NCBI GenBank assembly: GCA_018110825.1 | Contig: JAGBCL010000095.1 | Location: 310,001-374,000 of the forward strand | Length of the DNA stretch: 64,000 bases | Source: Oscillospiraceae bacterium | GTDB lineage: Bacteria > Bacillota > Clostridia > Oscillospirales > Ruminococcaceae | Reading direction: 5' to 3' | Part shown: piece by piece, positions 1 to 64,000 of the stretch | How positions within the stretch are numbered: the first letter of the stretch is position 1 | Layout of the letters: the number at the start of each line of letters is the position of its first letter | Notes under the pieces: model-generated | What the model was told of the DNA's origin: nothing | The model's input: the letters and a program-made list of their open reading frames with translations, nothing else | The model's database searches: none | Program-made: the position numbers and the translations under genes

Positions 1-2
1 TT

Positions 3-155
3 GATATGATGAGAATTTCCCTCTATGCACCCGATTATGACCAGGCAAAGCTTATCAGGGATAAGATTATGCTTGACCCCGTAGGATTCTACAGCAAAGT
101 AATCGGATTTGCTCTTGAAAATGAGGAAGAACAGATAAAAATTGATGTTGATTAA
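3..155 (+). CDS. C-terminal end of an unidentified protein (truncated by window edge)
   Basis: An open frame enters from the left edge and stops with TAA at 153-155. The readable part is about 50 codons, contains RISLYAPDYDQAKLIRDKIM, and ends in an acidic EEEQIKIDVD tail. Its codon use resembles that of the neighbours and a good terminator follows directly, so I take it as the 3' end of a real gene transcribed rightwards. The start lies outside the window and no family can be named from this fragment. Confidence 0.6.
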   Translation, partial: DMMRISLYAPDYDQAKLIRDKIMLDPVGFYSKVIGFALENEEEQIKIDVD

Positions 156-160
156 TTTAA

Positions 161-186
161 AGGGTACCATATGGTGCCCTTTTTTG
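161..186 (+). terminator. Rho-independent terminator
   Basis: AGGGTACCAT (161-170) pairs with ATGGTGCCCT (171-180) with one G-U pair, and TTTTTT follows. It closes the transcript of the truncated first gene and separates it from the ABC operon. Confidence 0.8.
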
Positions 187-255
187 TTAGCAGCGTTGAC
201 AATTATAATGAAAACCGTTATACTTATAATTAGAAAAAATGAAAGGACCATGCAT

Positions 256-915
256 ATGAGTTATATCCGTTTTCAGGACGTAAGCAAAAGCTTTAACGGA
301 ATATCCGTAATAAAATCAGTCAGCTTTACAATCGAAAAGGGTGAAATATGCGGCTTTATAGGAAGAAACGGAAGCGGTAAAACCGTTGTGTTCAAGCTTA
401 TGACAGGTCTGCTTGTTCCCGATAAAGGCAGCGTAACATTTGGCGGTGAAAATCTTACAAAGAAGAATCGTTTCTTTGAGTCGCTTGGCGTAATGATTGA
501 AACCCCCGGCTTTATTCCTCATTACAGCGGTCTGAAAAATCTGAAAATTCTTAACTCAATGAGTGCAAATCCCGTACCAACAGAGGAAATATGTGCACTT
601 ATGACAAGATTAGGACTTGACCCGAAAAACCGCAGAGGTGTTCGTACATATTCTCTTGGTATGCGTCAGAAGCTTGGTATTATTCAGGCGGTAATGAACA
701 AGCCCGAGTTGCTTGTCCTCGACGAGCCTATGAACAGCCTCGATACCGAGTCTGTTGCAGAAATTCGTAAGCTTTTTACTGAGCTTAATGAGCAGGGGGC
801 TACAATCATCCTCGCCAGTCATATTTCTGACGATATAGACTCACTTTGCACAAGAAAATTCCGTATCGAAAATTCAACCATTGTTGAGGTGCACGATGAA
901 ATTCTTGTCAACTGA
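256..915 (+). CDS. ABC transporter ATP-binding protein
   Basis: This 219-aa protein is the nucleotide-binding subunit of an ABC-2-like exporter and would energise the two membrane proteins encoded next. Walker A (GRNGSGKT), an ABC signature (YSLGMRQK), Walker B (LLVLDEP) and the switch histidine region (LASHIS) are all visible in order. An in-frame ATG at 250 lies only about 3 nt after the GAAAGGA ribosome site (241-247). The ATG at 256 has normal spacing, so I start there (MSYIRFQDVSK). The 3' end overlaps the next gene by 20 nt, which indicates translational coupling. At 219 aa it is typical of short bacteriocin or multidrug-type ATPases. The substrate is not evident. Confidence 0.93.
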   Translation: MSYIRFQDVSKSFNGISVIKSVSFTIEKGEICGFIGRNGSGKTVVFKLMTGLLVPDKGSVTFGGENLTKKNRFFESLGVMIETPGFIPHYSGLKNLKILNSMSANPVPTEEICALMTRLGLDPKNRRGVRTYSLGMRQKLGIIQAVMNKPELLVLDEPMNSLDTESVAEIRKLFTELNEQGATIILASHISDDIDSLCTRKFRIENSTIVEVHDEILVN

Positions 916-1576
916 CTTAAAGCGTGTAGTAACCGAGCCCGCGTTTTATATAAGCATTGTTTTGAATTTGATTCTTCTTTTCGGAGCAATGACATACTAT
1001 TTAACAGCAGGCGAAACTGAAACCATGTATACCAGTGCACAAGCACTCGCTTTGCCTTTTGCAGCACCCGTACTTGCGGCAATGCCTTACTCTGTGATGA
1101 TTATGCAGGAAAAGGAAACCCGTTTCGGAACACTTATGACAATCAAACTCCGCAAAAGCGGATACCAGCTTGCACGTCTGCTTACAAGCGGGATTTCGGG
1201 TGCACTTGCCCTGCTCATTCCACAGCTTGTGCTGTTTTTAGTGTGCCTTTGCATAGGCGGAGTGCCCGATTTTGCTTTTGCACTTAAATGCCTCATTCTG
1301 CCGATTACTTTCGGATTTGGCTATGCCGCAATTTCCTACGGACTGACTTTCGTAAACCACCATCGCTACGTGCCACTTGTAATGCCGCAGGTGTTGTATC
1401 TGCTCTGCATCTACGCATTCCCGCACCTTAAACTGGAACGCTTCTATCCACCACTTGATATTGCACCATCAATCTACGGCGGAGAAATCACCCTACAGCG
1501 TTTTGCCGTGCCGCTTATCCTTACAGCAAGTGCAATCCTGCTTACCCTATACGGAAAGGCAGGTGACCGCAGATGA
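896..1576 (+). CDS. ABC transporter membrane subunit (first)
   Basis: This 226-aa integral membrane protein has about six hydrophobic segments. It begins inside the ATPase gene; the ATG at 896 follows the site GAGGT. Upstream in-frame codons back to 881 are judged not to be the start. The protein resembles ABC-2 permeases in size and layout: an N-terminal cytoplasmic stub, a first membrane span near residue 20, then a broad hydrophobic core. With the following permease it probably forms the heterodimeric channel of the exporter. It overlaps the next gene by 4 nt (ATGA). No sequence motif gives the substrate. Confidence 0.85.
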   Translation: MKFLSTDLKRVVTEPAFYISIVLNLILLFGAMTYYLTAGETETMYTSAQALALPFAAPVLAAMPYSVMIMQEKETRFGTLMTIKLRKSGYQLARLLTSGISGALALLIPQLVLFLVCLCIGGVPDFAFALKCLILPITFGFGYAAISYGLTFVNHHRYVPLVMPQVLYLLCIYAFPHLKLERFYPPLDIAPSIYGGEITLQRFAVPLILTASAILLTLYGKAGDRR

Positions 1577-2325
1577 AACTGAGAGGACTTCGTTTCAGCA
1601 TTTCCGAGCATATCCCCGCGGCAAGATGGTGCCTTGCCCTCGCGGTAATCGCCTTTGTCGCAGTGGTAAGCGTCCATAAATACGTCGATATGGCAGGAAT
1701 GGTAACCTTTTCCGCAATGGAAGTGCTTTTCCTCATACTTACCGACCCGATGAATATCGTGTTCATCTACCTGCCATTGTACCTGTTTGTGGTCTGCGGA
1801 ATAATGTTCGATAACGGCTTCGGCGGAATAGAAATCCTCCGCTGCGGAAGCCGTACAAACTGGCTCGCAGGCAAGCTTGTGACCTACCTTGTGAACAGCG
1901 CTGTCTTTTTTGGAGTAATGTTCGTAATCAACCTTATCATCTGTTCAAGAGCGTTCAATTTCAGCAATGCCTGGTCGGGCGATTTCGTTGGCTTCCGTGT
2001 AATGTCGGGTCAGCCCGCAACGGATTTCACAACCGCACCCGTTCCCACAATAATCGCCGCATCCGCCGCAGTGCTTCTTTTCTATGTCCTCTGCGGCACG
2101 GTAAATATGCTTGTTTCCCTTGCGACAGACAGGGAGTCCGCCGCATTGTTCGTGTCCCTCTTTGCAGGAATAGCACTGGGACTCGGCAATATGCTCGTGC
2201 TTTCCAACAGCGCAGGAAGCCAGCTTCTCCGCTGTCTTGTCCTCGCCGCCGCATCGGCCGCAATGTACGTTTTCTGCATAGCTGCCGTGCGTAAAAAGGA
2301 TTTTGGTGGGAAGAAATTATATTGA
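1573..2325 (+). CDS. ABC transporter membrane subunit (second)
   Basis: This 250-aa integral membrane protein has roughly six membrane segments and starts at an ATG that overlaps the previous stop (ATGA). It is the third gene of the exporter operon. A conserved-looking stretch (GFGGIEILRCGSRTNWLAGK, about residues 83-102) matches the cytoplasmic loop seen in ABC-2 permeases that also contains an RxG-type turn. This suggests it works with the first permease as a heterodimer. No terminator separates it from the small gene that begins 8 nt after its stop, so they are probably co-transcribed. Confidence 0.85.
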   Translation: MKLRGLRFSISEHIPAARWCLALAVIAFVAVVSVHKYVDMAGMVTFSAMEVLFLILTDPMNIVFIYLPLYLFVVCGIMFDNGFGGIEILRCGSRTNWLAGKLVTYLVNSAVFFGVMFVINLIICSRAFNFSNAWSGDFVGFRVMSGQPATDFTTAPVPTIIAASAAVLLFYVLCGTVNMLVSLATDRESAALFVSLFAGIALGLGNMLVLSNSAGSQLLRCLVLAAASAAMYVFCIAAVRKKDFGGKKLY

Positions 2326-2333
2326 GGTGACTT

Positions 2334-2702
2334 ATGATTGTAAGCAGTAATGAGGGTAGATTTGTCTGTAACAGTTATGAAGAATATGAACTGTGCATAG
2401 AAAAATGTTTTTCTAATAAGTCAGACAACGAAATATGGTGTACCCACGGAGAAAAAGAATATCCGTGTTTGTCAGTGCTTGTAAATGGTGAAAAAGCTGT
2501 CTGTAATTATTTCTCTAATAATAATGAGCAGATGTTTGCTTCACTTGGCAACATAAATGAAAAAGGCGTTGTTGAGTTTCTTAATGGTCAGTATGATGTT
2601 GCATCATATCAGGTAATTGCTGTAGATGAAGCTATGAAATGCGTAATATCATTCTACTACTCAGAAGAAAAGCCTGATTGTGTAGAGTGGGAAGAATTAT
2701 AA
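2334..2702 (+). CDS. Imm1-family-like immunity protein
   Basis: This 122-aa soluble acidic protein starts at an ATG 8 nt after the ABC permease stop, with ribosome site TTGAGGTGA. The middle shows CLSVLVNGEKAVCNYF followed by a short glycine-containing turn. The end shows a helix leading to KPDCVEWEEL. The order 'short beta repeat, helix, then P-x-x-V-x-W near the C terminus' is what I know of the Imm1 family, whose members neutralise polymorphic toxins, often deaminases. No toxin gene is adjacent, so it would be an orphan immunity gene carried with the exporter. The family call rests on the motif pattern only. Confidence 0.55.
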   Translation: MIVSSNEGRFVCNSYEEYELCIEKCFSNKSDNEIWCTHGEKEYPCLSVLVNGEKAVCNYFSNNNEQMFASLGNINEKGVVEFLNGQYDVASYQVIAVDEAMKCVISFYYSEEKPDCVEWEEL

Positions 2703-2759
2703 ACTCCACACTCCACTCTCCAAATTCCACACTCAATCAAAAAGAAAGGAGTCGTGCTG

Positions 2760-3815
2760 ATGAAAACAATAAAAATAATAGCAATCATAATCGTCGGCAC
2801 GATAAGCGTTTTGCTTGCGTCACATTTTACCGAAAAGTACGTCGCAGAAGCCGCCGAAAAGGATAAAACCCTTGCCGAAGCAATCGTACAGGGACAGCTT
2901 CAGGCTGAAATCCAGAAAGCCGAGGAGCAAGCCAAGGAGCAGCTTGGCGATAAGCTTGCCGTTACCGATGTGGAACTGAAAGGGCAGGAAAGCGCTGTTA
3001 CAACAACACCCCTCGTTCCAGAAACAGAGTACATTGAGCTGACAACTATCCCGACTGAAACATTCACAACCGTGACACTCCCAACAGAAAAAGAAACGGA
3101 AGCAACAACTATTACCGAGGAAATTCCCGAAGAAATTATAACAGAGTTTACAAGGGGCGGTTTGCTTCCGACTGACAGAAAGGGAATACCGCTGAAAACT
3201 ATGTTTACTATTTCAGCTGATGAGCAGAATCGTGTTACAAAATTCCTTATCGACCACTATTTCCTCAACGGCAACGTCTACGTCAAGCAAGAAGCCCGTC
3301 CAGAACTGAAAGAGAAGAAAAAGCTTGCCGACGATATGGAGGACAACGTAATTACAACATTGAATTTGGTGCTTGACAGCATAAATATGACCGACCTTGC
3401 CAGTCTTATGACAGCCGATTACGGAGAACTCCGTGATGAAGTTGTAACACTCCGTGATGACTTTGAAAAGAATTATAAAAATGCTTATCAGCACGGTGAG
3501 TTGTTTGGTGCAATGTATGATGACAGCCTTGCCTACTTCAACAGGCTTATCAAGGCACTTGACCGACTTGCGGTTGCCGCTGATGAGTACGCAAAAACAA
3601 CAAATCCATTACTTGCTGTCGGTCTGCTTGCAAGTACACTGGATGATGTTGTAATTCCCGAAATTATGGCAGTTTTGGAGCAATCCTTTGACCTCGTGGA
3701 AACTTCTCAGGAGATTTTCCTTGAGGGTACACAAGGCGTAAAGCTTCTGACCCGTGACGAAGTAAAAGATATAATAATAAACCCTGCCCTCGTTCTTGAT
3801 ACAGGACTTGCATAA
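2760..3815 (+). CDS. Membrane-anchored helical protein of the MoxR operon
   Basis: This 351-aa protein starts at the ATG at 2760, 8 nt after AAAGGAG. A GTG at 2754 also reads in frame but is too close to the ribosome site. Residues 1-22 form a hydrophobic signal anchor. A Glu/Gln/Lys-rich coiled-coil stretch follows at about 28-65, then a Thr/Glu-rich flexible region at about 82-130. The C-terminal part from about residue 140 is mainly helical. It is the first gene of an operon with MoxR and DUF58 genes 17 nt and more downstream, so it may be an envelope substrate or partner of that chaperone pair. I recognise no named domain. Confidence 0.75.
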   Translation: MKTIKIIAIIIVGTISVLLASHFTEKYVAEAAEKDKTLAEAIVQGQLQAEIQKAEEQAKEQLGDKLAVTDVELKGQESAVTTTPLVPETEYIELTTIPTETFTTVTLPTEKETEATTITEEIPEEIITEFTRGGLLPTDRKGIPLKTMFTISADEQNRVTKFLIDHYFLNGNVYVKQEARPELKEKKKLADDMEDNVITTLNLVLDSINMTDLASLMTADYGELRDEVVTLRDDFEKNYKNAYQHGELFGAMYDDSLAYFNRLIKALDRLAVAADEYAKTTNPLLAVGLLASTLDDVVIPEIMAVLEQSFDLVETSQEIFLEGTQGVKLLTRDEVKDIIINPALVLDTGLA

Positions 3816-3832
3816 AAGAAAGGAACAAAGCT

Positions 3833-4762
3833 ATGGACGCAAAAATTCAGCTTCTTATCGGAAATATCGAAAAGGTGATTGTTGGCAAGCGTATCCCAAT
3901 TATGCAGACAATCTGTGCACTTCTTACTGAGGGGCACGTCCTTGTGGAGGACGTCCCGGGCGTGGGTAAAACACAGCTTGCAGCGGCACTGTCAAAGTCT
4001 GTTGACGGCGTGTTCAGCCGTGTGCAGATGACCCCTGACATCATGCCGTCGGATATCACAGGTTTCTCAATGCTGAACCGTGAAACTGGTGAGTTTGAGT
4101 ACCGAAAGGGTGCGGCTTTTTGTAACTTCCTCCTTGCTGACGAAATCAACCGTGCTTCGCCGAAGGCACAGTCCTCACTTCTTGAGGTAATGGAAGAACA
4201 TCAGGTCAGCATTGACGGTGCAACCTATGTTCTGCCTAAGCCGTTCATGGTTCTTGCAACGCAGAATCCTGTTGAAACCTATGGTACATATCATCTTCCC
4301 GAAGCACAGATGGACCGATTTGCAATGAAAATCAGTATGGGTTATCCGACAGCAGAAGAGGAGTTGTCCATTCTTGACAGAAATGAGTTTGAGAATCCTG
4401 TAACAAAAATTTCTCCTGTGCTTAAAATTGAGGATATCGTTGAACTTCAGGAAAAGGTCAAGCAGGTTCATGCCGAAGAAAAGGTAAAAAATTACATTAT
4501 CGGCATTGTAACTGCAACTCGCAATGACGAGGGTATCAAGCTTGGTGTAAGTCCCCGAGGAAGCATTGCACTATATAAATCCGCTAAAGCGTGGGCATTT
4601 ATGGATGGACGTGACTACATTACTCCTCAGGATGTAAAGGACTGTTGCGTGTGTACGCTTGCCCATAGGATAATGCTTTCACCTAAGGGCAAATCGATGT
4701 ACCAGAATGCAGAAAGTGCTTTTGAGAATATTCTCAGCAGGGTTGCTGTGCCAACGAAATAA
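3833..4762 (+). CDS. MoxR-type AAA+ ATPase
   Basis: This 309-aa AAA+ ATPase has the MoxR layout: Walker A in DVPGVGKTQLA, Walker B in LLADEINRASPK, sensor 1 in LATQNP, and a C-terminal helical lid with SPRGSIAL. MoxR proteins act as chaperone-like ATPases that mature or regulate partner proteins, usually encoded beside DUF58 and vWA genes. Here the DUF58 gene follows 15 nt later, and a membrane-anchored protein precedes. No vWA or transglutaminase gene is present in this operon, which is shorter than the common arrangement. Confidence 0.95.
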   Translation: MDAKIQLLIGNIEKVIVGKRIPIMQTICALLTEGHVLVEDVPGVGKTQLAAALSKSVDGVFSRVQMTPDIMPSDITGFSMLNRETGEFEYRKGAAFCNFLLADEINRASPKAQSSLLEVMEEHQVSIDGATYVLPKPFMVLATQNPVETYGTYHLPEAQMDRFAMKISMGYPTAEEELSILDRNEFENPVTKISPVLKIEDIVELQEKVKQVHAEEKVKNYIIGIVTATRNDEGIKLGVSPRGSIALYKSAKAWAFMDGRDYITPQDVKDCCVCTLAHRIMLSPKGKSMYQNAESAFENILSRVAVPTK

Positions 4763-4777
4763 AGCGGGTTTTACGAT

Positions 4778-5959
4778 ATGAAGTTTTTTGTAAATGTTTT
4801 ATTGTACCTTGTGGCAATAGGAATGGGCATTGTCTTTGCACTTTTCCTTTCTGCACCAATCGGCTGGACATTTGTATATATGCTTGTATGTGCACCTGTT
4901 TTTTCCTTTGGGATAACCTTGTTCCTTACTAAAAATGACAGAGTAGCTATAATTTCCGATACTGACCGCACAATGCTGTATAAAGGCGAATATTCAACAC
5001 TCCGAATTATCGTGCGCAACAAAAGTATATTTCCCGTTCCTGCTGTAAAAATAAGAATTGCCGCATCAGGAGGACTTGTGCCCGAAGATGATTGCAGCTG
5101 TTACGTGGTAAGTGTATTACCCAGAAGCGAAAGCGTTGTCGAAATCAAATACAAAGCAAAAGTATGGGGAAAGTACACAGTAGGTTCGGAAAGTGCATTT
5201 CTTCATGATTTTATGGGTTTTTTCAAGTTCAGAATGTCATGTCTGAATTCAGTTAATGAAATAAAGGTATTTCCTGATATTCCCGAAATTCAAGGCGATT
5301 CGCCGCTTCTGCGTTCTGCAGTTGAAGCGGCACGTTTTTCAGATGACAGCGAGGAAACAACTGAAAAGGAAAGTGTAACAGGCTTTTCGGGAATACCTGG
5401 ATATACTCACAGAGAGTATGTTGAAGGTGACCCGGTTCGCCGTATTAACTGGAAGCTTTCATCAAAGCGTGATAAATACATGGTAAGACTTGATGACGAA
5501 ATCGAGTCAGTCAAGCAGAATATTGTTCTTGACAGCGTTGGCGGAAATAATATCTATGAAAATGAGCGTGCAGTTGAGGGAATGCTCGCAGCTGCACTTG
5601 GCTTGCTAAAATGCGGTTTTGAGTCAACGGTTTACTGCCGTTTTAACGGGATTTATGAAACCTTTGCAATTTCAGAACCCGGAGATGTTTCGGTTTTGCA
5701 GATGCGGCTTGCGGATTTCAGTTTTGACCGCGTAAACAAGAAGCATAGTCGTATTCCGGTTGATGAAATTACATCATCAGGCAGTTCAGGAGCAATGATG
5801 GTTTATACATCTCTTTTTGACAGCGGATTGAGCAGCGGAATTTCATTTGCTGAAGAGCAGGGAATCACCTGTGCCGTCGTAACTTCGGAAAAAAGCATCA
5901 GTGCAAGCGCAAACCGCTTGTGGAGAATAAATGAAGACTATTCGGCAGAACTGCTGTGA
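4778..5959 (+). CDS. DUF58 domain membrane protein
   Basis: This 393-aa protein has two N-terminal membrane spans (about residues 5-24 and 28-48), then an immunoglobulin-like region, then the DUF58 core. That core is recognised by HREYVEGDPVRRINWKLSS, the usual Y-x-x-GD-x-x-RxIxW signature, near residues 209-228. DUF58 proteins pair with MoxR ATPases, and the DUF58 region is distantly related to vWA domains. The gene ends the operon: about 120 nt downstream there is a strong hairpin at 6082-6115. Confidence 0.92.
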   Translation: MKFFVNVLLYLVAIGMGIVFALFLSAPIGWTFVYMLVCAPVFSFGITLFLTKNDRVAIISDTDRTMLYKGEYSTLRIIVRNKSIFPVPAVKIRIAASGGLVPEDDCSCYVVSVLPRSESVVEIKYKAKVWGKYTVGSESAFLHDFMGFFKFRMSCLNSVNEIKVFPDIPEIQGDSPLLRSAVEAARFSDDSEETTEKESVTGFSGIPGYTHREYVEGDPVRRINWKLSSKRDKYMVRLDDEIESVKQNIVLDSVGGNNIYENERAVEGMLAAALGLLKCGFESTVYCRFNGIYETFAISEPGDVSVLQMRLADFSFDRVNKKHSRIPVDEITSSGSSGAMMVYTSLFDSGLSSGISFAEEQGITCAVVTSEKSISASANRLWRINEDYSAELL

Positions 5960-6015
5960 TGAAATTTGATGGGAAATAATCTGTACAGTAACTGCTGGAT
6001 TTTATAATGTACATA

Positions 6016-6024
6016 TGGTATAAT
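6016..6024 (+). promoter_or_regulatory. Extended -10 promoter-like element in the gap after the DUF58 gene
   Basis: TGGTATAAT occurs at 6016-6024, an extended -10 with only a weak -35 (TGGATT, 5996-6001). It lies about 60 nt before the terminator at 6082-6115 and no reading frame sits between them. It could drive a short RNA of about 85 nt. The rest of the 5960-6256 gap holds a pyrimidine-rich stretch (6052-6080) and the promoter of the next gene. Confidence 0.35.
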
Positions 6025-6081
6025 ACAATCGTAACGAACTCCAAACGTTATTCTCCTTTCTTTTTACTTTCTTTCTTTTTC

Positions 6082-6115
6082 ACAAAAGTCCGTGCCTTTG
6101 GGTGCGGACTTTTGT
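6082..6115 (+). terminator. Hairpin terminator downstream of the MoxR/DUF58 operon
   Basis: ACAAAAGTCCG (6082-6092) pairs perfectly with CGGACTTTTGT (6105-6115). The U-rich side is inside the stem rather than after it, so strength is uncertain. The position fits the end of the operon or of a short RNA. Confidence 0.65.
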
Positions 6116-6152
6116 CATTGAGTGAAATTTGTGTGAAAAAATTGGAATTTTG

Positions 6153-6181
6153 TTGACAGCAAAAGGCTTTGAGAGTATAAT
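6153..6181 (+). promoter_or_regulatory. Sigma-A promoter for the fused ABC transporter gene
   Basis: A consensus -35 TTGACA (6153-6158) and -10 TATAAT (6176-6181) are separated by 17 bp. The site lies 75 nt upstream of the start codon at 6257. Confidence 0.85.
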
Positions 6182-6256
6182 TAGAAAGTTAGAAAGTTAT
6201 TTTCTTAACAATGTTACCAAACGCTTTTATATATTGAATTTGGAGGCAGTATAGCA

Positions 6257-9200
6257 ATGCTGGAACTGAAGCAAATCAAAAAAGATTATCCCGCAGGTGA
6301 CGGAGTTGTTCATGCACTTAAAGGTATCGACCTGCAATTCCGTAAATCTGAATTTGTGTCCATTCTCGGACCATCAGGCTGCGGAAAGACAACCATGCTC
6401 AACATCATCGGTGGTCTTGACGGATATACAGAAGGCGACCTCGTTATTAACGGTACATCTACAAAGAAATTCAAGGACAGAGATTGGGACGCTTACAGAA
6501 ACCACTCTATCGGTTTTGTATTCCAGAGCTATAACCTTATCCCGCACCAGTCTGTTCTTCAGAACGTTGAGCTTGCACTTACACTTTCAGGTGTATCAAA
6601 AGCTGAACGCCGTGAAAGAGCAAAGAAGGCTCTCGAAGATGTTGGACTTGGTGACCAGCTTAAAAAGAAGCCAAGTGAAATGTCAGGCGGACAGATGCAG
6701 CGTGTTGCAATTGCCCGTGCTCTTGTAAACAATCCTGATATTATCCTTGCCGACGAACCAACAGGCGCACTTGATACGGAAACAAGCGTGCAGGTAATGG
6801 AAATCCTAAAGAATATCTCCAAGGACAGACTTATCGTTATGGTTACCCATAACCCTGAGCTTGCTGAGCAGTATTCTTCCAGAATAATCAGAATGCTTGA
6901 TGGTGTGATTACCGACGATTCAATGCCACTTACCGAGGAAGAAATTATTGCAGAAAAGAAAGCTGTTGAAGAAGCAAACAAGGAAGCAAAGAAAACCAAG
7001 AAGCCTTCTATGTCTTTCGGTACTTCCTTTATGCTGTCCCTTAAAAACCTGTTTACAAAGAAAGGCAGAACGATTCTTACTGCCTTTGCAGGTTCAATCG
7101 GTATTATCGGTATCGCTCTTATTCTTGCGATTTCCACAGGTATGACAGCCTATATCAACGATGTTCAGGAAAGCACACTTTCTGCTTATCCTCTTACTCT
7201 CGAAGCAACAACCGTTGAAATGTCTGCTCTTATGGAAGCATTTATGAATGTTGACTCCGAAGATACAGCACACGAAAATGATGCTGTATATAAGAAAACC
7301 GCTCTTTACGATATGATTAATGCAATGAATAATATCGAAACCAGCGAGAATGACCTGAAAGCATTCGATGAGTTTCTTACAGCTAAGATTGCAGATAAGG
7401 AATCTGACCTTTCAAAAGCTGTAAACGGTGTGCAGTATGGTTATGGTCTCGATATGCAGATTTACACAGAATCTGTTGATGATAAGATTATCAATACCAA
7501 CCTCGAAGAAATTATCATAGACCTTATGCTCCAGTATGTTGGTATGGATATGTCATCCATGGTTGAAATGTCCAACTCAAATATGGCAAGTATGTCATCT
7601 ATGAGCTCAATGGGAGGAATGAAGCTTTGGCAGGAAATGCTCCCTGGTGAAAATGGTGCACCTATAAACGACCTTATCCTCGACCAGTATGAAGTTGTTT
7701 ACGGTGCATGGCCAAACAGCTATGATGAAGTAGTGCTTGTTGTTGATAAGAACAACGAGCTTGATGATATTGTTCTCTATGCTCTCGGTCTTGTTTCCGA
7801 AGGCGAAATTGAAGACCTTGCTTCTGCTGCAATTGATAAAGTTGAACTTACAGACAGAGGCACAACAAAGTGGACATATGAAGATATCTGCGGAAGAGAA
7901 TATAAAACAATCCTCAATGCAGACTGCTATCATTATGACGATGCAACAGGGCTTTATACAGATATGCGTGAAACAGAGGCAGGGCTTCGTTATCTCTATG
8001 ACAATGCTCTTACAATGAAGGTGTCAGGTATTATTCGCCCAAGAGAGGATGCTGACACAGCAATGCTTTCAGGTTACATTGCATATACAAGCGACCTTAC
8101 AAAGTATCTTATTGAAAAAGCAGATGGAACTGATGTAATCAAAGCTCAGCTTGAAAATCCTGATACAGATGTTATTACGGGTCTTCCATTTGACTCCACA
8201 ACAGGAAGCCTTTCCGATGCGGATAAGAAGGCGGCACTTCTTGAATACCTTGAGGGACTTGATACAAACGGCAAGGCGGCTGCTTATATCGCAATCAGTT
8301 CTGTTCCTACAGAGGAATTTGTTCAGCAGCAGATAGAAGCAACACTTGGTTCTATGACCCGTGAGGATATTGAAGCAACTCTTTCTGAGGCACTCAGTAC
8401 ACAAGTAGGTGTTTCAACTGATGAAATTACTTCTTATTTTGAATCAATGAGCGACGATGAAATGAATGAGTTTTTCTCAGAAATGATGAAGGAACAGATT
8501 AAGATTCAGTATGCAACGGAAATTGTCGCACAGATGGCAGCAATGACACCTGACCAGCTTGCAGGTGCACTTGATATGGCAATTCCGACATATACCGATG
8601 AACAGGCTGCTCTTTATTATGACGAGATAATGCATTTCTCTGACTCCACATATGAGGATAACCTGAAAGCAATGGGTTACGTTGACCTTGAATATCCTGC
8701 AACAATCAATATCTATGCATCTTCTTTTGAAAATAAGGATGTAATAGTTGCTGCAATCGATGAATACAACTCGTCTGTTGAAGAACTGAAGCAGATTAAG
8801 TATACGGATTATCTCGGTATCATGATGTCTTCCATTACAACAATCATTAATGCAATCACATATGTCCTTATCGCATTCGTTGCAATTTCCCTCGTTGTTT
8901 CTTCTATTATGATTGGTGTTATAACACTTATCTCTGTTCAGGAAAGAACAAAGGAAATCGGTATTCTCCGTGCAATCGGTGCATCAAAGAAGGATGTTTC
9001 CGGCATGTTCAATGCAGAAACCGTTATCGTTGGCTTCACAGCAGGACTCATTGGTGTTGTTGTAACTTATATCCTTTGTATTCCAATCAATATCATCATG
9101 TATAATCTTACTGAAATCAGCAACCTTAAAGCAATCCTTCCTGTTCCCGCAGCAGCAATTCTTGTTCTTATCAGTGTGCTTCTTACACTCGTTTCTGGTA

Positions 9201-9259
9201 TCATCCCATCTAGAAGTGCAGCTAAGAAAGACCCCGTTGTTGCACTCCGTACAGAATAA
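6257..9259 (+). CDS. Fused ABC transporter: ATPase plus FtsX/MacB-type permease
   Basis: This 1000-aa protein starts at an ATG 10 nt after GGAGG. Residues 1-225 form a MacB/LolD-type ATPase, with Walker A GPSGCGKT, signature [12 protein letters not shown] and Walker [11 protein letters not shown] linker leads to a first membrane span (about 274-298), a very long extracellular region (about 300-850), and three C-terminal spans with the FtsX-type [20 protein letters not shown] loop. Such fused Firmicute transporters act in mechanotransmission or peptide and antibiotic defence rather than simple transport. The ectodomain is unusually rich in Met at about residues 424-461. The gene has its own promoter and terminator, and a MarR regulator follows. 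Confidence 0.93.
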
Positions 9260-9267
9260 TAAAATTA

Positions 9268-9294
9268 AACGGCAAGGCATGTCCTTGCCGTTTT
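9268..9294 (+). terminator. Rho-independent terminator
   Basis: AACGGCAAGG (9268-9277) pairs with CCTTGCCGTT (9283-9292), followed by TTTT. It closes the fused ABC transporter gene just before the MarR promoter. Confidence 0.9.
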
Positions 9295-9306
9295 GCTGTT
9301 AATGTT

Positions 9307-9353
9307 GTTGACAAATCAACAGCAGTGGTGTATAATGAAGTTGATATGTCAAC
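9307..9353 (+). promoter_or_regulatory. marR promoter with two identical-arm palindromic operators
   Basis: The promoter is TTGACA (9308-9313), 17 bp, TATAAT (9331-9336). GTTGA-N4-TCAAC occurs twice, at 9307-9320 over the -35 and at 9340-9353 just after the -10. The centres are 33 bp apart, about three helical turns. MarR proteins bind such short palindromes as dimers, so autorepression is the simplest reading. Confidence 0.8.
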
Positions 9354-9375
9354 AAAATACAACGGAGGAGAATAT

Positions 9376-9813
9376 ATGATTGACCGCTTTGAAAAATTTT
9401 CGTACTTTATTTCTGAAATTTCACATCATTGGCATAAAATTGCCAATGATGTAATGAATGAATATGGATTGAAAGGCCCACATTCTGTGTACTTTACTAC
9501 CTTGTATCAGTACCCTGATGGAATAACTGCCACAAGACTTGGTGAGATATGCTCAAGGGATAAGGCTGATGTGTCACGTGCAGTATCACTCATGGAAAAG
9601 AAAGGACTTGTAATAAAGGAAGGTTCTAATTACAGAGCACTTTTAAAGCTTACAAAAGACGGGGAAAAAATTGCTGAGCAGATAAAGTCGCAAGCAGAAG
9701 CCGCTGTTGAGTATGGCGGTAAGGGTCTTACAGATGAGCAGAGAACAATATTCTATGAAGCAATTGAAATAATTTGTGATAACCTTGAAGACTTGAGTAA
9801 GAAAGGCTTTTAA
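9376..9813 (+). CDS. MarR-family transcriptional regulator
   Basis: This 145-aa winged-helix repressor starts at the ATG at 9376 after GGAGGAG. The DNA-binding part reads TATRLGEICSRDKADVSRAV, followed by the wing (about residues 80-95). N- and C-terminal helices form the MarR dimer interface. It probably controls its own promoter through the palindrome pair. It may also respond to a small ligand and tune the adjacent ABC transporter, although the 6150 promoter lacks the same palindrome. The gene is monocistronic with a strong terminator behind it. Confidence 0.93.
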   Translation: MIDRFEKFSYFISEISHHWHKIANDVMNEYGLKGPHSVYFTTLYQYPDGITATRLGEICSRDKADVSRAVSLMEKKGLVIKEGSNYRALLKLTKDGEKIAEQIKSQAEAAVEYGGKGLTDEQRTIFYEAIEIICDNLEDLSKKGF

Positions 9814-9874
9814 TAACAAGTATTCAGACAGATTCAGCACTGCATTGGAAAAATTCAATAATTTTATTCAAATA

Positions 9875-9915
9875 CAAAAAAGGACCGTGTTGCGTGTTAC
9901 ACGGTCCTTTTTGTG
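9875..9915 (+). terminator. Rho-independent terminator
   Basis: AAAAAAGGACCGTGT pairs with ACACGGTCCTTTTT (right arm from 9899) around a short loop. The A-tract and U-tract allow it to work in either direction. It follows the marR gene. Confidence 0.85.
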
Positions 9916-10025
9916 CAAAATAACAATTTTATATTTGTTGTAAAAAAATAAAAAGTATATATTGAAAAAATGTAATAAAGTGTTAAAATGTTTACATAAA
10001 TTATTGTGTGAAGGGGTCTTAATTA

Positions 10026-12026
10026 ATGAGCAAAAGAAAAAATATAGGACTTACCAAAGCGATTATCATTTCAGTTATCATAACAACCTCCGTTACCTTG
10101 CTGCTGTTGACGGTAATCGGATTTACTGCTTCATATTCAAAGGTTAAGGACGGCGTTTTTTCGACAACCGAGCAGTCGCTCAATGTTTATTCCGAAAAAG
10201 TTAACCAGTGGCTCAACCAACAGGCAATTTTCACCGCCGCTCAGGCAAATGCCGCAGGAAAGCTTGGAGAGGTTTCAGGCGGACACCAGAATAATGACGC
10301 ATTCATCGACAGCGTGATGCCCCTCAATGATGCCCTTCTGGATTGCTACACAGCGTATGAGGACGTGTCACTTTATATGGCTGTAACCGATACGTCTACT
10401 CTTCCCGAAGGCTTTGATGCAACAACACGAGGCTGGTATCAGGATGCCAAAACCAAAAGTGCAACCATTTTTACCGCACCATATATCGATACTGCAACAG
10501 GTGTCATGATTATCACAGTTGCTTCCCCGATTTACGAAAACGGTTCATTCGTGGGTGTGTTTGCATGTGATATTACACTCGACAGCGTAATGCAGCTGGT
10601 TGGCGAAATGAAAATCACCGAGCATGGATATCCTGTACTTATCGATAGTGACGGCAACTTTATGATTCACGGCAACGAAGTTTATAACCCCGCTGTTGCA
10701 GACGGAAATGCTGTTATTACCGCTTGTGCCGACGCAGAAGGCGACTATGCTGAAATCCTCACGCTTATCGCTGACGGAATTTATATGGACGTCCATAAGG
10801 ACTGGGACGGTTCATCAAAGTATTTCGCATTCACAAAGCTGCCTGCTTCCGATTGGAGTATCGGTTATGTAATGCCAAAGAGCGACATCAACAGTGCACT
10901 TACAGGTCTTGCAGTAATCTACATAATCCTTTTTGTAGTGTTCTTCGTTGCAGGTAATCTCTTTGTAATTACCGTAATTCAGTCACAGCTAAAGCCTCTC
11001 AAGAAAATCAGCAGCGTTGCTGAAAGAATTGCCGACGGCGACCTTTCCGCAACCTTTGATTACAACTCAACTGATGAAATCGGCAAGCTCTGCGCTAACT
11101 TCGGACATTGTACCGATACTACAAGACGCTACATCTCCGATATTTCCGATAAGCTTGACAGACTTGCACACGGCGACTTTACCGTTGAAATCACCGAGGA
11201 TTATATCGGCGATTACCGTCCTATCAAAGAGTCAATGACAAATATCATCGAGTCTATGCGCCGTACACTTGTGAATATCGAAAATGCTTCCGTCCAGGTT
11301 AAGCAGGGCGCCAACGAAATGGCACAGACCTCTTACCAGCTTGCCCACGGCGTTTCAGGTCAGACTGATACCCTCCGTAAGCTCAGCGACGATATGGCAG
11401 GCATTATCGAAAGAGTACGTGAAACCGATCATAGCACAGGCGAAGCAAGAGAGCTTGCAGGAAATGCCAAGGATAAAATCGAGGAGAGCAGCCGTGAAAT
11501 GGATAAGCTTCTCAAGGCTATGCACGATATCTCCGAATTCTCCGTTGAAACCGCAAAAATTGTCAAGACTATCGACGATATAGCATTCCAGACAAATATT
11601 CTCGCCCTTAACGCTTCCGTTGAAGCCGCAAGAGCAGGTGCCGCAGGTAAGGGATTTACTGTTGTTGCCGACGAAGTAAGAATGCTCGCAAGCAAGTCAG
11701 CTGAGGCCGCAAGCCGTACCTCTGCACTTATCCAGCAGACCGTAAACGCAATAGCCGAGGGTGCACAGCTTGCCGATACAACAGCACAGGCTCTCTCCGA
11801 GGCCGTTTCCGATACCGTAAGCTTTGACGAAAATATCATCAGAATTTCCGAAACAACAAGACGTGAAAGCGAGTATATGGACGATATTTTCGGAAATATC
11901 AACACCATTTCCGAAATTGTGGCAAGCACATCCGATTCTGCACAGTCTGCCGCAGCTTCCAGCCAGGAGCTCAGCAGCCAGGCAGCAATTCTTTCTAACC
12001 TCATCTCTGAGTTCAAACTTAACTAA
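10026..12026 (+). CDS. Methyl-accepting chemotaxis protein
   Basis: This 666-aa transmembrane chemoreceptor begins with a membrane span at about residues 14-36. It is followed by a periplasmic-type double Cache ligand-binding region (about 45-285), a second span (about 293-317), a HAMP domain and the cytoplasmic signalling coiled coil. The hairpin tip is the classic [20 protein letters not shown] followed by [12 protein letters not shown]. It would sense a small extracellular solute and control CheA. No CheR-tethering pentapeptide ends the protein (it ends EFKLN). No other chemotaxis gene is nearby, so it is an orphan receptor gene with its own terminator. Confidence 0.96.
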
Positions 12027-12030
12027 AAAT

Positions 12031-12065
12031 AATCAGCACTTCCTTGTGAGGTGCTGATTTTCTTT
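12031..12065 (+). terminator. Rho-independent terminator
   Basis: AATCAGCAC (12031-12039) pairs with GTGCTGATT (12051-12059), extended inward by further pairs, and is followed by TTCTTTT. It ends the chemoreceptor gene. Confidence 0.85.
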
Positions 12066-12077
12066 TGATTTGTCAGG

Positions 12078-12106
12078 TTGATATTTGTCGCAAAATATGG
12101 TATAAT
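12078..12106 (+). promoter_or_regulatory. Sigma-A promoter
   Basis: TTGATA (12078-12083), 17 bp, TATAAT (12101-12106), placed 49 nt upstream of the start of the flavodoxin/ferredoxin gene. Confidence 0.8.
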
Positions 12107-12154
12107 TCTTTCTGTATAAGGAAATTATTAGGAATAAATTGCGAGGTGCACAGA

Positions 12155-12922
12155 ATGAAACCATTTTTGATATTGTTTTTCTCAGGTGTCGGCAACACGA
12201 AATCCGTTGCTGAACAAATAAAAAATGGTATTGCCGAAATCCCGACAGAGATTTACTCCGTTGAAAAGCTCCCGCAGGATTTTTCCATTGAAAATTATTC
12301 AGCAGTAATTATCGGTACGCCAACATATCACTCCGAGCCTGCACAGCCGCTGATGAATTTCCTTGAAGCATTAAATCCGTGTAGAAACATCCCCGCATTT
12401 GTTTTTACAACCTGCGGACTGTATTCCGAAAACTGCCTGCGTACCCTTGCGAATGAATGTCTGAAACATGGAATTATCACAGTACATTTTGCAAGCTACC
12501 GTTGTCCCGCAACAGACGGAATACTTCTCACACCATTTATGGAATGTTGGTTCAGAAGCGAAAAGAATTTGCAGTCCAGAATTAAGGACGATACTGCAAC
12601 CTTTATCAGTAAGCTGAAATCACATTCCAAAGCTGAAATTCCTAAATCAAAGTGGTACGCACCTTTGAATTATCCCAATAAAATGCTGGGCAAAGCCACA
12701 ACCTTCCCGATATATCTGCATAAGAACAGATGTATAAAATGCGGTAAATGTCAGAAAAACTGCCCGAAAAACGCAATTGAAATTACAAACGGTTACCCAA
12801 CAATAAGCAAAGCCGAATGTATGAATTGCTACCGTTGTATCCACCATTGTCCCGCTTTGGCGCTGTCCTTGTCAAAGGAAAAAGCCGTGGAGAAAGTCTG
12901 GGAAAAAGAAAATCTGATATAA
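12155..12922 (+). CDS. EFR1-type flavodoxin/ferredoxin protein
   Basis: This 255-aa protein starts at the ATG at 12155 after GCGAGGTG. The N-terminal half is flavodoxin-like, with the FMN phosphate loop SGVGNTKSVAE. The C-terminal part carries two 4Fe-4S ferredoxin motifs, CIKCGKCQKNCP and CMNCYRCIHHCP. The fusion is common in anaerobic Clostridia and is thought to pass electrons between flavin and iron-sulfur partners. The exact partner is unknown. The gene stands alone between a promoter and a bidirectional terminator. Confidence 0.93.
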   Translation: MKPFLILFFSGVGNTKSVAEQIKNGIAEIPTEIYSVEKLPQDFSIENYSAVIIGTPTYHSEPAQPLMNFLEALNPCRNIPAFVFTTCGLYSENCLRTLANECLKHGIITVHFASYRCPATDGILLTPFMECWFRSEKNLQSRIKDDTATFISKLKSHSKAEIPKSKWYAPLNYPNKMLGKATTFPIYLHKNRCIKCGKCQKNCPKNAIEITNGYPTISKAECMNCYRCIHHCPALALSLSKEKAVEKVWEKENLI

Positions 12923-12927
12923 CAAAT

Positions 12928-12962
12928 AAGGCACACGGATTTGCTTTCCGTGTGCCTTTTAT
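12928..12962. terminator. Bidirectional terminator between convergent genes
   Basis: AAGGCACACGGA (12928-12939) pairs perfectly with TCCGTGTGCCTT (12947-12958), with a U-tract on the plus strand and an A-rich lead. It serves the flavodoxin gene on the plus strand and the DUF2828 gene on the minus strand. Confidence 0.85.
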
Positions 12963-14425
12963 CAGCTTACCTTCTCGTATCTCTTGCTGTAAATGATGTT
13001 ATCCATCACAACCTCAGGAGAAACCTCGCCGCCCTTTACCATATCGAATATGGCAGGGGAGAAGCCCGAAACAAGTGCCGCACCCGTTTCCGAGAACGTA
13101 ACAGGAATATTCTGTCCGCGGCTGTTTACGTTCCAGAAAACCACGTCAGGAAGTGCGTAGCCGAAGCGTGCGTACTTCTGCTTCATAGCCTCAAACAAGG
13201 TCAGATTGTTGCCGCCCTCAATGCACCAGTCAAACTCCATGTCGGAGATGATGTACAGTCTTGAAGGAAGCTCACTCTGCGCAACCTTGTTCTTCACTGC
13301 AGTCGAAAGAATAAGCTCAAACACTGCTTCAAGGTCGGTGTTTGCAACCTCATTGAAGCGACTGCAGTAGCTTACCTTGCTTGCAATGTCCTCACCCTGA
13401 ATTTCCACAAGCTGAGGATGCTCAGAAAAGGTTATGAAGTGGTTAGCGAATGTACCCTTGTTGTGCTCCGCAAAGTAAATACCCAGTGAAAGTGCCGCAT
13501 CAATAGGTCTTACATCAACACCCCAGGTCATCGAGCCGGAGCCGTCAATAACAGCTATCGCATTGCAGTTTTCCTCACCATTACCGTGCTCGTCAAGACT
13601 TCTCCACGCCGCATCAAGTGATGCTCTTTCAGCTTCATCTGAGCAACCAAAAGCCTGTCTTACGATTTCGTAAGGGAAAAGGGTCGAAGCGTGAAGCTTT
13701 TCCTCACCCTTTACCACACGGCTGATAAAGTTGTTGTAACGTTCACCATCATTGCGGATAAACGCCTTGCGGTATTTGAACATAGCCTTTGAAGGCTGCT
13801 TCGAGTAGTCAAAGGTGTAGTCGTATTCACGCAGACGATTTTCAATGATGTCAATGTAGCTTCTCAGCGACGCAAGTGTGCGGCGGTAATCCCTCTCAGT
13901 CATACCAAACGCCTTGCAAAGCTTCTTCGCCTGCATAACCGTCTTTGCAGAGGACGCATTTACCGAAGGAAGCCACTTTGCAAGCAGAGAAACATTTTCT
14001 CCATTTGCCATGGCTTCAAGGTCAGCGTCAAGAATACGGCTGATTTCCTTCACAGCCGCATCTGCACAGCATGTGTCAAGAAGCACGCAAAGGTCATCGT
14101 ATCGACCGTACTCCGCAATAAGGGGAATATTTCTCTTTACCGCCTCAGGTGACTCTTTCGCAAGTGCCTTCATAGCAACGCGGAAGAAACGTCTTTCGCC
14201 AAGTCCGCCCCTTACATCACGTGCAAAGAAAACAATCTTCATTGTCTTCTCGGGATTTTCGTAGTACGCCTTAATAACAGCGTTTTCTATCTGTTCATCA
14301 GTCTGATTACGCATTGCCCCAGCCGTAAAGAACAGGTCAACGCAGTGCGACATGGATGAACGGTTTGTAAGCGCACCGTTTTCGGTGTACGCAATATTGT
14401 TTTCTGCTTTAAGCATGTTAAGCAT
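12962..14425 (-). CDS. DUF2828-type Ro-like protein with vWA domain
   Basis: This 487-aa protein begins at the ATG at 14425, which follows AAAGGAAG; an upstream ATG in the same frame has no ribosome site. The N-terminal part has the signature FFARDVRGGLGERRFFR and later the phrase EYGRYDDL, typical of DUF2828 helical-repeat proteins. The C-terminal part is a vWA domain with an intact metal site (DGSGSM). This architecture parallels the Ro60/Rsr proteins (HEAT-like ring plus vWA), which bind Y RNAs and misfolded RNA. The neighbouring rtcB and the RNA-like array between the two genes support an RNA-quality-control role. That role is inferred. Confidence 0.82.
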   Translation of the reverse strand: MLNMLKAENNIAYTENGALTNRSSMSHCVDLFFTAGAMRNQTDEQIENAVIKAYYENPEKTMKIVFFARDVRGGLGERRFFRVAMKALAKESPEAVKRNIPLIAEYGRYDDLCVLLDTCCADAAVKEISRILDADLEAMANGENVSLLAKWLPSVNASSAKTVMQAKKLCKAFGMTERDYRRTLASLRSYIDIIENRLREYDYTFDYSKQPSKAMFKYRKAFIRNDGERYNNFISRVVKGEEKLHASTLFPYEIVRQAFGCSDEAERASLDAAWRSLDEHGNGEENCNAIAVIDGSGSMTWGVDVRPIDAALSLGIYFAEHNKGTFANHFITFSEHPQLVEIQGEDIASKVSYCSRFNEVANTDLEAVFELILSTAVKNKVAQSELPSRLYIISDMEFDWCIEGGNNLTLFEAMKQKYARFGYALPDVVFWNVNSRGQNIPVTFSETGAALVSGFSPAIFDMVKGGEVSPEVVMDNIIYSKRYEKVS

Positions 14426-14456
14426 TGTAATCTTCCTTTCTTTCTCAAATAAATAC

Positions 14457-14509
14457 AAGGCGGAGTTTATATGTTACCCAAAAACATCTTCAATTGCTGT
14501 AACCGCCTT
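14457..14509 (-). ncRNA. Candidate small structured RNA, unit 1 of the rtcB-linked array
   Basis: The ends close as a perfect 7-bp stem (AAGGCGG at 14457-14463 with CCGCCTT at 14503-14509). On the minus strand the 5' stem is followed within 2 nt by ACAGCAAT, the octamer repeated through the array. There is no reading frame. Strand is assigned from the flanking minus-strand genes and is not certain. Confidence 0.5.
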
Positions 14510-14520
14510 AAAATGTACAT

Positions 14521-14609
14521 GGTGCAGTTTCAGTCTGGATTCGAACCCGAAAGCAGTACTTAATTGGTAAAGCGATATGCCTCATCACATGAAAATTGCT
14601 GTTTGCACC
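14521..14609 (-). ncRNA. tRNA-like structured RNA (T-arm mimic) in the rtcB-linked array
   Basis: The ends pair as GGTGCA/TGCACC and the minus-strand copy runs straight into ACCA-like sequence. Near its 3' side lies GGGTTCGAATCC, a canonical T-loop with a T-stem of five positions including one G-A mismatch. ACAGCAAT follows the 5' stem. There is no complete cloverleaf: the acceptor pairing is only 6 bp and no proper anticodon arm is found on this strand. It is therefore not called as a tRNA gene. A plus-strand TTGGTA resembles a D-loop, so the strand remains open. Confidence 0.5.
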
Positions 14610-14807
14610 ATTCTTTTTTTGTTTGGAACAAGTCGCCATTCACTATTTTTTTTTCGTAGATTTTATAAAAGGTGTGAAAAGATTGCTGTGTGCGGCTTTT
14701 ACGTTTGTTCAGGCTTCAATCGTGTCTTTCGCGGCTTTCTCACGGCCATACGCATTTCAGCGTCTTAAAACAATGCAAGCATTGCTGTGACTTGTGATAT
14801 ATGAGAA

Positions 14808-14856
14808 CTGCAAATTCAATTGCTGCTGCGGAAAACCGTTTTATTCACCCTTGCAG
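14808..14856. ncRNA. Candidate hairpin unit of the rtcB-linked array
   Basis: CTGCAA (14808-14813) pairs with TTGCAG (14851-14856), and CGG-AAAA-CCG (14829-14838) forms an inner hairpin. The diverged octamer ATTGCTGC sits at 14819. Pairing is weaker than in the other units. Confidence 0.3.
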
Positions 14857-14866
14857 ACGTTCCGAT

Positions 14867-14891
14867 AATGCAGGGCTGTGCCTGCATTTTT
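14867..14891 (+). terminator. Terminator-like hairpin inside the array
   Basis: AATGCAGG (14867-14874) pairs with CCTGCATT (14881-14888) and a T-run follows on the plus strand. It would stop plus-strand transcription, which conflicts with the simplest minus-strand model of the array. Confidence 0.45.
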
Positions 14892-14893
14892 GC

Positions 14894-14948
14894 ACGGCTT
14901 TGTTTTTTACGATTGGTAGGTCGTCATAAGTATTGCTGTTAAAGCCGT
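14894..14948 (-). ncRNA. Candidate small structured RNA next to the rtcB 3' end
   Basis: ACGGCTTT (14894-14901) and AAAGCCGT (14941-14948) form a perfect 8-bp closing stem. On the minus strand the stem is followed at once by AACAGCAAT, and an inner ACGA/TCGT stem surrounds a short loop. The unit begins 14 nt after the rtcB stop codon on the minus strand, so it could be processed from the rtcB transcript. Confidence 0.5.
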
Positions 14949-14961
14949 TGTATATTCCACG

Positions 14962-16191
14962 TCAGCCTTTTACAACGCCAACTGTGAAAAGCGTTTTGAT
15001 TGGTTCAACAAGGTCACTCTGATTAGCCATAACCTGAGTAATATCCTTGTAAGCGAAACGTGCTTCTTCAGCAACGTCCGACTTGTTATGCTTTGCAAGA
15101 ACAACATTCTTATCCTTCAGGTCACACATAACCTGTTCAGTAGAAAAGTTATCCAGTGCAGCCGTGCGGGAGAAAAGTCTGCCTGCACCGTGTGACGATG
15201 ACATAAAGCTTTCAGGATTACCCTTGCCCTTCACAATGTAGCTGTAAGAGCCCATTGCACCCGGAATAATTCCAAGCTCACCCTCACCAGCGTGAACCGC
15301 ACCTTTTCTGTGCACCCACACATTTTTGCCGTAGTGATTTTCAAGTGCCGCATAGTTGTGGTGACAGTTGATTTCAGTGGAGTAGGTCGGCTCCGTACCC
15401 GTGTACTTTACAACATAGCGGGTGAAGATTTCCTTGATTTTGCAAAGCATTGCAGCCCTGTTTTCATAAGCAAAATCCATCGCCAGCTGCATGTAGTTGA
15501 GGTAACGTCTGCCCTCATCAGAGTCAGCTGGAAGAAACGGTAACTTCCATTCCGCAGGGACGGAGGAATACCACTTTTCATTAAGCTTATATGCAAGCTT
15601 GTTGAAGTGCTGTCCAACAATGTTGCCGAAATGACGGCTGCCCGAGTGGAGCATTATACAGCACATTCCATCTTCATCCTGCTGAAGCTCAATGAAGTGA
15701 TTGCCGCCGCCGAGTGTGCCAATCTGAAAGTAACCCTCATCAATCTGTGGAAGCAGCTCAGCGTCAGCCTCATACTTGGAAAGCTCTTCTTTAGCCTTGT
15801 CAAGCACAGCGGACTCCTGCGGCTTTTTGTAATGATTGAAGCCTGTTGGAATGTTTCGGAGAATATCCCCGCAGATTGCCTGTACAAGATTTCCGCTGCC
15901 TGTTATAGTTTCACGGAGCACCGATACAGGAATATCAGTCTGTACGAAAGCCATTCCACAGCCGATATCCACACCAACTGCATTCGGAATAACCACTCCG
16001 TCACAAGCAATTACACCGCCAATCGGCATACCTTTTCCCGCGTGTGCATCAGGCATAAGCGCAACCCACTTATGTATAAACGGAAGACGTGAAAGATTTC
16101 CAACCTGCTCAATGCACTTTCCATCAAGTGCCTCAACAGAGGTGTTCCATATTTTAACCGGCATAGTGCCGTGATTGTTTATAACAAACAT
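14962..16191 (-). CDS. rtcB: RNA-splicing ligase RtcB
   Basis: This 409-aa protein starts at the ATG at 16191, 9 nt after AAAAAGGAG; the reading frame continues 20 codons upstream without a ribosome site. RtcB motifs are clear: MPDAHAGKGMPIGGV, VGVDIGCGM (metal-binding Cys), GGNHFIE, HSGSRHFG, HRKGAVHAG and the guanylylation histidine region SSHGAGRLFSR. RtcB joins 2',3'-cyclic phosphate or 3'-phosphate RNA ends to 5'-OH ends using GTP and Mn2+. Its neighbours are a Ro-like DUF2828 gene, an array of RNA-like hairpins and two divergent WYL regulators, so it belongs to an RNA-repair locus. Confidence 0.97.
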   Translation of the reverse strand: MFVINNHGTMPVKIWNTSVEALDGKCIEQVGNLSRLPFIHKWVALMPDAHAGKGMPIGGVIACDGVVIPNAVGVDIGCGMAFVQTDIPVSVLRETITGSGNLVQAICGDILRNIPTGFNHYKKPQESAVLDKAKEELSKYEADAELLPQIDEGYFQIGTLGGGNHFIELQQDEDGMCCIMLHSGSRHFGNIVGQHFNKLAYKLNEKWYSSVPAEWKLPFLPADSDEGRRYLNYMQLAMDFAYENRAAMLCKIKEIFTRYVVKYTGTEPTYSTEINCHHNYAALENHYGKNVWVHRKGAVHAGEGELGIIPGAMGSYSYIVKGKGNPESFMSSSHGAGRLFSRTAALDNFSTEQVMCDLKDKNVVLAKHNKSDVAEEARFAYKDITQVMANQSDLVEPIKTLFTVGVVKG

Positions 16192-16357
16192 TTCTGACAA
16201 CTCCTTTTTGCTGTTTTTGTTTTGTGGTATGTTCAGAGTATAACACCACACAATGGAAAAATCATTTAAAAAAATCTGCGAACATTTCCAACCCTATTGC
16301 CATAAGAAAAAAATTCTGCTATTATTATGGTATTGAAAAAGAAAGGAAGTGAACAGT

Positions 16358-17611
16358 GTGGCAGGCTTTTCCGAGCTGATAAAAAGCTTTGACAAGACAA
16401 GGGATTACGTCCGTGATTTTTTTATCTATGGATGTAAAGTAAGAAACGATTTCAACGCAAAAAGCAGCCGTACCTACGACGACGAAAAGCGTCGTGTGGA
16501 AAGCTGGCTGGGTGATTATATACATACCGACAATTCACAGCGCGGCAAAAAGGTCTGTATCTCCGTTGACAGCGGTCACATCAGCGAAAATCCGCTCTAT
16601 AAGGCTTATTATTCCAAAAGCTTTACCGATAACGATATAAAGCTTCACTTTCTTTTGATTGATATCCTTGCCGATGGTGAAAGCTTGACCCTGAAAGAGC
16701 TTGTAAACCGACTTGCTGACGATTACGGCGAAATATTTGATGAGCAGACTGTTCGTAACAAGCTGAAAGAATATTCCGAAGAAGGTGTGTTCATTAAAGA
16801 AAAGCAGGGCAAAACCGACTATTTCAGCCTTTCTCCCGATACAGCTGAAAGCTTTTTCGGGGAGTACGATGGATTGGATAATGCCGTGAAATTTGCTTCT
16901 GAAGCAGGAATTTTCGGAGTAATAGGTAATAGCTTGCTTAAAGCGTCAGATTTGAAAAACGATATTGTTCTTAACAAGCATAACTATATCGTGCATACCC
17001 TTGAAGATGAAATACTGCTTGATATCGTAATTGCAATCGAGGAAAAACGGTTTATTTCCTATGAAAGCTTCGGCAGGGAAAAAAACGGAGAATTACCCGA
17101 ATTCAGCGGTGTTCCTTTCAGAATATTGTCCTCAATGCAAACTGGAAGACGATACCTTGCAATGTACAATAGGAAATATAATCGTTTTAATTCTGTGCGT
17201 CTTGATAGTATCAAAGCTGTGAGGATAGGTGAGGTTTGTCACGAATATGACGAACTGTTTGAGATGTATATAAAGAACGAGCATAAATGCTTTGGTGTAT
17301 CATTCGGAAGAAGAACCGAATTGGGACACGTTGAACCGATAAAGCTTACAATTTATGCAGATGAACAAAAAGAGAATTTCATTATTAACCGACTTGAAAG
17401 GGAAAAACGCTGCGGTACGGTTGAAAAAGTTGCAGAAAACACCTTTACCTTCACCGCCGATGTCTTTGACCCTAATGAGATTATGCACTGGGCAAAAAGC
17501 TTTATCGGACGTATTATTTCCGTTGAGGGCGGCAATGAGGAAATCCGCAGTAAATTTTACAACGACATAGAAAGAATGAACAGGATGTACTGTGATGAAA
17601 AGAAAAAATAA
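16358..17611 (+). CDS. WYL-domain transcriptional regulator (first of pair)
   Basis: This 417-aa protein has two possible GTG starts, at 16349 and 16358. The latter has normal spacing after GAAAGGAAG. Residues about 95-145 form a winged helix (LTLKELVNRLADDYG, then EQTVRNKLKEYSEEG). The C-terminal half contains the WYL fold (about 230-330) and its C-terminal extension. WYL proteins bind nucleic-acid or nucleotide ligands and often control DNA- and RNA-damage or defence genes. The gene diverges from rtcB across a 166-bp gap and overlaps a second WYL gene. It is a good candidate for the regulator of the rtcB locus, in the role RtcR plays elsewhere. Confidence 0.85.
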   Translation: MAGFSELIKSFDKTRDYVRDFFIYGCKVRNDFNAKSSRTYDDEKRRVESWLGDYIHTDNSQRGKKVCISVDSGHISENPLYKAYYSKSFTDNDIKLHFLLIDILADGESLTLKELVNRLADDYGEIFDEQTVRNKLKEYSEEGVFIKEKQGKTDYFSLSPDTAESFFGEYDGLDNAVKFASEAGIFGVIGNSLLKASDLKNDIVLNKHNYIVHTLEDEILLDIVIAIEEKRFISYESFGREKNGELPEFSGVPFRILSSMQTGRRYLAMYNRKYNRFNSVRLDSIKAVRIGEVCHEYDELFEMYIKNEHKCFGVSFGRRTELGHVEPIKLTIYADEQKENFIINRLEREKRCGTVEKVAENTFTFTADVFDPNEIMHWAKSFIGRIISVEGGNEEIRSKFYNDIERMNRMYCDEKKK

Positions 17612-18587
17612 TATTTTCAGTGAGCTGTACGGCACATATTACCGTACAGCAGCGAAAATTCTTGCAAAAGATTCTGTAACCGAAAGCGATATCTATAAGA
17701 TAATTTCAGAAGAAACTTTTTCTGATTCTGCACTGTTCATACCACAGAAGCTTATTCCGAGAAACGGTTTATCTGATTGGGGATTGCTTTTTTCAAAGGA
17801 CGGCAAAAGCTTTTCCTCCGTGCTTAATCATAAGCCTTTGAATATTGCAACCGAGCTTCAGAAGTGCTGGCTAAAAGCACAGCTTTCAGACCCGAAATTC
17901 AGGTTGTTTATTGATGACAACGTAATCGAAAAGCTTGAAAAGCGACTTGAAAGTGTAAAGCCGCTTTTCAGTAATTCAATGTTCAGAAGCTCTGATGTTT
18001 TCAGCGATGGAGACCCATATACCGATGAAAATTACATAAAGAATTTCCGTACAATTGTCAATGCAATCAAGGCAAAAGAAATTATTGATGTAGAATTTAT
18101 GTCTGGACGGAACGAACGCAAACATGGCCATTTTTTGCCTCTGAGACTGGAATATTCACGTAAGAATGACAAGTTCAGAATATATTGTTCAGCTTATCAC
18201 AACCGCCATTGGAGCAACGGTCTGATTAACCTTGGAAGAATAATTTCCGTAAAAAGCATTGACAGCAAGGTCAGTTATGAAACAAATATGGAAGAGTATT
18301 TCATGCTGCGTAAATGTACGGAACCGGTGATTGTTGAGGTGACTCCCGAACGCAATGGCGTTGAGCGATTTATGATGGAGTTTGCAGCGTATGAAAAATA
18401 CACAGAGCGTGACCTGAAAACAGGTGTCTGTACGGTTAAGCTGTGGTACGATAAAGCAGACGAAACCGAGGTATTGATTCGATTATTAAGTTTCGGTCCC
18501 GTCATAGAAATAAAAGCACCGCAAAGCTTTCGTGCACTTGCCGCAGAACGTGTGAAAAATCAGTATGAATTGTTAAATAAAGCATAA
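17595..18587 (+). CDS. WYL-domain regulator (second of pair)
   Basis: This 330-aa protein starts at ATG 17595 (a GTG directly before it is an alternative) and overlaps the previous gene by 17 nt, so the two are translationally coupled. It contains a WYL-like region around residues 155-245 (FLPLRLEYSRKNDKFRIYC, then LINLGRIISVKSIDS). It also has the C-terminal extension seen in the first protein, but the N-terminal part lacks an obvious helix-turn-helix. Paired WYL genes, one with and one without a clear DNA-binding domain, suggest a heteromeric regulator. Divergence from rtcB points to that target. Confidence 0.8.
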   Translation: MKRKNNIFSELYGTYYRTAAKILAKDSVTESDIYKIISEETFSDSALFIPQKLIPRNGLSDWGLLFSKDGKSFSSVLNHKPLNIATELQKCWLKAQLSDPKFRLFIDDNVIEKLEKRLESVKPLFSNSMFRSSDVFSDGDPYTDENYIKNFRTIVNAIKAKEIIDVEFMSGRNERKHGHFLPLRLEYSRKNDKFRIYCSAYHNRHWSNGLINLGRIISVKSIDSKVSYETNMEEYFMLRKCTEPVIVEVTPERNGVERFMMEFAAYEKYTERDLKTGVCTVKLWYDKADETEVLIRLLSFGPVIEIKAPQSFRALAAERVKNQYELLNKA

Positions 18588-18679
18588 TATCAATACACCA
18601 ATTATGAAAAAACTTTTATTCGGACTTTGAAACCTGAATTATAAAAACATGTTAGTTGAATTTAAATTTTTTAATTTTA

Positions 18680-18708
18680 TTGATTTTTTTGCTTTTCAAT
18701 GATATAAT
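18680..18708 (+). promoter_or_regulatory. Sigma-A promoter for the first XRE gene
   Basis: TTGATT (18680-18685), 17 bp, TATAAT (18703-18708), 40 nt upstream of the start at 18749. The surrounding 18590-18720 region is very AT-rich. Confidence 0.75.
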
Positions 18709-18748
18709 AACATAAAAATTGGTCTGATGTGAATGTTGGGAGAGCAAT

Positions 18749-19174
18749 ATGAAAATAAAAACAGACAAGCTTGAAAATCAGCTTTCTGAAATTTCAGATT
18801 TCAGTGATTACCTTGAAAAAAACAGTGAAAACCTTATTTCTGAGATAAAGCTTGCAGAATACCTGGAGCAGCTTCTTGAAACAACAGGTTGTACTAAGTC
18901 TTACATAATCAAGCAGACTAACCTCAACCGCGCATATGTCTATCAGATTTTTGAAGGCAAGAAAAATCCATCGCGTGATAAGCTTATTGCAATTGCATTT
19001 GGAATGAAGCTTGCCTTTGACGAAATTCAGGACTTGCTTAAATATGCAGGAATGCGTCAGCTTTATGCACGTGATACAAGAGATGCTGTGATTATTTTTT
19101 CTGTGCAGCACGGTTATAGCTTTGAGAAAATGAACGCTTTTCTTTACGAACAGCATCTGAAAACAATTGAATGA
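18749..19174 (+). CDS. XRE-like helix-turn-helix protein (XRE1, copy A)
   Basis: This 141-aa protein starts at the ATG at 18749 after GGGAGAG. The centre is a Cro/C1-type helix-turn-helix: YIIKQTNLNRAYVYQIFEGK, then PSRDKLIAIAFGM. The N-terminal 40 residues form an acidic helix (FSDYLEKNSENLISEIKLAE). The C-terminal 45 residues form a conserved tail (LLKYAGMRQLYARDTRDAVI). A close paralogue lies at 54681-55112 on the minus strand. Both copies are followed by the same second XRE gene, so the pair forms a regulatory cassette for the clusters described here. Confidence 0.85.
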   Translation: MKIKTDKLENQLSEISDFSDYLEKNSENLISEIKLAEYLEQLLETTGCTKSYIIKQTNLNRAYVYQIFEGKKNPSRDKLIAIAFGMKLAFDEIQDLLKYAGMRQLYARDTRDAVIIFSVQHGYSFEKMNAFLYEQHLKTIE

Positions 19175-19216
19175 ATCTGAATATGCAAGTACAATAACAA
19201 AATTTACAGTTCAGCC

Positions 19217-19252
19217 CCTAAAGATATTGATTTTTGCACCATAAAGATATTT
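19217..19252 (+). promoter_or_regulatory. Paired AAAGATATT elements upstream of XRE2 copy A
   Basis: CCTAAAGATATT (19217-19228) and ATAAAGATATTT (19241-19252) are direct repeats 24 bp apart. The same pair, 22 bp apart, precedes the paralogous gene at 54540 on the other strand. The CCTAAA half also appears in the palindromes at 19771 and 57148, so this is a likely shared operator. Confidence 0.6.
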
Positions 19253-19312
19253 GAATAAATAACCGATAGGGTATAAAGTTATAATATCTAAAGAATGGAT
19301 TGGCGGTGTAAT

Positions 19313-19663
19313 ATGAGTATTGAACGTGAAGAACTGGCAGTGAAAGTCGGTGCACGGATTCGTGATTTCCGAGCAGAACGAGGATTAAGTCAGGAAAGTC
19401 TTGCGCTGAATTCAGGTATGCATCCGGCATATCTCGGTAAAATTGAACGCGGAGAGAAATGTCCGACAATCGATACCCTCAGCAAAATCTGCAGTGGTCT
19501 TAAAATACCTGTTTGTGAGCTTCTGAATTTTGAAATCAATGTAAAACCAACTTCAGGAGAGGCTCTTCATCGTATTGAAAATGCTCTTGCAGGTGTTGAT
19601 GATGAGTCAGCTGTGAAGATAGCTGAAATAGTTGAAGGTATCGCTGAAATATATAAAAAATAA
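19313..19663 (+). CDS. XRE-family regulator (XRE2, copy A)
   Basis: This 116-aa protein starts at ATG 19313. An in-frame ATG at 19295 lacks a ribosome site. The helix-turn-helix occupies residues 10-65 (IRDFRAERGLSQESLALNSG, then PAYLGKIERGEKCPTIDTL). The C-terminal tail (about 75-116) is helical. It is nearly identical to the product at 54190-54540. The CCTAAA/AAAGATATT motif before its own gene and the related palindromes before two operons suggest this protein, or XRE1, represses those promoters. Confidence 0.92.
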   Translation: MSIEREELAVKVGARIRDFRAERGLSQESLALNSGMHPAYLGKIERGEKCPTIDTLSKICSGLKIPVCELLNFEINVKPTSGEALHRIENALAGVDDESAVKIAEIVEGIAEIYKK

Positions 19664-19672
19664 TGTAATTCT

Positions 19673-19705
19673 AAGCAGAATCGTAAGTTATGTGCGATTC
19701 TGCTT
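19673..19705 (+). terminator. Terminator after XRE2 copy A (first hairpin)
   Basis: AAGCAGAATCG (19673-19683) pairs with CGATTCTGCTT (19695-19705), followed by TGTTTTT. Confidence 0.85.
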
Positions 19706-19713
19706 TGTTTTTG

Positions 19714-19745
19714 AGTCCTTTCGTAAAAACGAAGGGACTTTTTTT
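19714..19745 (+). terminator. Second tandem terminator
   Basis: AGTCCTTTCGT (19714-19724) pairs with ACGAAGGGACT (19729-19739) and is followed by seven T. Two consecutive terminators insulate the regulators from the AAA operon. Confidence 0.88.
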
Positions 19746-19770
19746 ATGCTTTTTTGGTGATTTTGCACCA

Positions 19771-19831
19771 CCTAAAAGTACTATTTTATAATACTTTTAG
19801 GGTTGACTAAATAAGACCTTGGTGGTATAAT
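19771..19831 (+). promoter_or_regulatory. Promoter of the AAA operon with a 10-bp-arm palindromic operator
   Basis: CCTAAAAGTA (19771-19780) and TACTTTTAGG (19792-19801) form a perfect inverted repeat with an 11-bp spacer that ends 1 bp before the -35. The promoter is TTGACT (19803-19808), 17 bp, TATAAT (19826-19831). The same 10-11-10 geometry and the same promoter layout recur at 57148-57208. A repressor site shared by the two clusters is the natural reading. The leader from here to 19978 contains no gene. Confidence 0.75.
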
Positions 19832-19978
19832 ATTAGTCAGTAATTATCAAAAATCACAAAAACTCGACAAGATACAGCAAATAATTTGTGCGTTAAACCA
19901 AAATGCATGTGCTTGTTTGTAACAATCGTATCGACAAGTATAAAATCAAGTAATCAAAATTTGTATGGGGTGATAAAA

Positions 19979-20914
19979 ATGCCGATAAATACAAAGCCTA
20001 TACAGGAGCAAGCTGAACAGGAAAAGCCAAGAAAAGGAAGTCAGATGGATATTTCCTTAAGCGAACCGCATTATTCCTTTTCAGATATTATTCTGAGCCA
20101 CACGACGTCTGAAGCTGTTCAGGATGTAATTTCCATGTACACATACAGAGAAAAGGTGTATGACCATTGGGGGTTATCAAAGGTTATAAAAACACAGAAA
20201 AATATTTGTGCAAACTTTTATGGGCAATCCGGTGTAGGAAAAACAATAACTGCCCAAGCCGTTGCCGAGCAACTCGGTAAAAAAATTCTGCAGGTCAATT
20301 ATGCAGATATCGAATCAAAATACGTTGGAGAAACCTCAAAAAATCTGGTAACCATTTTTTCGGAAGCAGAAAAAAATAATGCGGTTCTGTTGTTTGATGA
20401 AGCGGACGCGTTATTGAGCCGTAGAGTAACTGAAATGCGCAGTTCAACAGATGTCAGTGTTAATCAGACACGTTCAGTTCTGCTTACGCTGTTGGATACA
20501 TTTGAGGGAATGGTGATTTTTACCACAAATTTCATTGACAATTATGACTCTGCATTTATGCGTCGAATTCCTTATCATATCGCATTTGAACTGCCTGATG
20601 AGGTCCAGAGAAAACGGCTGTGGGAACATTATCTTGTGGAAAACCTTCCGCATACGGCTGATACAGACTTTCTTACTGAAATCAGTGCAGGATGTTCAGG
20701 TGCTGATATTTCAACAGCAACATTGAATGCTGCCTTTCGTGCCGCAAGAAAGGGCCTTGATATAATACCGAATGATTTCTTCAAAGACGCTGTAACTGCA
20801 ATTATAAACAGCAAACTGGTAAATTCAGGAATGAAAAAATTAAGCGTAGTTACAAGAGAAGTTACCGAGGAATATGCATTATCGCAAATCAACAAAAAGG
20901 AGAATGAAAAATGA
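19979..20914 (+). CDS. AAA+ ATPase heading the middle operon
   Basis: This 311-aa protein starts at ATG 19979 after ATGGGGTG; 31 upstream in-frame codons are excluded. It is a single classic AAA module with Walker A GQSGVGKTITAQA, Walker B AVLLFDEADALL, a pore-loop-like KYVGETSKN and sensor 1 FTTNF. A lid has SGADISTATLNAAFRAA. It resembles the FtsH/Ycf46/spastin-type ATPases that pull on protein substrates. Its downstream partners are small membrane-anchored proteins and two larger unknown proteins, all with gaps of under 20 bp or overlaps. They may form a membrane-linked remodelling machine. Confidence 0.88.
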   Translation: MPINTKPIQEQAEQEKPRKGSQMDISLSEPHYSFSDIILSHTTSEAVQDVISMYTYREKVYDHWGLSKVIKTQKNICANFYGQSGVGKTITAQAVAEQLGKKILQVNYADIESKYVGETSKNLVTIFSEAEKNNAVLLFDEADALLSRRVTEMRSSTDVSVNQTRSVLLTLLDTFEGMVIFTTNFIDNYDSAFMRRIPYHIAFELPDEVQRKRLWEHYLVENLPHTADTDFLTEISAGCSGADISTATLNAAFRAARKGLDIIPNDFFKDAVTAIINSKLVNSGMKKLSVVTREVTEEYALSQINKKENEK

Positions 20915-21258
20915 TTTTACCTGCATTAATTTTAGGTGCCGTAATAGTTGGTACATCTTTAGTTGCAATTTTCTGGAACAAGGTTGTTGAAACACTGCAG
21001 AAAGTTATCAACAAAATTAAGGTTGCAATGAATCGTACAGTTTTAGGCTGTACCATCAAGCTGAAACGTCTGGGTGACAGATTCCAGAATCGTCAGAGTC
21101 ATTTCAGTAAGGATGAACAGGGAAACTGGCAGGAACAGATTGTTACTTACGAACAGAATGCTGAGGAAATACCTGACAAATACAAGGAAGGTAACTATGC
21201 CACTATGGATGACGAGTTTGATATTTCCGATGACCTTGAATTGCAGCTGAAACATTAA
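20911..21258 (+). CDS. Small membrane-anchored protein of the AAA operon
   Basis: This 115-aa protein overlaps the ATPase stop by 4 nt (ATGA) and has a good AAAGGAG site. A hydrophobic segment occupies residues 2-22. It is followed by a basic amphipathic stretch (about 25-60) and an acidic C terminus (DDEFDISDDLELQLKH). No known domain is visible. The strict coupling to the ATPase suggests a membrane partner. Confidence 0.7.
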   Translation: MILPALILGAVIVGTSLVAIFWNKVVETLQKVINKIKVAMNRTVLGCTIKLKRLGDRFQNRQSHFSKDEQGNWQEQIVTYEQNAEEIPDKYKEGNYATMDDEFDISDDLELQLKH

Positions 21259-21271
21259 CGGAGGAACTGAT

Positions 21272-21631
21272 ATGATAGAAAATAACTTGAAAAATAATTT
21301 TACGGGACTTAAGGATGCTTTTATATATACGATTCAATCTATGGCAGGAAAAAGAAGTATTGACACATATCTTGCTGCACTAAGCGAGGTTACAGACAAT
21401 GTAATCACAGAAAGCGAAAAAAAGAATCTGACATATAAGAACGGTACCTGTACGATGAAATATGAAGACGGCGATTGTATCAATGTTGAGTTTGTACTTA
21501 ACTTTGAAAATGAAGTCGGAAATGTGGTAAAAAAAGCTGACCGTAAGATTGCAAAAAAGACATTTACCACCGCTGCACTGAAAACTCTTCAGCAAGCAGG
21601 TTCCATGTCATTCAATATCGAACATCCTTAA
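21272..21631 (+). CDS. Small unidentified protein of the AAA operon
   Basis: This 119-aa soluble protein starts at an ATG after CGGAGGAAC. It has an N-terminal helix pair, a central beta-like stretch (YKNGTCTMKYEDGDCINVEF), and a C-terminal Lys-rich helix. Nothing in it matches a family I know. Its place between two membrane proteins in a tightly spaced operon supports it as a real gene. Confidence 0.65.
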   Translation: MIENNLKNNFTGLKDAFIYTIQSMAGKRSIDTYLAALSEVTDNVITESEKKNLTYKNGTCTMKYEDGDCINVEFVLNFENEVGNVVKKADRKIAKKTFTTAALKTLQQAGSMSFNIEHP

Positions 21632-21650
21632 AATACGTGGGGGTATACAT

Positions 21651-22409
21651 ATGCATATTATTATTGGGATTATAGTTGTTCTGTTTGTCGGTTCTTTGAT
21701 TATAACATTGTTAAAGGAATTGCTTCCTATTCTTTTGAAGCTGGCAGGAATTGTCATAGTAATCGCTATTATCGTTGCAATTGCAAAGGCAATCGGGTTG
21801 TGGAATATTGCTAAATTTTTACTTGGTGCACTTGCTGTTTTTGTGGTTTTCTGTATATTCTGCGCAGTAACAAGCAACCATAGTGAGCAGCGGCTTGATG
21901 AATATCTTGAAAGCCATTGCAAGGAGCAGGGGTGTATGTCTCCTGACAGATGGAGAAAACTTTTGCCGCAATATGTGTCACAGCTTGGTGAAGAAAGATT
22001 TGATGCAATCACAAAAGAGTTTGCGAAAAAGTGCGAACAAAGATATCTTTCAACCTCGGACCGCAGCTGGTTTTCACCTGCGGAGAGAATGATTAAGGAA
22101 AAGGGTATCGTGTCTTTTTATGAATTGATTTATAATACAAAATACCCTGCGTTCAAGTATACTCATGTGACTGATAATGTAACACTTGTTGTGAGAATGA
22201 TAGAAAAATCTGAGGAAGACAGTAATTGCATTTTTGAAAAGAAGTTTGTAGCCTCAGAGGAACAGTTCAGAAATCAGATGGTAAATTTGAAAAACGTGGA
22301 ACTTACCGAGAGATTGAGAACACATTATGGACTCAAGGACAAATACAGCTCAATGTCTGAAAAGAAGATAGAGCGTATTGAATTGTCTTTGGACGATCTG
22401 GATATATAA
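21651..22409 (+). CDS. Membrane protein with two or three N-terminal spans
   Basis: This 252-aa protein starts at ATG 21651 after GTGGGGG. Residues 2-21, about 25-46 and 52-76 are strongly hydrophobic. The rest is a soluble, charged, mostly helical cytoplasmic domain with several Cys residues (CKEQGCMS). It ends in SEKKIERIELSLDDLDI. It is not assignable to a family. It may anchor the AAA protein or its substrate at the membrane. Confidence 0.7.
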   Translation: MHIIIGIIVVLFVGSLIITLLKELLPILLKLAGIVIVIAIIVAIAKAIGLWNIAKFLLGALAVFVVFCIFCAVTSNHSEQRLDEYLESHCKEQGCMSPDRWRKLLPQYVSQLGEERFDAITKEFAKKCEQRYLSTSDRSWFSPAERMIKEKGIVSFYELIYNTKYPAFKYTHVTDNVTLVVRMIEKSEEDSNCIFEKKFVASEEQFRNQMVNLKNVELTERLRTHYGLKDKYSSMSEKKIERIELSLDDLDI

Positions 22410-22425
22410 AAAGGAAATGAAGTAT

Positions 22426-23904
22426 ATGACTATTGAAAAATACATAAAGAATAATGCATATAAATTAAGCTGGAGAACAAGCATTGCTCCGAATATTCCG
22501 TTCAAGACCCTTGAATTGATTGGAAATTCCTTTGCTGATGATATTCCTGATACTTATGTGGTAGCTGTCGGTGATGCAACCTTATTCGGTAAGGGTACAC
22601 GTGGATTTGCATTCAGTGGTTACAGTCTTTTCTTTTCGAACGACGGAAAGGAAAAATTCAAGATAGATTTCCATGAAATTACAGCTGCTGAATTTATTCC
22701 CTGCGGCAAGAGAAGACATGATAACATGTATATGCTTGATGATATTGTCAGAATTTATTGCAGAAATGGCGATACATATGATGTAGGAGAATGCCTTATC
22801 GGTTTTGACTGCGGTGAGTTTGAGTCATTTATAAATGGAATTGTTTCTCTTATAGATGATGGTGTTGAGCCGTTGTGTACAAGGCAGATTGTTTCGGTTT
22901 CAGATATGTCTGATTGTACCAAAACTGCGTATGTCAAAACCTTATGTAACTATGCATATCTCAATAACAGCTATATTGACCCGGACAGCTATTCTGCAAT
23001 TCAGAATATTATTGTACGTCTTGAGCTGAATGCTGAAGTGCGGAATGAGCTCAGGGATTATATGCAGAGCATAGAAAACAAGGTAAAAACAGGTTATCTT
23101 ATCAAATTGATTGCCGACTCCACTGATTTCGGAAGCTTTGAGGTTGTGCGGTTTGCACTTGTTCAGGACGTGCTTTATCTTCACAATTTATTGAAGCATG
23201 ACGATGCATGGCAGAATGATGGTTTTGTCGGAAGCATGATAAATGCATTCGGAATAACTCCGGAACAAGTTGATTTGCTGATTGAAGCATGCAGGCTGAA
23301 CTATAAGGTTACCCACTCAGACAATAATTTGATTTCTATGCAGTCTGATTATGATGCTTTGCAAAAGCAAGCTATAAGGCAGAATGTTCCGCTGATATCT
23401 CTTTATTGTGCAGGTTCAGCGTACAGTATCGATACGTATTTCTCAATCTTCGGCGGAAGAAACAAAAAACAGCTTTCAATAGATAAGCAGCGTGAACTTA
23501 TGCTTCAGGAAATAATTAAGAATAATCAGAAAACTGTTAATCATCTTGTGGAAGATATGAATGAAATTTCCGAACAGCTGATTTCAGAACTCCAGAAGAG
23601 CATGGTTGCAAATGAGAAAATCAAACAGCTTGCTGCCTTACTGGGACGTCTTAAAGCAGGTGCGACAAATACCGTTGACAAGGTTGAACGAACAGAACGG
23701 CTTACCTTGCTCAATTCAATTCCTCAGAGTCTTGACCAAAGGAAAATAAAAGTTTCACTCAATAAGGATTATTATGATATTATTCAGAAGTCGTATGTCT
23801 CAAAATCAGGTGTGCTCACGCTAAGAGAAAATCTCAGCATGGAAGAACTGACGAAGCTATATCGTTTTCTTTCAGATATCGGATACCCCATGAACAAAAG
23901 GTAA
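22426..23904 (+). CDS. Unknown protein with PH-like N terminus and possible TerB-like repeats
   Basis: This 492-aa protein starts at ATG 22426. The earlier ATG at 22417 touches the AAAAAGGAA site and is unlikely. Residues about 15-110 read like a beta-rich PH-type domain (VVAVGDATLFGKGTRGFAFS, then SLFFSND). Two helical stretches follow (about 165-215 and 240-300, including GITPEQVDLLIEACRLNYK). Their spacing of acidic and hydrophobic residues recalls TerB-like domains. A Gln/Glu-rich coiled coil comes at about 350-430. TerB-like identity is a guess from pattern. TerB-type proteins often sit at membranes with kinases and AAA ATPases, which would fit this operon. Confidence 0.6.
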   Translation: MTIEKYIKNNAYKLSWRTSIAPNIPFKTLELIGNSFADDIPDTYVVAVGDATLFGKGTRGFAFSGYSLFFSNDGKEKFKIDFHEITAAEFIPCGKRRHDNMYMLDDIVRIYCRNGDTYDVGECLIGFDCGEFESFINGIVSLIDDGVEPLCTRQIVSVSDMSDCTKTAYVKTLCNYAYLNNSYIDPDSYSAIQNIIVRLELNAEVRNELRDYMQSIENKVKTGYLIKLIADSTDFGSFEVVRFALVQDVLYLHNLLKHDDAWQNDGFVGSMINAFGITPEQVDLLIEACRLNYKVTHSDNNLISMQSDYDALQKQAIRQNVPLISLYCAGSAYSIDTYFSIFGGRNKKQLSIDKQRELMLQEIIKNNQKTVNHLVEDMNEISEQLISELQKSMVANEKIKQLAALLGRLKAGATNTVDKVERTERLTLLNSIPQSLDQRKIKVSLNKDYYDIIQKSYVSKSGVLTLRENLSMEELTKLYRFLSDIGYPMNKR

Positions 23905-23910
23905 ATTGAC

Positions 23911-25464
23911 GTGAAAAAAGTAAGTAGAATTGATTCTTCACATTTGAAGGATATGGGAAATGCAGCTAAGGTTCAGCGGCACCAGTTATCGTCTGCTGAA
24001 CAGCAGATGCTTCAAATGAAAAATACTGCTGCTGCAATCTCAGAAATAAATGATTATAATCTGGATTCGCTTGATGCTCTCATTGCGGAGGCAGAAGCCC
24101 TGGCCGCAAATGACGGAATAATGACTGATTCCTTTACAGAGAGCGAGTATGAATACGGTGCTCAGCTTGCAGGATTTGATGAGATTTCTGTGGAAAGAAC
24201 GAATACTATAACTCTTACCGAGGTAGTTGACTTCAATGAAAATACAAGTTGGGAAGCATATCTTCATAATGTGAATGTCTATGCAAAATCAAACAATATC
24301 GACCTGACTACCGACCCGTTTATTACCACAATGAGTCAAAATCAGATTACCGCCATTCAGGAGAGGGTAAAGAAAGATTACTACGAACGCACTCCGCAAT
24401 GCGATAAATTTGATTATCTGATTGCAACTTTCTGCGGTGTTGTTTCAGGATTGATAGACTCATTTTTTGTTGGAATACCAAAGCAGAGCGTGCTTGGTAA
24501 CTGGACTGATGAGCAGTCAAGAAAGTTTATATTAAATGCCAGTCATGTCATTCGGACATGTGAGCACGGCTCCGTCAAGTATTCTACAACTTACAGCAGT
24601 GCCGTTCATTTTTTAGAAACACAATTCCCGATAAATTATGACATGACATCTGTACCAAAAGGAATTGCTCCAGATTTTAAATTTTCGCTAGGCTCTACAA
24701 ATCACCACCTTAAATCGCTTGCCCATTGTCCTGATATTTTCGGATTGATTTTTTCAATCATTGACCAGTTTACAAATGAAACAACATTTGTTGATAACGG
24801 AAGATTGATAAGAATAGTTCCTGATAATGTGAATTCAAATTTCAGACTTGAAGGTGCAAATATTGTTGCTAAGGTCTTTTCTGCTGTTTCAAACTGGTTC
24901 GGACATCTTTTATCAGACTTCGTAGGTTCAAGCAGTACCGTAAAAGACGGCGGACGCGGTTCGGGTATTCCGATACCATTTTACGAAATGTTCAGCTTCT
25001 GCAATTTCGGCAATCTTGATGGTAATACTATTGCGGAAATGTCTGTCAAGATTTTTGAAAACGGATATGATTTAAGATTCGGAATAACCCAGTCTATTCC
25101 GGTTGCAATAAATGAATTGCTGATAAGGATGCTTTACACATTCAAATATCATTTTTACAACAAGATACCAATGAATGAGCTTCTGAAGCTGAAAGCAGAA
25201 CCAGAGCTCAACCGTATGCTTCTTGTAGGGCATAGTGCACTTTGTCTTGTTGATACAGCTGATGCGGCTGTACGCAGCGGATGCAGCAACTGGCTTGATT
25301 TTATATTGCGATTGAATGGTGCAGCATGGCTTAGACTTTCATTTGCATGCCTTGCGGAAATCAAATCAATCTATCATCGTAATCATATCGACGTAAAAAA
25401 ACTCGATAAGGAACTTGAGGATAATTGGAAAGAATTATGCACTGAAATGCTTGAAAACAAGTAA
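23911..25464 (+). CDS. Large unidentified protein closing the AAA operon
   Basis: This 517-aa protein starts with GTG at 23911, 6 nt after the previous stop. An N-terminal helical region (about 1-80) is rich in Gln, Glu and Ala. The central part has hydrophobic helices (YLIATFCGVVSGLIDSFFVG at about 168-187). A Gly-rich segment follows (VKDGGRGSGIPIPFYEMF at about 345-362). The C-terminal third is helical with further hydrophobic stretches. It could be a membrane-associated effector. I recognise no family. A perfect 15-bp terminator stem follows directly, which marks the end of the operon. Confidence 0.65.
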   Translation: MKKVSRIDSSHLKDMGNAAKVQRHQLSSAEQQMLQMKNTAAAISEINDYNLDSLDALIAEAEALAANDGIMTDSFTESEYEYGAQLAGFDEISVERTNTITLTEVVDFNENTSWEAYLHNVNVYAKSNNIDLTTDPFITTMSQNQITAIQERVKKDYYERTPQCDKFDYLIATFCGVVSGLIDSFFVGIPKQSVLGNWTDEQSRKFILNASHVIRTCEHGSVKYSTTYSSAVHFLETQFPINYDMTSVPKGIAPDFKFSLGSTNHHLKSLAHCPDIFGLIFSIIDQFTNETTFVDNGRLIRIVPDNVNSNFRLEGANIVAKVFSAVSNWFGHLLSDFVGSSSTVKDGGRGSGIPIPFYEMFSFCNFGNLDGNTIAEMSVKIFENGYDLRFGITQSIPVAINELLIRMLYTFKYHFYNKIPMNELLKLKAEPELNRMLLVGHSALCLVDTADAAVRSGCSNWLDFILRLNGAAWLRLSFACLAEIKSIYHRNHIDVKKLDKELEDNWKELCTEMLENK

Positions 25465-25465
25465 T

Positions 25466-25505
25466 AATATCCCACTTGATAACTATAAATCAAGTGGGAT
25501 ATTTC
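25466..25505 (+). terminator. Terminator of the AAA operon
   Basis: A perfect 15-bp stem (25466-25480 with 25489-25503) has an 8-nt loop and ends in ATATTTC. It is among the strongest hairpins in the window. Confidence 0.88.
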
Positions 25506-25581
25506 ATTGATTGATGTTTGCATTTATCAGAATTATGTGTTATTATATCATTGAGAAAAATATTATTTAGGAATTGAAATC

Positions 25582-27594
25582 ATGATTTATCAGTTTATTA
25601 AAGAACTTGACAACGATGAAAACAGCGTTGTTGAACTTGTTGAAGATGCGGATGGAAAACGTTTTGTGCGTCGTATTATGAAGGGTAAGATTGATATTTA
25701 TCTTGCCTTGCAGAAGTTGTCACATCCATTTCTTCCGAAAATTGAAATTGCAGAATTTGACGGTGAAAATACAGTTATAATTGAAGAATATATTGAAAAT
25801 ATCGGTGACTTAAAATGCCTTGAAAGTGAACATGAAATTGTCAAAGCTTTCTGTGAACTTTGTGAGGTGCTTGATTTTATACATAAGCACGATATAATAC
25901 ACCGTGATATCAAGCCGTCTAATGTCCTTGTTGCAAATGACGGGCATATCCGTCTTATCGACTTCGATGCCGCAAGACAGTATAAGAATGAGGCACCGAA
26001 CGATACCAGGTATCTCGGCACAAAGGGCTATGCACCACCTGAACAGTTCGGCTTTACACAGACTGACTACACAGCAGATATCTATGCACTCGGTGTAACA
26101 ATGAAAAACGTTATGGAGAGCCTTTCAAACAGCAGAAAATACAAGAAAATTATAAGAAAGTGTACAGAATTTGACCCGGATAATCGTTATAGAAGTGCAG
26201 CTGCCGTAAAGATAAGCCTTGTGCTTGCAAAAAAACGTTATTACCTTGAAGCTGTAATGGCAGTGCTTGTTTGTGTTGGTATTGTCATTGCGGGAAGTAT
26301 GCTTATCAATCGTCAGAATAACAGCACAGATATTTTGTCTGCGTCAGTAACAATTTCGGAAAGCTTTTCTGAAACAACTGCATTGAATACAGAAGCAACA
26401 ACTACTGTTCCAGAAACAACAGTGACATCTGTTACAACGCCTGAAACTGTTTCGGAAACAATTACAACGGAAGAAACTTATGAAACAAAATCTGCTTCGA
26501 CAACATCTTTAACAACAACTGTCCCAAGCACAGAGACAGAAATTGTCTACGAAATTTCAGCTTCCATCGCCGAAGCAGAGGAAGCTTCTGACAAAAGCTT
26601 TGAGCTGATATCACCGAGTAACGAAAAGCTGATACCACAAATTGCAAAAAAAGAAGTTGAAGACGGCCTTTATACAGATTACTTTGTTGATGAGTATAGC
26701 TTTGTAACTGACAAAGAAATCCTCGGAAGATGGATAGCTGTTGCGATAATTGATACATTTGACCCAAAGCTGATAAAGGAATATTATCTGAATGGAAATG
26801 ATGAACACGTCAGAAGTCCTCAGATAGGTCATATTCAGGAAATTGAATTTGTTGATAACGGAAAATGTTTTTCCTACTACAATACCTATGCAAGTATATC
26901 AGAATGGACATACGGTGCTATAGTAAATGATTATTTTATCGATGCAAAAAGCATTTCAAATTATTATATTTTCAGAATAAAAGGTATCGACTATCTTTTT
27001 GTTGAGGGAAAGCTGAATGATGGTGATTTGAAGGATGACGGAACAGCTGATAACTGTGTTGTGTTTCAAAGATTTATTAAAAATGAAGATAAGACAGATA
27101 ATGTCAGCACAGAAACATCTGCCAAAGGTGATGAAGTTGTACGTGAGATTATTTCACCAACAGATGAAGGGAAAATCGCAGAGTTTGAAAAAAGACTTGC
27201 CGATGACGGAAAATATTATGACTTTTATGCAGACGAATATAATTTTGTAAGCGACCCGAATGTAATCGGAGCGTGGACAGCGGTTGATTACACAAGTGAT
27301 TGTGAAAACTGGATTTATAACAAATATAAACCTACTGATGAACTTTGGATAACAAAAGCAGAATTCAACTCGGATGGAAGCTTTATATGTTATAATAAAA
27401 AGGATAACGGTGGTGCATCATGGAAATGGACATATGGACAAACAATAAATAACAGCGAAAAATACAATCTCATAGGAAACTATTATCTGTACCATATAGA
27501 TAACGAGGAATTTCTGTTTGTTGAATGGAAAAATGGAGATTATATGAAAAACAGCGAATTCAAATCAGGGTGGTATGTCTTTAAAAAAGTATAG
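25582..27594 (+). CDS. Transmembrane Ser/Thr protein kinase with two secreted modules (copy A)
   Basis: This 670-aa protein has a kinase domain at about residues 1-215, with catalytic loop IIHRDIKPSN, metal-binding DFD in place of DFG, and YAPPEQFG. The position of the beta-3 lysine reads FVRRIM, so Arg replaces Lys, and no glycine-rich loop is obvious. A membrane span follows at about 227-247, then a Thr-rich linker (about 250-330), then two copies of a roughly 140-aa extracellular module ending in YLFVE or FLFVEWKNGDY. It probably senses an external signal and phosphorylates internal partners. The paralogue at 55204 has the same layout. Confidence 0.88.
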   Translation: MIYQFIKELDNDENSVVELVEDADGKRFVRRIMKGKIDIYLALQKLSHPFLPKIEIAEFDGENTVIIEEYIENIGDLKCLESEHEIVKAFCELCEVLDFIHKHDIIHRDIKPSNVLVANDGHIRLIDFDAARQYKNEAPNDTRYLGTKGYAPPEQFGFTQTDYTADIYALGVTMKNVMESLSNSRKYKKIIRKCTEFDPDNRYRSAAAVKISLVLAKKRYYLEAVMAVLVCVGIVIAGSMLINRQNNSTDILSASVTISESFSETTALNTEATTTVPETTVTSVTTPETVSETITTEETYETKSASTTSLTTTVPSTETEIVYEISASIAEAEEASDKSFELISPSNEKLIPQIAKKEVEDGLYTDYFVDEYSFVTDKEILGRWIAVAIIDTFDPKLIKEYYLNGNDEHVRSPQIGHIQEIEFVDNGKCFSYYNTYASISEWTYGAIVNDYFIDAKSISNYYIFRIKGIDYLFVEGKLNDGDLKDDGTADNCVVFQRFIKNEDKTDNVSTETSAKGDEVVREIISPTDEGKIAEFEKRLADDGKYYDFYADEYNFVSDPNVIGAWTAVDYTSDCENWIYNKYKPTDELWITKAEFNSDGSFICYNKKDNGGASWKWTYGQTINNSEKYNLIGNYYLYHIDNEEFLFVEWKNGDYMKNSEFKSGWYVFKKV

Positions 27595-27677
27595 CTGCCA
27601 GCTAACCAAAAATCAAATAAAATCGTGTATACTGTTTTTATAATGATATGTACGATTTTATTTTGGTGGGTGGTATT

Positions 27678-27851
27678 ATGAAAAATGAAATGCAGATAAA
27701 TAAGTTTTTTGACAATCTGAGTTCAATTGCAGAGCAGCTTGAACGCATGGTAGAAAATGGACAACCGCTTTCTGAGGGTACAGCAGAAAAAGTTGCAGAA
27801 TTCAATAGTGTTATACAGCAATTGGAAGAAAAATCTTTAGTAATCAGGTGA
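27678..27851 (+). CDS. 57-aa conserved small protein following the kinase (copy A)
   Basis: It starts at ATG 27678 after GGTGGGTGG; codons upstream in frame lack a ribosome site. It reads as a helical peptide (INKFFDNLSSIAEQLERMVE, then AEKVAEFNSVIQQLEEKS). A 61-aa homologue follows the second kinase at 56967, with the same upstream palindromic spacer, so conservation across the two copies supports it as a gene. Function unknown; possibly a kinase substrate or partner. Confidence 0.75.
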   Translation: MKNEMQINKFFDNLSSIAEQLERMVENGQPLSEGTAEKVAEFNSVIQQLEEKSLVIR

Positions 27852-27857
27852 TGTAAA

Positions 27858-28847
27858 ATGAAAAAATGTAAGAATTGTGGATTTGGTCAAAATCAGAATA
27901 ATCAGAACTTCTGTATTAAATGCGGTAATCCGCTTAATACAGATACAGAAAAGCTGACAGACGAAAATGTTGAGGAAGCAGTTGATAATACTCCATCTGA
28001 ATCAAAAAAAGAAAACGACAAACGAAAAAATACAGTGTTGATTGCTTTGGGAATTGTAGGTATAATCGTTATTTCCGTTGCTGTTTCTGTTACTGTTTCT
28101 TATGTGATGATGAAAGATATTATAAGCTGTGAATGTTCGGAAAACAAAATCAGTACATCAGATGAATTCCTGAATCTTGATAATAATGATGCAGCAGATG
28201 ATAAGAAATCTGCTGATGAGGAATCGCCGAAAACTGTTCAGAAAAGTAAGTTAGTAGATATTGTAGGAAATGACATTGACTACATACCTGATATTGAAGT
28301 TGAAGCAAGTCTGGCTGATATATCAAGGGCGCAATATGTGGAATTGATAGAAGACGTCAAGTATTGTGATGAAATGTATTCATTTGTTACTGGCGGTTAT
28401 TGTTCAGATAAATTTTATTATGAATATTCCGTGCTTGAAACAATCTATGAAAATGAATCTATGTATTGTGAAGTTAATTCGGAACTTGCAACAAATCTTG
28501 ATGAAATGTATTTGGCGGCTAGAAAATGTTTTACTGAAAATTATATTTCCGATGATGCACTGTATGAAATTATGTTTGAATCGGAATATGGATATCCAAC
28601 ATTTAAAATGATTAATAATTATCTTGGTGTATATACATGGACTACGCATTGGTCAAGACAGGATGACCTTGATTTTGAAAATGCTGGTGTAGTTTCATAT
28701 TCAGAAACAAATGCTGAGGTATGGGTTGCGGAAGAGGACCGTATTGGCGGCGGAGGATATATGTTTACCAATATTTATTATATGTCCAGAGATTCCGAAT
28801 CAGACAATTGGAAAATAGATAAGTTTGAAACGACAAATCACTATTGA
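27858..28847 (+). CDS. Zinc-ribbon membrane protein
   Basis: This 329-aa protein starts 6 nt after the small gene. An N-terminal zinc ribbon (CKNCGFGQNQNNQNFCIKCG) is followed by an acidic linker and a membrane span (about 59-83). The extracellular C-terminal region of about 220 residues has many Tyr, Glu and Asp residues and no domain I know. The zinc ribbon is almost the same as in the proteins at 34272 and 36269. The family therefore combines one cytoplasmic ribbon with different secreted domains. Confidence 0.75.
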   Translation: MKKCKNCGFGQNQNNQNFCIKCGNPLNTDTEKLTDENVEEAVDNTPSESKKENDKRKNTVLIALGIVGIIVISVAVSVTVSYVMMKDIISCECSENKISTSDEFLNLDNNDAADDKKSADEESPKTVQKSKLVDIVGNDIDYIPDIEVEASLADISRAQYVELIEDVKYCDEMYSFVTGGYCSDKFYYEYSVLETIYENESMYCEVNSELATNLDEMYLAARKCFTENYISDDALYEIMFESEYGYPTFKMINNYLGVYTWTTHWSRQDDLDFENAGVVSYSETNAEVWVAEEDRIGGGGYMFTNIYYMSRDSESDNWKIDKFETTNHY

Positions 28848-28876
28848 TTAAGCGATTGGTTTATATTTGCACAAAA

Positions 28877-28902
28877 ATCCCCTATCTGTTAAGATAGGGG
28901 AT
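28877..28902. terminator. Bidirectional terminator between convergent operons
   Basis: ATCCCCTATCT (28877-28887) and AGATAGGGGAT (28892-28902) form a perfect 11-bp stem with loop GTTA. It sits between the convergent zinc-ribbon gene and the minus-strand operon. Confidence 0.85.
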
Positions 28903-28905
28903 AAT

Positions 28906-29385
28906 TTAAAACTTAATAACAGAAACCTCTCCATTTTTATCAATGGCTCTAAGACATTGCGTGTATACTTCGATAAATACGTAATGCTCGTCCATAGCTA
29001 TGTATCTTGCGTTTTCCATTTCAGCAGGAAGCTTTTGTCCTTTTTTGTAATGGCATATAATTTCACCTATAAAATCTATAGTGTGGACTTCATAATCACG
29101 GCCAAGATAGCACTTCGCAACAAATCCCAAAAAATCTCCCGGAATTTCGATTAACGGGAATTCCTTGCGTACTATATCAAGAATCGCTTCAACGGCTTTT
29201 TCGTTGTGGAGCTCACCGCTGTCAAGCATATCAAGTATTTTCATATATTCCTTCGAGCGGGTCATTCTTAAAAAGCGTTCCCTGTCTTCAGGCGATTTCA
29301 GAACAGTACGATTTTCTATATGCCTGTTTACCGCAGAAAGTCGATTTTCAGCCTGGTCATTATGCTGATTCTGCATATTCAACAT
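28906..29385 (-). CDS. Small unidentified protein, last gene of the Ycf46-like operon
   Basis: This 159-aa soluble protein starts at ATG 29385, 12 nt after the AAA gene's stop. It has a basic N-terminal half with helices (SPEDRERFLRMTRSKEYMKI) and a C-terminal half with a mixed alpha/beta pattern (YEVHTIDFIGEIICHYKKGQ). No family is recognised. It is probably a dedicated partner of the ATPase upstream. Confidence 0.65.
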   Translation of the reverse strand: MLNMQNQHNDQAENRLSAVNRHIENRTVLKSPEDRERFLRMTRSKEYMKILDMLDSGELHNEKAVEAILDIVRKEFPLIEIPGDFLGFVAKCYLGRDYEVHTIDFIGEIICHYKKGQKLPAEMENARYIAMDEHYVFIEVYTQCLRAIDKNGEVSVIKF

Positions 29386-29397
29386 TACTCTGCTAAT

Positions 29398-30963
29398 TTA
29401 AATCAACACCTTTCTGGTTTTCTTTTCATTATCGGCATTGAGTTTCTGACTTCCGATAGGACGTCCCGAAGCAGGAATTGCACGTTCACGTCCCCAGTCA
29501 CGGATTGCTTCAATGCGCTCAGGGCTGGTTTTGGAAAGCGGAACTACATTTTCAAAAGCTTCAATTATGTTTGCCTCACTGTATTCATAGCTGTCATTTG
29601 CAAGCTTTCTGTAAGCAATATCACGGATTGTTGACTCAAGGTCTGCACCTGTAAAGCCTTCAGTGATTTCAACTATCTTTTCAGCAGCAGCACCGGAAAA
29701 ATTCAAACGCAGATATTTTTTCATATACAGCGAAATAATTTCGCGGCGTTCATCCGCTGTCGGCAGGTCAACAAAGAAAAGTTCGTCAAATCTGCCTCGT
29801 CTGAGTAATTCAGAAGGAAGCTGTGAAACATCATTTGCTGTAGCAACAACAAATACCTGCTTTTTACATTCCTGAAGCCAAAAGAGAAACTGACCAACCA
29901 TTCTTGTAGAAACGCCGCTGTCACCCGATGAGCCTGAAAGTCCCTTTTCAATTTCATCAATCCACAGGATACACGGCGAAACATTTTCGGCAGTAGTGAG
30001 AGCATCCTTCAGCTGTTGTTCCGATTGTCCTACATAGCTTCCCTGAACTGTTGCAAAGTCAAGTCTGTAAAGCGGAAGCTTCCAGTTTGCTGAAATCGCC
30101 TTTGCCGACAGTGATTTACCGCATCCGGGAACACCAACGAGAAGTATTCCGCGGGGGGACTGCAGACCTCTTTTCTTCATCTCATCACGCTTTTCAGGTG
30201 AAAGAAGAACTTTCTTTTCATTAAGCCATTTCTGAAGTCCGTCAAGTCCGCCGACAGTTGCAGCATTTGTATCAACATTGATTTTTTCAAGTCCCGAAAT
30301 ATTGGAAAACAATCTGTCCTTTGTTTGTTTAATCTCTTCAAGGTCGGATTTTGCTATGGATTTTTTAGCAATAAGTGAAGCAATAACATTTTCCGCTTCA
30401 ATTTGTGTAACACCATTAAGGTAAGAAGCTGCCTCACGCAGGTCATTATTGTCCCATTCAATGCTTATGCTGCTTCTGTAGTCGTTGATGTAATCTTTGA
30501 TAATCTGATACATTTCAGCTTCGTTAGGGTAATCGAGTCTGATTATCATTCCGAGTCTCTGAAGCTGATTCCATACAGAATTATTTGTAAGAGAAATAAT
30601 CATTCCTCCGGATTCATTTGCAAGCATAGCAAGGTCGTAAATCTGTCTTGCATCAGGGTTGTCATTGCTGATATCAGGTGTTTCAGTAAGAATAAGAGTC
30701 ATATACTGACGCTGTTTCATCTGTTCGCCGAAGAAGTCAAGTGCACCGTAAACAGTTCTTTCATCTGTGACAACATTGCCTGTTGCAATATCATATATGC
30801 CTTTTGACATAGAATGAACATAAAAAGTAAGATTAAGCTCAGATGCAACGCTTTTCAGCAAATCAAGTGCACGGCTTCTTTCTATTGTTTCAAAGGAAAT
30901 AAATGGTATTCTTGCAATCGAGTACCGTTTGAGCTGTTCCTTTACAGTATTGAATTCGCTCAA
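29398..30963 (-). CDS. Ycf46-like double AAA ATPase
   Basis: This 521-aa protein most likely starts with TTG at 30963, 7 nt after AAAGGTGG; a TTG at 30981 precedes that site. The N-terminal half looks like a degenerate AAA/RecA-like domain, with IARIPFISFETIERSRALDL and no Walker A. The C-terminal half is an intact AAA: Walker A GVPGCGKSLSAK, Walker B ILWIDEIEKG, sensor VVATAND, arginine finger region LLRRGRFDE, and lid GFTGADLES. This layout is that of the Ycf46 family. It lies in a five-gene minus-strand operon with zinc-ribbon and coiled-coil proteins. Confidence 0.87.
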   Translation of the reverse strand: MSEFNTVKEQLKRYSIARIPFISFETIERSRALDLLKSVASELNLTFYVHSMSKGIYDIATGNVVTDERTVYGALDFFGEQMKQRQYMTLILTETPDISNDNPDARQIYDLAMLANESGGMIISLTNNSVWNQLQRLGMIIRLDYPNEAEMYQIIKDYINDYRSSISIEWDNNDLREAASYLNGVTQIEAENVIASLIAKKSIAKSDLEEIKQTKDRLFSNISGLEKINVDTNAATVGGLDGLQKWLNEKKVLLSPEKRDEMKKRGLQSPRGILLVGVPGCGKSLSAKAISANWKLPLYRLDFATVQGSYVGQSEQQLKDALTTAENVSPCILWIDEIEKGLSGSSGDSGVSTRMVGQFLFWLQECKKQVFVVATANDVSQLPSELLRRGRFDELFFVDLPTADERREIISLYMKKYLRLNFSGAAAEKIVEITEGFTGADLESTIRDIAYRKLANDSYEYSEANIIEAFENVVPLSKTSPERIEAIRDWGRERAIPASGRPIGSQKLNADNEKKTRKVLI

Positions 30964-30981
30964 AATAAGACCACCTTTCAA

Positions 30982-31431
30982 TCAATTGAACTTTGAGATT
31001 TCAGCATTTCGTATAAGAATTCCGAGTTTACCGCTTCTGTCTGATTTAGCGGAATCCATCAATGAGGACTCCAATTTTTTAGCAGAATCAGTAACAATCT
31101 TTGCACATTTTTCCTTTGCCGCATTTGGCACGCAAGGAATTTTCGAAAGTTTGTATACGAACACCAATTCTTTTTTCAATGAGGAAATAGCTTGAATAAT
31201 TCGTCCTTTAGAGCCGGCCGAAGCAGAAAAATCACGCTTGAATCTCTGATTGGCAAGATTAAGCCGTTCATTAATGGCAGAGGTGAATTCTTCCATCCAC
31301 AATTCTGCGGTTATCGGCTGCATATCATATGTTCCGTTCTGTGCAGCTTCAAGAGTTTCTGCATCATTAAGCCGTTTTTTTATCATATCAAACAAATCGG
31401 ACCATTCAGCAAAAGTTACAGGTGTATTCAT
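30982..31431 (-). CDS. Small helical protein of the Ycf46-like operon
   Basis: This 149-aa protein starts at ATG 31431 after AGAAAGGATTG. The longer open frame up to 31641 runs inside the upstream zinc-ribbon gene and is not used. The product is Lys-rich and almost wholly helical (FAEWSDLFDMIKKRLNDAET near the N terminus; SLKKELVFVYKLSKIPC later). No family assigned. Confidence 0.65.
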   Translation of the reverse strand: MNTPVTFAEWSDLFDMIKKRLNDAETLEAAQNGTYDMQPITAELWMEEFTSAINERLNLANQRFKRDFSASAGSKGRIIQAISSLKKELVFVYKLSKIPCVPNAAKEKCAKIVTDSAKKLESSLMDSAKSDRSGKLGILIRNAEISKFN

Positions 31432-31450
31432 CCAATCAATCCTTTCTGCT

Positions 31451-32317
31451 TTAATGGCTGATTGCAGAGAGTCTCTTGACCGGAATAGACGGAGGAACAA
31501 TATCCCATTCAGGAAGACCTTCCGCAAAATTGCTTGTAAAGTCAAGAACTTCCTCTTCATCCTCATAGAAAGAGTCAAACCATGCAACAGGGCGTTTGCG
31601 TTTTTCCTGAACCTCTTCTTCGGATTCCGTATTTTTTTCATCGGTTATTTCTTCAAAAGCATTTGTGCCTGCTGTTGAAGGAATATCTGTTTCAGCTTCA
31701 AAATCATTTTCTTTTTTCAATGAAACCACAGCAGGTGGCTCGTTGCTGTCTGGAATATATTCTTCCTCAGCAACGAATTCATCTTCGTCATCAAACTCTG
31801 TATCGTTGCACTCTTCGTCGAAATATTCTTCATTATCGTACTCTTCATCGTCAAATAACTCATCGTCTGTATACTCTTCAAAAGGTAAGGTTGAATCATA
31901 TTCCTCATCAGAAGTGTTTTCTTCACCGATAATAAGTTTCTTTCCGCATTTTTCACATTTTACAGAATTATCAATAACTTCATCGGGTTTGTAGCTTACA
32001 TCATTGCCGCAGTTGAAGCAGGAAATCGTGTTGGTGCAATCATTGACTTCCAGTTCATTGCCGCACTCGGGACAGAATACCTTTCCGTCAGAAAAATACT
32101 TTGTAAATACATTGACGGAATGGTTGCAGCTGCTGCACACAATTTCTATTCTGTCATCCAGTTCAATTGTAGAACCACATTCAGGGCAGAATATGTTGCC
32201 ACCGTTAAAATCATCAAGCTCATATGAAATAACACTGCTGCATTCAGGACATATAATTTCAATGCTGTTTTCAGTAATATCTTCAAATGCTTGTGTGTTG
32301 TTGTCATTGCTATTCAT
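31451..32317 (-). CDS. Acidic protein with tandem zinc ribbons
   Basis: This 288-aa protein starts at ATG 32317 after AAAGGGG. The first 130 residues carry three or four repeated zinc-ribbon units of about 35-40 aa (CPECSSVISYELDDFNGGNI, then FCPECGSTIEL, CSSCNHSV, FCPECGNELEV and CFNCGNDV ending in CEKCGKK). The middle (about 135-225) is extremely acidic, with Glu/Asp runs. The end holds a short hydrophobic-aromatic motif. Such proteins can act as adaptors that present substrates or bind nucleic acid. Here it would be a partner of the Ycf46-like ATPase. Confidence 0.75.
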   Translation of the reverse strand: MNSNDNNTQAFEDITENSIEIICPECSSVISYELDDFNGGNIFCPECGSTIELDDRIEIVCSSCNHSVNVFTKYFSDGKVFCPECGNELEVNDCTNTISCFNCGNDVSYKPDEVIDNSVKCEKCGKKLIIGEENTSDEEYDSTLPFEEYTDDELFDDEEYDNEEYFDEECNDTEFDDEDEFVAEEEYIPDSNEPPAVVSLKKENDFEAETDIPSTAGTNAFEEITDEKNTESEEEVQEKRKRPVAWFDSFYEDEEEVLDFTSNFAEGLPEWDIVPPSIPVKRLSAISH

Positions 32318-32330
32318 AAGTGTAACCCCT

Positions 32331-34106
32331 TTATATTTTTACTCTCTTGCTGTCACCATCATAACGTCTTATGTACAACTCAGGCGACAACTCCTCAATG
32401 ATTCTTTCAGTATCCTTTTCATGAGAATTTTTTTCATTGAGAAATTTAGATAGCTTAACCATTTCAGCACATATCCTTCTGGTGTCAGCCGTCTTTTCTT
32501 TCAGCATATTTTCATAATTTTTCAGTATACGATTACGCTGTGCCGTGTAATCAGGTTCAAGTTTACGGTATGTGTATACGCCGCCGATAACTGTCAACAA
32601 GCCTGCAATCAATCCGATAAGTCCCAGTGCAGGGGAAGCAAACAGCAAGAAGAAAGAAAGCACACCAACCACACCGCCGATAATCATTGTTCTTTTAACA
32701 ATTTCGTACTTATTTGAAAGTGCATTTGCAAGTCTTTCAAGTTCGCTGTTCATACGCTGGTTTATGTGCTCACCGAGAGCATCTACAATATCAGATTCGT
32801 TTCTGCCATCCAATGATTCGAAGTTGAATTCCGCAATTTCAAATTTAAGCGGTACACTTAAAGTCATTCTTGCCTTTGCTTTCAGGTCGTTGTATGCGGA
32901 ACATATCCATTCCTTGCAGAAAGCCAGCGAGAATTTGCGGGTAGAATCGCTTAAAAATTCATTCTGAACACCCGTTGCCGCATCGGAAAGAATTTCCGTA
33001 AAATCTTTTTCTGCTTCAAAGTTATTCTGTTCAATTTTTGCGTCATTTTTGGCTTTGTCCATATCACCCATATGCTGGATTATGAATTCATTAAGGCGTT
33101 CTTCATAACGAAGCTGACGTTCATCTTCATCAAATTCAGTAACCATTACAAAAAGCACATCATCAAGCTTTTCTTTGATATTCTGAATGTCGATTTTTTT
33201 GCTCATAACAGTATCAATGTATTCATATAAGCTTTCGTGCAGACAAGCATATCTGAGCTTTTCGTCCAGTACAGATTTATTGGCGCAGAAACTTTCAAGT
33301 GATGGGAAATTTACATCAGGAGCAGTCAGGTTCTGATTAATGATTTTTCCCCAATTTTCAATTTGTTTTTCCTTGAAGTTTCCCTTTTCTGAAAGCTCAT
33401 CAACCCATTTATGCATTTGCTTGAAAAGCACACCTTCAGAATCTGAACCAAGCAGACCATTGGCAAATGCATCCATTACAAATATACATTTCATATCAAG
33501 CTTTTCGGGGTTCTGCATAGTAATATACCGCTGAGTCCACATGTGACAAGCATTTTTTCTTCCTGCACGGCGGCATACCAGTGCAAAGAAAAGACAGGCT
33601 TTTTCGTCATTGCGCTTTACAGCTTCTTTTACAGCACTTTCAGCAATTTGTTTATCATCGTTAATCCATGCTGCAAGAGCAACAAGACACGGTGCGAGCC
33701 AGTAATTTGGTGTGGTGAGCATGAATTCCTCAGAAACGAAATTGATGGTATCCCTTCTTACAATACCAACATCAGCAGCCTGAAGAATACCGATTGATGT
33801 GCGTCGGATTTTTTCATAGTTTCCGTAAAGGCGTTCAACTTCCTGACGAATTTTGACAATACGTGTTTCAGCAGTCTGAATATTATGCTGACGTGCAGCT
33901 TGTTCCACAAATTCGTCAACGATTTCTCTGAGTTCAGCAATCTCGTATTCAAGGTTATCTATTTTCTGATTAATTTTAGAAACGTTCTTGTTTGTAGAGT
34001 TAACCTCAGAAGCAAGAGCAACAATCGAAGCAGAGGCCTGATCAATTTTTTGGTTTACCCCTGAAATTTTATAATCAAAATGATTAGTGCTGAGAAATTC
34101 ACTCAT
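32331..34106 (-). CDS. Coiled-coil membrane protein, first gene of the Ycf46-like operon
   Basis: This 591-aa protein starts at ATG 34106 close after GGGGGC; 17 upstream codons in frame are excluded. An N-terminal coiled coil (about 15-110) contains the heptad-like INQKIDNLEYEIAELREIVD. It is followed by a helical-repeat-like region, a pair of membrane spans (about 480-520), and a charged C-terminal coil. It may scaffold the operon's ATPase at the membrane. No named domain is recognised. Confidence 0.75.
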   Translation of the reverse strand: MSEFLSTNHFDYKISGVNQKIDQASASIVALASEVNSTNKNVSKINQKIDNLEYEIAELREIVDEFVEQAARQHNIQTAETRIVKIRQEVERLYGNYEKIRRTSIGILQAADVGIVRRDTINFVSEEFMLTTPNYWLAPCLVALAAWINDDKQIAESAVKEAVKRNDEKACLFFALVCRRAGRKNACHMWTQRYITMQNPEKLDMKCIFVMDAFANGLLGSDSEGVLFKQMHKWVDELSEKGNFKEKQIENWGKIINQNLTAPDVNFPSLESFCANKSVLDEKLRYACLHESLYEYIDTVMSKKIDIQNIKEKLDDVLFVMVTEFDEDERQLRYEERLNEFIIQHMGDMDKAKNDAKIEQNNFEAEKDFTEILSDAATGVQNEFLSDSTRKFSLAFCKEWICSAYNDLKAKARMTLSVPLKFEIAEFNFESLDGRNESDIVDALGEHINQRMNSELERLANALSNKYEIVKRTMIIGGVVGVLSFFLLFASPALGLIGLIAGLLTVIGGVYTYRKLEPDYTAQRNRILKNYENMLKEKTADTRRICAEMVKLSKFLNEKNSHEKDTERIIEELSPELYIRRYDGDSKRVKI

Positions 34107-34205
34107 GAAAGTGCCCCCTATATAAATAGAATATAATAATTTATATAATAATACCACGTTTTGTGTGCTATGTCAACAATTTTTGGGGCAATTAATTTGG
34201 ATTTA

Positions 34206-34234
34206 TTGACATTTTATCCAATAAAGTGTACAAT
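34206..34234 (+). promoter_or_regulatory. Sigma-A promoter for the double zinc-ribbon gene
   Basis: TTGACA (34206-34211), 17 bp, TACAAT (34229-34234), 38 nt before the start at 34272. It lies in the divergent gap between the two operons. Confidence 0.78.
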
Positions 34235-34271
34235 AGGTATATATTTATTTAATAATCGAGGAGTAATTCTG

Positions 34272-36254
34272 ATGAAGTGTTCAAACTGCGGATACGAAAA
34301 AAATAAAGAAGGAAAGAAGTTCTGCATAAAGTGCGGCAAACCGCTTGTTGCAGAGGAAAAGGTATCAGCTGTTCTTCCGGTTGAACTGATTGAAGATGTA
34401 TTGACTGTCACCTCTGACAACGTGGAACTGTTGCATGATGAAAAAATAAAATCCGATAAAACTATTTGCCCAAACTGTGGTTACGAGAAAAATAAGAAAG
34501 ACAGAAAATTCTGTATAAAGTGTGGCAAACCGTTTACATACACAGATGCAAAAGAAAATGTAACTTTGCAGTTTGAGTCGGTTATTAATGATGAGGAAGA
34601 CACTGTATCGGTTCAGATTGAAGAATCAACAGAAGAAATAATTATTCCAGAACAGGCTGAAGATATTCCCGAGGAAACAGCAGAAGAAATAATTATTCCC
34701 GAACAGATTGAAGATATTTCCGAAGAAACAGCAGAAGAAATAATTGTTCCCGAACAGGTTGAAGATGACATTACAGAAAAAGCAACTGTCGATGAAAAAA
34801 CGACAGAAGTGCTTGAAAAACAAAGAAATCCTTACTTAAAATATGTAATCGCACTTATTGTAATTCTGCTTGTTATAGGAGGAATAATTATTGCTCTTAT
34901 GCGTGATAACGAGGAAACAACAGAGATTAATAATGCTGAAATTACAACAGCTTCTGAAACTGAATATGAGGTCGATTCAATAGAAACAATTGTAACAAAA
35001 GTTTTTGAAACTACAGTACCGACTACAGCAGAGACTACAACAGTTTCCGAAACAACAGTGCCGACTACAGCAGAGACTACAACAGTTTCTGAAACAACAG
35101 TTCCGACTACAGAAGAGACTACAACGGTTTCCGAAACGACAGTTCCGACTACAGCAGAAACTACAGCCTCGACAACAACGGTGCCCACAACTGCTGCAAC
35201 TACCGTTCCAAAAACAGAAACAACCGTGAAGACAACGATAACAGCAGTTAAAAATGAAAATGAACCCCCGGAGCGTGAATTGATTACACCATTGGATGAA
35301 GTTCCTGAGTATGAAATATATAAATTAGGAGGATATTATGATGAATTTGAGTATAAATTTGTGCTTGATAAAAGTGTTTTAGGTGAATGGGAAGCTTTTG
35401 ATAAATGGGAAGGCGATCCGTCGGAATATGTATATAACAAGGAAACGGCGTCACCTGATTTAGGCTGTTTTAGAAATGTTATTTTCTATAATGATGGAAC
35501 AGCAATTACATCAGGCACAAGCGAAGAAGTACCGTGGACGTTGGGTTATGTTTATACAGATATGACGAAAAGCGGAAAAAAATTAAAATACAGATTAAGT
35601 GATTATCAGTTGTGGATTATTGATGGCGAGGAGTATTTGTTCTGCAAAGCTAAAAGTCATTCCAATTATGCTGATACAGGCAAAACTGATAGATACAGCG
35701 TATTTAAACGAGTTAGTGGCGAAATACCAAAACCTGAAGAAACAACGACTACAACTGTAACAACAACGACTACAACTGTAACAACAACTACTGCAACAAC
35801 TACAACAACATCAGATATTGCCCGTGAACTGATTACTCCGCTTGATCAGGTTCCTGAATATCAGAGAGTAAGCGCAGGATCTGGTTATAGAGATGTGTTA
35901 AGTTATGAATTCATACTTGATGAAACTGTACTTGGTGAGTGGGAGGCAATTGATTTTATTAGTGGTGATTTTTCTGAGTATGACCCAGGAGAAATATATT
36001 TTGATGGACAGTTATTTTTACGTAGCTTAACGTTTAATGATGATGGTACACTTATTTGGCATACATCTGAAACTGTAACAACAGAATGGACAATTGGATT
36101 GGTTTATTGTGGGTTTAATCATGATATGATATCTTCATATGAACTCTGGAATATCGAAGGCGAAGAATATCTTTTCTATGAATGGAAAAGCGGAGATTAT
36201 TCAATCAGAGGAAGAACCGATTGTCCATACTATGTCCTCAAAAGGAAAAAATAA
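34272..36254 (+). CDS. Membrane protein with two zinc ribbons, Thr-rich repeats and two secreted modules
   Basis: This 660-aa protein starts at ATG 34272, 8 nt after GAGGAG. The N terminus has two zinc ribbons (CSNCGYEKNKEGKKFCIKCG and a second with KKDRKFCIKCG). Four EEIIIPEQ-type repeats follow at about 118-165, then a membrane span at about 190-210. The extracellular part begins with a TTVSETTVPTTAE repeat array (about 240-320). Two copies of the ~140-aa secreted module come next, separated by a TTTTVTT linker. The modules match those in the two kinases (LGEWEAFDKWEGD, WTLGYVYTD, EYLFYEWKSGDY). It probably works in the same sensing pathway. Confidence 0.82.
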   Translation: MKCSNCGYEKNKEGKKFCIKCGKPLVAEEKVSAVLPVELIEDVLTVTSDNVELLHDEKIKSDKTICPNCGYEKNKKDRKFCIKCGKPFTYTDAKENVTLQFESVINDEEDTVSVQIEESTEEIIIPEQAEDIPEETAEEIIIPEQIEDISEETAEEIIVPEQVEDDITEKATVDEKTTEVLEKQRNPYLKYVIALIVILLVIGGIIIALMRDNEETTEINNAEITTASETEYEVDSIETIVTKVFETTVPTTAETTTVSETTVPTTAETTTVSETTVPTTEETTTVSETTVPTTAETTASTTTVPTTAATTVPKTETTVKTTITAVKNENEPPERELITPLDEVPEYEIYKLGGYYDEFEYKFVLDKSVLGEWEAFDKWEGDPSEYVYNKETASPDLGCFRNVIFYNDGTAITSGTSEEVPWTLGYVYTDMTKSGKKLKYRLSDYQLWIIDGEEYLFCKAKSHSNYADTGKTDRYSVFKRVSGEIPKPEETTTTTVTTTTTTVTTTTATTTTTSDIARELITPLDQVPEYQRVSAGSGYRDVLSYEFILDETVLGEWEAIDFISGDFSEYDPGEIYFDGQLFLRSLTFNDDGTLIWHTSETVTTEWTIGLVYCGFNHDMISSYELWNIEGEEYLFYEWKSGDYSIRGRTDCPYYVLKRKK

Positions 36255-36268
36255 TCAGGTGATATAAA

Positions 36269-38134
36269 ATGAAAAAATGTGAAAACTGTGGATTTGACAA
36301 AAATCAGAATAATCAGAAATTCTGTATGAAATGCGGTAAACCCTTTGCAGAGTTTGTAAATGCGGCACCAATTGAAAAAATGCCAAAGGAGGATGAGATT
36401 GTTTCTTCACAGCAGGCTACTGTTAAACTTGAAAAGCCTGAGGCAGAAAGCACCTTTGGTTTGAAACCTATTCCTGAATTTGATTTTGCAAGCAACTCTG
36501 TAAATACTTCTGTTTTAAAGGCAAAAAAAGCTGTAAGCGCTAGTGCTGACAAAGTAAAAAAAGAATATCAGAAAAACAGGAAGTCTATAAGTACTCTTGT
36601 GATTGCTTTGGTAATGAGTATCATTTTGTTGATTGCTGTCCCTGTGATTATTGAGACTGTAAAGGAAAAGCGTCATCAGAAGCAGCTTCTGAACAGTTAC
36701 AACAATGCAGTTGAGTTGTTTAATAACGGGAGTTATGCAGAAGCAAGTGAAATCTTTGAAGGATTGGGTGATTATGAGGATTCAAAGAATCTTGCTCTGG
36801 AATCCGCTTATCAGAATGGTCTCCGATTGGCAGGAGATAAGAAATATTCTGAGGCTGTGGTGCAGTTCGACAAAATAATATCTTACAAAGATTCTTACTC
36901 ACTGTGGGTTGAGTATGCAAAATATGCCGAAGCATATCAATTGTTTGAAGATGGAGATTTTTATAATGCAAAAAGAGCATTTGTAAAATTAGGCGATGAG
37001 GAAATGGTTACCGAAATCAAATATGCTGAAGCAGTTGATGCAATGAATAATGGAGAGTATGCAGCAGCTAGTACAAAGTTCAATGCTATTTCAGGATATA
37101 AGGATTCAGATGAAAAATACAAGGAATGTGCATATGCTTATGCTGAAATTCAATATAATGATGGAGAATATAGAGTAGCAAAGAATTTTTATAAGAAGGC
37201 TGATGATTATAAGGATTCACAAGAAAAACTAAAAATCACCTCTGAACTTGCTGATGAGGCAGAAGAGAATAATAAAATATATAAAGAAGCTGCTAGATTA
37301 TTAGAGTATAATAACTACCTTGAAGCCGCTGAAATGTTTAAATCATTAGGAGATTATAAGGATTCAGCTGAAAAGGCTAAAGAATCAGAACAGCTATATC
37401 AGGATAGCTTACCGAAGATTATTGATGGCCCTGCTGAAGAGTACACAAAAAAATATGAAAATCGTTTTGGTGAATTGACATATACACAGTATACATATTA
37501 TATGAAAGAGAATATTGACTATACGTGTTTTGGCAATGTGGATTTAGCATTATCATTCACAAACAGTGAAGCGGAGAATGCAATAGAAAAGACTCTTTCC
37601 GAGTTTTCAAAATATCCTGACGCCCAAAACGCTTTCTATGATAAGCCTTTGGGATCTGGTTATGATTGCAGATACATAGGTTATGAAATAGATAATGCTA
37701 TATTTATTTCTTATGGTTGTTATTTGTTTGTGGAACTTCGATATATATCAGAGCAGTACAGGACAGAATCCGAAAACTATAGTAAAAAAATCATATTTGA
37801 CCTCGTTACAGGCGATATTGTTGAGTTAAAGGATATTACTTATTTTGATCTTATGAAAAAGGAAATTGTTAATTATTCAAAAGATTATATTGATGAGTAC
37901 TATTCTGCGGAAAATTTTGATATGTCACCAGCATATTATGACTATGATGTTAAGGATATAGAAAATTATGATTGGTATGAGACAGACAGATGGAACATAT
38001 TTGAAGATGGCTTGTACATTTATTATGATAATCTTTTTCCTAATAGAAACGGATATGATGCTGGCGCAACCGTAACATTTCCAATGCATCGTATGGAGGC
38101 ATATATAAATGATTCATATGTAAAATACTATTAA
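36269..38134 (+). CDS. Zinc-ribbon membrane protein with TPR-like repeats (copy A)
   Basis: This 621-aa protein starts at ATG 36269, 14 nt after the previous stop. A zinc ribbon (CENCGFDKNQNNQKFCMKCG) is followed by a linker and a membrane span (about 109-132). A run of short helical TPR-like repeats comes next (about 145-385); each repeat ends in a GDYEDS or YKDS turn. The C terminus is a beta-rich secreted domain (about 390-621). The gene closes the middle cluster and is a paralogue of the 917-aa protein at 57619, sharing the repeat phrase EASEIFEGLGDYEDSKNLAL. Confidence 0.82.
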   Translation: MKKCENCGFDKNQNNQKFCMKCGKPFAEFVNAAPIEKMPKEDEIVSSQQATVKLEKPEAESTFGLKPIPEFDFASNSVNTSVLKAKKAVSASADKVKKEYQKNRKSISTLVIALVMSIILLIAVPVIIETVKEKRHQKQLLNSYNNAVELFNNGSYAEASEIFEGLGDYEDSKNLALESAYQNGLRLAGDKKYSEAVVQFDKIISYKDSYSLWVEYAKYAEAYQLFEDGDFYNAKRAFVKLGDEEMVTEIKYAEAVDAMNNGEYAAASTKFNAISGYKDSDEKYKECAYAYAEIQYNDGEYRVAKNFYKKADDYKDSQEKLKITSELADEAEENNKIYKEAARLLEYNNYLEAAEMFKSLGDYKDSAEKAKESEQLYQDSLPKIIDGPAEEYTKKYENRFGELTYTQYTYYMKENIDYTCFGNVDLALSFTNSEAENAIEKTLSEFSKYPDAQNAFYDKPLGSGYDCRYIGYEIDNAIFISYGCYLFVELRYISEQYRTESENYSKKIIFDLVTGDIVELKDITYFDLMKKEIVNYSKDYIDEYYSAENFDMSPAYYDYDVKDIENYDWYETDRWNIFEDGLYIYYDNLFPNRNGYDAGATVTFPMHRMEAYINDSYVKYY

Positions 38135-38154
38135 CGTTTATATTCGCAGATGAA

Positions 38155-38186
38155 TTAGCACTCTTAAATCAAGAGTGCTATTTTTT
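38155..38186 (+). promoter_or_regulatory. CIRCE-like inverted repeat, also a terminator candidate (copy A)
   Basis: TTAGCACTC (38155-38163), N9, GAGTGCTAT (38173-38181) matches the HrcA operator consensus TTAGCACTC-N9-GAGTGCTAA with one mismatch at the last base, and T-runs follow. As a hairpin plus U-tract it could equally terminate the TPR gene. The paralogous copy at 60439 is a perfect match. Confidence 0.6.
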
Positions 38187-38412
38187 ACTATATATCCATA
38201 AAAATATCACAATTTATACACAATACATAGTTATACTATAATTGCAGAGAAAGAAAAAAGAGCCTTGGAAAACCAAGACTATTTCAACCACAAAATGTAT
38301 GTGGGCAAATTAGTTGAGTGAATGATGCATGATGTTACCGAGCATAAAAATATCCGTCCCTCACAAAGTGAGAAACGGATTGGCTGCGCGGGTGCCGCGC
38401 TGGTGGAGATGA
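38187..38412. repeat. Degenerate copy of the ssrA downstream flank with the last 12 nt of ssrA
   Basis: The sequence from 38187 to about 38300 resembles 60471-60598, including ATAGTTATACTATAATTGCA, a minus-strand terminator hairpin followed by an A-rich run, and TGTATGTGGG. After about 100 unique bases, TGGTGGAGATGA (38401-38412) is identical to the 3' terminus of ssrA at 60605-60616. The unique part holds a minus-strand hairpin with CTCACTTTGTGAG inside an ATCCGT/ACGGAT stem and a GCGCGG-GTG-CCGCGC hairpin. The block reads as an attachment-site relic. No gene is present between 38135 and 38489. Confidence 0.65.
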
Positions 38413-38489
38413 AGCGAAGCGGAAAGAACCCACATACAAAAATGGCTAAAATGCGTGGATTGAATAAAAAATAAATGACAGGTGATTTT

Positions 38490-39059
38490 ATGAAATTAGT
38501 TGAAAAAATTAAATCGTTTATTCCAAACTCTAACGAATCGTGGTTGAGGTTAAGTATCTCTTTTTTTATAACAGGTATATTGTTTTTGCTATTTGATTTT
38601 ATTGCTATTAATAACATTAGTACTGATAATCAAAGTACTATAACGTTGGTATCGTCAATCTTTATGTATGCAGGTATATTTTGTTTTCCATATATAAATA
38701 ATAAGGATAAAATCTTTTTGGCAATAGGTAATTTTTTATTCTATCTAATATATTTAATTATAACTGTTTTAGCTGTATTGCAATGGTTATCAAGTGCTTC
38801 AAATGGTAATGTTAACTTTTGGTTGTCAATAATAGTAGCTGTTATGTTAACAATTTTATTAAATGTTACATTAAAACCGCTATTTTTTATTATTAAAACT
38901 ATTAATCAAAAAATATGTGATATTTCTTTAAAAAACCAAGATGGACGTATAACAAAAGGGTTTAAGGAACTATTTGCAAATATTGGTATTATTACTGCAT
39001 TTATAATTTCCATTCTTACAATAATAAAAACAATTGTAGAAATTGCAAGTGGAGTATAA
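38490..39059 (+). CDS. Small integral membrane protein
   Basis: This 189-aa protein starts at ATG 38490 after ACAGGTGA; the ATG at 38475 has no ribosome site. Four hydrophobic spans are visible (about 22-42, 53-72, 80-105 and 112-135), with a fifth segment near the C terminus (about 160-185). It is very AT-rich compared with genes to its left, which suggests a different origin. It is the first gene right of the ssrA-type repeat. Function unknown. Confidence 0.65.
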   Translation: MKLVEKIKSFIPNSNESWLRLSISFFITGILFLLFDFIAINNISTDNQSTITLVSSIFMYAGIFCFPYINNKDKIFLAIGNFLFYLIYLIITVLAVLQWLSSASNGNVNFWLSIIVAVMLTILLNVTLKPLFFIIKTINQKICDISLKNQDGRITKGFKELFANIGIITAFIISILTIIKTIVEIASGV

Positions 39060-39112
39060 GTTTAAATATAAATTCAGATAAACAACAATGCAGCTATGTT
39101 ATTTATCAACTG

Positions 39113-39165
39113 AAATAATGGAAACTAGATATTGCAATATATGCAATATCTAGTTTCCATTATTT
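39113..39165. terminator. Perfect 24-bp inverted repeat
   Basis: The 24 nt at 39113-39136 are the exact reverse complement of 39142-39165, with a 5-nt loop (ATATA). It could end the preceding membrane-protein transcript in either direction, though the U-tract is poor. Confidence 0.6.
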
Positions 39166-39197
39166 GTTGTATGTTGTGAAAAATAAAATGATGTATC

Positions 39198-39226
39198 TTG
39201 ATAATTTTTAAAATATGTGCTATACT
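39198..39226 (+). promoter_or_regulatory. Sigma-A promoter for the ATPase/nuclease pair
   Basis: TTGATA (39198-39203), 17 bp, TATACT (39221-39226), 38 nt before the start codon at 39264. Confidence 0.75.
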
Positions 39227-39263
39227 TTAAAAAGCGTTATTATTAAGCTAAAGGAGGCAAATT

Positions 39264-40565
39264 ATGGCAGCGAAAATTGCAATTAAAAATTTGGGACCAA
39301 TTACAGATTGTACAATGCCTTTAAATGATTTTACAGTTTTAACCGGTGCACAAGCCTCAGGTAAAAGTACTATAGCAAAATGCATATATTTTTGCCGTAC
39401 TATAAAAGACGATATTTGTGAAGACGTGTTCAAATATAGCCTCTTAATGAACGGACAATATTCTTTGAAAAATACAATACTTCGAACTTTGCGCAATAAA
39501 TTTTTACAAATGTTCGGAACATCTAAGGCAATGAGCAATAATATGCTTTTGCGTTATGAATATTCAGAGCAGACATTTGTTGAAATCACATTACGAATGC
39601 AGGAAAGAGATGAATTTATTAATCCCAAATATGTGTATATTAAGTTTAGTAATGATATCGAAAAATTTATGAGTACCGTTCAGATTTCAAATATTAAGCG
39701 TGAAACACTTCAGAATGAACTTAACGAATTATTTCATGATGATTATGAATCTATATTTATTCCTGCCGGAAGAAGCCTTATATCTTTACTGACTTCGCAA
39801 TTGAATTATTTATTTGCAACAATGGACGATGATCAAAAAAGAAGTATTGATTTTTGTACTCAAAAATATATAGAACGAATTTTGAAAATTCGTCCGCTTT
39901 TCAATGATGGATTAGATGGATTGGCATATCAAAAGAGTAATGTAACCCGTATCAACAAAAAAGCAACAGATAAGATTCTTGACCTTATTTCCACGATTCT
40001 TAAAGGAAGATATGTATTTGTAAATAGTGAAGAAAGATTGTATTTAACCGATAATCATGATGAAACAGACAGGTTTGTAAAAATTAATTATACTTCGTCG
40101 GGACAGCAGGAAACTGTATGGATTTTCAATATTCTTTTTCATCTTCTTGTTAGTAAAACAAAAGCGTTTATTATACTTGAAGAACCTGAAGCTCATTTAT
40201 ATCCTGATGCACAGAAATATATTTCTGAAATACTTGCATTAATGTCAAATCAGGATTGTCAGTTATTTATTACCACCCATAGTCCATATATACTTGGAGC
40301 GATAAATAATTTGATATATGCAAATTATTTATCAAGTAATCGTGTAATTACAAATGATGTTAATAATTTGGTTGACCCACAATGCCAAATTAAGAATCAT
40401 TGTGCGTATTATGTAAAGAATGGTAGTATAGAATCCTGTCTTGAAGATTCTTCAGAGAAGCTGATTATGAACGAAATGATTGATGGTGCATCTTTTGAAA
40501 TCAATAGTTTATATGATGAACTTTTGGAATTGAGTTGGAAAGCAGGTGAATCTGATGTTGTTTAA
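39264..40565 (+). CDS. OLD/RecF-like AAA ATPase (AAA_15/AAA_21 type)
   Basis: This 433-aa SMC-like ATPase starts at ATG 39264 after AAAGGAGG. Walker A is TGAQASGKSTIAK (about residues 27-39). A long helical insertion follows. The C-terminal half has the signature-like TSSGQQETVWIF, Walker B IILEEPEAHLYPD and switch region LFITTHSPYILGA. No Toprim domain is fused. The stop overlaps the next gene by 11 nt. ATPases of this type paired with small nucleases are common two-gene phage-defence units, so a defence role is likely but not shown. Confidence 0.88.
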   Translation: MAAKIAIKNLGPITDCTMPLNDFTVLTGAQASGKSTIAKCIYFCRTIKDDICEDVFKYSLLMNGQYSLKNTILRTLRNKFLQMFGTSKAMSNNMLLRYEYSEQTFVEITLRMQERDEFINPKYVYIKFSNDIEKFMSTVQISNIKRETLQNELNELFHDDYESIFIPAGRSLISLLTSQLNYLFATMDDDQKRSIDFCTQKYIERILKIRPLFNDGLDGLAYQKSNVTRINKKATDKILDLISTILKGRYVFVNSEERLYLTDNHDETDRFVKINYTSSGQQETVWIFNILFHLLVSKTKAFIILEEPEAHLYPDAQKYISEILALMSNQDCQLFITTHSPYILGAINNLIYANYLSSNRVITNDVNNLVDPQCQIKNHCAYYVKNGSIESCLEDSSEKLIMNEMIDGASFEINSLYDELLELSWKAGESDVV

Positions 40566-40974
40566 AGGCAAATCCATTTGTGCAATTGACAAAGATCCTG
40601 TAATATCAGCAGAAAAAGGTAATTCGCATATTCTTAAAAATCCCGATCGTATTCATGTTTATCAGTATCATATTGATGGTGAAATAATTAATGACAGTAT
40701 TGGAAAAAGATGTGATTATATTGTTGAAGCGGAAACATCTGCAAAAGCAACAGCATATCTTATTGAATTAAAAGGGTCAGATATTAGAGGTGCAGGTGAG
40801 CAGATTGAAAATACAATTTCAAGAATACCTGCACTTAATGATTACATAATTAAATGCAGAATTGTAGCAAATAAAGCCAGAACCCATGAGATTGAAAGTA
40901 CGGAAATAAAGCGACTTAAAAAGAAATACAGGGATACGCTTATTAGGACTAAAAAGTTTGAGGAAACTTTATAA
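40555..40974 (+). CDS. PD-(D/E)XK-like nuclease partner of the ATPase
   Basis: This 139-aa protein starts at ATG 40555, 6 nt after AGCAGGTGA. GTG at 40546 is an alternative but lies within the ribosome site. The core shows D54 in KRCDYIVE, then E71-L-K73 in AYLIELKGSDI, and Q83 in GEQIENTI. That is the D...ExK...Q pattern of PD-(D/E)XK nucleases on a short beta-beta-alpha frame. A terminator follows 28 nt later, so the operon has just two genes. The nuclease call is by motif only, and the active-site spacing is plausible. Confidence 0.65.
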   Translation: MLFKGKSICAIDKDPVISAEKGNSHILKNPDRIHVYQYHIDGEIINDSIGKRCDYIVEAETSAKATAYLIELKGSDIRGAGEQIENTISRIPALNDYIIKCRIVANKARTHEIESTEIKRLKKKYRDTLIRTKKFEETL

Positions 40975-41001
40975 TTCATATGTTGCATAAACCTATGAAA
41001 A

Positions 41002-41040
41002 ATGGACTTCGGAAATTACTCCGAAGTCCATTTTCCTTTT
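41002..41040 (+). terminator. Terminator of the ATPase/nuclease pair
   Basis: ATGGACTTCGG (41002-41012) pairs with CCGAAGTCCAT (41021-41031), followed by TTTCCTTTTT. Confidence 0.85.
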
Positions 41041-41079
41041 TTATTTTACAAACTTTTGTTATAATGATAAGGTTGATTT

Positions 41080-41149
41080 AAGGTTGAAAATAAGTTGATA
41101 TTGCGTAGAATAGCGGTTTAAAACTAGTTGTAAACCAAATTTCAACCTT
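41080..41149. repeat. Long inverted-repeat structure upstream of the 667-aa gene
   Basis: AAGGTTGAAA (41080-41089) is the reverse complement of TTTCAACCTT (41140-41149), and inside it GGTTTA (41115-41120) pairs with TAAACC (41131-41136). GGTTGA is also repeated directly at 41071 and 41082. The structure could be a binding or replication site. The rest of the 40975-41343 gap holds an IR arm at 41243 and a likely promoter (TTGTAA 41294, TATAAT 41317). Confidence 0.5.
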
Positions 41150-41242
41150 GTTTAAAAGGTAAATTCATCAGCTGTGTTATTGAGTGATTAAGTGGATTTT
41201 TATGAATGAACCCAAGTTTTTGTACAAGAAATTTATGAAAAT

Positions 41243-41267
41243 AGTCCCAGCAATGGGTAGGGGGACT
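41243..41267 (+). repeat. Left arm of an imperfect inverted repeat flanking the 667-aa gene
   Basis: This 25-mer matches the reverse complement of 43399-43423 at 20 of 25 positions; the shared core is ATGGGTAGGGG. The arm is itself partly palindromic (AGTCCC at the start, GGGGACT at the end). Confidence 0.6.
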
Positions 41268-41343
41268 TGATGAATAGAATTGACATTTAGCTATTGTAAT
41301 TTTTAATTGTAGCTTGTATAATGTAATAAAAGGGGGCTTAGTT

Positions 41344-43347
41344 ATGGCTGATAAGACAGGGAATAAATTTAAAGATATCACTTTGGATAATGACTATAGC
41401 GTTGCAAACAATACAGAAAAAACGGAAACAGTTATTCATACAGCTGAAGAAAGAAAGCGAATGAATGATGATGATAACAATACAGAGAAGCGTTTATATA
41501 TTACAATGTTGAAGAACAATGCCATTATCATAAAATCCAAAAGTGGTAAATCCTTATTAAATGATTTGCGTAAAATGGCATATGCTCGCTTCAGAACCTT
41601 GTTAAATCAAATGTGTGATTGCAATTTTAATAAGAAAATTATTATGGATACATTTAAACAAAAGCACAGACACTCATACTTAATCAATCTTTATGGAATT
41701 AAAGGTAGTAAGGAGTATGGTGGTATAGAAAAAGCACCTAAATCAAACGTATACAAGGAAAGCTACTTAGCTTATGCTCCATTTGTATTTTACAATAATT
41801 TCAACGGCAAGAGCTATTTCTATATTGAGATGCATTATAGAAAGCAGATAAGATGTATATTGGCTGAAGAAGGCAAATTAACTACTAAAGAACTGAATGC
41901 CTACATCATTGCTGACAGTAATGATGAACGCTTTTTTCGAAACGCGGTTAATGCGTCAAGAAGAATAGCTATTAATAATGCTTCCTTAAAGTATCCATAC
42001 CGCTATTCATGGTCTGATTTTATATATACATATGATAGTCATACTTTACGTCATATAAGTGCGGAATTTTCTAAAGAAAATGAGTGTAATATATCAGAAA
42101 TAGTGACGGCTTTAAATGTCTTAATAAAGTACAATCTATTGTCATTAGTAGGCATGTTATGTGCACATGATACCTCGTCTAAAATTTGTTATAATAATTA
42201 TTATTTATGGAAAGCTGATAATAACACAGCATATCAATTAGCGAAGAAAATTATTTCCTTAAGCAATTATTCGTATATAGAAATTGATGATAGCAATATC
42301 AAAGATATAAATACGTTACCCAATATTCCAATTGTAATAACCGAGCCGTCATCTAATTTGATTAGTAGCTTGAAACAATGTGGTGAAGTGTATGATTTTG
42401 CAAAGTCTTATTTGTATGAGAATTTATGTGATGGTTCATATGGTGATAAAACAGTAATTAATATCAAAGGTATTATATTGCAAAAAGACTCCAAATCCTC
42501 AAATTCTAATATTGAAAGCCAAACCTTGAATCAATATAGTATGGGATGTTTGATGAGGTTTTTAGAAAATGTCTTTATTTGTGATTATCAGTTTAAAAAG
42601 TCAAAGTATAGTCGTGTGGCGAATTTAATACGTAAATATCTTATTTTTAAGTCAAAATATTATTGTGAAAATAATACCAGTGATAAACATATTTCTTTTA
42701 TGTCAATATGTCATATATTATCTAATTTATTTGCATCTGATGACGTTTATCATGTTACGTATCTGATTAAAAGCTTTAATTCTATATATGGGACAGAATT
42801 TTCAATCAATGACTTTATGAAAGAAAATAATTTTTTAACAGATGAAAAGTCTGATTCATATGCTACAGAAAATAAAGCAGAGTTAGAAGAAGTAATTAGT
42901 GAAGAAACCGAAATCAATCAAACAGCAGCTGAAGCCTCAAAAGTTGATATGTTAAATCAGCGACCATTAACAGAAGAAGATTATAATGATATGTTAGATA
43001 TATTTTACAACAATATTGTCAAAGCGTATAGTAATATGGATAAAGATAAAGCATTATTTGTGTATATGCCAAACAAAAGCAAGGGTGAGCCACGCAAATA
43101 CGCTCGTTTTTGTATTGATGAAGATGAACCTAAAAGTCGCATTGAAAATCTGTTAAAGGAAATGTTTGGTGCTGTTACTGGTTTTGAAGATTCTAATTTA
43201 TTTAACCTGATTATTAGGAATAATAAAGAGGCAGAGAGCGCTGGCGAAAAGTCTGCAACTAACAGTAATCATGAATTAATAAAAATCAATGTTGGTAAAA
43301 AGAAAGTATATGTGATATATATTCCAGCTGAATACTATAAACCATAA
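41344..43347 (+). CDS. Unidentified 667-aa protein between inverted repeats
   Basis: It starts at ATG 41344 after AAAAGGGGGC. It is AT-rich (long runs of Asn, Lys, Ile and Tyr codons). The N-terminal 50 residues are charged and probably disordered. The middle is globular and helical, with Tyr-rich segments (NNFNGKSYFYIEMHYRKQIR). An acidic linker comes at about 505-540. A C-terminal domain follows (about 545-667, starting RPLTEEDYNDMLDIFYNN). I recognise no catalytic motif. It stands alone, with inverted-repeat arms on both sides, next to a serine recombinase gene. It may be cargo of a mobile element. Confidence 0.65.
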   Translation: MADKTGNKFKDITLDNDYSVANNTEKTETVIHTAEERKRMNDDDNNTEKRLYITMLKNNAIIIKSKSGKSLLNDLRKMAYARFRTLLNQMCDCNFNKKIIMDTFKQKHRHSYLINLYGIKGSKEYGGIEKAPKSNVYKESYLAYAPFVFYNNFNGKSYFYIEMHYRKQIRCILAEEGKLTTKELNAYIIADSNDERFFRNAVNASRRIAINNASLKYPYRYSWSDFIYTYDSHTLRHISAEFSKENECNISEIVTALNVLIKYNLLSLVGMLCAHDTSSKICYNNYYLWKADNNTAYQLAKKIISLSNYSYIEIDDSNIKDINTLPNIPIVITEPSSNLISSLKQCGEVYDFAKSYLYENLCDGSYGDKTVINIKGIILQKDSKSSNSNIESQTLNQYSMGCLMRFLENVFICDYQFKKSKYSRVANLIRKYLIFKSKYYCENNTSDKHISFMSICHILSNLFASDDVYHVTYLIKSFNSIYGTEFSINDFMKENNFLTDEKSDSYATENKAELEEVISEETEINQTAAEASKVDMLNQRPLTEEDYNDMLDIFYNNIVKAYSNMDKDKALFVYMPNKSKGEPRKYARFCIDEDEPKSRIENLLKEMFGAVTGFEDSNLFNLIIRNNKEAESAGEKSATNSNHELIKINVGKKKVYVIYIPAEYYKP

Positions 43348-43350
43348 GCT

Positions 43351-43389
43351 AAAGCAATCCTGTACATTGAGTGTATGGGATTGCTTTTT
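43351..43389 (+). terminator. Terminator after the 667-aa gene
   Basis: AAAGCAATCC (43351-43360) pairs with GGATTGCTTT (43378-43387), followed by TT. It ends the transcript of the 667-aa gene. Confidence 0.8.
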
Positions 43390-43398
43390 ATTTGCTAA

Positions 43399-43423
43399 TG
43401 CACCCCTACCCATAGCAGGGACT
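43399..43423 (-). repeat. Right arm of the imperfect inverted repeat
   Basis: This is the partner of 41243-41267 in opposite orientation. It lies just right of the terminator of the 667-aa gene and 94 nt left of the recombinase operon. Confidence 0.6.
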
Positions 43424-43516
43424 CCTTTTTCCTGCAATCTCCCCGTGTGAAAAGCATATATTATTTTCTAAGACAGAGGAAACTAATCTGTAATCTTATA
43501 TAAAGGAGGAATCCGT

Positions 43517-43675
43517 ATGGATTACACAATCACACGGGCAGACCTTAATAACTGCCAATATGACAAGTGTTCAGCTGACGTACTGAACGAAAACTACATT
43601 GAAGTTACCGACATGGAAACATTCCTCAGGATTGTGTGCAATATAGTACACAAGGAGGAAACCGACAATGACTAA
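43517..43675 (+). CDS. 52-aa small protein overlapping the recombinase start
   Basis: ATG at 43517 follows a full AAAGGAGG site (43503-43510). The frame ends at 43675, 8 nt inside the recombinase gene, which gives translational coupling. The product (MDYTITRADLNNCQYDKCSA at the N terminus) is acidic with two close Cys. Small proteins just before large serine recombinases can be directionality or regulatory factors. Here that is only suggested by position. Confidence 0.6.
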   Translation: MDYTITRADLNNCQYDKCSADVLNENYIEVTDMETFLRIVCNIVHKEETDND

Positions 43676-45314
43676 AATTGATAGAATGCTTGCGGCAGGA
43701 AAGATACCAACAGCGGCTATATATGCACGCTTTTCCAGCGATAATCAGCGTGAAGAAAGCATCGATGCACAGCTCAGAGCCTGCCGCGAATTTGCGGAAC
43801 GAAATCAGCTCAAAATCGTAAAGGAATATGTTGACCGTGCAAAGTCAGCTACATCCACCGATAAGCGAACCGAGTTCCTTGCTATGATAAGCGAGGCGGA
43901 CAAGTTCGATTTTGTTCTCGTCCACAAGCTGGACAGATTTGCACGAAACCGTTCAGACAGTATAGGCTACCGAATGGAGCTAAAGAGGCACGGCACATCA
44001 TTGATAAGCGTGCTTGAAAATCTCGATGAAGAGAACCCAGAGAGCGTTATCCTTGAAAGCGTACTGGAGGGCATGAATGAGTATTATTCACGAAATCTTG
44101 CCCGTGAGGTACGTAAGGGTCTGAACGAGAACGCACTTAAATGTATGCACAACGGAGGCTTGCCTCCGCTGGGCTACATTGTAAACCCCAATACAAAGAG
44201 GCTCGAAATAGATAAAGAAGAAGCCCTTGCTGTCAAGTTCATCTTTCAAAGTGTACTTGATGGCAAGGGCTATACTTATATAATCAAGGAGCTTAATGAG
44301 CGTGGTATGAAAACAAAGCGAGGGAAAGCCTTTGGCAAGAACTCGCTTTATGATATACTGCGCAACGAAAAATACTGTGGTACTTACACATATAATCGTG
44401 CCGAGTCTAAAATCGGAACAACCCGCAACAATCATAGGAGCAAATCTGACGAAGACATTATTCGTATCGAGAACGGCGTACCTGCTATCATAAGCAAGGA
44501 AGCCTTTCAGAAGGTGCAGGAAATACTTAATAAGCGCTCCAATAAATCATCTACTGCAAAGGCGAAAGAGGTATACCTGCTCACAGGCAAGGTATATTGC
44601 GGAGAATGTGGTGCCGTGTACTGCGGAAACCGTCATAGGTGCGGCAGAAGCAAAACTACTATGGTTACATATCGTTGTAATAATCGCACGGCTAAAACAA
44701 CGGTAGTATGTAAAAACAAAGAGGTCAACAAGCACTATCTCGAACGCTTTGTCCTGAATGTGTTGTCTGACATTATATTTGATGAAAAGTATATCCCAAG
44801 CATAATAGAGGGATACAATGATTTCATTATCAGAAACTCTACAGATATGCTTGATGAGCAGCATCGCTTGAACAGAGAGATTGCCAAACTTACAAACAGG
44901 ATTGAAAACCTTACGAATGTTATTGCCGAAACAGGCAATGCAAGCCTTGTCACAGCTTTAGGCAAGGTAGAAAGTGAGCGTGATAATCTTATAGCGCAGG
45001 TAGAAGAGCTGAAGGAAAAGATGCAAACGGTACATATTGCCGACAGTGAAATTGACAGTGCTTTCAGAAAAGCAAGGGTTATGTTCCAGTCAGGCAGACT
45101 TGCCGAAACACGTCAGCTTATCAATCTGTACGTTGAGCGAGTTACCGTATACATCGACCATATTGACCTTAAAATCAATCCAATGAATTTCGTTTCAAGC
45201 GTTGTTTCTGCAAGTGATAATGCAGAGCTTGGAAAGATACCTAAAGGTGATTTCTCTTCAAGTAAGAGTATCGCCAGACATACATTAAACGCTACATCGG
45301 GTATCATCGAATGA
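43668..45314 (+). CDS. Large serine recombinase (site-specific integrase type)
   Basis: This 548-aa protein has the resolvase catalytic domain at its N terminus, with nucleophile Ser23 in IYARFSSDNQ and the arginines of the HKLDRFARNR motif. A recombinase domain follows (about 165-270, with FGKNSLYDILRNEKYCGTY). A zinc ribbon (CGECGAVYCGN, then YRCNNRT) and a C-terminal coiled coil (about 380-460) complete it. Such enzymes integrate and excise phages, integrative elements and Tn4451-like transposons using short att sites. It is the likely mobility gene for part of the 38.4-60.6 kb region. Its own att sites are not identified. Confidence 0.93.
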   Translation: MTKIDRMLAAGKIPTAAIYARFSSDNQREESIDAQLRACREFAERNQLKIVKEYVDRAKSATSTDKRTEFLAMISEADKFDFVLVHKLDRFARNRSDSIGYRMELKRHGTSLISVLENLDEENPESVILESVLEGMNEYYSRNLAREVRKGLNENALKCMHNGGLPPLGYIVNPNTKRLEIDKEEALAVKFIFQSVLDGKGYTYIIKELNERGMKTKRGKAFGKNSLYDILRNEKYCGTYTYNRAESKIGTTRNNHRSKSDEDIIRIENGVPAIISKEAFQKVQEILNKRSNKSSTAKAKEVYLLTGKVYCGECGAVYCGNRHRCGRSKTTMVTYRCNNRTAKTTVVCKNKEVNKHYLERFVLNVLSDIIFDEKYIPSIIEGYNDFIIRNSTDMLDEQHRLNREIAKLTNRIENLTNVIAETGNASLVTALGKVESERDNLIAQVEELKEKMQTVHIADSEIDSAFRKARVMFQSGRLAETRQLINLYVERVTVYIDHIDLKINPMNFVSSVVSASDNAELGKIPKGDFSSSKSIARHTLNATSGIIE

Positions 45315-45332
45315 TGGTACCCGTATTTTTTT
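45298..45332 (+). terminator. Terminator overlapping the recombinase stop
   Basis: CGGGTATCATC (45298-45308), GAAT, GATGGTACCCG (45313-45323), then a run of T. The stem includes the stop codon of the recombinase gene. Confidence 0.85.
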
Positions 45333-45580
45333 GATGTGGTAACGGGTTTGAATCTATGCCTTATCTTACTCAAAAAATCGCATATAGTATTTAGTACCCT
45401 TATTGGTTTACTTTTTATTATCCCAATGTCTTATTCTCTCCATAAATTATAGGCATAGAGAGATAAAAATAGTAGTGCACCAGATAACTGATATTAGGCA
45501 TATAATTTGGCGATATGTTATCTTCATAGATTGACTATTCTTATCTGCAAATATGATGCCATTCATATAAGTGGGGCTGC

Positions 45581-45779
45581 TATGTTACATACTTTGATTA
45601 TCTTATATGTTGTGATTGTAAAATCTGTATCATATCGTGGCGAAGCGTTAATAAATATACAAACGTATAACATATATGTAAAGGAATTGGAAGCAGTGTG
45701 CAGTTCCTGACTTGTTTTGATAAAAATATATAAAGCTGCAACATATATGTAAAACTATAGAAAGGGGGTATGTTACAAT
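45581..45779. repeat. Non-coding region with iteron-like repeats before the Rep-like gene
   Basis: The 645-bp gap 45315-45959 has no convincing gene. It contains two copies of AACATATATGTAAA (45669-45682 and 45740-45753) with a 10-bp palindromic core. TATGTTACATAC occurs at 45581-45592, and a shorter TATGTTACA at 45769. The 12-mer recurs exactly at 47221, beyond the excisionase gene. The layout fits binding sites of a replication initiator or excisionase. Confidence 0.5.
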
Positions 45780-45959
45780 GCTCTGACAATACAATCTGCA
45801 TCTTCATATGAGGATGTAAGGTGAAGATTATAGTATTCTAATGCAGGAACTCATCGTCTGTACTCATTTCTGCATTTAACCAACATTGAGTGCAGCGAGA
45901 GCTTCATATGGGTTCTCTTAAAACTACCCATAAATTTTTAAATGAAAGGCCGTGTTAAA

Positions 45960-47027
45960 ATGACACAGCATATGTACTCAATAACAAATGATGGATTTGG
46001 TATCCATACGTTTGAGCTTAACATTCCTAATATAACGAATGAAAGCTTTGCTCAAATTATGAGTGGGATTGAAGATAAAAACATTAATCATTATCATAAG
46101 GATGATGGAAGTGTTATTATTTATCCGTCACGTCAAGGGATAAAGATCCATCTTAATCGTGCTGATAATGGCATCTATGGTATTCGTGCTGTCGTTTCAG
46201 CTGCTAAATTCCTTGATAACAATGCCAGTCCAATAGCGATACTTAATACAGAATCGGATTTTGATTGTCTGTATCATTATCTCAACGACACATTTGAGAA
46301 ATCACTTGGTGAGGAGTATAATATTGATAGTTTCTATCTTTCAAGAGTAGACTGTTGTGTAAATATTATGCTCTCTGAATCATACTCAGCAGAGCGCTAT
46401 ATCAAACTTATAAGACGCTCTATGAATTACGGCAAACGAGATAAAATACATACATTCCCATCAAGCGAGTTAGACTCATATGAGAAAAACGGACACAGCT
46501 TTCGTGTCGATACTGCAGATTATACATTTACTGCATACGATAAATACTTCCAACTCGAAGATATAGATGAAGACTATGATGCTATGTCTGAGTCAATGTT
46601 GAGATTGGAAATTACTGTTCGGAGATATCATATCTGTGCACTACAACGAGAAAATGACCTTGATGAGAATATAAAGATACTTGAAGCATTTGCCGTTATT
46701 AGTCGTAGTATTTTCGAAAAATATATACATAGATATTTTAGTAGAGGCAATTACTATTGCTACAACGCCATGTGCGATATGATTATGGATTCAAGCCTTT
46801 CGAATAAGAAAAAGGATAGTATGCTTTTATTTGCACATCAACAGGTTTATTGCGATTCTTATCGTAATGCTCGAAAGAACTTCATTGAGAATTGGAGTTC
46901 AAAAAATCAGTACTATAAGGCTATTAAGGGATTTAAACTTCTGGATATTAACCCAATGTCACTTTCTTATCGGGACAAGCACGGTGATGAATGTATCCCC
47001 GGACTTTATTATCTTCTTGATATGTGA
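45960..47027 (+). CDS. Replication-initiator-like protein of a mobile element
   Basis: This 355-aa protein starts at ATG 45960 after GAAAGG; the ATG at 45942 lacks a site. The order of motifs recalls rolling-circle Rep or Rep_trans proteins of integrative elements. It has an N-terminal beta-rich part, the phrase SFYLSRVDCCVNIML near residue 120, LRLEITVRRYHI near 220, and a helical C terminus. A catalytic Tyr cannot be fixed by eye. It is preceded by iteron-like repeats and followed 13 nt later by an excisionase-like gene, the usual company of such Reps. Confidence 0.5.
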   Translation: MTQHMYSITNDGFGIHTFELNIPNITNESFAQIMSGIEDKNINHYHKDDGSVIIYPSRQGIKIHLNRADNGIYGIRAVVSAAKFLDNNASPIAILNTESDFDCLYHYLNDTFEKSLGEEYNIDSFYLSRVDCCVNIMLSESYSAERYIKLIRRSMNYGKRDKIHTFPSSELDSYEKNGHSFRVDTADYTFTAYDKYFQLEDIDEDYDAMSESMLRLEITVRRYHICALQRENDLDENIKILEAFAVISRSIFEKYIHRYFSRGNYYCYNAMCDMIMDSSLSNKKKDSMLLFAHQQVYCDSYRNARKNFIENWSSKNQYYKAIKGFKLLDINPMSLSYRDKHGDECIPGLYYLLDM

Positions 47028-47040
47028 TTGGAGGAGTAGT

Positions 47041-47214
47041 ATGGACGAGAAGAAATTCTATACTGTGTCGGAGGCAGCACACTTTCTAGGTGTAGCAAGA
47101 CCTACCATGTATAATTATCTTAACAGCGGTGCTATACCGGGTGTGAAGCTTAACGGAAAGACCTGGAAGGTGCCTGCCGAGCCTTTGAAAAGGCTGGCTA
47201 ATGGTACAAGATAA
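47041..47214 (+). CDS. Excisionase-family helix-turn-helix protein
   Basis: This 57-aa protein starts at ATG 47041 after GGAGGAG. It is a MerR/Xis-type DNA-binding protein: FYTVSEAAHFLGVARPTMYN (helix-turn-helix), then GAIPGVKLNGKTWKVPAEPL (wing). Such proteins bend DNA to favour excision by the partner recombinase. The TATGTTACATAC repeat begins 7 nt after its stop. Confidence 0.85.
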   Translation: MDEKKFYTVSEAAHFLGVARPTMYNYLNSGAIPGVKLNGKTWKVPAEPLKRLANGTR

Positions 47215-47228
47215 TGTACCTATGTTAC

Positions 47229-47264
47229 ATACCACCTCAGGACGAAGCAGTCCTGAGGTGGTAT
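47229..47264. repeat. Perfect 15-bp hairpin downstream of the excisionase gene
   Basis: ATACCACCTCAGGAC (47229-47243) pairs with GTCCTGAGGTGGTAT (47250-47264). There is no U-tract. Its CCACCTCAG core is shared with the hairpin at 47381. Confidence 0.65.
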
Positions 47265-47380
47265 AATGTCTGAACAAGGAATGAGATGTCCCAAGTATAA
47301 CCGCACTCAATATTATAACCACCATCGTACTTAAAACTTGTGCATAGATAAGTTGGTTTGCCCTCTTATCCGATGATAGT

Positions 47381-47412
47381 TAATCCCCCACCTCAGTAGA
47401 GGTGGGGGATTA
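47381..47412. repeat. Perfect 14-bp hairpin with the same core
   Basis: TAATCCCCCACCTC (47381-47394) pairs with GAGGTGGGGGATTA (47399-47412), loop AGTA. Such hairpins occur at ends of IS200/IS605-type elements and at rolling-circle origins. No transposase is present here. The gap 47215-47552 is otherwise without a gene. Confidence 0.6.
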
Positions 47413-47505
47413 TGCCGTTAGTTGTAGGTACAATCTGTATTGATGGATGGGATGATTATATCAATACTTGCTATGCTGAATGATTTGCGTGAATTTCGTG
47501 AAAAT

Positions 47506-47545
47506 AATCCAAGCTATCCCACCAATGCATAGGATGGCTTGGATT
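47506..47545 (-). terminator. Terminator of the DUF234-type ATPase gene
   Basis: AATCCAAGCTATCC (47506-47519) pairs with GGATGGCTTGGATT (47532-47545) with one G-U. On the minus strand ATTATTTTC follows the stem. Confidence 0.75.
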
Positions 47546-47552
47546 TATATCA

Positions 47553-48947
47553 TTATCCCTTAATCATATCGGAGTAGCAGACAAGAGTAACATTACCCAT
47601 AGCATTAGCCTTTTCAATACACCCCTTGGTGAAGCCCTTCTTCGCAAACAGATAGAAGTGTTTGTTCTTATAGTTGAATAGTTCGCTTCGGGATATGAGG
47701 GTTTCAAGAACTGCAAGGTCAACCTTTTCGTTTGTCCATTTGCATTCACCGAACAGATAATCATCTGTATCAGATTTGCCGATAATATCTATCTCGGTCT
47801 GACTTCTTGTTCTTGGATCAGTGCCCCACCACCTGCCAAGGTCTGTGAATTCGATAGGCACCCGCTCCTGTATAAGAAGCTGCCACATATATTGCTTGCA
47901 TATCTCCTCAAATACAGCACCCATAAACCCCATAATCTGCGGTTCAATCTTCTTGTAGACTATATCAGCAAAGCCTCGATTGATAACAGAGGTATTGTTC
48001 TGTACAAACTTATACCAGAATATGAACATTGAATCCTCAAGTACATATATAGCTTTCCTTGAATTAGTCGCACCGAATGGCAGCTCCTTCTTCACAATGC
48101 CAAGTCCGATAAGCTTGTTAATGTAGCTTGTGGCAAGGGAAGTGTCAAGGTCAGTTTTGGTACATATCTCTGAAAGTCTTGAAGCACCGTTTGCTATTGC
48201 TGAGATAATGGAATTGTATTGTGAAGCATCACGGCATTCCTGCTTGATAAGGTTAGTAGGCTCCTCATATAGGTAGGCATTGGGTGTAAGGAAATTGTCC
48301 TTGATATTCTGCTCCACAGACAGCCGGTCATTCATAAGTGACATATACAGCGGAATACCACCCGTTATGCCGTAGATTGTTGCAATATCCTCACCCTTGA
48401 ACTTGGAGTAGTATCTTTTGGCTTCGTCAAACTCAAAGGGACGGATTTTGTACTGGCAGGTTCTTCTGCCGTAAAGTGGACTCTTGTACCCCATAACCTG
48501 GTTTTCCATAAATGACATGGATGAGCCACAAAGTATGATGAATAGCTTTGAACTTTCGTGATAACGGTCAATCAGAAGCTGTAATACAGAGGATATGCCC
48601 TTTGAACAGTCTGCAAGATATGGGTACTCATCAATTACAAAGATAATGCGTCTGTTATCTGCAATCTTGAATACCGTTTCAAATGCCGCCTGAAAATTAG
48701 TAAAGCTGCTTTCTGAGCTGTTGTAGTCCTCGGAAATAGCGTAAATACTTCTGCTTAATTCAGTAAGGTTCTGCTTTGAGTTGGTTTCGGTAGCGGAGTA
48801 AAGGATACACTCTTTGTCCTTGATGAATTCGTTTATGAGTGTGGTCTTTCCGACTCTGCGTCTGCCGTAGATTACAGCGAATTCAAATTGTCCCGACTCA
48901 TATCTTCGGTTAAGGTCAGCAAGCTCACGTTCTCTACCTACAAACAT
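47553..48947 (-). CDS. ATPase_2/DUF234 protein with nuclease-like C terminus
   Basis: This 464-aa protein starts at ATG 48947 after AAAGGAGG. The N-terminal STAND/archaeal-type ATPase has MFVGRERELADL, Walker A GRRRVGKTTLIN, and Walker B IIFVIDEYPYL. A middle winged helix follows (LSEICTKTDLDTSLATSYIN, about 255-275). The C-terminal DUF234 region contains EIDIIG and FGECKW, a D-x(n)-ExK-like nuclease pattern. These ATPases are frequent in Clostridia and archaea; their role is unclear and possibly toxin- or defence-like. The promoter carries a double palindrome, so expression is probably repressed by a dedicated factor or by the protein's own winged helix. Confidence 0.9.
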   Translation of the reverse strand: MFVGRERELADLNRRYESGQFEFAVIYGRRRVGKTTLINEFIKDKECILYSATETNSKQNLTELSRSIYAISEDYNSSESSFTNFQAAFETVFKIADNRRIIFVIDEYPYLADCSKGISSVLQLLIDRYHESSKLFIILCGSSMSFMENQVMGYKSPLYGRRTCQYKIRPFEFDEAKRYYSKFKGEDIATIYGITGGIPLYMSLMNDRLSVEQNIKDNFLTPNAYLYEEPTNLIKQECRDASQYNSIISAIANGASRLSEICTKTDLDTSLATSYINKLIGLGIVKKELPFGATNSRKAIYVLEDSMFIFWYKFVQNNTSVINRGFADIVYKKIEPQIMGFMGAVFEEICKQYMWQLLIQERVPIEFTDLGRWWGTDPRTRSQTEIDIIGKSDTDDYLFGECKWTNEKVDLAVLETLISRSELFNYKNKHFYLFAKKGFTKGCIEKANAMGNVTLVCYSDMIKG

Positions 48948-48968
48948 TGTGATATCCTCCTTTTGTAT

Positions 48969-49020
48969 TTTAGTGAAGTATACTTTAGTTAAGTATACTT
49001 CACTAAATCGGTTTTGTCAA
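48969..49020 (-). promoter_or_regulatory. Promoter and tandem palindromic operator of the DUF234-type ATPase gene
   Basis: On the minus strand -35 TTGACA (49020-49015) and -10 TATACT (48997-48992) are 17 bp apart. AAGTATACTT, a perfect 10-bp palindrome, occurs at 48976-48985 and 48991-49000, one copy over the -10. Together they form a 17-bp-arm inverted repeat (48969-48985 with 48991-49007). Confidence 0.8.
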
Positions 49021-49063
49021 GGGGAGTAGGATAAATTGAGAATCAGGTTGAGTTACTTTTGTA

Positions 49064-50335
49064 TTATATATGTTTCACTTCAATTAAAAGATTTTTCTTT
49101 TTTGTTTCTATATATTTTTGAAATTCATCATTTTTAGAAATTTTTTTAATTGTTGGATCTGTCAAAAAGAGATGAATTAAATCATATGAATAACACAGTG
49201 ACATATGAACATATTGGTGATTAATATCAACTTGATTTCCGTGTATTATTTTAGAACGAATATCATAAATCTTTTTAAATTCCTTTTCAATAGCGTTTTT
49301 TCTATCTATTGAATTTGAAAACAACGTTGAAATGTAGTCAGCAATTTGTCCTACAATGTCATTCTTATCAAATTCGATTAATGCTTCAATAGCCATGACA
49401 TACAATATATATTTTTGAGAATTTAGGACTTCCTGTTCGGCTCTGTTAAAAAATACAATGGAATTTTTTATTCTGATACTAATTTCAGTATGTGATAGTG
49501 GGTTAATTATATTTAACATTTCCTTGAACAGCTTGTGGTCTTCACAAATAACAGAAGTTATATTTATTTCTTTTGAGGGAAATATTAATTTATGTGACAT
49601 TTTATTGTTTGTACAAGATAATCCATGAAGTTTACCGTGTAAAAATGTATAAAGTATATCTACGTCAAAAATTCTATTGTCTAATATATTTATATGTGCG
49701 TTAGAATAAGTGTTTGCTAATACATAGTTACATATGCTTTGAAATAATTCAAATTGTATGCAAGCTAATTCATCAGCTTTAGAGCATTCTCTGGCAGAAA
49801 CTTTTACACTTATCCATGTATCATGGCTATTAAAATCATTTTTAAATTCTTCAGATATATTTTCAAAATCCATTCCCATTTTTTCTTTAAGTTGTTTTTG
49901 GTGTAATCTTGTATTATATATGCAAAAAGCGTCTAATTCAAGAGGTTCTGATAGATTTATATTAGTACCATAAATCTTATGGAAAACCTCAAATTCTAAT
50001 ATAGGTTTTTTATTGAGCCTATTACAGAAATTTGAGTAATCCTTGGCTTCTATTTGATCTTTTTGCTTCCTTATAAGATAAAGAAAGTCATGAAATTTAT
50101 GATTTATGGAATCATATGTATATGTATTTTGTATCTCTTTTTGATAGATTTTATCTACAATGGAATAGTATTCGCTTGCGTAGCAAGAATCAATTATTAA
50201 ATAACCGAATTTACCATCTCCATCAATGTCATTGTAATAAGTGTCATGTATAATTCTTTTTCCTTTAGGAACTTCGGGTGATATGTATGAAGTTTTAAAG
50301 AAGTTATTAATTTTATCAGTAGTTTCATTTTTCAT
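49064..50335 (-). CDS. Apea-like HEPN domain protein
   Basis: This 423-aa protein starts at ATG 50335, 8 nt after GGAG; a nearer ATG at 50341 is less likely. The N-terminal two thirds have no recognised motif. The C-terminal region (about 305-390) is a helical HEPN fold: KYILYVMAIEALIE, then FKKIYDIRSKIIHGN with the R-x4-H motif (R360, H365). HEPN proteins of the Apea type are predicted metal-independent ribonucleases found in defence islands. It is monocistronic and AT-rich, which suggests recent acquisition. Confidence 0.75.
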   Translation of the reverse strand: MKNETTDKINNFFKTSYISPEVPKGKRIIHDTYYNDIDGDGKFGYLIIDSCYASEYYSIVDKIYQKEIQNTYTYDSINHKFHDFLYLIRKQKDQIEAKDYSNFCNRLNKKPILEFEVFHKIYGTNINLSEPLELDAFCIYNTRLHQKQLKEKMGMDFENISEEFKNDFNSHDTWISVKVSARECSKADELACIQFELFQSICNYVLANTYSNAHINILDNRIFDVDILYTFLHGKLHGLSCTNNKMSHKLIFPSKEINITSVICEDHKLFKEMLNIINPLSHTEISIRIKNSIVFFNRAEQEVLNSQKYILYVMAIEALIEFDKNDIVGQIADYISTLFSNSIDRKNAIEKEFKKIYDIRSKIIHGNQVDINHQYVHMSLCYSYDLIHLFLTDPTIKKISKNDEFQKYIETKKKNLLIEVKHI

Positions 50336-50406
50336 AAGCATATCTCCATTCGAATAATATATTTAAAATTATTATATATTATTTTTGTGGTGATATCAAG
50401 ATGATA

Positions 50407-50580
50407 TTATAAGCCATAAATCACTCTCTCCAAAGCATCCTTCGGAATCCTACATACCTTACCTACCTTAAACCCAGGCAGCTTCTTCTCACGGAGCAGG
50501 TTGTACACGGTAGTCAGACTCACGCAAAGCTCATCCGCTACCTCGTATGGTGTCAAGTAATCTGTATAATCAGTAATCAT
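50407..50580 (-). CDS. Excisionase-like helix-turn-helix protein
   Basis: This 57-aa protein starts at ATG 50580 after GAAAGGGG. The helix-turn-helix is YLTPYEVADELCVSLTTVYN, and the wing is KLPGFKVGKVCRIPKDALER. It is of the same family as the protein at 47041 but not close in sequence. It probably regulates or assists excision of the element that carries the genes at 50.8-54.2 kb. Confidence 0.85.
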   Translation of the reverse strand: MITDYTDYLTPYEVADELCVSLTTVYNLLREKKLPGFKVGKVCRIPKDALERVIYGL

Positions 50581-50660
50581 ATAATTACCCCTTTCATTTG
50601 TATTAGTAATTTGTCCCAATCTATCGCAATTTGTCAAACTTGGAATATATATTATTCTAA

Positions 50661-50727
50661 TGCATAATCGTAATACCCCCGTAAATCCTTGGCTTTCAAA
50701 GGATTTACGGGGTAATTTTATGCTATC
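50661..50727. repeat. Extended hairpin in the 50.6-50.8 kb gap
   Basis: GCATAA pairs with TTATGC on the outside, and ACCCCGTAAATCCTT pairs with AAGGATTTACGGGGT inside with one bulged C. The loop is GGCTTTC. It may be a terminator or a recombination/replication site between divergent genes. Confidence 0.6.
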
Positions 50728-50812
50728 AGAAATCCTGCCATTCAAGATGTAACATCAGGCAAAACGGCAGGATTTACACATATTTTCAGTTGATGAAAGG
50801 AGCGTGATATTT

Positions 50813-50884
50813 ATGGGTAAAATCATCGGAACCCTAATAGTTGCAGTGGTTTCGGCAGTAGTACGGTCATTCTTTGATGACTAA
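50813..50884 (+). CDS. 23-aa hydrophobic peptide
   Basis: ATG 50813 follows GAAAGGAG with 10-nt spacing. The frame encodes MGKIIGTLIVAVVSAVVRSF plus three residues, mostly a single membrane helix. The good ribosome site and the operon position before two more genes support translation. It could be a small toxin-like or membrane peptide. Confidence 0.45.
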   Translation: MGKIIGTLIVAVVSAVVRSFFDD

Positions 50885-50917
50885 AAATGCGACAAATTGC
50901 GAAAGGTTGTGATAACT

Positions 50918-51058
50918 GTGGATAACAAAAGCGATATCATTTTAAAGGTAATCGCAGTAGTGGCAGGGGCAGCGGCTCTTGCCATTTGCAACAGCCTTGA
51001 AGAAAAGGCAAACAGCGAGGTGTTGAAGATATGCACTTCCAAGGACAGCGATACTTAA
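50918..51058 (+). CDS. 46-aa putative membrane peptide
   Basis: GTG 50918 follows GAAAGG. The product has a hydrophobic segment (ILKVIAVVAGAAALAICNSL) and a charged tail. It overlaps the DUF960 gene start by 28 nt in another frame, so coupling is likely. It is uncertain because no homologue is known to me. Confidence 0.45.
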   Translation: MDNKSDIILKVIAVVAGAAALAICNSLEEKANSEVLKICTSKDSDT

Positions 51059-51318
51059 CCCGCGGAGTTCAGACGGCAATCCCGTTTGAACTCCAATTCT
51101 TTATGTGGTCACTAATCGACCAACTCCCCGAACCAAAGGATTACTTCCAGGTATTCAAACTTACAGTTCAAGACGGTAAACAACACATCTCCCACGAATC
51201 GGAGCAACCCGAATATCATAAGGAGTACAACATTGACACAGCAAATTCAGTTACAGCAAAAATCTACGTCATCGACAATGACACACATTGCACTATGCTT
51301 TTAGCAGAAGAATATTAA
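51031..51318 (+). CDS. DUF960 family protein
   Basis: This 95-aa protein starts at ATG 51031 after GCGAGGTG. It begins with RYLTRGVQTAIPFELQFFMW, then DYFQVFKL and HESEQPEY, the usual DUF960 phrases. DUF960 proteins are small and occur on plasmids and integrative elements of Firmicutes; their function is unknown. A terminator follows directly. Confidence 0.88.
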   Translation: MHFQGQRYLTRGVQTAIPFELQFFMWSLIDQLPEPKDYFQVFKLTVQDGKQHISHESEQPEYHKEYNIDTANSVTAKIYVIDNDTHCTMLLAEEY

Positions 51319-51324
51319 ACCATT

Positions 51325-51352
51325 GGGACAAGCCGTTTGGCTTGTCCCTTTT
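51325..51352 (+). terminator. Terminator after the DUF960 gene
   Basis: GGGACAAGCC (51325-51334), GTTT, GGCTTGTCCC (51339-51348), then TTTTCT. Confidence 0.9.
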
Positions 51353-51375
51353 CTATTTATCAAGGAGGAAGTTAA

Positions 51376-52479
51376 ATGATCGATACATTTGTATGCACCC
51401 ACTGCGGCGAGCAATGGGATATTGAAGACAGACACAACTTTGACGGTGCAGAACTTTGCCCCGATTGTTTCCACGAGGAAACTGTAGTCTGCGAGCACTG
51501 TGGCAGACGCATTTGGGCAGACAATGCAGTTGACAGCGATAGAGTTCTTTGCGAACGCTGCTATGACGATTACTACGTTAACTGTGAGGGGTGTGGTAGA
51601 ACCCTTCATAACGATGACGCATACTACTTCGACGATGGCAATGACTATCCCTATTGCCACAACTGTTACGAGCAGCGTTGCAGTGGAGAGTACATCCACG
51701 ATTACAGCTTCAAGCCTGAACCAATTTTCTATGGTGACGGAAACCGATATTTCGGTGTTGAACTTGAAATTGACGAAGGCGGACACGATGATGGCAATGC
51801 GGAGAAGCTTACCGATATTGCCAACACCATCGATGAGAAACGTATCTACATAAAGCACGATGGAAGTCTTAACGATGGTATGGAGATTGTTACACACCCT
51901 ATGAGTTTGGAGTACCACCTCAACGAGATGCCTTGGGAGAATGTAATGTCAAAGGCAATAAAGATGGGGTATCTGTCACACAAAACCAACACTTGCGGAC
52001 TCCATATTCATATCAACAGGAGTACATTCGGCAGTAGCCACGAAGAACAGGAAGAACGCATTTCAAGAGTGCTGTTTTTCGTTGAACGCTTTTGGCAGGA
52101 ACTCCTTAAATTCTCACGAAGAACCGAAGGACAGCTTGCACGCTGGGCGGCAAGATACGGAATCAAGGAAAGCCCTAAAGCTACTCTTGACAATGCGAAG
52201 AAGAATTACTCGGGAAGATATACCTGCGTAAATCTGACGAATTATCATACTATTGAGTTCCGCATATTCCGTGGTACTCTGAAGTACAGCACCTTAGTTG
52301 CCACGCTTCAGCTTGTCAACAAAATCTGCGATATTGCTATTAGTATGTCAGACGGAGAACTGACTTCGTTGAATTGGTGCGATTTCGTATCAAGTATTGA
52401 TGAGCCTGAGCTTATTAACTATCTGAAAGAGCGCAGGCTCTATGTAAATGAACCTGTAGAATGTGAGGAGGATGTATAA
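51376..52479 (+). CDS. Amidoligase-family protein with zinc-binding N terminus
   Basis: This 367-aa protein starts at ATG 51376 after AAGGAGG. The first 110 residues hold four Cys-pair zinc motifs (CTHCGEQW, CPDCF, CEHCGRR, CERCYDDYYVNCEGCGR, CHNCY). The rest is the Amidoligase_2 fold: FGVELEID, HDGSLNDGMEIVTHP, TCGLHIHINRS and HTIEFRIFRGTL. These ATP-dependent carboxylate-amine ligases are related to glutamine synthetase and are predicted to modify peptides or make small amides. Its stop overlaps the start of the class II amidotransferase gene, which could supply ammonia. Confidence 0.9.
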   Translation: MIDTFVCTHCGEQWDIEDRHNFDGAELCPDCFHEETVVCEHCGRRIWADNAVDSDRVLCERCYDDYYVNCEGCGRTLHNDDAYYFDDGNDYPYCHNCYEQRCSGEYIHDYSFKPEPIFYGDGNRYFGVELEIDEGGHDDGNAEKLTDIANTIDEKRIYIKHDGSLNDGMEIVTHPMSLEYHLNEMPWENVMSKAIKMGYLSHKTNTCGLHIHINRSTFGSSHEEQEERISRVLFFVERFWQELLKFSRRTEGQLARWAARYGIKESPKATLDNAKKNYSGRYTCVNLTNYHTIEFRIFRGTLKYSTLVATLQLVNKICDIAISMSDGELTSLNWCDFVSSIDEPELINYLKERRLYVNEPVECEEDV

Positions 52480-53417
52480 TGTGCTGCTTATTTGGACTTA
52501 TTGACTATGGTAACGTATTTTCGGCAAGGGAAAAGAATAAGATTATCAAGATACTTTCGACAGAATGTGAAGCACGTGGAACTGATGCGACAGGCATTGC
52601 TTTCAATACGCACACAGGACTTCATATCTACAAGCGTCCGTTAGCGGCTCATCAGCTTTGGTATCGCATTCCCGAGAATGCCAATATCATTATGGGACAT
52701 ACCCGAATGACTACCCAAGGCAGTGAGAAGCTTAACTACAACAACCACCCGTTTCCAGGTCATGTTGACAAGATGAACTTTGCACTTGCTCACAATGGAG
52801 TTCTGCATAACGATTTCCATATAAGGGAAAGTGAAAAGCTTCCACATACACATATCCAAACTGACAGCTATGTTGCCGTGCAGCTTATTGAGAAAGAAAA
52901 CACCCTTGGTTTCGATGCCATTCGTAAGATGGCTGAAAAGACCAAGGGTTCTTTCTGTTATACGGTGTTGGACGATAGGAATAACCTGTACTTCGTAAAG
53001 GGTGACAATCCGCTTGCGATATACAAATTCAATGGGTTCTATATATACGCAAGCACTGATGAAATTCTGATGAGGGCAATAAAGAAGCTGGGATATGTGA
53101 ATTACAGCAAGGTCAATGTTGCCTGCGGTGATATTCTGCGTATCAATTCTTACGGAGCAATCGAGGTGCAGCAGTTTGAGTTTCCTGATACTTACGGAGA
53201 TTACTACGGCTTTTTTCACCCCGCGGCATACGATGATAGCGCAATCGAAATGCTGACGGAGTATGCCGGTTACTTTGGGATAAACGAGGAGGACGTGGTA
53301 ATGCTGTATGACTACGGCTATGACGAGTTTGATATTGAGTGTATGCTTTATGAGCCAGCGGAGATGCAGAGATGTATTGAAGAACTGCGGATGATGGAAC
53401 TTGTGCTAAAAGAATAG
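52479..53417 (+). CDS. Class II glutamine amidotransferase
   Basis: This 312-aa protein starts at ATG 52479, overlapping the previous stop by 1 nt. An N-terminal Cys nucleophile (MCCLFGL), RGTDATG, GHTRMTTQG, the NNHPF phrase and LAHNGVLHN define the Ntn-type glutaminase domain (about 1-190). A C-terminal extension is acidic and helical, ending in EELRMMELVLKE. It would release ammonia from glutamine. Coupling to the amidoligase gene is the arrangement expected of a two-part amide-forming pathway acting on a peptide or metabolite. The substrate is unknown. Confidence 0.92.
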   Translation: MCCLFGLIDYGNVFSAREKNKIIKILSTECEARGTDATGIAFNTHTGLHIYKRPLAAHQLWYRIPENANIIMGHTRMTTQGSEKLNYNNHPFPGHVDKMNFALAHNGVLHNDFHIRESEKLPHTHIQTDSYVAVQLIEKENTLGFDAIRKMAEKTKGSFCYTVLDDRNNLYFVKGDNPLAIYKFNGFYIYASTDEILMRAIKKLGYVNYSKVNVACGDILRINSYGAIEVQQFEFPDTYGDYYGFFHPAAYDDSAIEMLTEYAGYFGINEEDVVMLYDYGYDEFDIECMLYEPAEMQRCIEELRMMELVLKE

Positions 53418-53449
53418 CCAGCTTATTACTTTGCAATAAGCTGGCTATT
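53413..53449 (+). terminator. Terminator after the amidotransferase gene
   Basis: A perfect 15-bp stem (53413-53427 with 53435-53449) overlaps the stop codon. Confidence 0.85.
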
Positions 53450-53456
53450 CCTAAAT

Positions 53457-53520
53457 GTCCCGATAGGGTTGGTCTTGGTTGTGGAACGTGCCACAATTTG
53501 GATTTCAACTCTATCGGGAC
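53457..53520. other. Long two-stem hairpin upstream of the resolvase gene
   Basis: GTCCCGATAGGGTTG (53457-53471) pairs with CAACTCTATCGGGAC (53506-53520), 15 positions with one G-U. Inside, TTGTGG pairs with CCACAA around AACGTG. It could be a resolution or attachment site, an RNA element in the resolvase leader, or an anti-terminator. Confidence 0.55.
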
Positions 53521-53595
53521 TATTTATGCTTGATTTTTTGAGTGCCGTTGAAGTGTAGTCTAAAGGGACGCCTTAGCGGTAGGTAGGAGGTATTT

Positions 53596-54165
53596 ATGAA
53601 GGTTGGTTACATAAGAGTTTCCACTGAGGAACAAAACACGGCTCGACAGGAGGTTCTGATGGAACAGCTTGAAGTCGAGAAAATTTACATTGACAAACTT
53701 TCGGGTAAATCTAAAGACAGACCACAGCTTAAAGCTATGCTCGGTTTCGTGCGTACGGGTGACACGGTTATTGTTGAGTCAATCTCACGATTTGCAAGGA
53801 ACACCCGTGACCTGCTTGAGCTTATTGATTTGCTTACTGAAAAGGGTGTAGAGTTTATCAGCAAGAAGGAAAGCATTGATACTGCTACACCTGCTGGAAA
53901 GTTTATGCTCACGGTATTTGCTGCTGTTGCCGAACTTGAACGTGGTTACATCCTCGACAGACAGAAAGAAGGCATAGCCATTGCAAAGACCAAAGGCAAA
54001 TACACGGGCAGAAAATCCAAAGCTGTTGATGAGCAGCTTTGGAACGAATTGTATCGAAAGTGGCAGAACGGCGAGGTTACTGCGGTTGAGTTTATGCGTA
54101 AGGTTGGTCTTAGCAAGAGCGTGTTTTATAGGAGGGTGAAGAGAGAAAACGGAACCACGCCATAG
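53596..54165 (+). CDS. Resolvase/invertase-type small serine recombinase
   Basis: This 189-aa protein starts at ATG 53596 after GTAGGAGG. The catalytic domain (residues 1-135) has Ser9 in GYIRVSTEEQ and the conserved ESISRFARNTRDLLEL. The end is a Hin/Tn3-type helix-turn-helix (about 145-185, VGLSKSVFYRRVKRENG). It resolves cointegrates or inverts DNA at sites usually just upstream of its own gene, where the hairpin at 53457-53520 lies. It marks the right end of the mobile cargo before the second XRE/kinase cassette. Confidence 0.95.
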   Translation: MKVGYIRVSTEEQNTARQEVLMEQLEVEKIYIDKLSGKSKDRPQLKAMLGFVRTGDTVIVESISRFARNTRDLLELIDLLTEKGVEFISKKESIDTATPAGKFMLTVFAAVAELERGYILDRQKEGIAIAKTKGKYTGRKSKAVDEQLWNELYRKWQNGEVTAVEFMRKVGLSKSVFYRRVKRENGTTP

Positions 54166-54179
54166 AGTGTGGTTCCGTT
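54148..54179. terminator. Bidirectional terminator between convergent genes
   Basis: AACGGAACCAC (54148-54158) pairs with GTGGTTCCGTT (54169-54179) and overlaps the resolvase stop. The XRE2 gene converges from the right. Confidence 0.82.
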
Positions 54180-54189
54180 GAACAAATTA

Positions 54190-54540
54190 TCATTTCTTAT
54201 ATATTTCGGCAATACCTTCAACGATTTCTGCAATCTTCACAGCAGACTCATCGTCAATTCCTGCAAGAGCGGTTTCAATACGGTGGAGAGCTTCTCCCGA
54301 AGTTGGCTTTACCTCAATTTCAAAATTCAGCAGTTCATAGACAGGTATTTTCAGACCGCCGCAGATTTTGCTGAGAGTATCAATTGTGGGACACTTCTCA
54401 CCTCTTTCGATTTTACCCAGATATGCAGGGTGCATACCCGAATTCAGAGCAAGACTTTCCTGACTCAATCCTCGTTCTGCACGAAAATCACGAATTCTTG
54501 CACCAACCTTTATTGCCAGTTCTTCACGTTCAATACTCAT
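54190..54540 (-). CDS. XRE-family regulator (XRE2, copy B)
   Basis: This 116-aa protein is nearly identical to the product at 19313 (differences include Ala/Ile near the start and Glu/Asn in the middle). The same helix-turn-helix IRDFRAERGLSQESLALNSG is present. The gene and its partner XRE1 lie on the minus strand in the same order as copy A, so the pair was duplicated and inverted as a unit. Upstream it keeps the paired AAAGATATT elements. Confidence 0.92.
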   Translation of the reverse strand: MSIEREELAIKVGARIRDFRAERGLSQESLALNSGMHPAYLGKIERGEKCPTIDTLSKICGGLKIPVYELLNFEIEVKPTSGEALHRIETALAGIDDESAVKIAEIVEGIAEIYKK

Positions 54541-54601
54541 ATTACACCGCCAATCCGTTCTTTAGATATTATTACTTTATACCCTATCGGTTATTTATTC
54601 A

Positions 54602-54636
54602 AATATCTTTATGGTGTATAATTTAATATCTTTAAG
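54602..54636 (-). promoter_or_regulatory. Paired AAAGATATT elements upstream of XRE2 copy B
   Basis: On the minus strand CCTTAAAGATATT (54636-54624) and AAAGATATT (54610-54602) repeat the layout at 19217-19252. ATAGGGTATAAAGT follows in both copies as the probable -10 region. Retention of both elements in the two copies indicates a functional operator. Confidence 0.6.
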
Positions 54637-54680
54637 GATTGACTCAATGTAAAAAATACTGCATTATTTACATAGGCAGT

Positions 54681-55112
54681 TTATTCGATTATTTTTAAAT
54701 GCTGTTCATAAAGAGAAGCGTTCATTTCGTCAAAGTTGTGTCTATGCTGGACGGAAAAAATTATCGCAGCATCTCTTGTATCACGGGCATAAAGTGGACG
54801 CTGACCTGCATATTTAAGCAAGTCCTGAATTCCTTTAAAATCAAGTTTCATTCCTATTGCAATTGCAATAAGCTTATCTCTTGACGGTGTTTTCTTGCCC
54901 TCAAAAATCTGGTACACATATGCACGATTAAGGTTGGTACGTTTGATAATCTGTGATTTTTTACAGCCTGTTTTTTCAAGCAAATGTTCAAGGTAATCAG
55001 CAAGGTTTGCTTCAGCTATAAGAGTATTAGCATTCTTTTCAAGATAATCACTGAAATTGTTGATTTCCAATAGTTGATTTTCAAGATTATCTGTTTTTAT
55101 TTTCTCTTTCAT
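54681..55112 (-). CDS. XRE-like helix-turn-helix protein (XRE1, copy B)
   Basis: This 143-aa paralogue of the product at 18749 shares the DNA-binding helix (TNLNRAYVYQIFEGKK), the acidic N-terminal helix and the C-terminal tail YARDTRDAAIIFSVQH. It lies 92 bp from the divergently transcribed kinase gene, so its promoter region is shared with it. This makes the kinase a likely target. It is less conserved than XRE2. Confidence 0.85.
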   Translation of the reverse strand: MKEKIKTDNLENQLLEINNFSDYLEKNANTLIAEANLADYLEHLLEKTGCKKSQIIKRTNLNRAYVYQIFEGKKTPSRDKLIAIAIGMKLDFKGIQDLLKYAGQRPLYARDTRDAAIIFSVQHRHNFDEMNASLYEQHLKIIE

Positions 55113-55203
55113 AGTTATCCCCCGATATTTGCTTTTAGAAAAAAATTATGCTATTATAATAACATCCAAAAAGAAAAAAATCAACTGGTTTAAGGATTTT
55201 AGT

Positions 55204-56877
55204 ATGACATATAAAATTATAAAAGAGCTTGACAATGATGAAAACAGTGTTGTTGAGCTTATTGAAGACACGGGAGGAAAACGTTTTGTACGGCGTATTA
55301 TGCGTGGCAAGGTTGATGTTTATCTTACTTTGCATAAGCTGTTACATCGCTTTCTTCCCAAAATTGAAGCCGCAGAATTTGACGGTGAAAATACTGTTAT
55401 AGTTGAAGAATATATTGAAAATATCGGGGATTTGTCCTGTCTTGACGGTGAATGTGAAATTATAAATGCTTTCTGTGAACTGTGTGAGGTGCTGAATTTT
55501 ATTCACGGTCAGGGTATTATCCACCGTGATATAAAGCCGTCAAATGTACTTGTGGCAAATGACGGACATATTCGCCTTATTGACTTTGATGCGGCAAGAC
55601 GGTATAAGGAAGAGTCCTCGAACGATACACGCTATCTCGGCACAAAAGGCTACGCCGCACCTGAGCAGTTCGGGTTCGCTCAGACTGATTTTACTGCGGA
55701 TATTTATGCGCTGGGTGTAACAATGAAAACTGTTATGGGCAGTCTTGCGCAAAGCAGGAAATATCGTGATACAATACGAAAATGTACAGAGTTTGACCCT
55801 GTGAACAGGTATCAAAGTGCGTCGGCAGTAAGACGAAGCCTGCGGTTCGGCAAAGTGCGGACAGCTGTTGGAATTGCGGTCACTGTGGTGCTTCTGACTG
55901 GTACGGCGGTGCTTATTTTAGCACTGAACGGATTTGGGGATACTGATGAAAATATTTCGGTTGACACAACAACGGCTTTGACGGCTGTTACGGAAGTAGT
56001 GTCGGAAGGCGTGTACGAATTTGTTTCTCCAAGTGAAGAGAACAAAACGGAAGCTGCCGCAAATGGTCATATCAGAGATACCGATTTGGAGGGACGTTGG
56101 ATTACGGTAGAGGAGCTTGATGACTTCGGACAGGAAGCTATTGAGCAATGGATTGACGAAGAAAGTGACACTTTTCTATATGATGATACCCTTGACCTTC
56201 AATATATGGACTTTTACTACGGCGGCACATATTACGCATATTATTTATTTCACTCGGAAACGAACAACTGGAATTACGGAGAAATCAAATACAATACTTC
56301 TTACGACGTTGAAAATACGTTGTCCTACTATATTTACCGCATTGACGGAGAGGATTGCTTATTCCTTGAAAAGAAAGATGATAATGGCTGTTATGTGCTG
56401 AAAAAGGACGTCAGGGAATATGTTTCGCCTCAGGACTCCTCAAGGATTGCAGATGTTATATATGATATTCCCGAAACGGATGAGTACGGAAATGTTAAAT
56501 ATCACAGCAGTCTTACCGAAGAATATGAATTCGTCAATGACCCTGACCTGATTGGCAAATGGGTCGGAGTGGACTATATTGATGCATATGATGTGACATG
56601 GATTTATGACAAGAACATGGACACTGCTGATTTATGGTACAAAAAAATTGATTTCAGAGACGACGGCAGCTGTACATATTATCTCGGTGAGGATATGGAG
56701 CAGGCTGACCATAGGTGGACATACGGGCTGGTGATTCTTGAAGAGGGCACTGATATAAAGAGCTATATGATTTATAATATCAACGGTGAGGAGTATCTTT
56801 ATATTGAAGACAGAGTCAGCAATCCTTCAGCTCTGAACGGCTATGAAATTGGATATTATATTTTCAAAAGGGGATAA
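55204..56877 (+). CDS. Transmembrane Ser/Thr protein kinase with two secreted modules (copy B)
   Basis: This 557-aa protein starts at ATG 55204; the 25 upstream in-frame codons lack a ribosome site. The kinase domain (about 1-215) closely matches copy A: GIIHRDIKPSN, LIDFDAAR and YAAPEQFG, and again FVRRIM at the beta-3 strand, where Lys is expected. A membrane span lies at about 221-241. The secreted part has a shorter linker than copy A and the same two modules (LEGRWITVEELDD with NYGEIKY; LIGKWVGVDYIDA with WTYGLVIL and EEYLYIED). A likely -10 TATAAT lies at 55155-55160. Confidence 0.88.
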   Translation: MTYKIIKELDNDENSVVELIEDTGGKRFVRRIMRGKVDVYLTLHKLLHRFLPKIEAAEFDGENTVIVEEYIENIGDLSCLDGECEIINAFCELCEVLNFIHGQGIIHRDIKPSNVLVANDGHIRLIDFDAARRYKEESSNDTRYLGTKGYAAPEQFGFAQTDFTADIYALGVTMKTVMGSLAQSRKYRDTIRKCTEFDPVNRYQSASAVRRSLRFGKVRTAVGIAVTVVLLTGTAVLILALNGFGDTDENISVDTTTALTAVTEVVSEGVYEFVSPSEENKTEAAANGHIRDTDLEGRWITVEELDDFGQEAIEQWIDEESDTFLYDDTLDLQYMDFYYGGTYYAYYLFHSETNNWNYGEIKYNTSYDVENTLSYYIYRIDGEDCLFLEKKDDNGCYVLKKDVREYVSPQDSSRIADVIYDIPETDEYGNVKYHSSLTEEYEFVNDPDLIGKWVGVDYIDAYDVTWIYDKNMDTADLWYKKIDFRDDGSCTYYLGEDMEQADHRWTYGLVILEEGTDIKSYMIYNINGEEYLYIEDRVSNPSALNGYEIGYYIFKRG

Positions 56878-56909
56878 AAGTATAGCTGACAGCTAACCAA
56901 AAAATATTT

Positions 56910-56953
56910 AAAATCGTGTATGCTATTTAATAATAAAGCATACACGATTTTTT
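56910..56953 (+). terminator. Conserved palindromic spacer and terminator after kinase copy B
   Basis: AAATCGTGTATGCT (56911-56924) pairs with AGCATACACGATTT (56937-56950), then TTTTT. The corresponding spacer after kinase copy A (27619-27658) keeps the outer AAAATCGT/ACGATTTT. An AGCTGNCAGCT palindrome precedes both. Confidence 0.75.
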
Positions 56954-56966
56954 GTGGAGTGATGTT

Positions 56967-57152
56967 ATGAAGGATGAAATACAAATAAACAAGTTTTTTG
57001 ATAATCTCAGTTCAATTGCACAACAGCTTGAATTAATGGTGGAGAATGGTACACCGCTTCCTGAGGGGGCGGCGGAGAAAGTTGCGGAGTTTAATGATGT
57101 TATACAGCGGTTGGAAGAAAAGTCGGCGCCACTCAGAAATCACAGTCCCTAA
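56967..57152 (+). CDS. 61-aa conserved small protein following the kinase (copy B)
   Basis: It starts at ATG 56967 after TGGAGTG. The body (INKFFDNLSSIAQQLELMVE, then AEKVAEFNDVIQRLEEKS) is about 75% identical to the 57-aa product at 27678. Kinase plus this small protein is a conserved pair in the window. The CCTAAA operator of the next operon overlaps its stop codon. Confidence 0.75.
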   Translation: MKDEIQINKFFDNLSSIAQQLELMVENGTPLPEGAAEKVAEFNDVIQRLEEKSAPLRNHSP

Positions 57153-57208
57153 AGTTGTTATTTTCGAATACCTTTAGAGTTGACATGTCAAGACCTAAGT
57201 GGTATAAT
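57148..57208 (+). promoter_or_regulatory. Promoter with palindromic operator, matching 19771-19831
   Basis: CCTAAAGTTG and TACCTTTAGA form a partial inverted repeat (6-bp core CTAAAG/CTTTAG) with the same 10-11-10 spacing as at 19771. The promoter is TTGACA (57180-57185), 17 bp, TATAAT (57203-57208). The stretches AAGACCT and GTGGTATAATAT are shared with the other promoter, so both operons likely answer to the same repressor. Confidence 0.75.
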
Positions 57209-57251
57209 ATGACGTAGAAAATTATCAAAATTTATAAATTCAGGTGACTTT

Positions 57252-57602
57252 ATGTCGGGAAAAATATGGATAAAGCTAATGAAAATCGGTGCAAAGCTTG
57301 GCTGTCATCAACGTGCTGACAGGAGCTTTTTTATAAAAGATTGTCAATATCCTGTTTGCGCAAGATGCATGGGAATGCATATAGGATATGTTATTGCGGG
57401 TATATCTGCTTTCCTTTATATTCTTCCAATCTGGTACTGTATTATTTTATGCGGAATAATGTTTCTTGATTGGCTGATACAGTTCTTGAAAATCAGAGAG
57501 TCAAACAACATAAGACGACTTATTACAGGAATAATCGGCGGATATGGTGTGTTGACACTTGAAATTAATGTGATAATTTTCTTAATATCTTTCATTAAAT
57601 GA
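57252..57602 (+). CDS. DUF2085 membrane protein
   Basis: This 116-aa protein starts at ATG 57252 after CAGGTGA. It has the DUF2085 signature LGCHQRADRSFF and PVCARCMGMHIG, then three membrane spans (about 45-63, 65-80 and 92-113). The conserved His and Cys residues suggest metal binding; the function of the family is unknown. It is the first gene of the operon behind the shared operator and is 16 nt from the TPR protein gene. Confidence 0.88.
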   Translation: MSGKIWIKLMKIGAKLGCHQRADRSFFIKDCQYPVCARCMGMHIGYVIAGISAFLYILPIWYCIILCGIMFLDWLIQFLKIRESNNIRRLITGIIGGYGVLTLEINVIIFLISFIK

Positions 57603-57618
57603 AAATGGAGGGGTATAT

Positions 57619-60372
57619 ATGAAATGTCCGAATTGTAATTCGGAAAATGTAAGCTTTATTTCTAATATGCAAAAAAGAGGTTTCAGTGTTGCTGATGCTT
57701 GTTGTGGTTGGCTTCTGTTTCACAACTGGATAGGTATTCTTTGTGGTGCAATAGGTGCAAATAAAACAAAGACCCAGGACTATTGGGTGTGCAACAATTG
57801 CGGAAGAAAGTTTCAGGCTAAACAGATGCAGAAATACAACAAGCAGTTTATCAATCAGGAAACGTCCACTCCGCAGATTGAAGAAAAGACTAAACAGGAA
57901 CAGCAATCTCCAATTGCTGTTCGCAGTATAACAGACCCAAAGACTTATGTTGAAAGAACCGCGTCATATAGCGGAAGTTTGTCTGTCGAGGCTCTTCTTA
58001 AACGTGCAATGCTTTATCTTGAAGATAGTGAATGGGAAAAAGCATATGAATACGCTGAAAATGCACTTGATGTTGACGCAGAATGTGCAGAGGCGTATCT
58101 GACTAAATTTCTTGCTGAATATAATATCAACAGTGCAGATGATATTCCGTCTGAATGCGAAGAAATGCTGATGGAAATCGAATCACTTACCGAGCTTACT
58201 TCTTATGGAAAGGCAATGAGATTTGCAGACGATGAGCTTAAAGCGAAGCTTGAGGGATATAATAATGAAACCATCTATCGTTTTGCTGCTAATTTGCAGG
58301 ATAAGTCGGGATTAGGAACAGATATTCCTGCTCAGCTGAAAGAAACGATACGTCTTTTCCGTTCAATTTCAGGATATAAGGACGCTGACGAAAAGGCTGA
58401 GAAATGCAAGGAAAAAATACGAATTTACGAAAACGGAGTAAACAGAGAAAATTATAAAAAGGCCTGTGACCTTCTTAAAGAAGCTGAAAAGGGCGGAGAA
58501 TATCAGATTGCTAATTACATAAATGCTGTAAAGCAGTTTAAAGAATGCGGTAATTATTCCGATGCTGTCGATAAATACATTGAATGCAGAGAAGCGATGT
58601 ACAACATTGCGGATGAACTTAGCAACAATCCGACAAGCATTCATGATATTGATAATGCAATTTTGCTTTTCCAGAACACGTTTGGATATAAGGACTCTGT
58701 TGCAAGAAGTAATAAGCTTGAAGAGAATAGGGACGATATTTGGCATGAACAACGCAAGAAGGAGTTTGATAAAGCCGTTGCACCTATGAAAAATGTATTT
58801 GATAAAGGCTTGACAGCGGTAAAAAATAAATATAATTCACACAAAAAGGTTATAAATGTTTCTGCTTGTATTATAGTGGCAATTATTATTTTGGCAATAA
58901 CAATTCCATTTGTAATTGAAAAAGTCAAGGTAAGTAATTCTTATAATCAAGCTACACATCTGTTGGATGAAGGAAATTATGCTGAGGCAAGCAAAATTTT
59001 TGAGAGTCTGGGGGATTACAAGGATTCAAAGCAACTTACTTTGAAATCTATATATCAGAGTGCACTAAAGTTGATTGAAGAAAAGAACTACAGTGAAGCT
59101 AGTGAACTTTTATTTAGTCTTGGCGATTATGAAGATTCGAAAAATCTTGCTTTGGAATCAACTTATCAGAATGCTCTTAAATTAGCAGATGAGAAAGAGT
59201 ACAGTGATGCTATTAACGAGTTTGGTAAAATTTTGAATTACAGAAACTCCGCTATGCTTTATGACAAATATGAAGATTATGCTGAAGCATATCAATTTGT
59301 TGAAAATGGTGATTTTTCTAAGGCAATAACAGCATTTGAAAAAATAGGTGACGAGGAAATGGTTAATGAGGTAGCTTATGCGTATGCCTCAGAATTGTAT
59401 AATGATCAAAATTATAAATTAGCTCAAATCTATTTTGAAAAAGCACTTGATTATAAGGACACAAATAAAAAGCTGGAAGAAATAGATGCAATTATAAAAG
59501 ATGAGAAACAAGCTCAAGAACTTCAGGTAGCTTATGACGAAGCTGTTAATTTAATGGAATGTGGTAGTTATAAAGAGGCAACGGAAGCATTCCAGGATTT
59601 AGGTGATTATAAGGATTCTGCTGAAAAAGCTAAGGAAGCTGAAAAGCTTTATCAGGACAGTTTGCCTAAAACAATTGATGGTGCAGCAGAAGAAGTTAAA
59701 TCAAAATTTAATTTTGATGGAGGTGTTCTTGAATATAGTGGATATACATATTACAGAGTAATTGATGGTTATTTAGATATATATAATAACATCGGAAATT
59801 TTAATTTGATTTTAGAGGAAGGTTCAACGGTTGAACTTGATATCGAAAAAGGACTTTCTAAACTTACAGTGTCACCCGAAGTGGATAATGCTACTTTTTA
59901 TAGTACCTATCCTTCTATGGTATTAGATGAATATTCATATACCAGTTATTATGATTACAGAGTTTATTCTGTAGCTTTAGTGGATAAGTATTTATTTGTT
60001 ACATCAGAATATACTTGCAATAACACGGGAGCTTGGGATTTGTCATGGATAATACCTGAATATAAAACGATAATATTTGATACAGTAACAGGCAAAGAGG
60101 TTCAACTTGATGAAATAGCTGATACTTCTAAGCTGAAGGAATATGCGTATGAGTATGCTGTCAATGACGTGTACAACAGTTCATATGATGCCACTTATAA
60201 CTGGAAAGAAAACTTATATTACGATACATGGTATGAAGATGATGAATGCTGGAGTGTAAGTGATGGTTCTCTTGAAGTAATTTATAATAATATTATTGAA
60301 GGGATGTCATATTATGAATGCAGAGTATGTGTTCATATCCCGATAAACATTTTTAAATCCTGTTTCTACTAA
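57619..60372 (+). CDS. Zinc-ribbon membrane protein with TPR-like repeats (copy B, long form)
   Basis: This 917-aa protein starts at ATG 57619 after TGGAGGGG. The N terminus has a split zinc ribbon (CPNCNSENV, CNNCGRKF) with a hydrophobic insertion between the pairs. Cytoplasmic helical repeats span about 110-390, and a membrane span lies at about 412-434. The extracellular TPR-like repeats share EASKIFESLGDYKDSKQLTL with copy A. A C-terminal beta-rich domain follows (about 690-917). It has an extra cytoplasmic repeat array that copy A lacks. It is the last protein gene before the 3' end of ssrA. Confidence 0.82.
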   Translation: MKCPNCNSENVSFISNMQKRGFSVADACCGWLLFHNWIGILCGAIGANKTKTQDYWVCNNCGRKFQAKQMQKYNKQFINQETSTPQIEEKTKQEQQSPIAVRSITDPKTYVERTASYSGSLSVEALLKRAMLYLEDSEWEKAYEYAENALDVDAECAEAYLTKFLAEYNINSADDIPSECEEMLMEIESLTELTSYGKAMRFADDELKAKLEGYNNETIYRFAANLQDKSGLGTDIPAQLKETIRLFRSISGYKDADEKAEKCKEKIRIYENGVNRENYKKACDLLKEAEKGGEYQIANYINAVKQFKECGNYSDAVDKYIECREAMYNIADELSNNPTSIHDIDNAILLFQNTFGYKDSVARSNKLEENRDDIWHEQRKKEFDKAVAPMKNVFDKGLTAVKNKYNSHKKVINVSACIIVAIIILAITIPFVIEKVKVSNSYNQATHLLDEGNYAEASKIFESLGDYKDSKQLTLKSIYQSALKLIEEKNYSEASELLFSLGDYEDSKNLALESTYQNALKLADEKEYSDAINEFGKILNYRNSAMLYDKYEDYAEAYQFVENGDFSKAITAFEKIGDEEMVNEVAYAYASELYNDQNYKLAQIYFEKALDYKDTNKKLEEIDAIIKDEKQAQELQVAYDEAVNLMECGSYKEATEAFQDLGDYKDSAEKAKEAEKLYQDSLPKTIDGAAEEVKSKFNFDGGVLEYSGYTYYRVIDGYLDIYNNIGNFNLILEEGSTVELDIEKGLSKLTVSPEVDNATFYSTYPSMVLDEYSYTSYYDYRVYSVALVDKYLFVTSEYTCNNTGAWDLSWIIPEYKTIIFDTVTGKEVQLDEIADTSKLKEYAYEYAVNDVYNSSYDATYNWKENLYYDTWYEDDECWSVSDGSLEVIYNNIIEGMSYYECRVCVHIPINIFKSCFY

Positions 60373-60384
60373 TTAACAAATCCT

Positions 60385-60420
60385 AACCCCATAGTTACAC
60401 AATCAAGTAACTGTGGGGTT
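60385..60420 (+). terminator. Terminator after the long TPR gene
   Basis: AACCCCATAGTTAC (60385-60398) pairs with GTAACTGTGGGGTT (60407-60420), 14 positions with one G-U. U content behind it is low. Confidence 0.7.
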
Positions 60421-60438
60421 AAATCATTATCAATTTGA

Positions 60439-60470
60439 TTAGCACTCTTTCTCAAAGAGTGCTAATTTTT
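60439..60470 (+). promoter_or_regulatory. Perfect CIRCE inverted repeat (HrcA operator), also terminator-like
   Basis: TTAGCACTC (60439-60447), N9, GAGTGCTAA (60457-60465) is identical to the CIRCE consensus bound by the heat-shock repressor HrcA. A run of T follows, so it can also act as a terminator hairpin. TATAAT at 60521-60526 further on has only a weak -35. The element lies between convergent genes, so its target is unclear. Confidence 0.7.
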
Positions 60471-60533
60471 ACTCTATATCCATGTATTTAACACAATTTA
60501 TACATAATACATAGTTATACTATAATTGCAGAG

Positions 60534-60568
60534 AAAACAAAAAGAGCTTCGGCATAAACCGAAACTCT
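60534..60568 (-). terminator. ssrA terminator
   Basis: On the minus strand, AGAG-TTCGG-type arms at 60568-60559 and 60552-60543 pair around a 6-nt loop and are followed by TTTTTGTTTT. It lies 37 nt beyond the ssrA 3' end. Confidence 0.8.
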
Positions 60569-60604
60569 CAAATGCAACCTCACAAAAATGTATGTGGGTT
60601 CTTA

Positions 60605-60954
60605 TGGTGGAGATGACGGGAATCGAACCCGTGTCCGAAAATCTATCCGCACAACTTTCTACGAGCGTAGTTTGTCATTGACATTCCCTCGCATAGCCGT
60701 GGACAAACACACCGCTATGCTCAGTAGCCTGCAATACATTACACGGACGCAGGCATTTCCGTGTAACGTTCACCACTAGTCGGCGCCTGATCCGAAGCCG
60801 TGGTACTCAACGGTCAGACGAGCAGCAATTAAGCAGCTGCTAATTCAAAATTATTGTTGTCGTCTAATTTTAAAACGTGCGCCTTTTAAAGAGATTTGCG
60901 CTTCTCTGCTCGCTTATCATGTTTCAAAATCCCCGTCGAAACCTTTACATCCCC
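60605..60954 (-). ncRNA. ssrA: Transfer-messenger RNA (tmRNA)
   Basis: The 5' end GGGGATGTAAAGGTTTCGAC (from 60954) and the 3' end with T-loop GGGTTCGATTCC and terminal ACCA are classical. GGGGATG pairs with CATCTCC to form the acceptor stem. The tag frame ends in DDNNNFELAAA-stop (stop at 60831-60829). The RNA is about 350 nt. It rescues stalled ribosomes together with SmpB, whose gene lies 45 nt upstream, so the two are probably co-transcribed and the RNA is trimmed from the precursor. Its last 12 nt are repeated at 38401. Confidence 0.97.
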
Positions 60955-60998
60955 ATATATGGGAACGGATGTCCCATATTACGGAGCAAAGCCCCGTG

Positions 60999-61463
60999 TT
61001 ATCTGTTCTGCTCCTTGATAGTACGCTCAATATCACGTTTGGCAGCTCTTGCCGCCATATCGTCACGCTTGTCGTGGAGCTTTTTACCCTTGCAAAGACC
61101 GACCTGAACCTTAACCATTGAGCCTTTAAAGTAAATAGAAATAGGAATAAGCGTCAAGCCCTCCTGTTTCACCTTGCCCAGCAGCTGCATAATCTGCTTT
61201 TTGTGGAGCAGCAGCTTGCGGACTCTCATCGGGTCACGGTTAAAAATGTTGCCGTGGTCATAAGGAGAAACGTGCATACCCTTAATCCAGAGCTCACCGT
61301 CATCAATCGAGCACCAGCTGTCCTTGAGATTGACGCCGCCTCTGCGGATAGACTTGACTTCCGTGCCCACAAGCTCAATGCCTGCCTCATAGCTGTCAAG
61401 GATAAAGTATTCATGCCTTGCCTTACGGTTTTCAGCAATGGTTTTGAAAGAAGTCTTATCCAT
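60999..61463 (-). CDS. smpB: SsrA-binding protein SmpB
   Basis: This 154-aa protein starts at ATG 61463 after AGGAGG. It shows the SmpB beta-barrel signatures [31 protein letters not shown] and SPYDHGN, and the basic C-terminal tail [20 protein letters not shown]. It carries tmRNA to stalled ribosomes. The stop lies 44 nt before the tmRNA 5' end. A hairpin (ACGGGGC/GCTCCGT) and a second stem lie in the spacer and may mark processing. Confidence 0.97.
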
Positions 61464-61529
61464 AGCAATTCCTCCTGAATGATATTTAATTATATTACAT
61501 TTTCAATTCTTTGTCAAGAGTAATATTTA

Positions 61530-61790
61530 TCAAACTGTCATTGTGGCAGAGACATATTCCTCCACAACCTCTTTAAATGTAGAGGGAAGAACAAGGTTAT
61601 CCGCAAGCATCAGCATAAGTCTCTTGGTAAATAATTCATCAGTGCTTATATCTGAAAGAGTAGCGGTTTCGTCACCGAATAATGTTGAGTTAACTGTAAT
61701 TCCGTAATGAGTAAATCCGTCTGAATTTGTGCTGAAAAGTATGTAGCGAAGTTTTCCTTTTGCAGTTTCAACTGTAGCGATGGTGTTCAT
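61530..61790 (-). CDS. DUF6514-like small protein
   Basis: This 86-aa protein starts at ATG 61790 after GAAGGAG. It has a short beta pattern (LRYILFSTNSDGFTHYGITV), then DISTDELFTKRLMLMLADNL and a C-terminal helix, a layout I associate with DUF6514 of Clostridia. Its minus-strand promoter has four Spo0A-type boxes upstream of the -35, so it may be switched on at entry to sporulation or stationary phase. Function unknown. Confidence 0.7.
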   Translation of the reverse strand: MNTIATVETAKGKLRYILFSTNSDGFTHYGITVNSTLFGDETATLSDISTDELFTKRLMLMLADNLVLPSTFKEVVEEYVSATMTV

Positions 61791-61816
61791 TGGTTATCTC
61801 CTTCAATCTTTTTATC

Positions 61817-61828
61817 TGTTGGCCAACA
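61817..61828. promoter_or_regulatory. 12-bp palindrome at the predicted transcription start of the DUF6514-like gene
   Basis: TGTTGGCCAACA is a perfect palindrome placed 7 bp downstream of the predicted minus-strand -10. It is a possible repressor site. Confidence 0.5.
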
Positions 61829-61834
61829 AGTTAA

Positions 61835-61909
61835 ATTATATTGCAAGTAATATCATTAATCAACAGTAATTTTTCGACACCATTCGACATTTTACGACAA
61901 ATTTCGACA
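61835..61909 (-). promoter_or_regulatory. Promoter with four 10-bp-phased Spo0A-like boxes
   Basis: On the minus strand the -35 TTGATT (61863-61858) and -10 TATAAT (61840-61835) are 17 bp apart. Directly upstream, TTCGACA occurs at 61873-61879, 61883-61889 and 61903-61909, with TACGACA at 61893-61899. All four are spaced exactly 10 bp apart. TTCGACA is the reverse complement of the 0A box TGTCGAA. This is the position of an activator for the DUF6514-like gene. clpB, 177 bp to the right, is a less likely target. Confidence 0.72.
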
Positions 61910-62085
61910 AATATATGTATACCTTCAACAAGCACATTGTTGATTTTTATAGCATAACATCCAAAAATTACGTTTTGTAGGAATAAACGAAAAAAGTTGT
62001 CGATTTTAAGCACTATTATGTGTTAAAATATATCTAACGCAAAGTATCCGTTCAATCGGACAAAACAGAAAGGTGGTTAAACATT

Positions 62086-64000
62086 ATGAACGCACAGAAA
62101 TTCACCAAAAAATCACTTGACGCAATTAATGAAGCACAGAGTATTGCCATTGAATACAGCAATATGAATGTCGAACAGGAACACCTTTTGCTGTCACTTT
62201 TAAGGCAGGAAAACGGACTCATTCCACAGCTCATCACCAAAATGGGTACAGATGCATCCGCGTTTGAAAGCGTAATTGAAAAACGCATCGGAGAAGTTCC
62301 AAAAGTAACGGGAAGCGGACGTGAAGCAGGTACAGTATACATCACCCGTGACGTTGACAATACTCTTAACACCGCTGAAAATACAGCCAAGACAATGCAC
62401 GATGATTTTGTTTCCGTTGAGCATATTATGCTTGCACTTTTCGACACGGCAAATGATAAGCTTCAGAAGCTTTTCAGTACATTTGTTATAACAAAGCCGA
62501 AGTTCCTTGAAGTATTGAAGGACGTAAGAGGAAACCAGCGTGTTACAAGCGACAATCCCGAGGAAACTTACGACGTGCTGAAAAAATACGGTCAGGATTT
62601 AGTTGAGCTTGCACGTCAGAATAAACTCGACCCAGTTATCGGACGTGACAGCGAAATCCGAAACGTAATCCGTATCCTCTCCCGTAAAACCAAGAACAAC
62701 CCGGTTATCATCGGTGAGCCGGGTGTCGGTAAAACAGCAATTGTTGAGGGACTTGCCCTGCGTATTGTCCGTGGCGACGTGCCCGACAATCTTAAAGAAC
62801 GCAAGCTGTTCAGTCTTGATATGGGCAGCCTGATTTCAGGTGCAAAGTTCCGCGGCGAGTTTGAGGAACGTCTTAAAGCCGTGCTCAACGAGGTAAAGAA
62901 ATCCGACGGCAGAATTATCCTCTTCATCGATGAATTGCACACAATTGTAGGAGCAGGTAAATCCGACGGTGCAATGGACGCAGGCAACCTGCTTAAGCCA
63001 ATGCTTGCACGTGGTGAGCTCCATTGTATAGGTGCAACAACCCTCGGTGAGTACAGCAAATATATCGAGAAAGACCCTGCCCTCGAAAGACGTTTCCAGC
63101 CTGTTATGGCAGACGAGCCAACTGTTGAGGATACCATCTCAATTCTCCGTGGTTTAAAGGAACGTTACGAGGTTTACCACGGTGTAAAAATTCAGGACTC
63201 CGCACTTATTACAGCCGCAGTCCTTTCCAACAGATACATCACCGACCGTTTCCTCCCTGACAAGGCAATCGACCTTGTTGACGAAGCTTGTGCACTTATC
63301 AAAACGGAAATGGACTCTATGCCTGCGGAAATGGACGACCTTGCAAGAAAAATCATGCAGGACGAAATTGCCGAAACAGCGCTGAAAAAAGAAGAAAGCA
63401 AGCTTGCCGCAGAGGAATTGGCAGAAATTCAGCGTGAGCTTGCTGAAATGCGTGCGGAATTTGCAGAAATGAAAGCACGCTGGGAAAATGAAAAAACAAC
63501 AATTTCCCGTTTGCAGAAGCTTCGTGAAGATATCGAGCAGACCAACGGTGAAATTTCCGCAGCTGAAAGAACTCACGATTTGAACAAGGCCGCCGAGCTG
63601 AAATACGGCAAATTACCAACCTTGAAGAAAGAACTTGAAGAAGCAGAAGCCGCTGCAGAAAAGCAGAAGGAGCAGGCTGACAATCTCCTGCGTGACAAGG
63701 TTACCGAGGAAGAAATTGCACGAATTGTCGGCAGATGGACAGGCATCCCAGTTTCCAAGCTGATGGAGGGCGAGCGTGAAAAGCTTCTTAACCTCGACAA
63801 GATTCTGCACCAGCGTGTAATCGGTCAGGAAGAAGCCGTGCAGAAGGTAAGCGAAGCAATTCTTCGTTCCCGTGCAGGTATTCAGGACCCCGATCGCCCG
63901 ATTGGTTCGTTCCTCTTTATGGGACCTACTGGTGTCGGTAAAACCGAGCTTGCAAAGGCACTTGCCCAGTCCCTTTTCGACGACGAGCACAATATCGTCC
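62086..64000 (+). CDS. clpB: Chaperone ClpB, N-terminal 638 residues (runs off the window)
   Basis: It starts at ATG 62086 after AAAGGTGG. The N domain (1-145) is followed by AAA-1 with Walker A GEPGVGKT and Walker [10 protein letters not shown]. The long coiled-coil M domain (about 405-520) distinguishes ClpB from ClpC. AAA-2 begins with [14 protein letters not shown] and Walker [13 protein letters not shown]. ClpB pulls apart protein aggregates with DnaK. No CIRCE or CtsR site is visible directly upstream. The gene continues beyond base 64000. Confidence 0.97.

What the first reader, a model, noticed from the sequence alone, without database searches (positions are those of the whole stretch)
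14457..14948. Array of repeated hairpin elements sharing ATTGCTGT between rtcB and a Ro-like DUF2828 gene
Seen: five exact and one near copy of the octamer in 0.45 kb of non-coding DNA. At least two units are closed by perfect 7-8 bp stems with the octamer directly after the minus-strand 5' stem (14457-14509, 14894-14948), and a third has a 6-bp stem. Known: in Salmonella an rsr-yrlBA-rtcBA operon places Y-like RNA genes between a Ro-type protein gene and the ligase. Inference: a Y-RNA-like family of several small RNAs serving a DUF2828/RtcB repair complex. Strand is not settled, because terminator-like T-runs exist on the plus strand.
Basis: partly seen in the sequence, partly recalled or inferred. 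Interest (0 to 1): 0.85.

Follow-up and report, generated by a model that had tools for sequence, protein, structure and literature searches.

The report
Array of tRNA-mimicking Ro-linked small RNAs
Next to a bacterial gene for a protein shaped like the human Ro60 autoantigen lies a row of small RNA genes that share one grip and carry different imitation pieces of transfer RNA, often a copy of an anticodon arm; bacteriophages carry the same kind of rows, possibly as decoys against enzymes that cut transfer RNA.

Summary
The octamer copies mark a row of small RNA units on the minus strand, between rtcB and a DUF2828 gene. Four units are defined (14457-14509, 14519-14611, 14630-14698, 14894-14948); two further octamer copies are not resolved.

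Many cores imitate tRNA: complete bodies, permuted YrlA-like modules and lone anticodon arms. Exact anticodon loops occur in 33 of 241 bacterial and 27 of 110 mostly phage cores (shuffled means 1.1 and 0.5). Homologous units swap anticodons, e.g. Lys UUU, Asn GUU and Ser GCU, though a family-level test gives p = 0.09.

Most likely function, inferred: decoys for tRNA-cutting enzymes, held by the Ro-like protein.

The parts
14457..14509 (-). RNA unit, 7-bp stem AAGGCGG/CCGCCTT, ACAGCAAT, core hairpin with 7-nt loop TTTGGGT (a Pro-UGG anticodon loop), G after the stem at 14456
   Evidence: (44.8 bits)
14519..14611 (-). RNA unit, 8-bp stem ATGGTGCA/TGCACCAT, ACAGCAAT, long core with T-loop-like GGGTTCGAATCC; ARAGORN reads the homologue in L016 as a tRNA-like body
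   Evidence: only 12.3 bits with model R1; no ARAGORN or Rfam call in the window itself
14630..14698 (-). RNA unit, stem AAGCCGC/GCGACTT with one C.A mismatch, ACAGCAAT, A/T-rich core, G after the stem at 14629
   Evidence: 26.4 bits
14894..14948 (-). RNA unit, 8-bp stem ACGGCTTT/AAAGCCGT, ACAGCAAT, core hairpin; homologues in L015 and L016 carry the loop CTGTCAA (anticodon GUC, Asp type), the window has CTACCAA with one extra C
   Evidence: (40.5 bits)
14781..14788 (-). isolated ACAGCAAT copy, unit not resolved, not kept in the two closest relatives
14819..14826 (-). near copy GCAGCAAT, unit not resolved
12962..14458 (-). DUF2828/DUF7788 protein, Ro60 fold; likely start at 14425 (my reading)
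14962..16251 (-). rtcB, RNA ligase (PF01139), upstream of the array on the same strand
16349..17611 (+). divergent WYL-type regulator (PADLOC WYL model, E 4e-7; Pfam WYL only 0.19)
17592..18587 (+). second WYL-type regulator (PADLOC WYL model, E 5e-12; Pfam WCX 0.008)

Best explanation
The array encodes Y-RNA-like small RNAs that ride on the Ro-like DUF2828 protein. Every RNA has the same handle (7-8 bp stem, ACAGCAA, unpaired G after the stem), inferred to be the DUF2828 binding site, and a different cargo. Many cargoes imitate tRNA: a lone anticodon arm, a complete tRNA body without a CCA end, or a circularly permuted YrlA-type module. The most likely function is decoy: the RNAs present tRNA pieces, often anticodon arms, to enzymes that cut tRNA anticodons and so spare real tRNAs, while RtcB reseals what is cut. 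Shown by sequence: the units, the handle, covariation, the link to DUF2828, the tRNA mimicry and anticodon changes between homologous units. Inferred: transcription, protein binding, decoy action and the role of RtcB.
Against: No transcript, binding or cleavage data. In Salmonella no YrlA fragments were seen, so YrlA was judged not to be a substrate of the SOS-induced nuclease (PMC7790460); that fits an inhibitor, not a sacrificial substrate. Many cores have no recognised tRNA likeness: 208 of 241 bacterial and 83 of 110 other cores lack an exact anticodon loop. Counted once per scaffold family, anticodon variability is not significant (9 of 39 versus 5 of 52 sites, p = 0.09; 5 of 13 families changed; families grouped by my reading). 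A T-loop regular expression is a weak test (56 of 241 sense, 32 antisense). 34 of 75 phage, viral and plasmid loci have no strict unit. No cognate nuclease was searched for. The window itself has one exact anticodon loop only.
Confidence: 0.5

Rival explanations
1. Tethers: as with YrlA and PNPase in the Deinococcus RYPER complex, each tRNA-like cargo recruits a different tRNA-handling enzyme (nuclease, modification enzyme, synthetase, RtcB) to the Ro-like ring, giving it several tasks.
For: YrlA tethers Rsr to PNPase through its tRNA-like domain and is modified by DusA and TruB (review PMC8394870, passages seen); permuted YrlA-like cargo is present in some arrays.
Against: Lone anticodon arms lack the D, T and acceptor arms that the YrlA domain imitates; a fixed partner enzyme gives no obvious reason for anticodon identity to change between homologous units.
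Confidence: 0.25
2. Sensor: the RNAs are baits whose cleavage yields fragments with 2',3'-cyclic phosphate that signal damage to the WYL regulators, which then induce array, DUF2828 and rtcB.
For: [quoted passage not shown] two WYL-type regulators lie divergently beside the window operon; a TTCGCA box lies within 260 nt upstream of rtcB or the first unit in 32 of 69 loci, background 0.06 per 260 nt.
Against: Phages carry the arrays with DUF2828, and no WYL-type gene is annotated in the 9 annotated phage regions examined, though many genes there are only called hypothetical; ordinary tRNA fragments would do as signal.
Confidence: 0.12
3. Loop pairing: anticodon loops pair with mRNA codons, T-box leaders or complementary tRNA anticodons, making the array a set of antisense regulators.
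For: Loops lean towards the tRNA pattern: of 107 seven-nt hairpin loops on stems of 5 bp or more, 70 have U at position 33 and 79 a purine at 37, against 24% and 50% in shuffled cores.
Against: Only the sense anticodon loop is enriched, antisense controls 2 and 0, and three bases give little specificity. In one search the antisense hairpins also lean to U33 (82 of 152) and R37 (128 of 152), so that pattern alone is weak.
Confidence: 0.06
4. No RNA function: DNA repeats, terminators or chance.
Against: Strand bias 226 to 0, covariation and spread over bacteria and phages; no terminator-like site inside the array.
Confidence: 0.02

Closest known systems
Bacterial Y RNAs, YrlA (Rfam RF02553), with Rsr/Ro60
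   Same: Small RNAs beside a Ro-family gene and in some loci beside rtcB, ends paired in a stem, tRNA-like module; some units here carry the same permuted module (T arm, capped acceptor stem, D arm).
   Different: The handle is ACAGCAA, not the AUGCUUGG of the YrlA consensus; no hit reaches the family cut-off of 69 bits (best 53.8); many units carry an anticodon arm or an unrecognised core instead; up to 7 units stand in one region (L049, L087).
rsr-yrlBA-rtcBA operon of Salmonella
   Same: Ro-type gene, Y-like RNAs and RtcB together, regulator divergent (PMC7790460, passages seen).
   Different: DUF2828 in place of TROVE Rsr by sequence, WYL-type regulators in place of RtcR, no rtcA recognised next to rtcB in the window.
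Ro-like proteins of phages
   Same: A TROVE-type RNA-binding protein in some jumbo phages, described as a platform for RNA repair with a tRNA-like partner in cells (PMC7824862, passages seen); Ro60-like proteins in mycobacteriophages (PMC12363180, passages seen; record annotations 'Ro-like RNA binding protein').
   Different: The passages seen do not describe the shared handle, the rows of units or the anticodon arms.
Phage-encoded tRNAs that evade tRNA-cutting defences
   Same: Phage RNAs that carry the features attacked by tRNA-cutting enzymes (starts of abstracts of PMC11555353 and PMC12409363 seen in a search listing).
   Different: The units lack a CCA end and a working tRNA acceptor stem, so they are not expected to replace a tRNA; if they help, it is as decoys.

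Membership tests
Ro60/TROVE proteins | Ring of helical repeats with a vWA domain, Ro60 fold | tested here: met
Ro60/TROVE proteins | Pfam TROVE (PF05731) sequence match | tested here: not met
   only DUF7788 and DUF2828 match at E up to 0.001; so a Ro-like protein by fold, not a TROVE member by sequence
Ro60/TROVE proteins | Binds Y RNA or misfolded RNA | not testable with these tools
   needs protein and RNA
Bacterial Y RNAs | Encoded beside a Ro-family gene | tested here: met
   units in 69 of 76 regions upstream of DUF2828
Bacterial Y RNAs | 5' and 3' ends form a conserved stem | tested here: met
   shuffled-downstream control
Bacterial Y RNAs | tRNA-like domain in at least one RNA per locus (recalled from Chen 2014, not held) | tested here: inconclusive
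   clear in some loci; in the window only a T-loop-like core that ARAGORN and Rfam do not call
YrlA RF02553 | Score of 69 bits or more | tested here: not met
   best 53.8 in relatives; no RF02553 match in the window array (E up to 10)
YrlA RF02553 | YrlA sequence next to the basal stem (AUGCUUGG in the consensus) | tested here: not met
   alignments; ACAGCA takes its place
tRNA | 7-bp acceptor stem with CCA end, chargeable | tested here: not met
   none of the 12 tRNA bodies that lie inside units ends in CCA as printed; charging itself not testable
Transcribed small RNA | Transcript of defined size | not testable with these tools
   needs RNA sequencing

The most novel reading that the evidence does not exclude
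A widespread RNA-based shield against tRNA-cutting toxins and defences: bacteria and phages hold rows of exchangeable anticodon-arm decoys on a Ro-like protein and change the anticodon of a decoy, as the target nuclease changes, while the scaffold stays the same.
Probability: 0.4. Interest if true: 0.95.

Novelty: new variant of a known kind. Interest (0 to 1): 0.85.

Why it matters
It joins Ro60 biology, whose purpose in bacteria is still largely open (my judgement), to the contest over tRNA cleavage, gives DUF2828 proteins (682 of 50,697 phage records) a likely RNA partner, and makes the decoy idea testable: each unit with a recognisable anticodon arm names the tRNA that it should protect.

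Tried and rejected
Chance or terminators: rejected by strand bias and covariation. Plain membership in YrlA: rejected at the Rfam cut-off; sub-threshold YrlA matches also occur in 7 of 14 control genomes, so they are weak alone. Antisense guides or splints: only sense anticodon loops are enriched. Link to rtcB instead of DUF2828: rtcB is not in the held flank of 43 of 75 loci. A T-loop regular expression as test of mimicry: dropped, since TTCGAA is palindromic and the antisense count is high. One script parsed nothing and was redone. A sequence search of the PDB with the DUF2828 profile found nothing; the Ro60 likeness rests on fold. 34 of 75 phage, viral and plasmid loci have no strict unit; 16 of these 34 gain hits with NCAGCAA (25 sense, 4 antisense; not all 25 look like real units), KVP40 none. 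Only 4 of 299 genomes drawn from the phylum have DUF2828. Promoter scanning found nothing above the shuffled mean (3 found, mean 3.5). Literature: ten searches; among the titles and abstract starts listed (lists capped) none is on anticodon-arm arrays beside DUF2828. The library holds only CC-licensed papers, and the key Y RNA papers (Chen 2014, Wang 2018, Sim and Wolin 2018) are not held. That Chen 2014 found likely Y RNAs beside Ro60 in over 250 bacterial and phage species, each with at least one tRNA-like RNA, is recalled, so part of the phage set may be known.

Full report
Observation. Five exact ATTGCTGT copies and one near copy lie between rtcB and the DUF2828 gene as described. Both genes run on the minus strand, where the octamer reads ACAGCAAT. 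Four units are defined: 14894-14948, 14630-14698, 14519-14611 and 14457-14509. Folded alone, the first, third and fourth form the closing stem with ACAGCAAU unpaired; the first and fourth also form a small inner hairpin (for the fourth only in the minimum-energy structure), and 14630-14698 folds otherwise; z-scores are -2.75, -2.21, -0.98 and, for 14630-14698, -0.79. The copies at 14781 and 14819 stay unresolved; the first is not kept in the two closest relatives.

Homologues. A search with the DUF2828 protein gave 78 loci, most labelled Oscillospiraceae, Ruminococcus, Lachnospiraceae or other Clostridia. In 75 of these plus the window, ACAGCAA is the 7-mer found in most regions: 69 of 76 in sense and 1 of 76 in antisense. 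Of 293 ACAGCA sites 82.6% have a strong stem around them, against 5.8% with the downstream sequence shuffled and 12.5% at random positions. With the offset left free, 238 of 245 units place ACAGCA at unit position 10. A strict detector with that offset and without a bonus for flanking bases finds 226 units in sense and none in antisense, in 69 of 76 regions; a G follows the stem in 223 of 226. This resembles a tRNA acceptor stem with two linker bases and a discriminator base; the likeness is my reading. In a 44-unit alignment 94% of stem cells pair (shuffled 73%, slid 32-51%) and seven of eight pairs show double changes. These units had been picked for having stems, so the shuffled-downstream test is the less biased one.

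Specificity. A covariance model of the short units was run on 21 genomes of the genus: hits with E below 0.01 occur in G000, G003 and G004 only, all at the DUF2828 locus; the best hit in the 16 genomes without DUF2828 has E 0.0988. The test is limited, as at most 150 first-look candidates were scored per genome. Five of the 21 genomes have DUF2828; of the other two, G013 has it at a contig end, and G015 has two long tandem units that the model misses but that can be read by eye.

Phages. DUF2828 relatives occur in 682 of 50,697 phage records and 4 of 72,556 plasmid records. In 91 phage, viral and plasmid loci, 75 non-redundant, the strict detector finds 110 units in sense and 1 in antisense, in 41 loci. 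Of 11 regions fetched from named records (10 phage, 1 plasmid), 10 have units, all in sense; KVP40 has none; the shuffled rate is 3 per 832 kb. Units stand among tRNA genes in a Felixounavirus and near them in Listeria phage P100 and an Enterococcus phage; P100 also has RtcB in the same stretch. With the relaxed motif NCAGCAA, 16 of the 34 loci without strict units gain hits, many behind TTAGATGA-like stems (25 sense, 4 antisense).

Cargo. With 110 anticodon loops with U33 taken from 523 tRNAs outside the units as reference, 33 of 241 distinct bacterial cores and 27 of 110 phage, viral and plasmid cores contain a hairpin whose 7-nt loop is identical to a real anticodon loop; antisense gives 2 and 0, mononucleotide shuffling means of 1.13 and 0.53, at most 3. 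The loops stand for Phe, Lys, Met, Asn, Ser, Asp, Pro, Arg and others; Lys-UUU leads in the mostly phage set, 10 of 27, in 9 loci. ARAGORN reads 14 tRNAs in the array regions; 12 lie wholly inside a unit, and none of those 12 ends in CCA as printed; the other two (L073, L079) lie outside units. In ten loci given to Rfam, six array units pass the tRNA cut-off. Permuted tRNA modules as in YrlA give sub-threshold YrlA scores, best 53.8 against a cut-off of 69; five of the six array-region matches coincide with units. The window has an exact Pro-UGG loop in 14457-14509. Most cores lack an exact anticodon loop, and some recurring cores have no recognised model.

Anticodon change. Among 33 pairs of homologous units with at least 85% identity outside the loop, the anticodon positions differ in 25 of 98 compared sites, the other loop positions in 8 of 132, the arm stem in 21 of 330, the rest of the core in 61 of 749 and the 5' stem with ACAGCAA in 12 of 528 (three loops were added by hand to the recognised set; Fisher p 4e-5 if pairs were independent). 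One scaffold carries Lys UUU (L019, L021, L029), Asn GUU (L046) or Ser GCU (L022); another anticodon GCC (Gly; L031, L039), GUC (Asp; L047) or UUU (L027). Pairs are not independent: counted by scaffold family the contrast is 9 of 39 against 5 of 52 sites, p = 0.09, with anticodon change in 5 of 13 families. It is a hint, not proof.

Regulation. Two divergent genes match the PADLOC WYL model. A TTCGCA box occurs within 260 nt upstream of rtcB or the first unit in 32 of 69 loci, in 22 of the 32 at 56-87 nt. rtcB lies upstream in 19, downstream in 13 (27-32% identical to the window's) and not in the held flank in 43 of 75 loci.

Reading. The RNAs are Y-RNA-like: they resemble Y RNAs in anatomy and gene setting, but they are not members of the Rfam YrlA family. 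The function that best fits lone anticodon arms, changing anticodons, tRNA bodies without a CCA end, and the presence in tRNA-rich phages is decoy for anticodon nucleases. Hughes et al. (PMC7790460, passages seen) offered competitive inhibition as one idea for YrlA. That tRNA cleavage is a common defence against phages is from starts of abstracts seen. No function has been shown here.

Noticed in passing
L223 (G000:C57, about 35.1 kb), units at 1417-1461, 1503-1614 and 1657-1696, minus strand: The same genome has a second Ro system: a TROVE gene (PF05731, E 2e-32) with three hairpin units that share TACTTCG behind 8-9 bp stems; one carries a YrlA-type module, 45.2 bits, below the cut-off.
   Followed up: partly
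L153, L158, L161, L165 and others: Some phage loci use a variant handle (TTAGATGA-like stem, then TCAGCAA or GCAGCAA); by eye L161 and L165 carry the loop CGTTTAA and L153 CCGTTAA, like Lys and Asn loops with base 33 changed.
   Followed up: partly
L019, L021, L022, L025, L026, L029, L075 and L027, L031, L045, L047: Two recurring cores that are not obviously tRNA (GGGnCAGAGAACGC...GGCACTCTGAT and GGGGCATAGTATGCCGGAC...GGCACTATG) look by eye like one structured RNA of unknown model.
   Followed up: no
L012, upstream of DUF2828: Two tandem, almost identical units of about 190 nt with the stem ACGATACC/GGTATCGT, read by eye.
   Followed up: no
window 18749-25464: A HTH protein (19295-19663, Pfam HTH_3), a probable AAA-type ATPase (19886-20914, my reading, not tested) and several uncharacterised open frames next to the WYL genes.
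   Followed up: no
window 60605-60954: tmRNA gene, minus strand.
   Followed up: no
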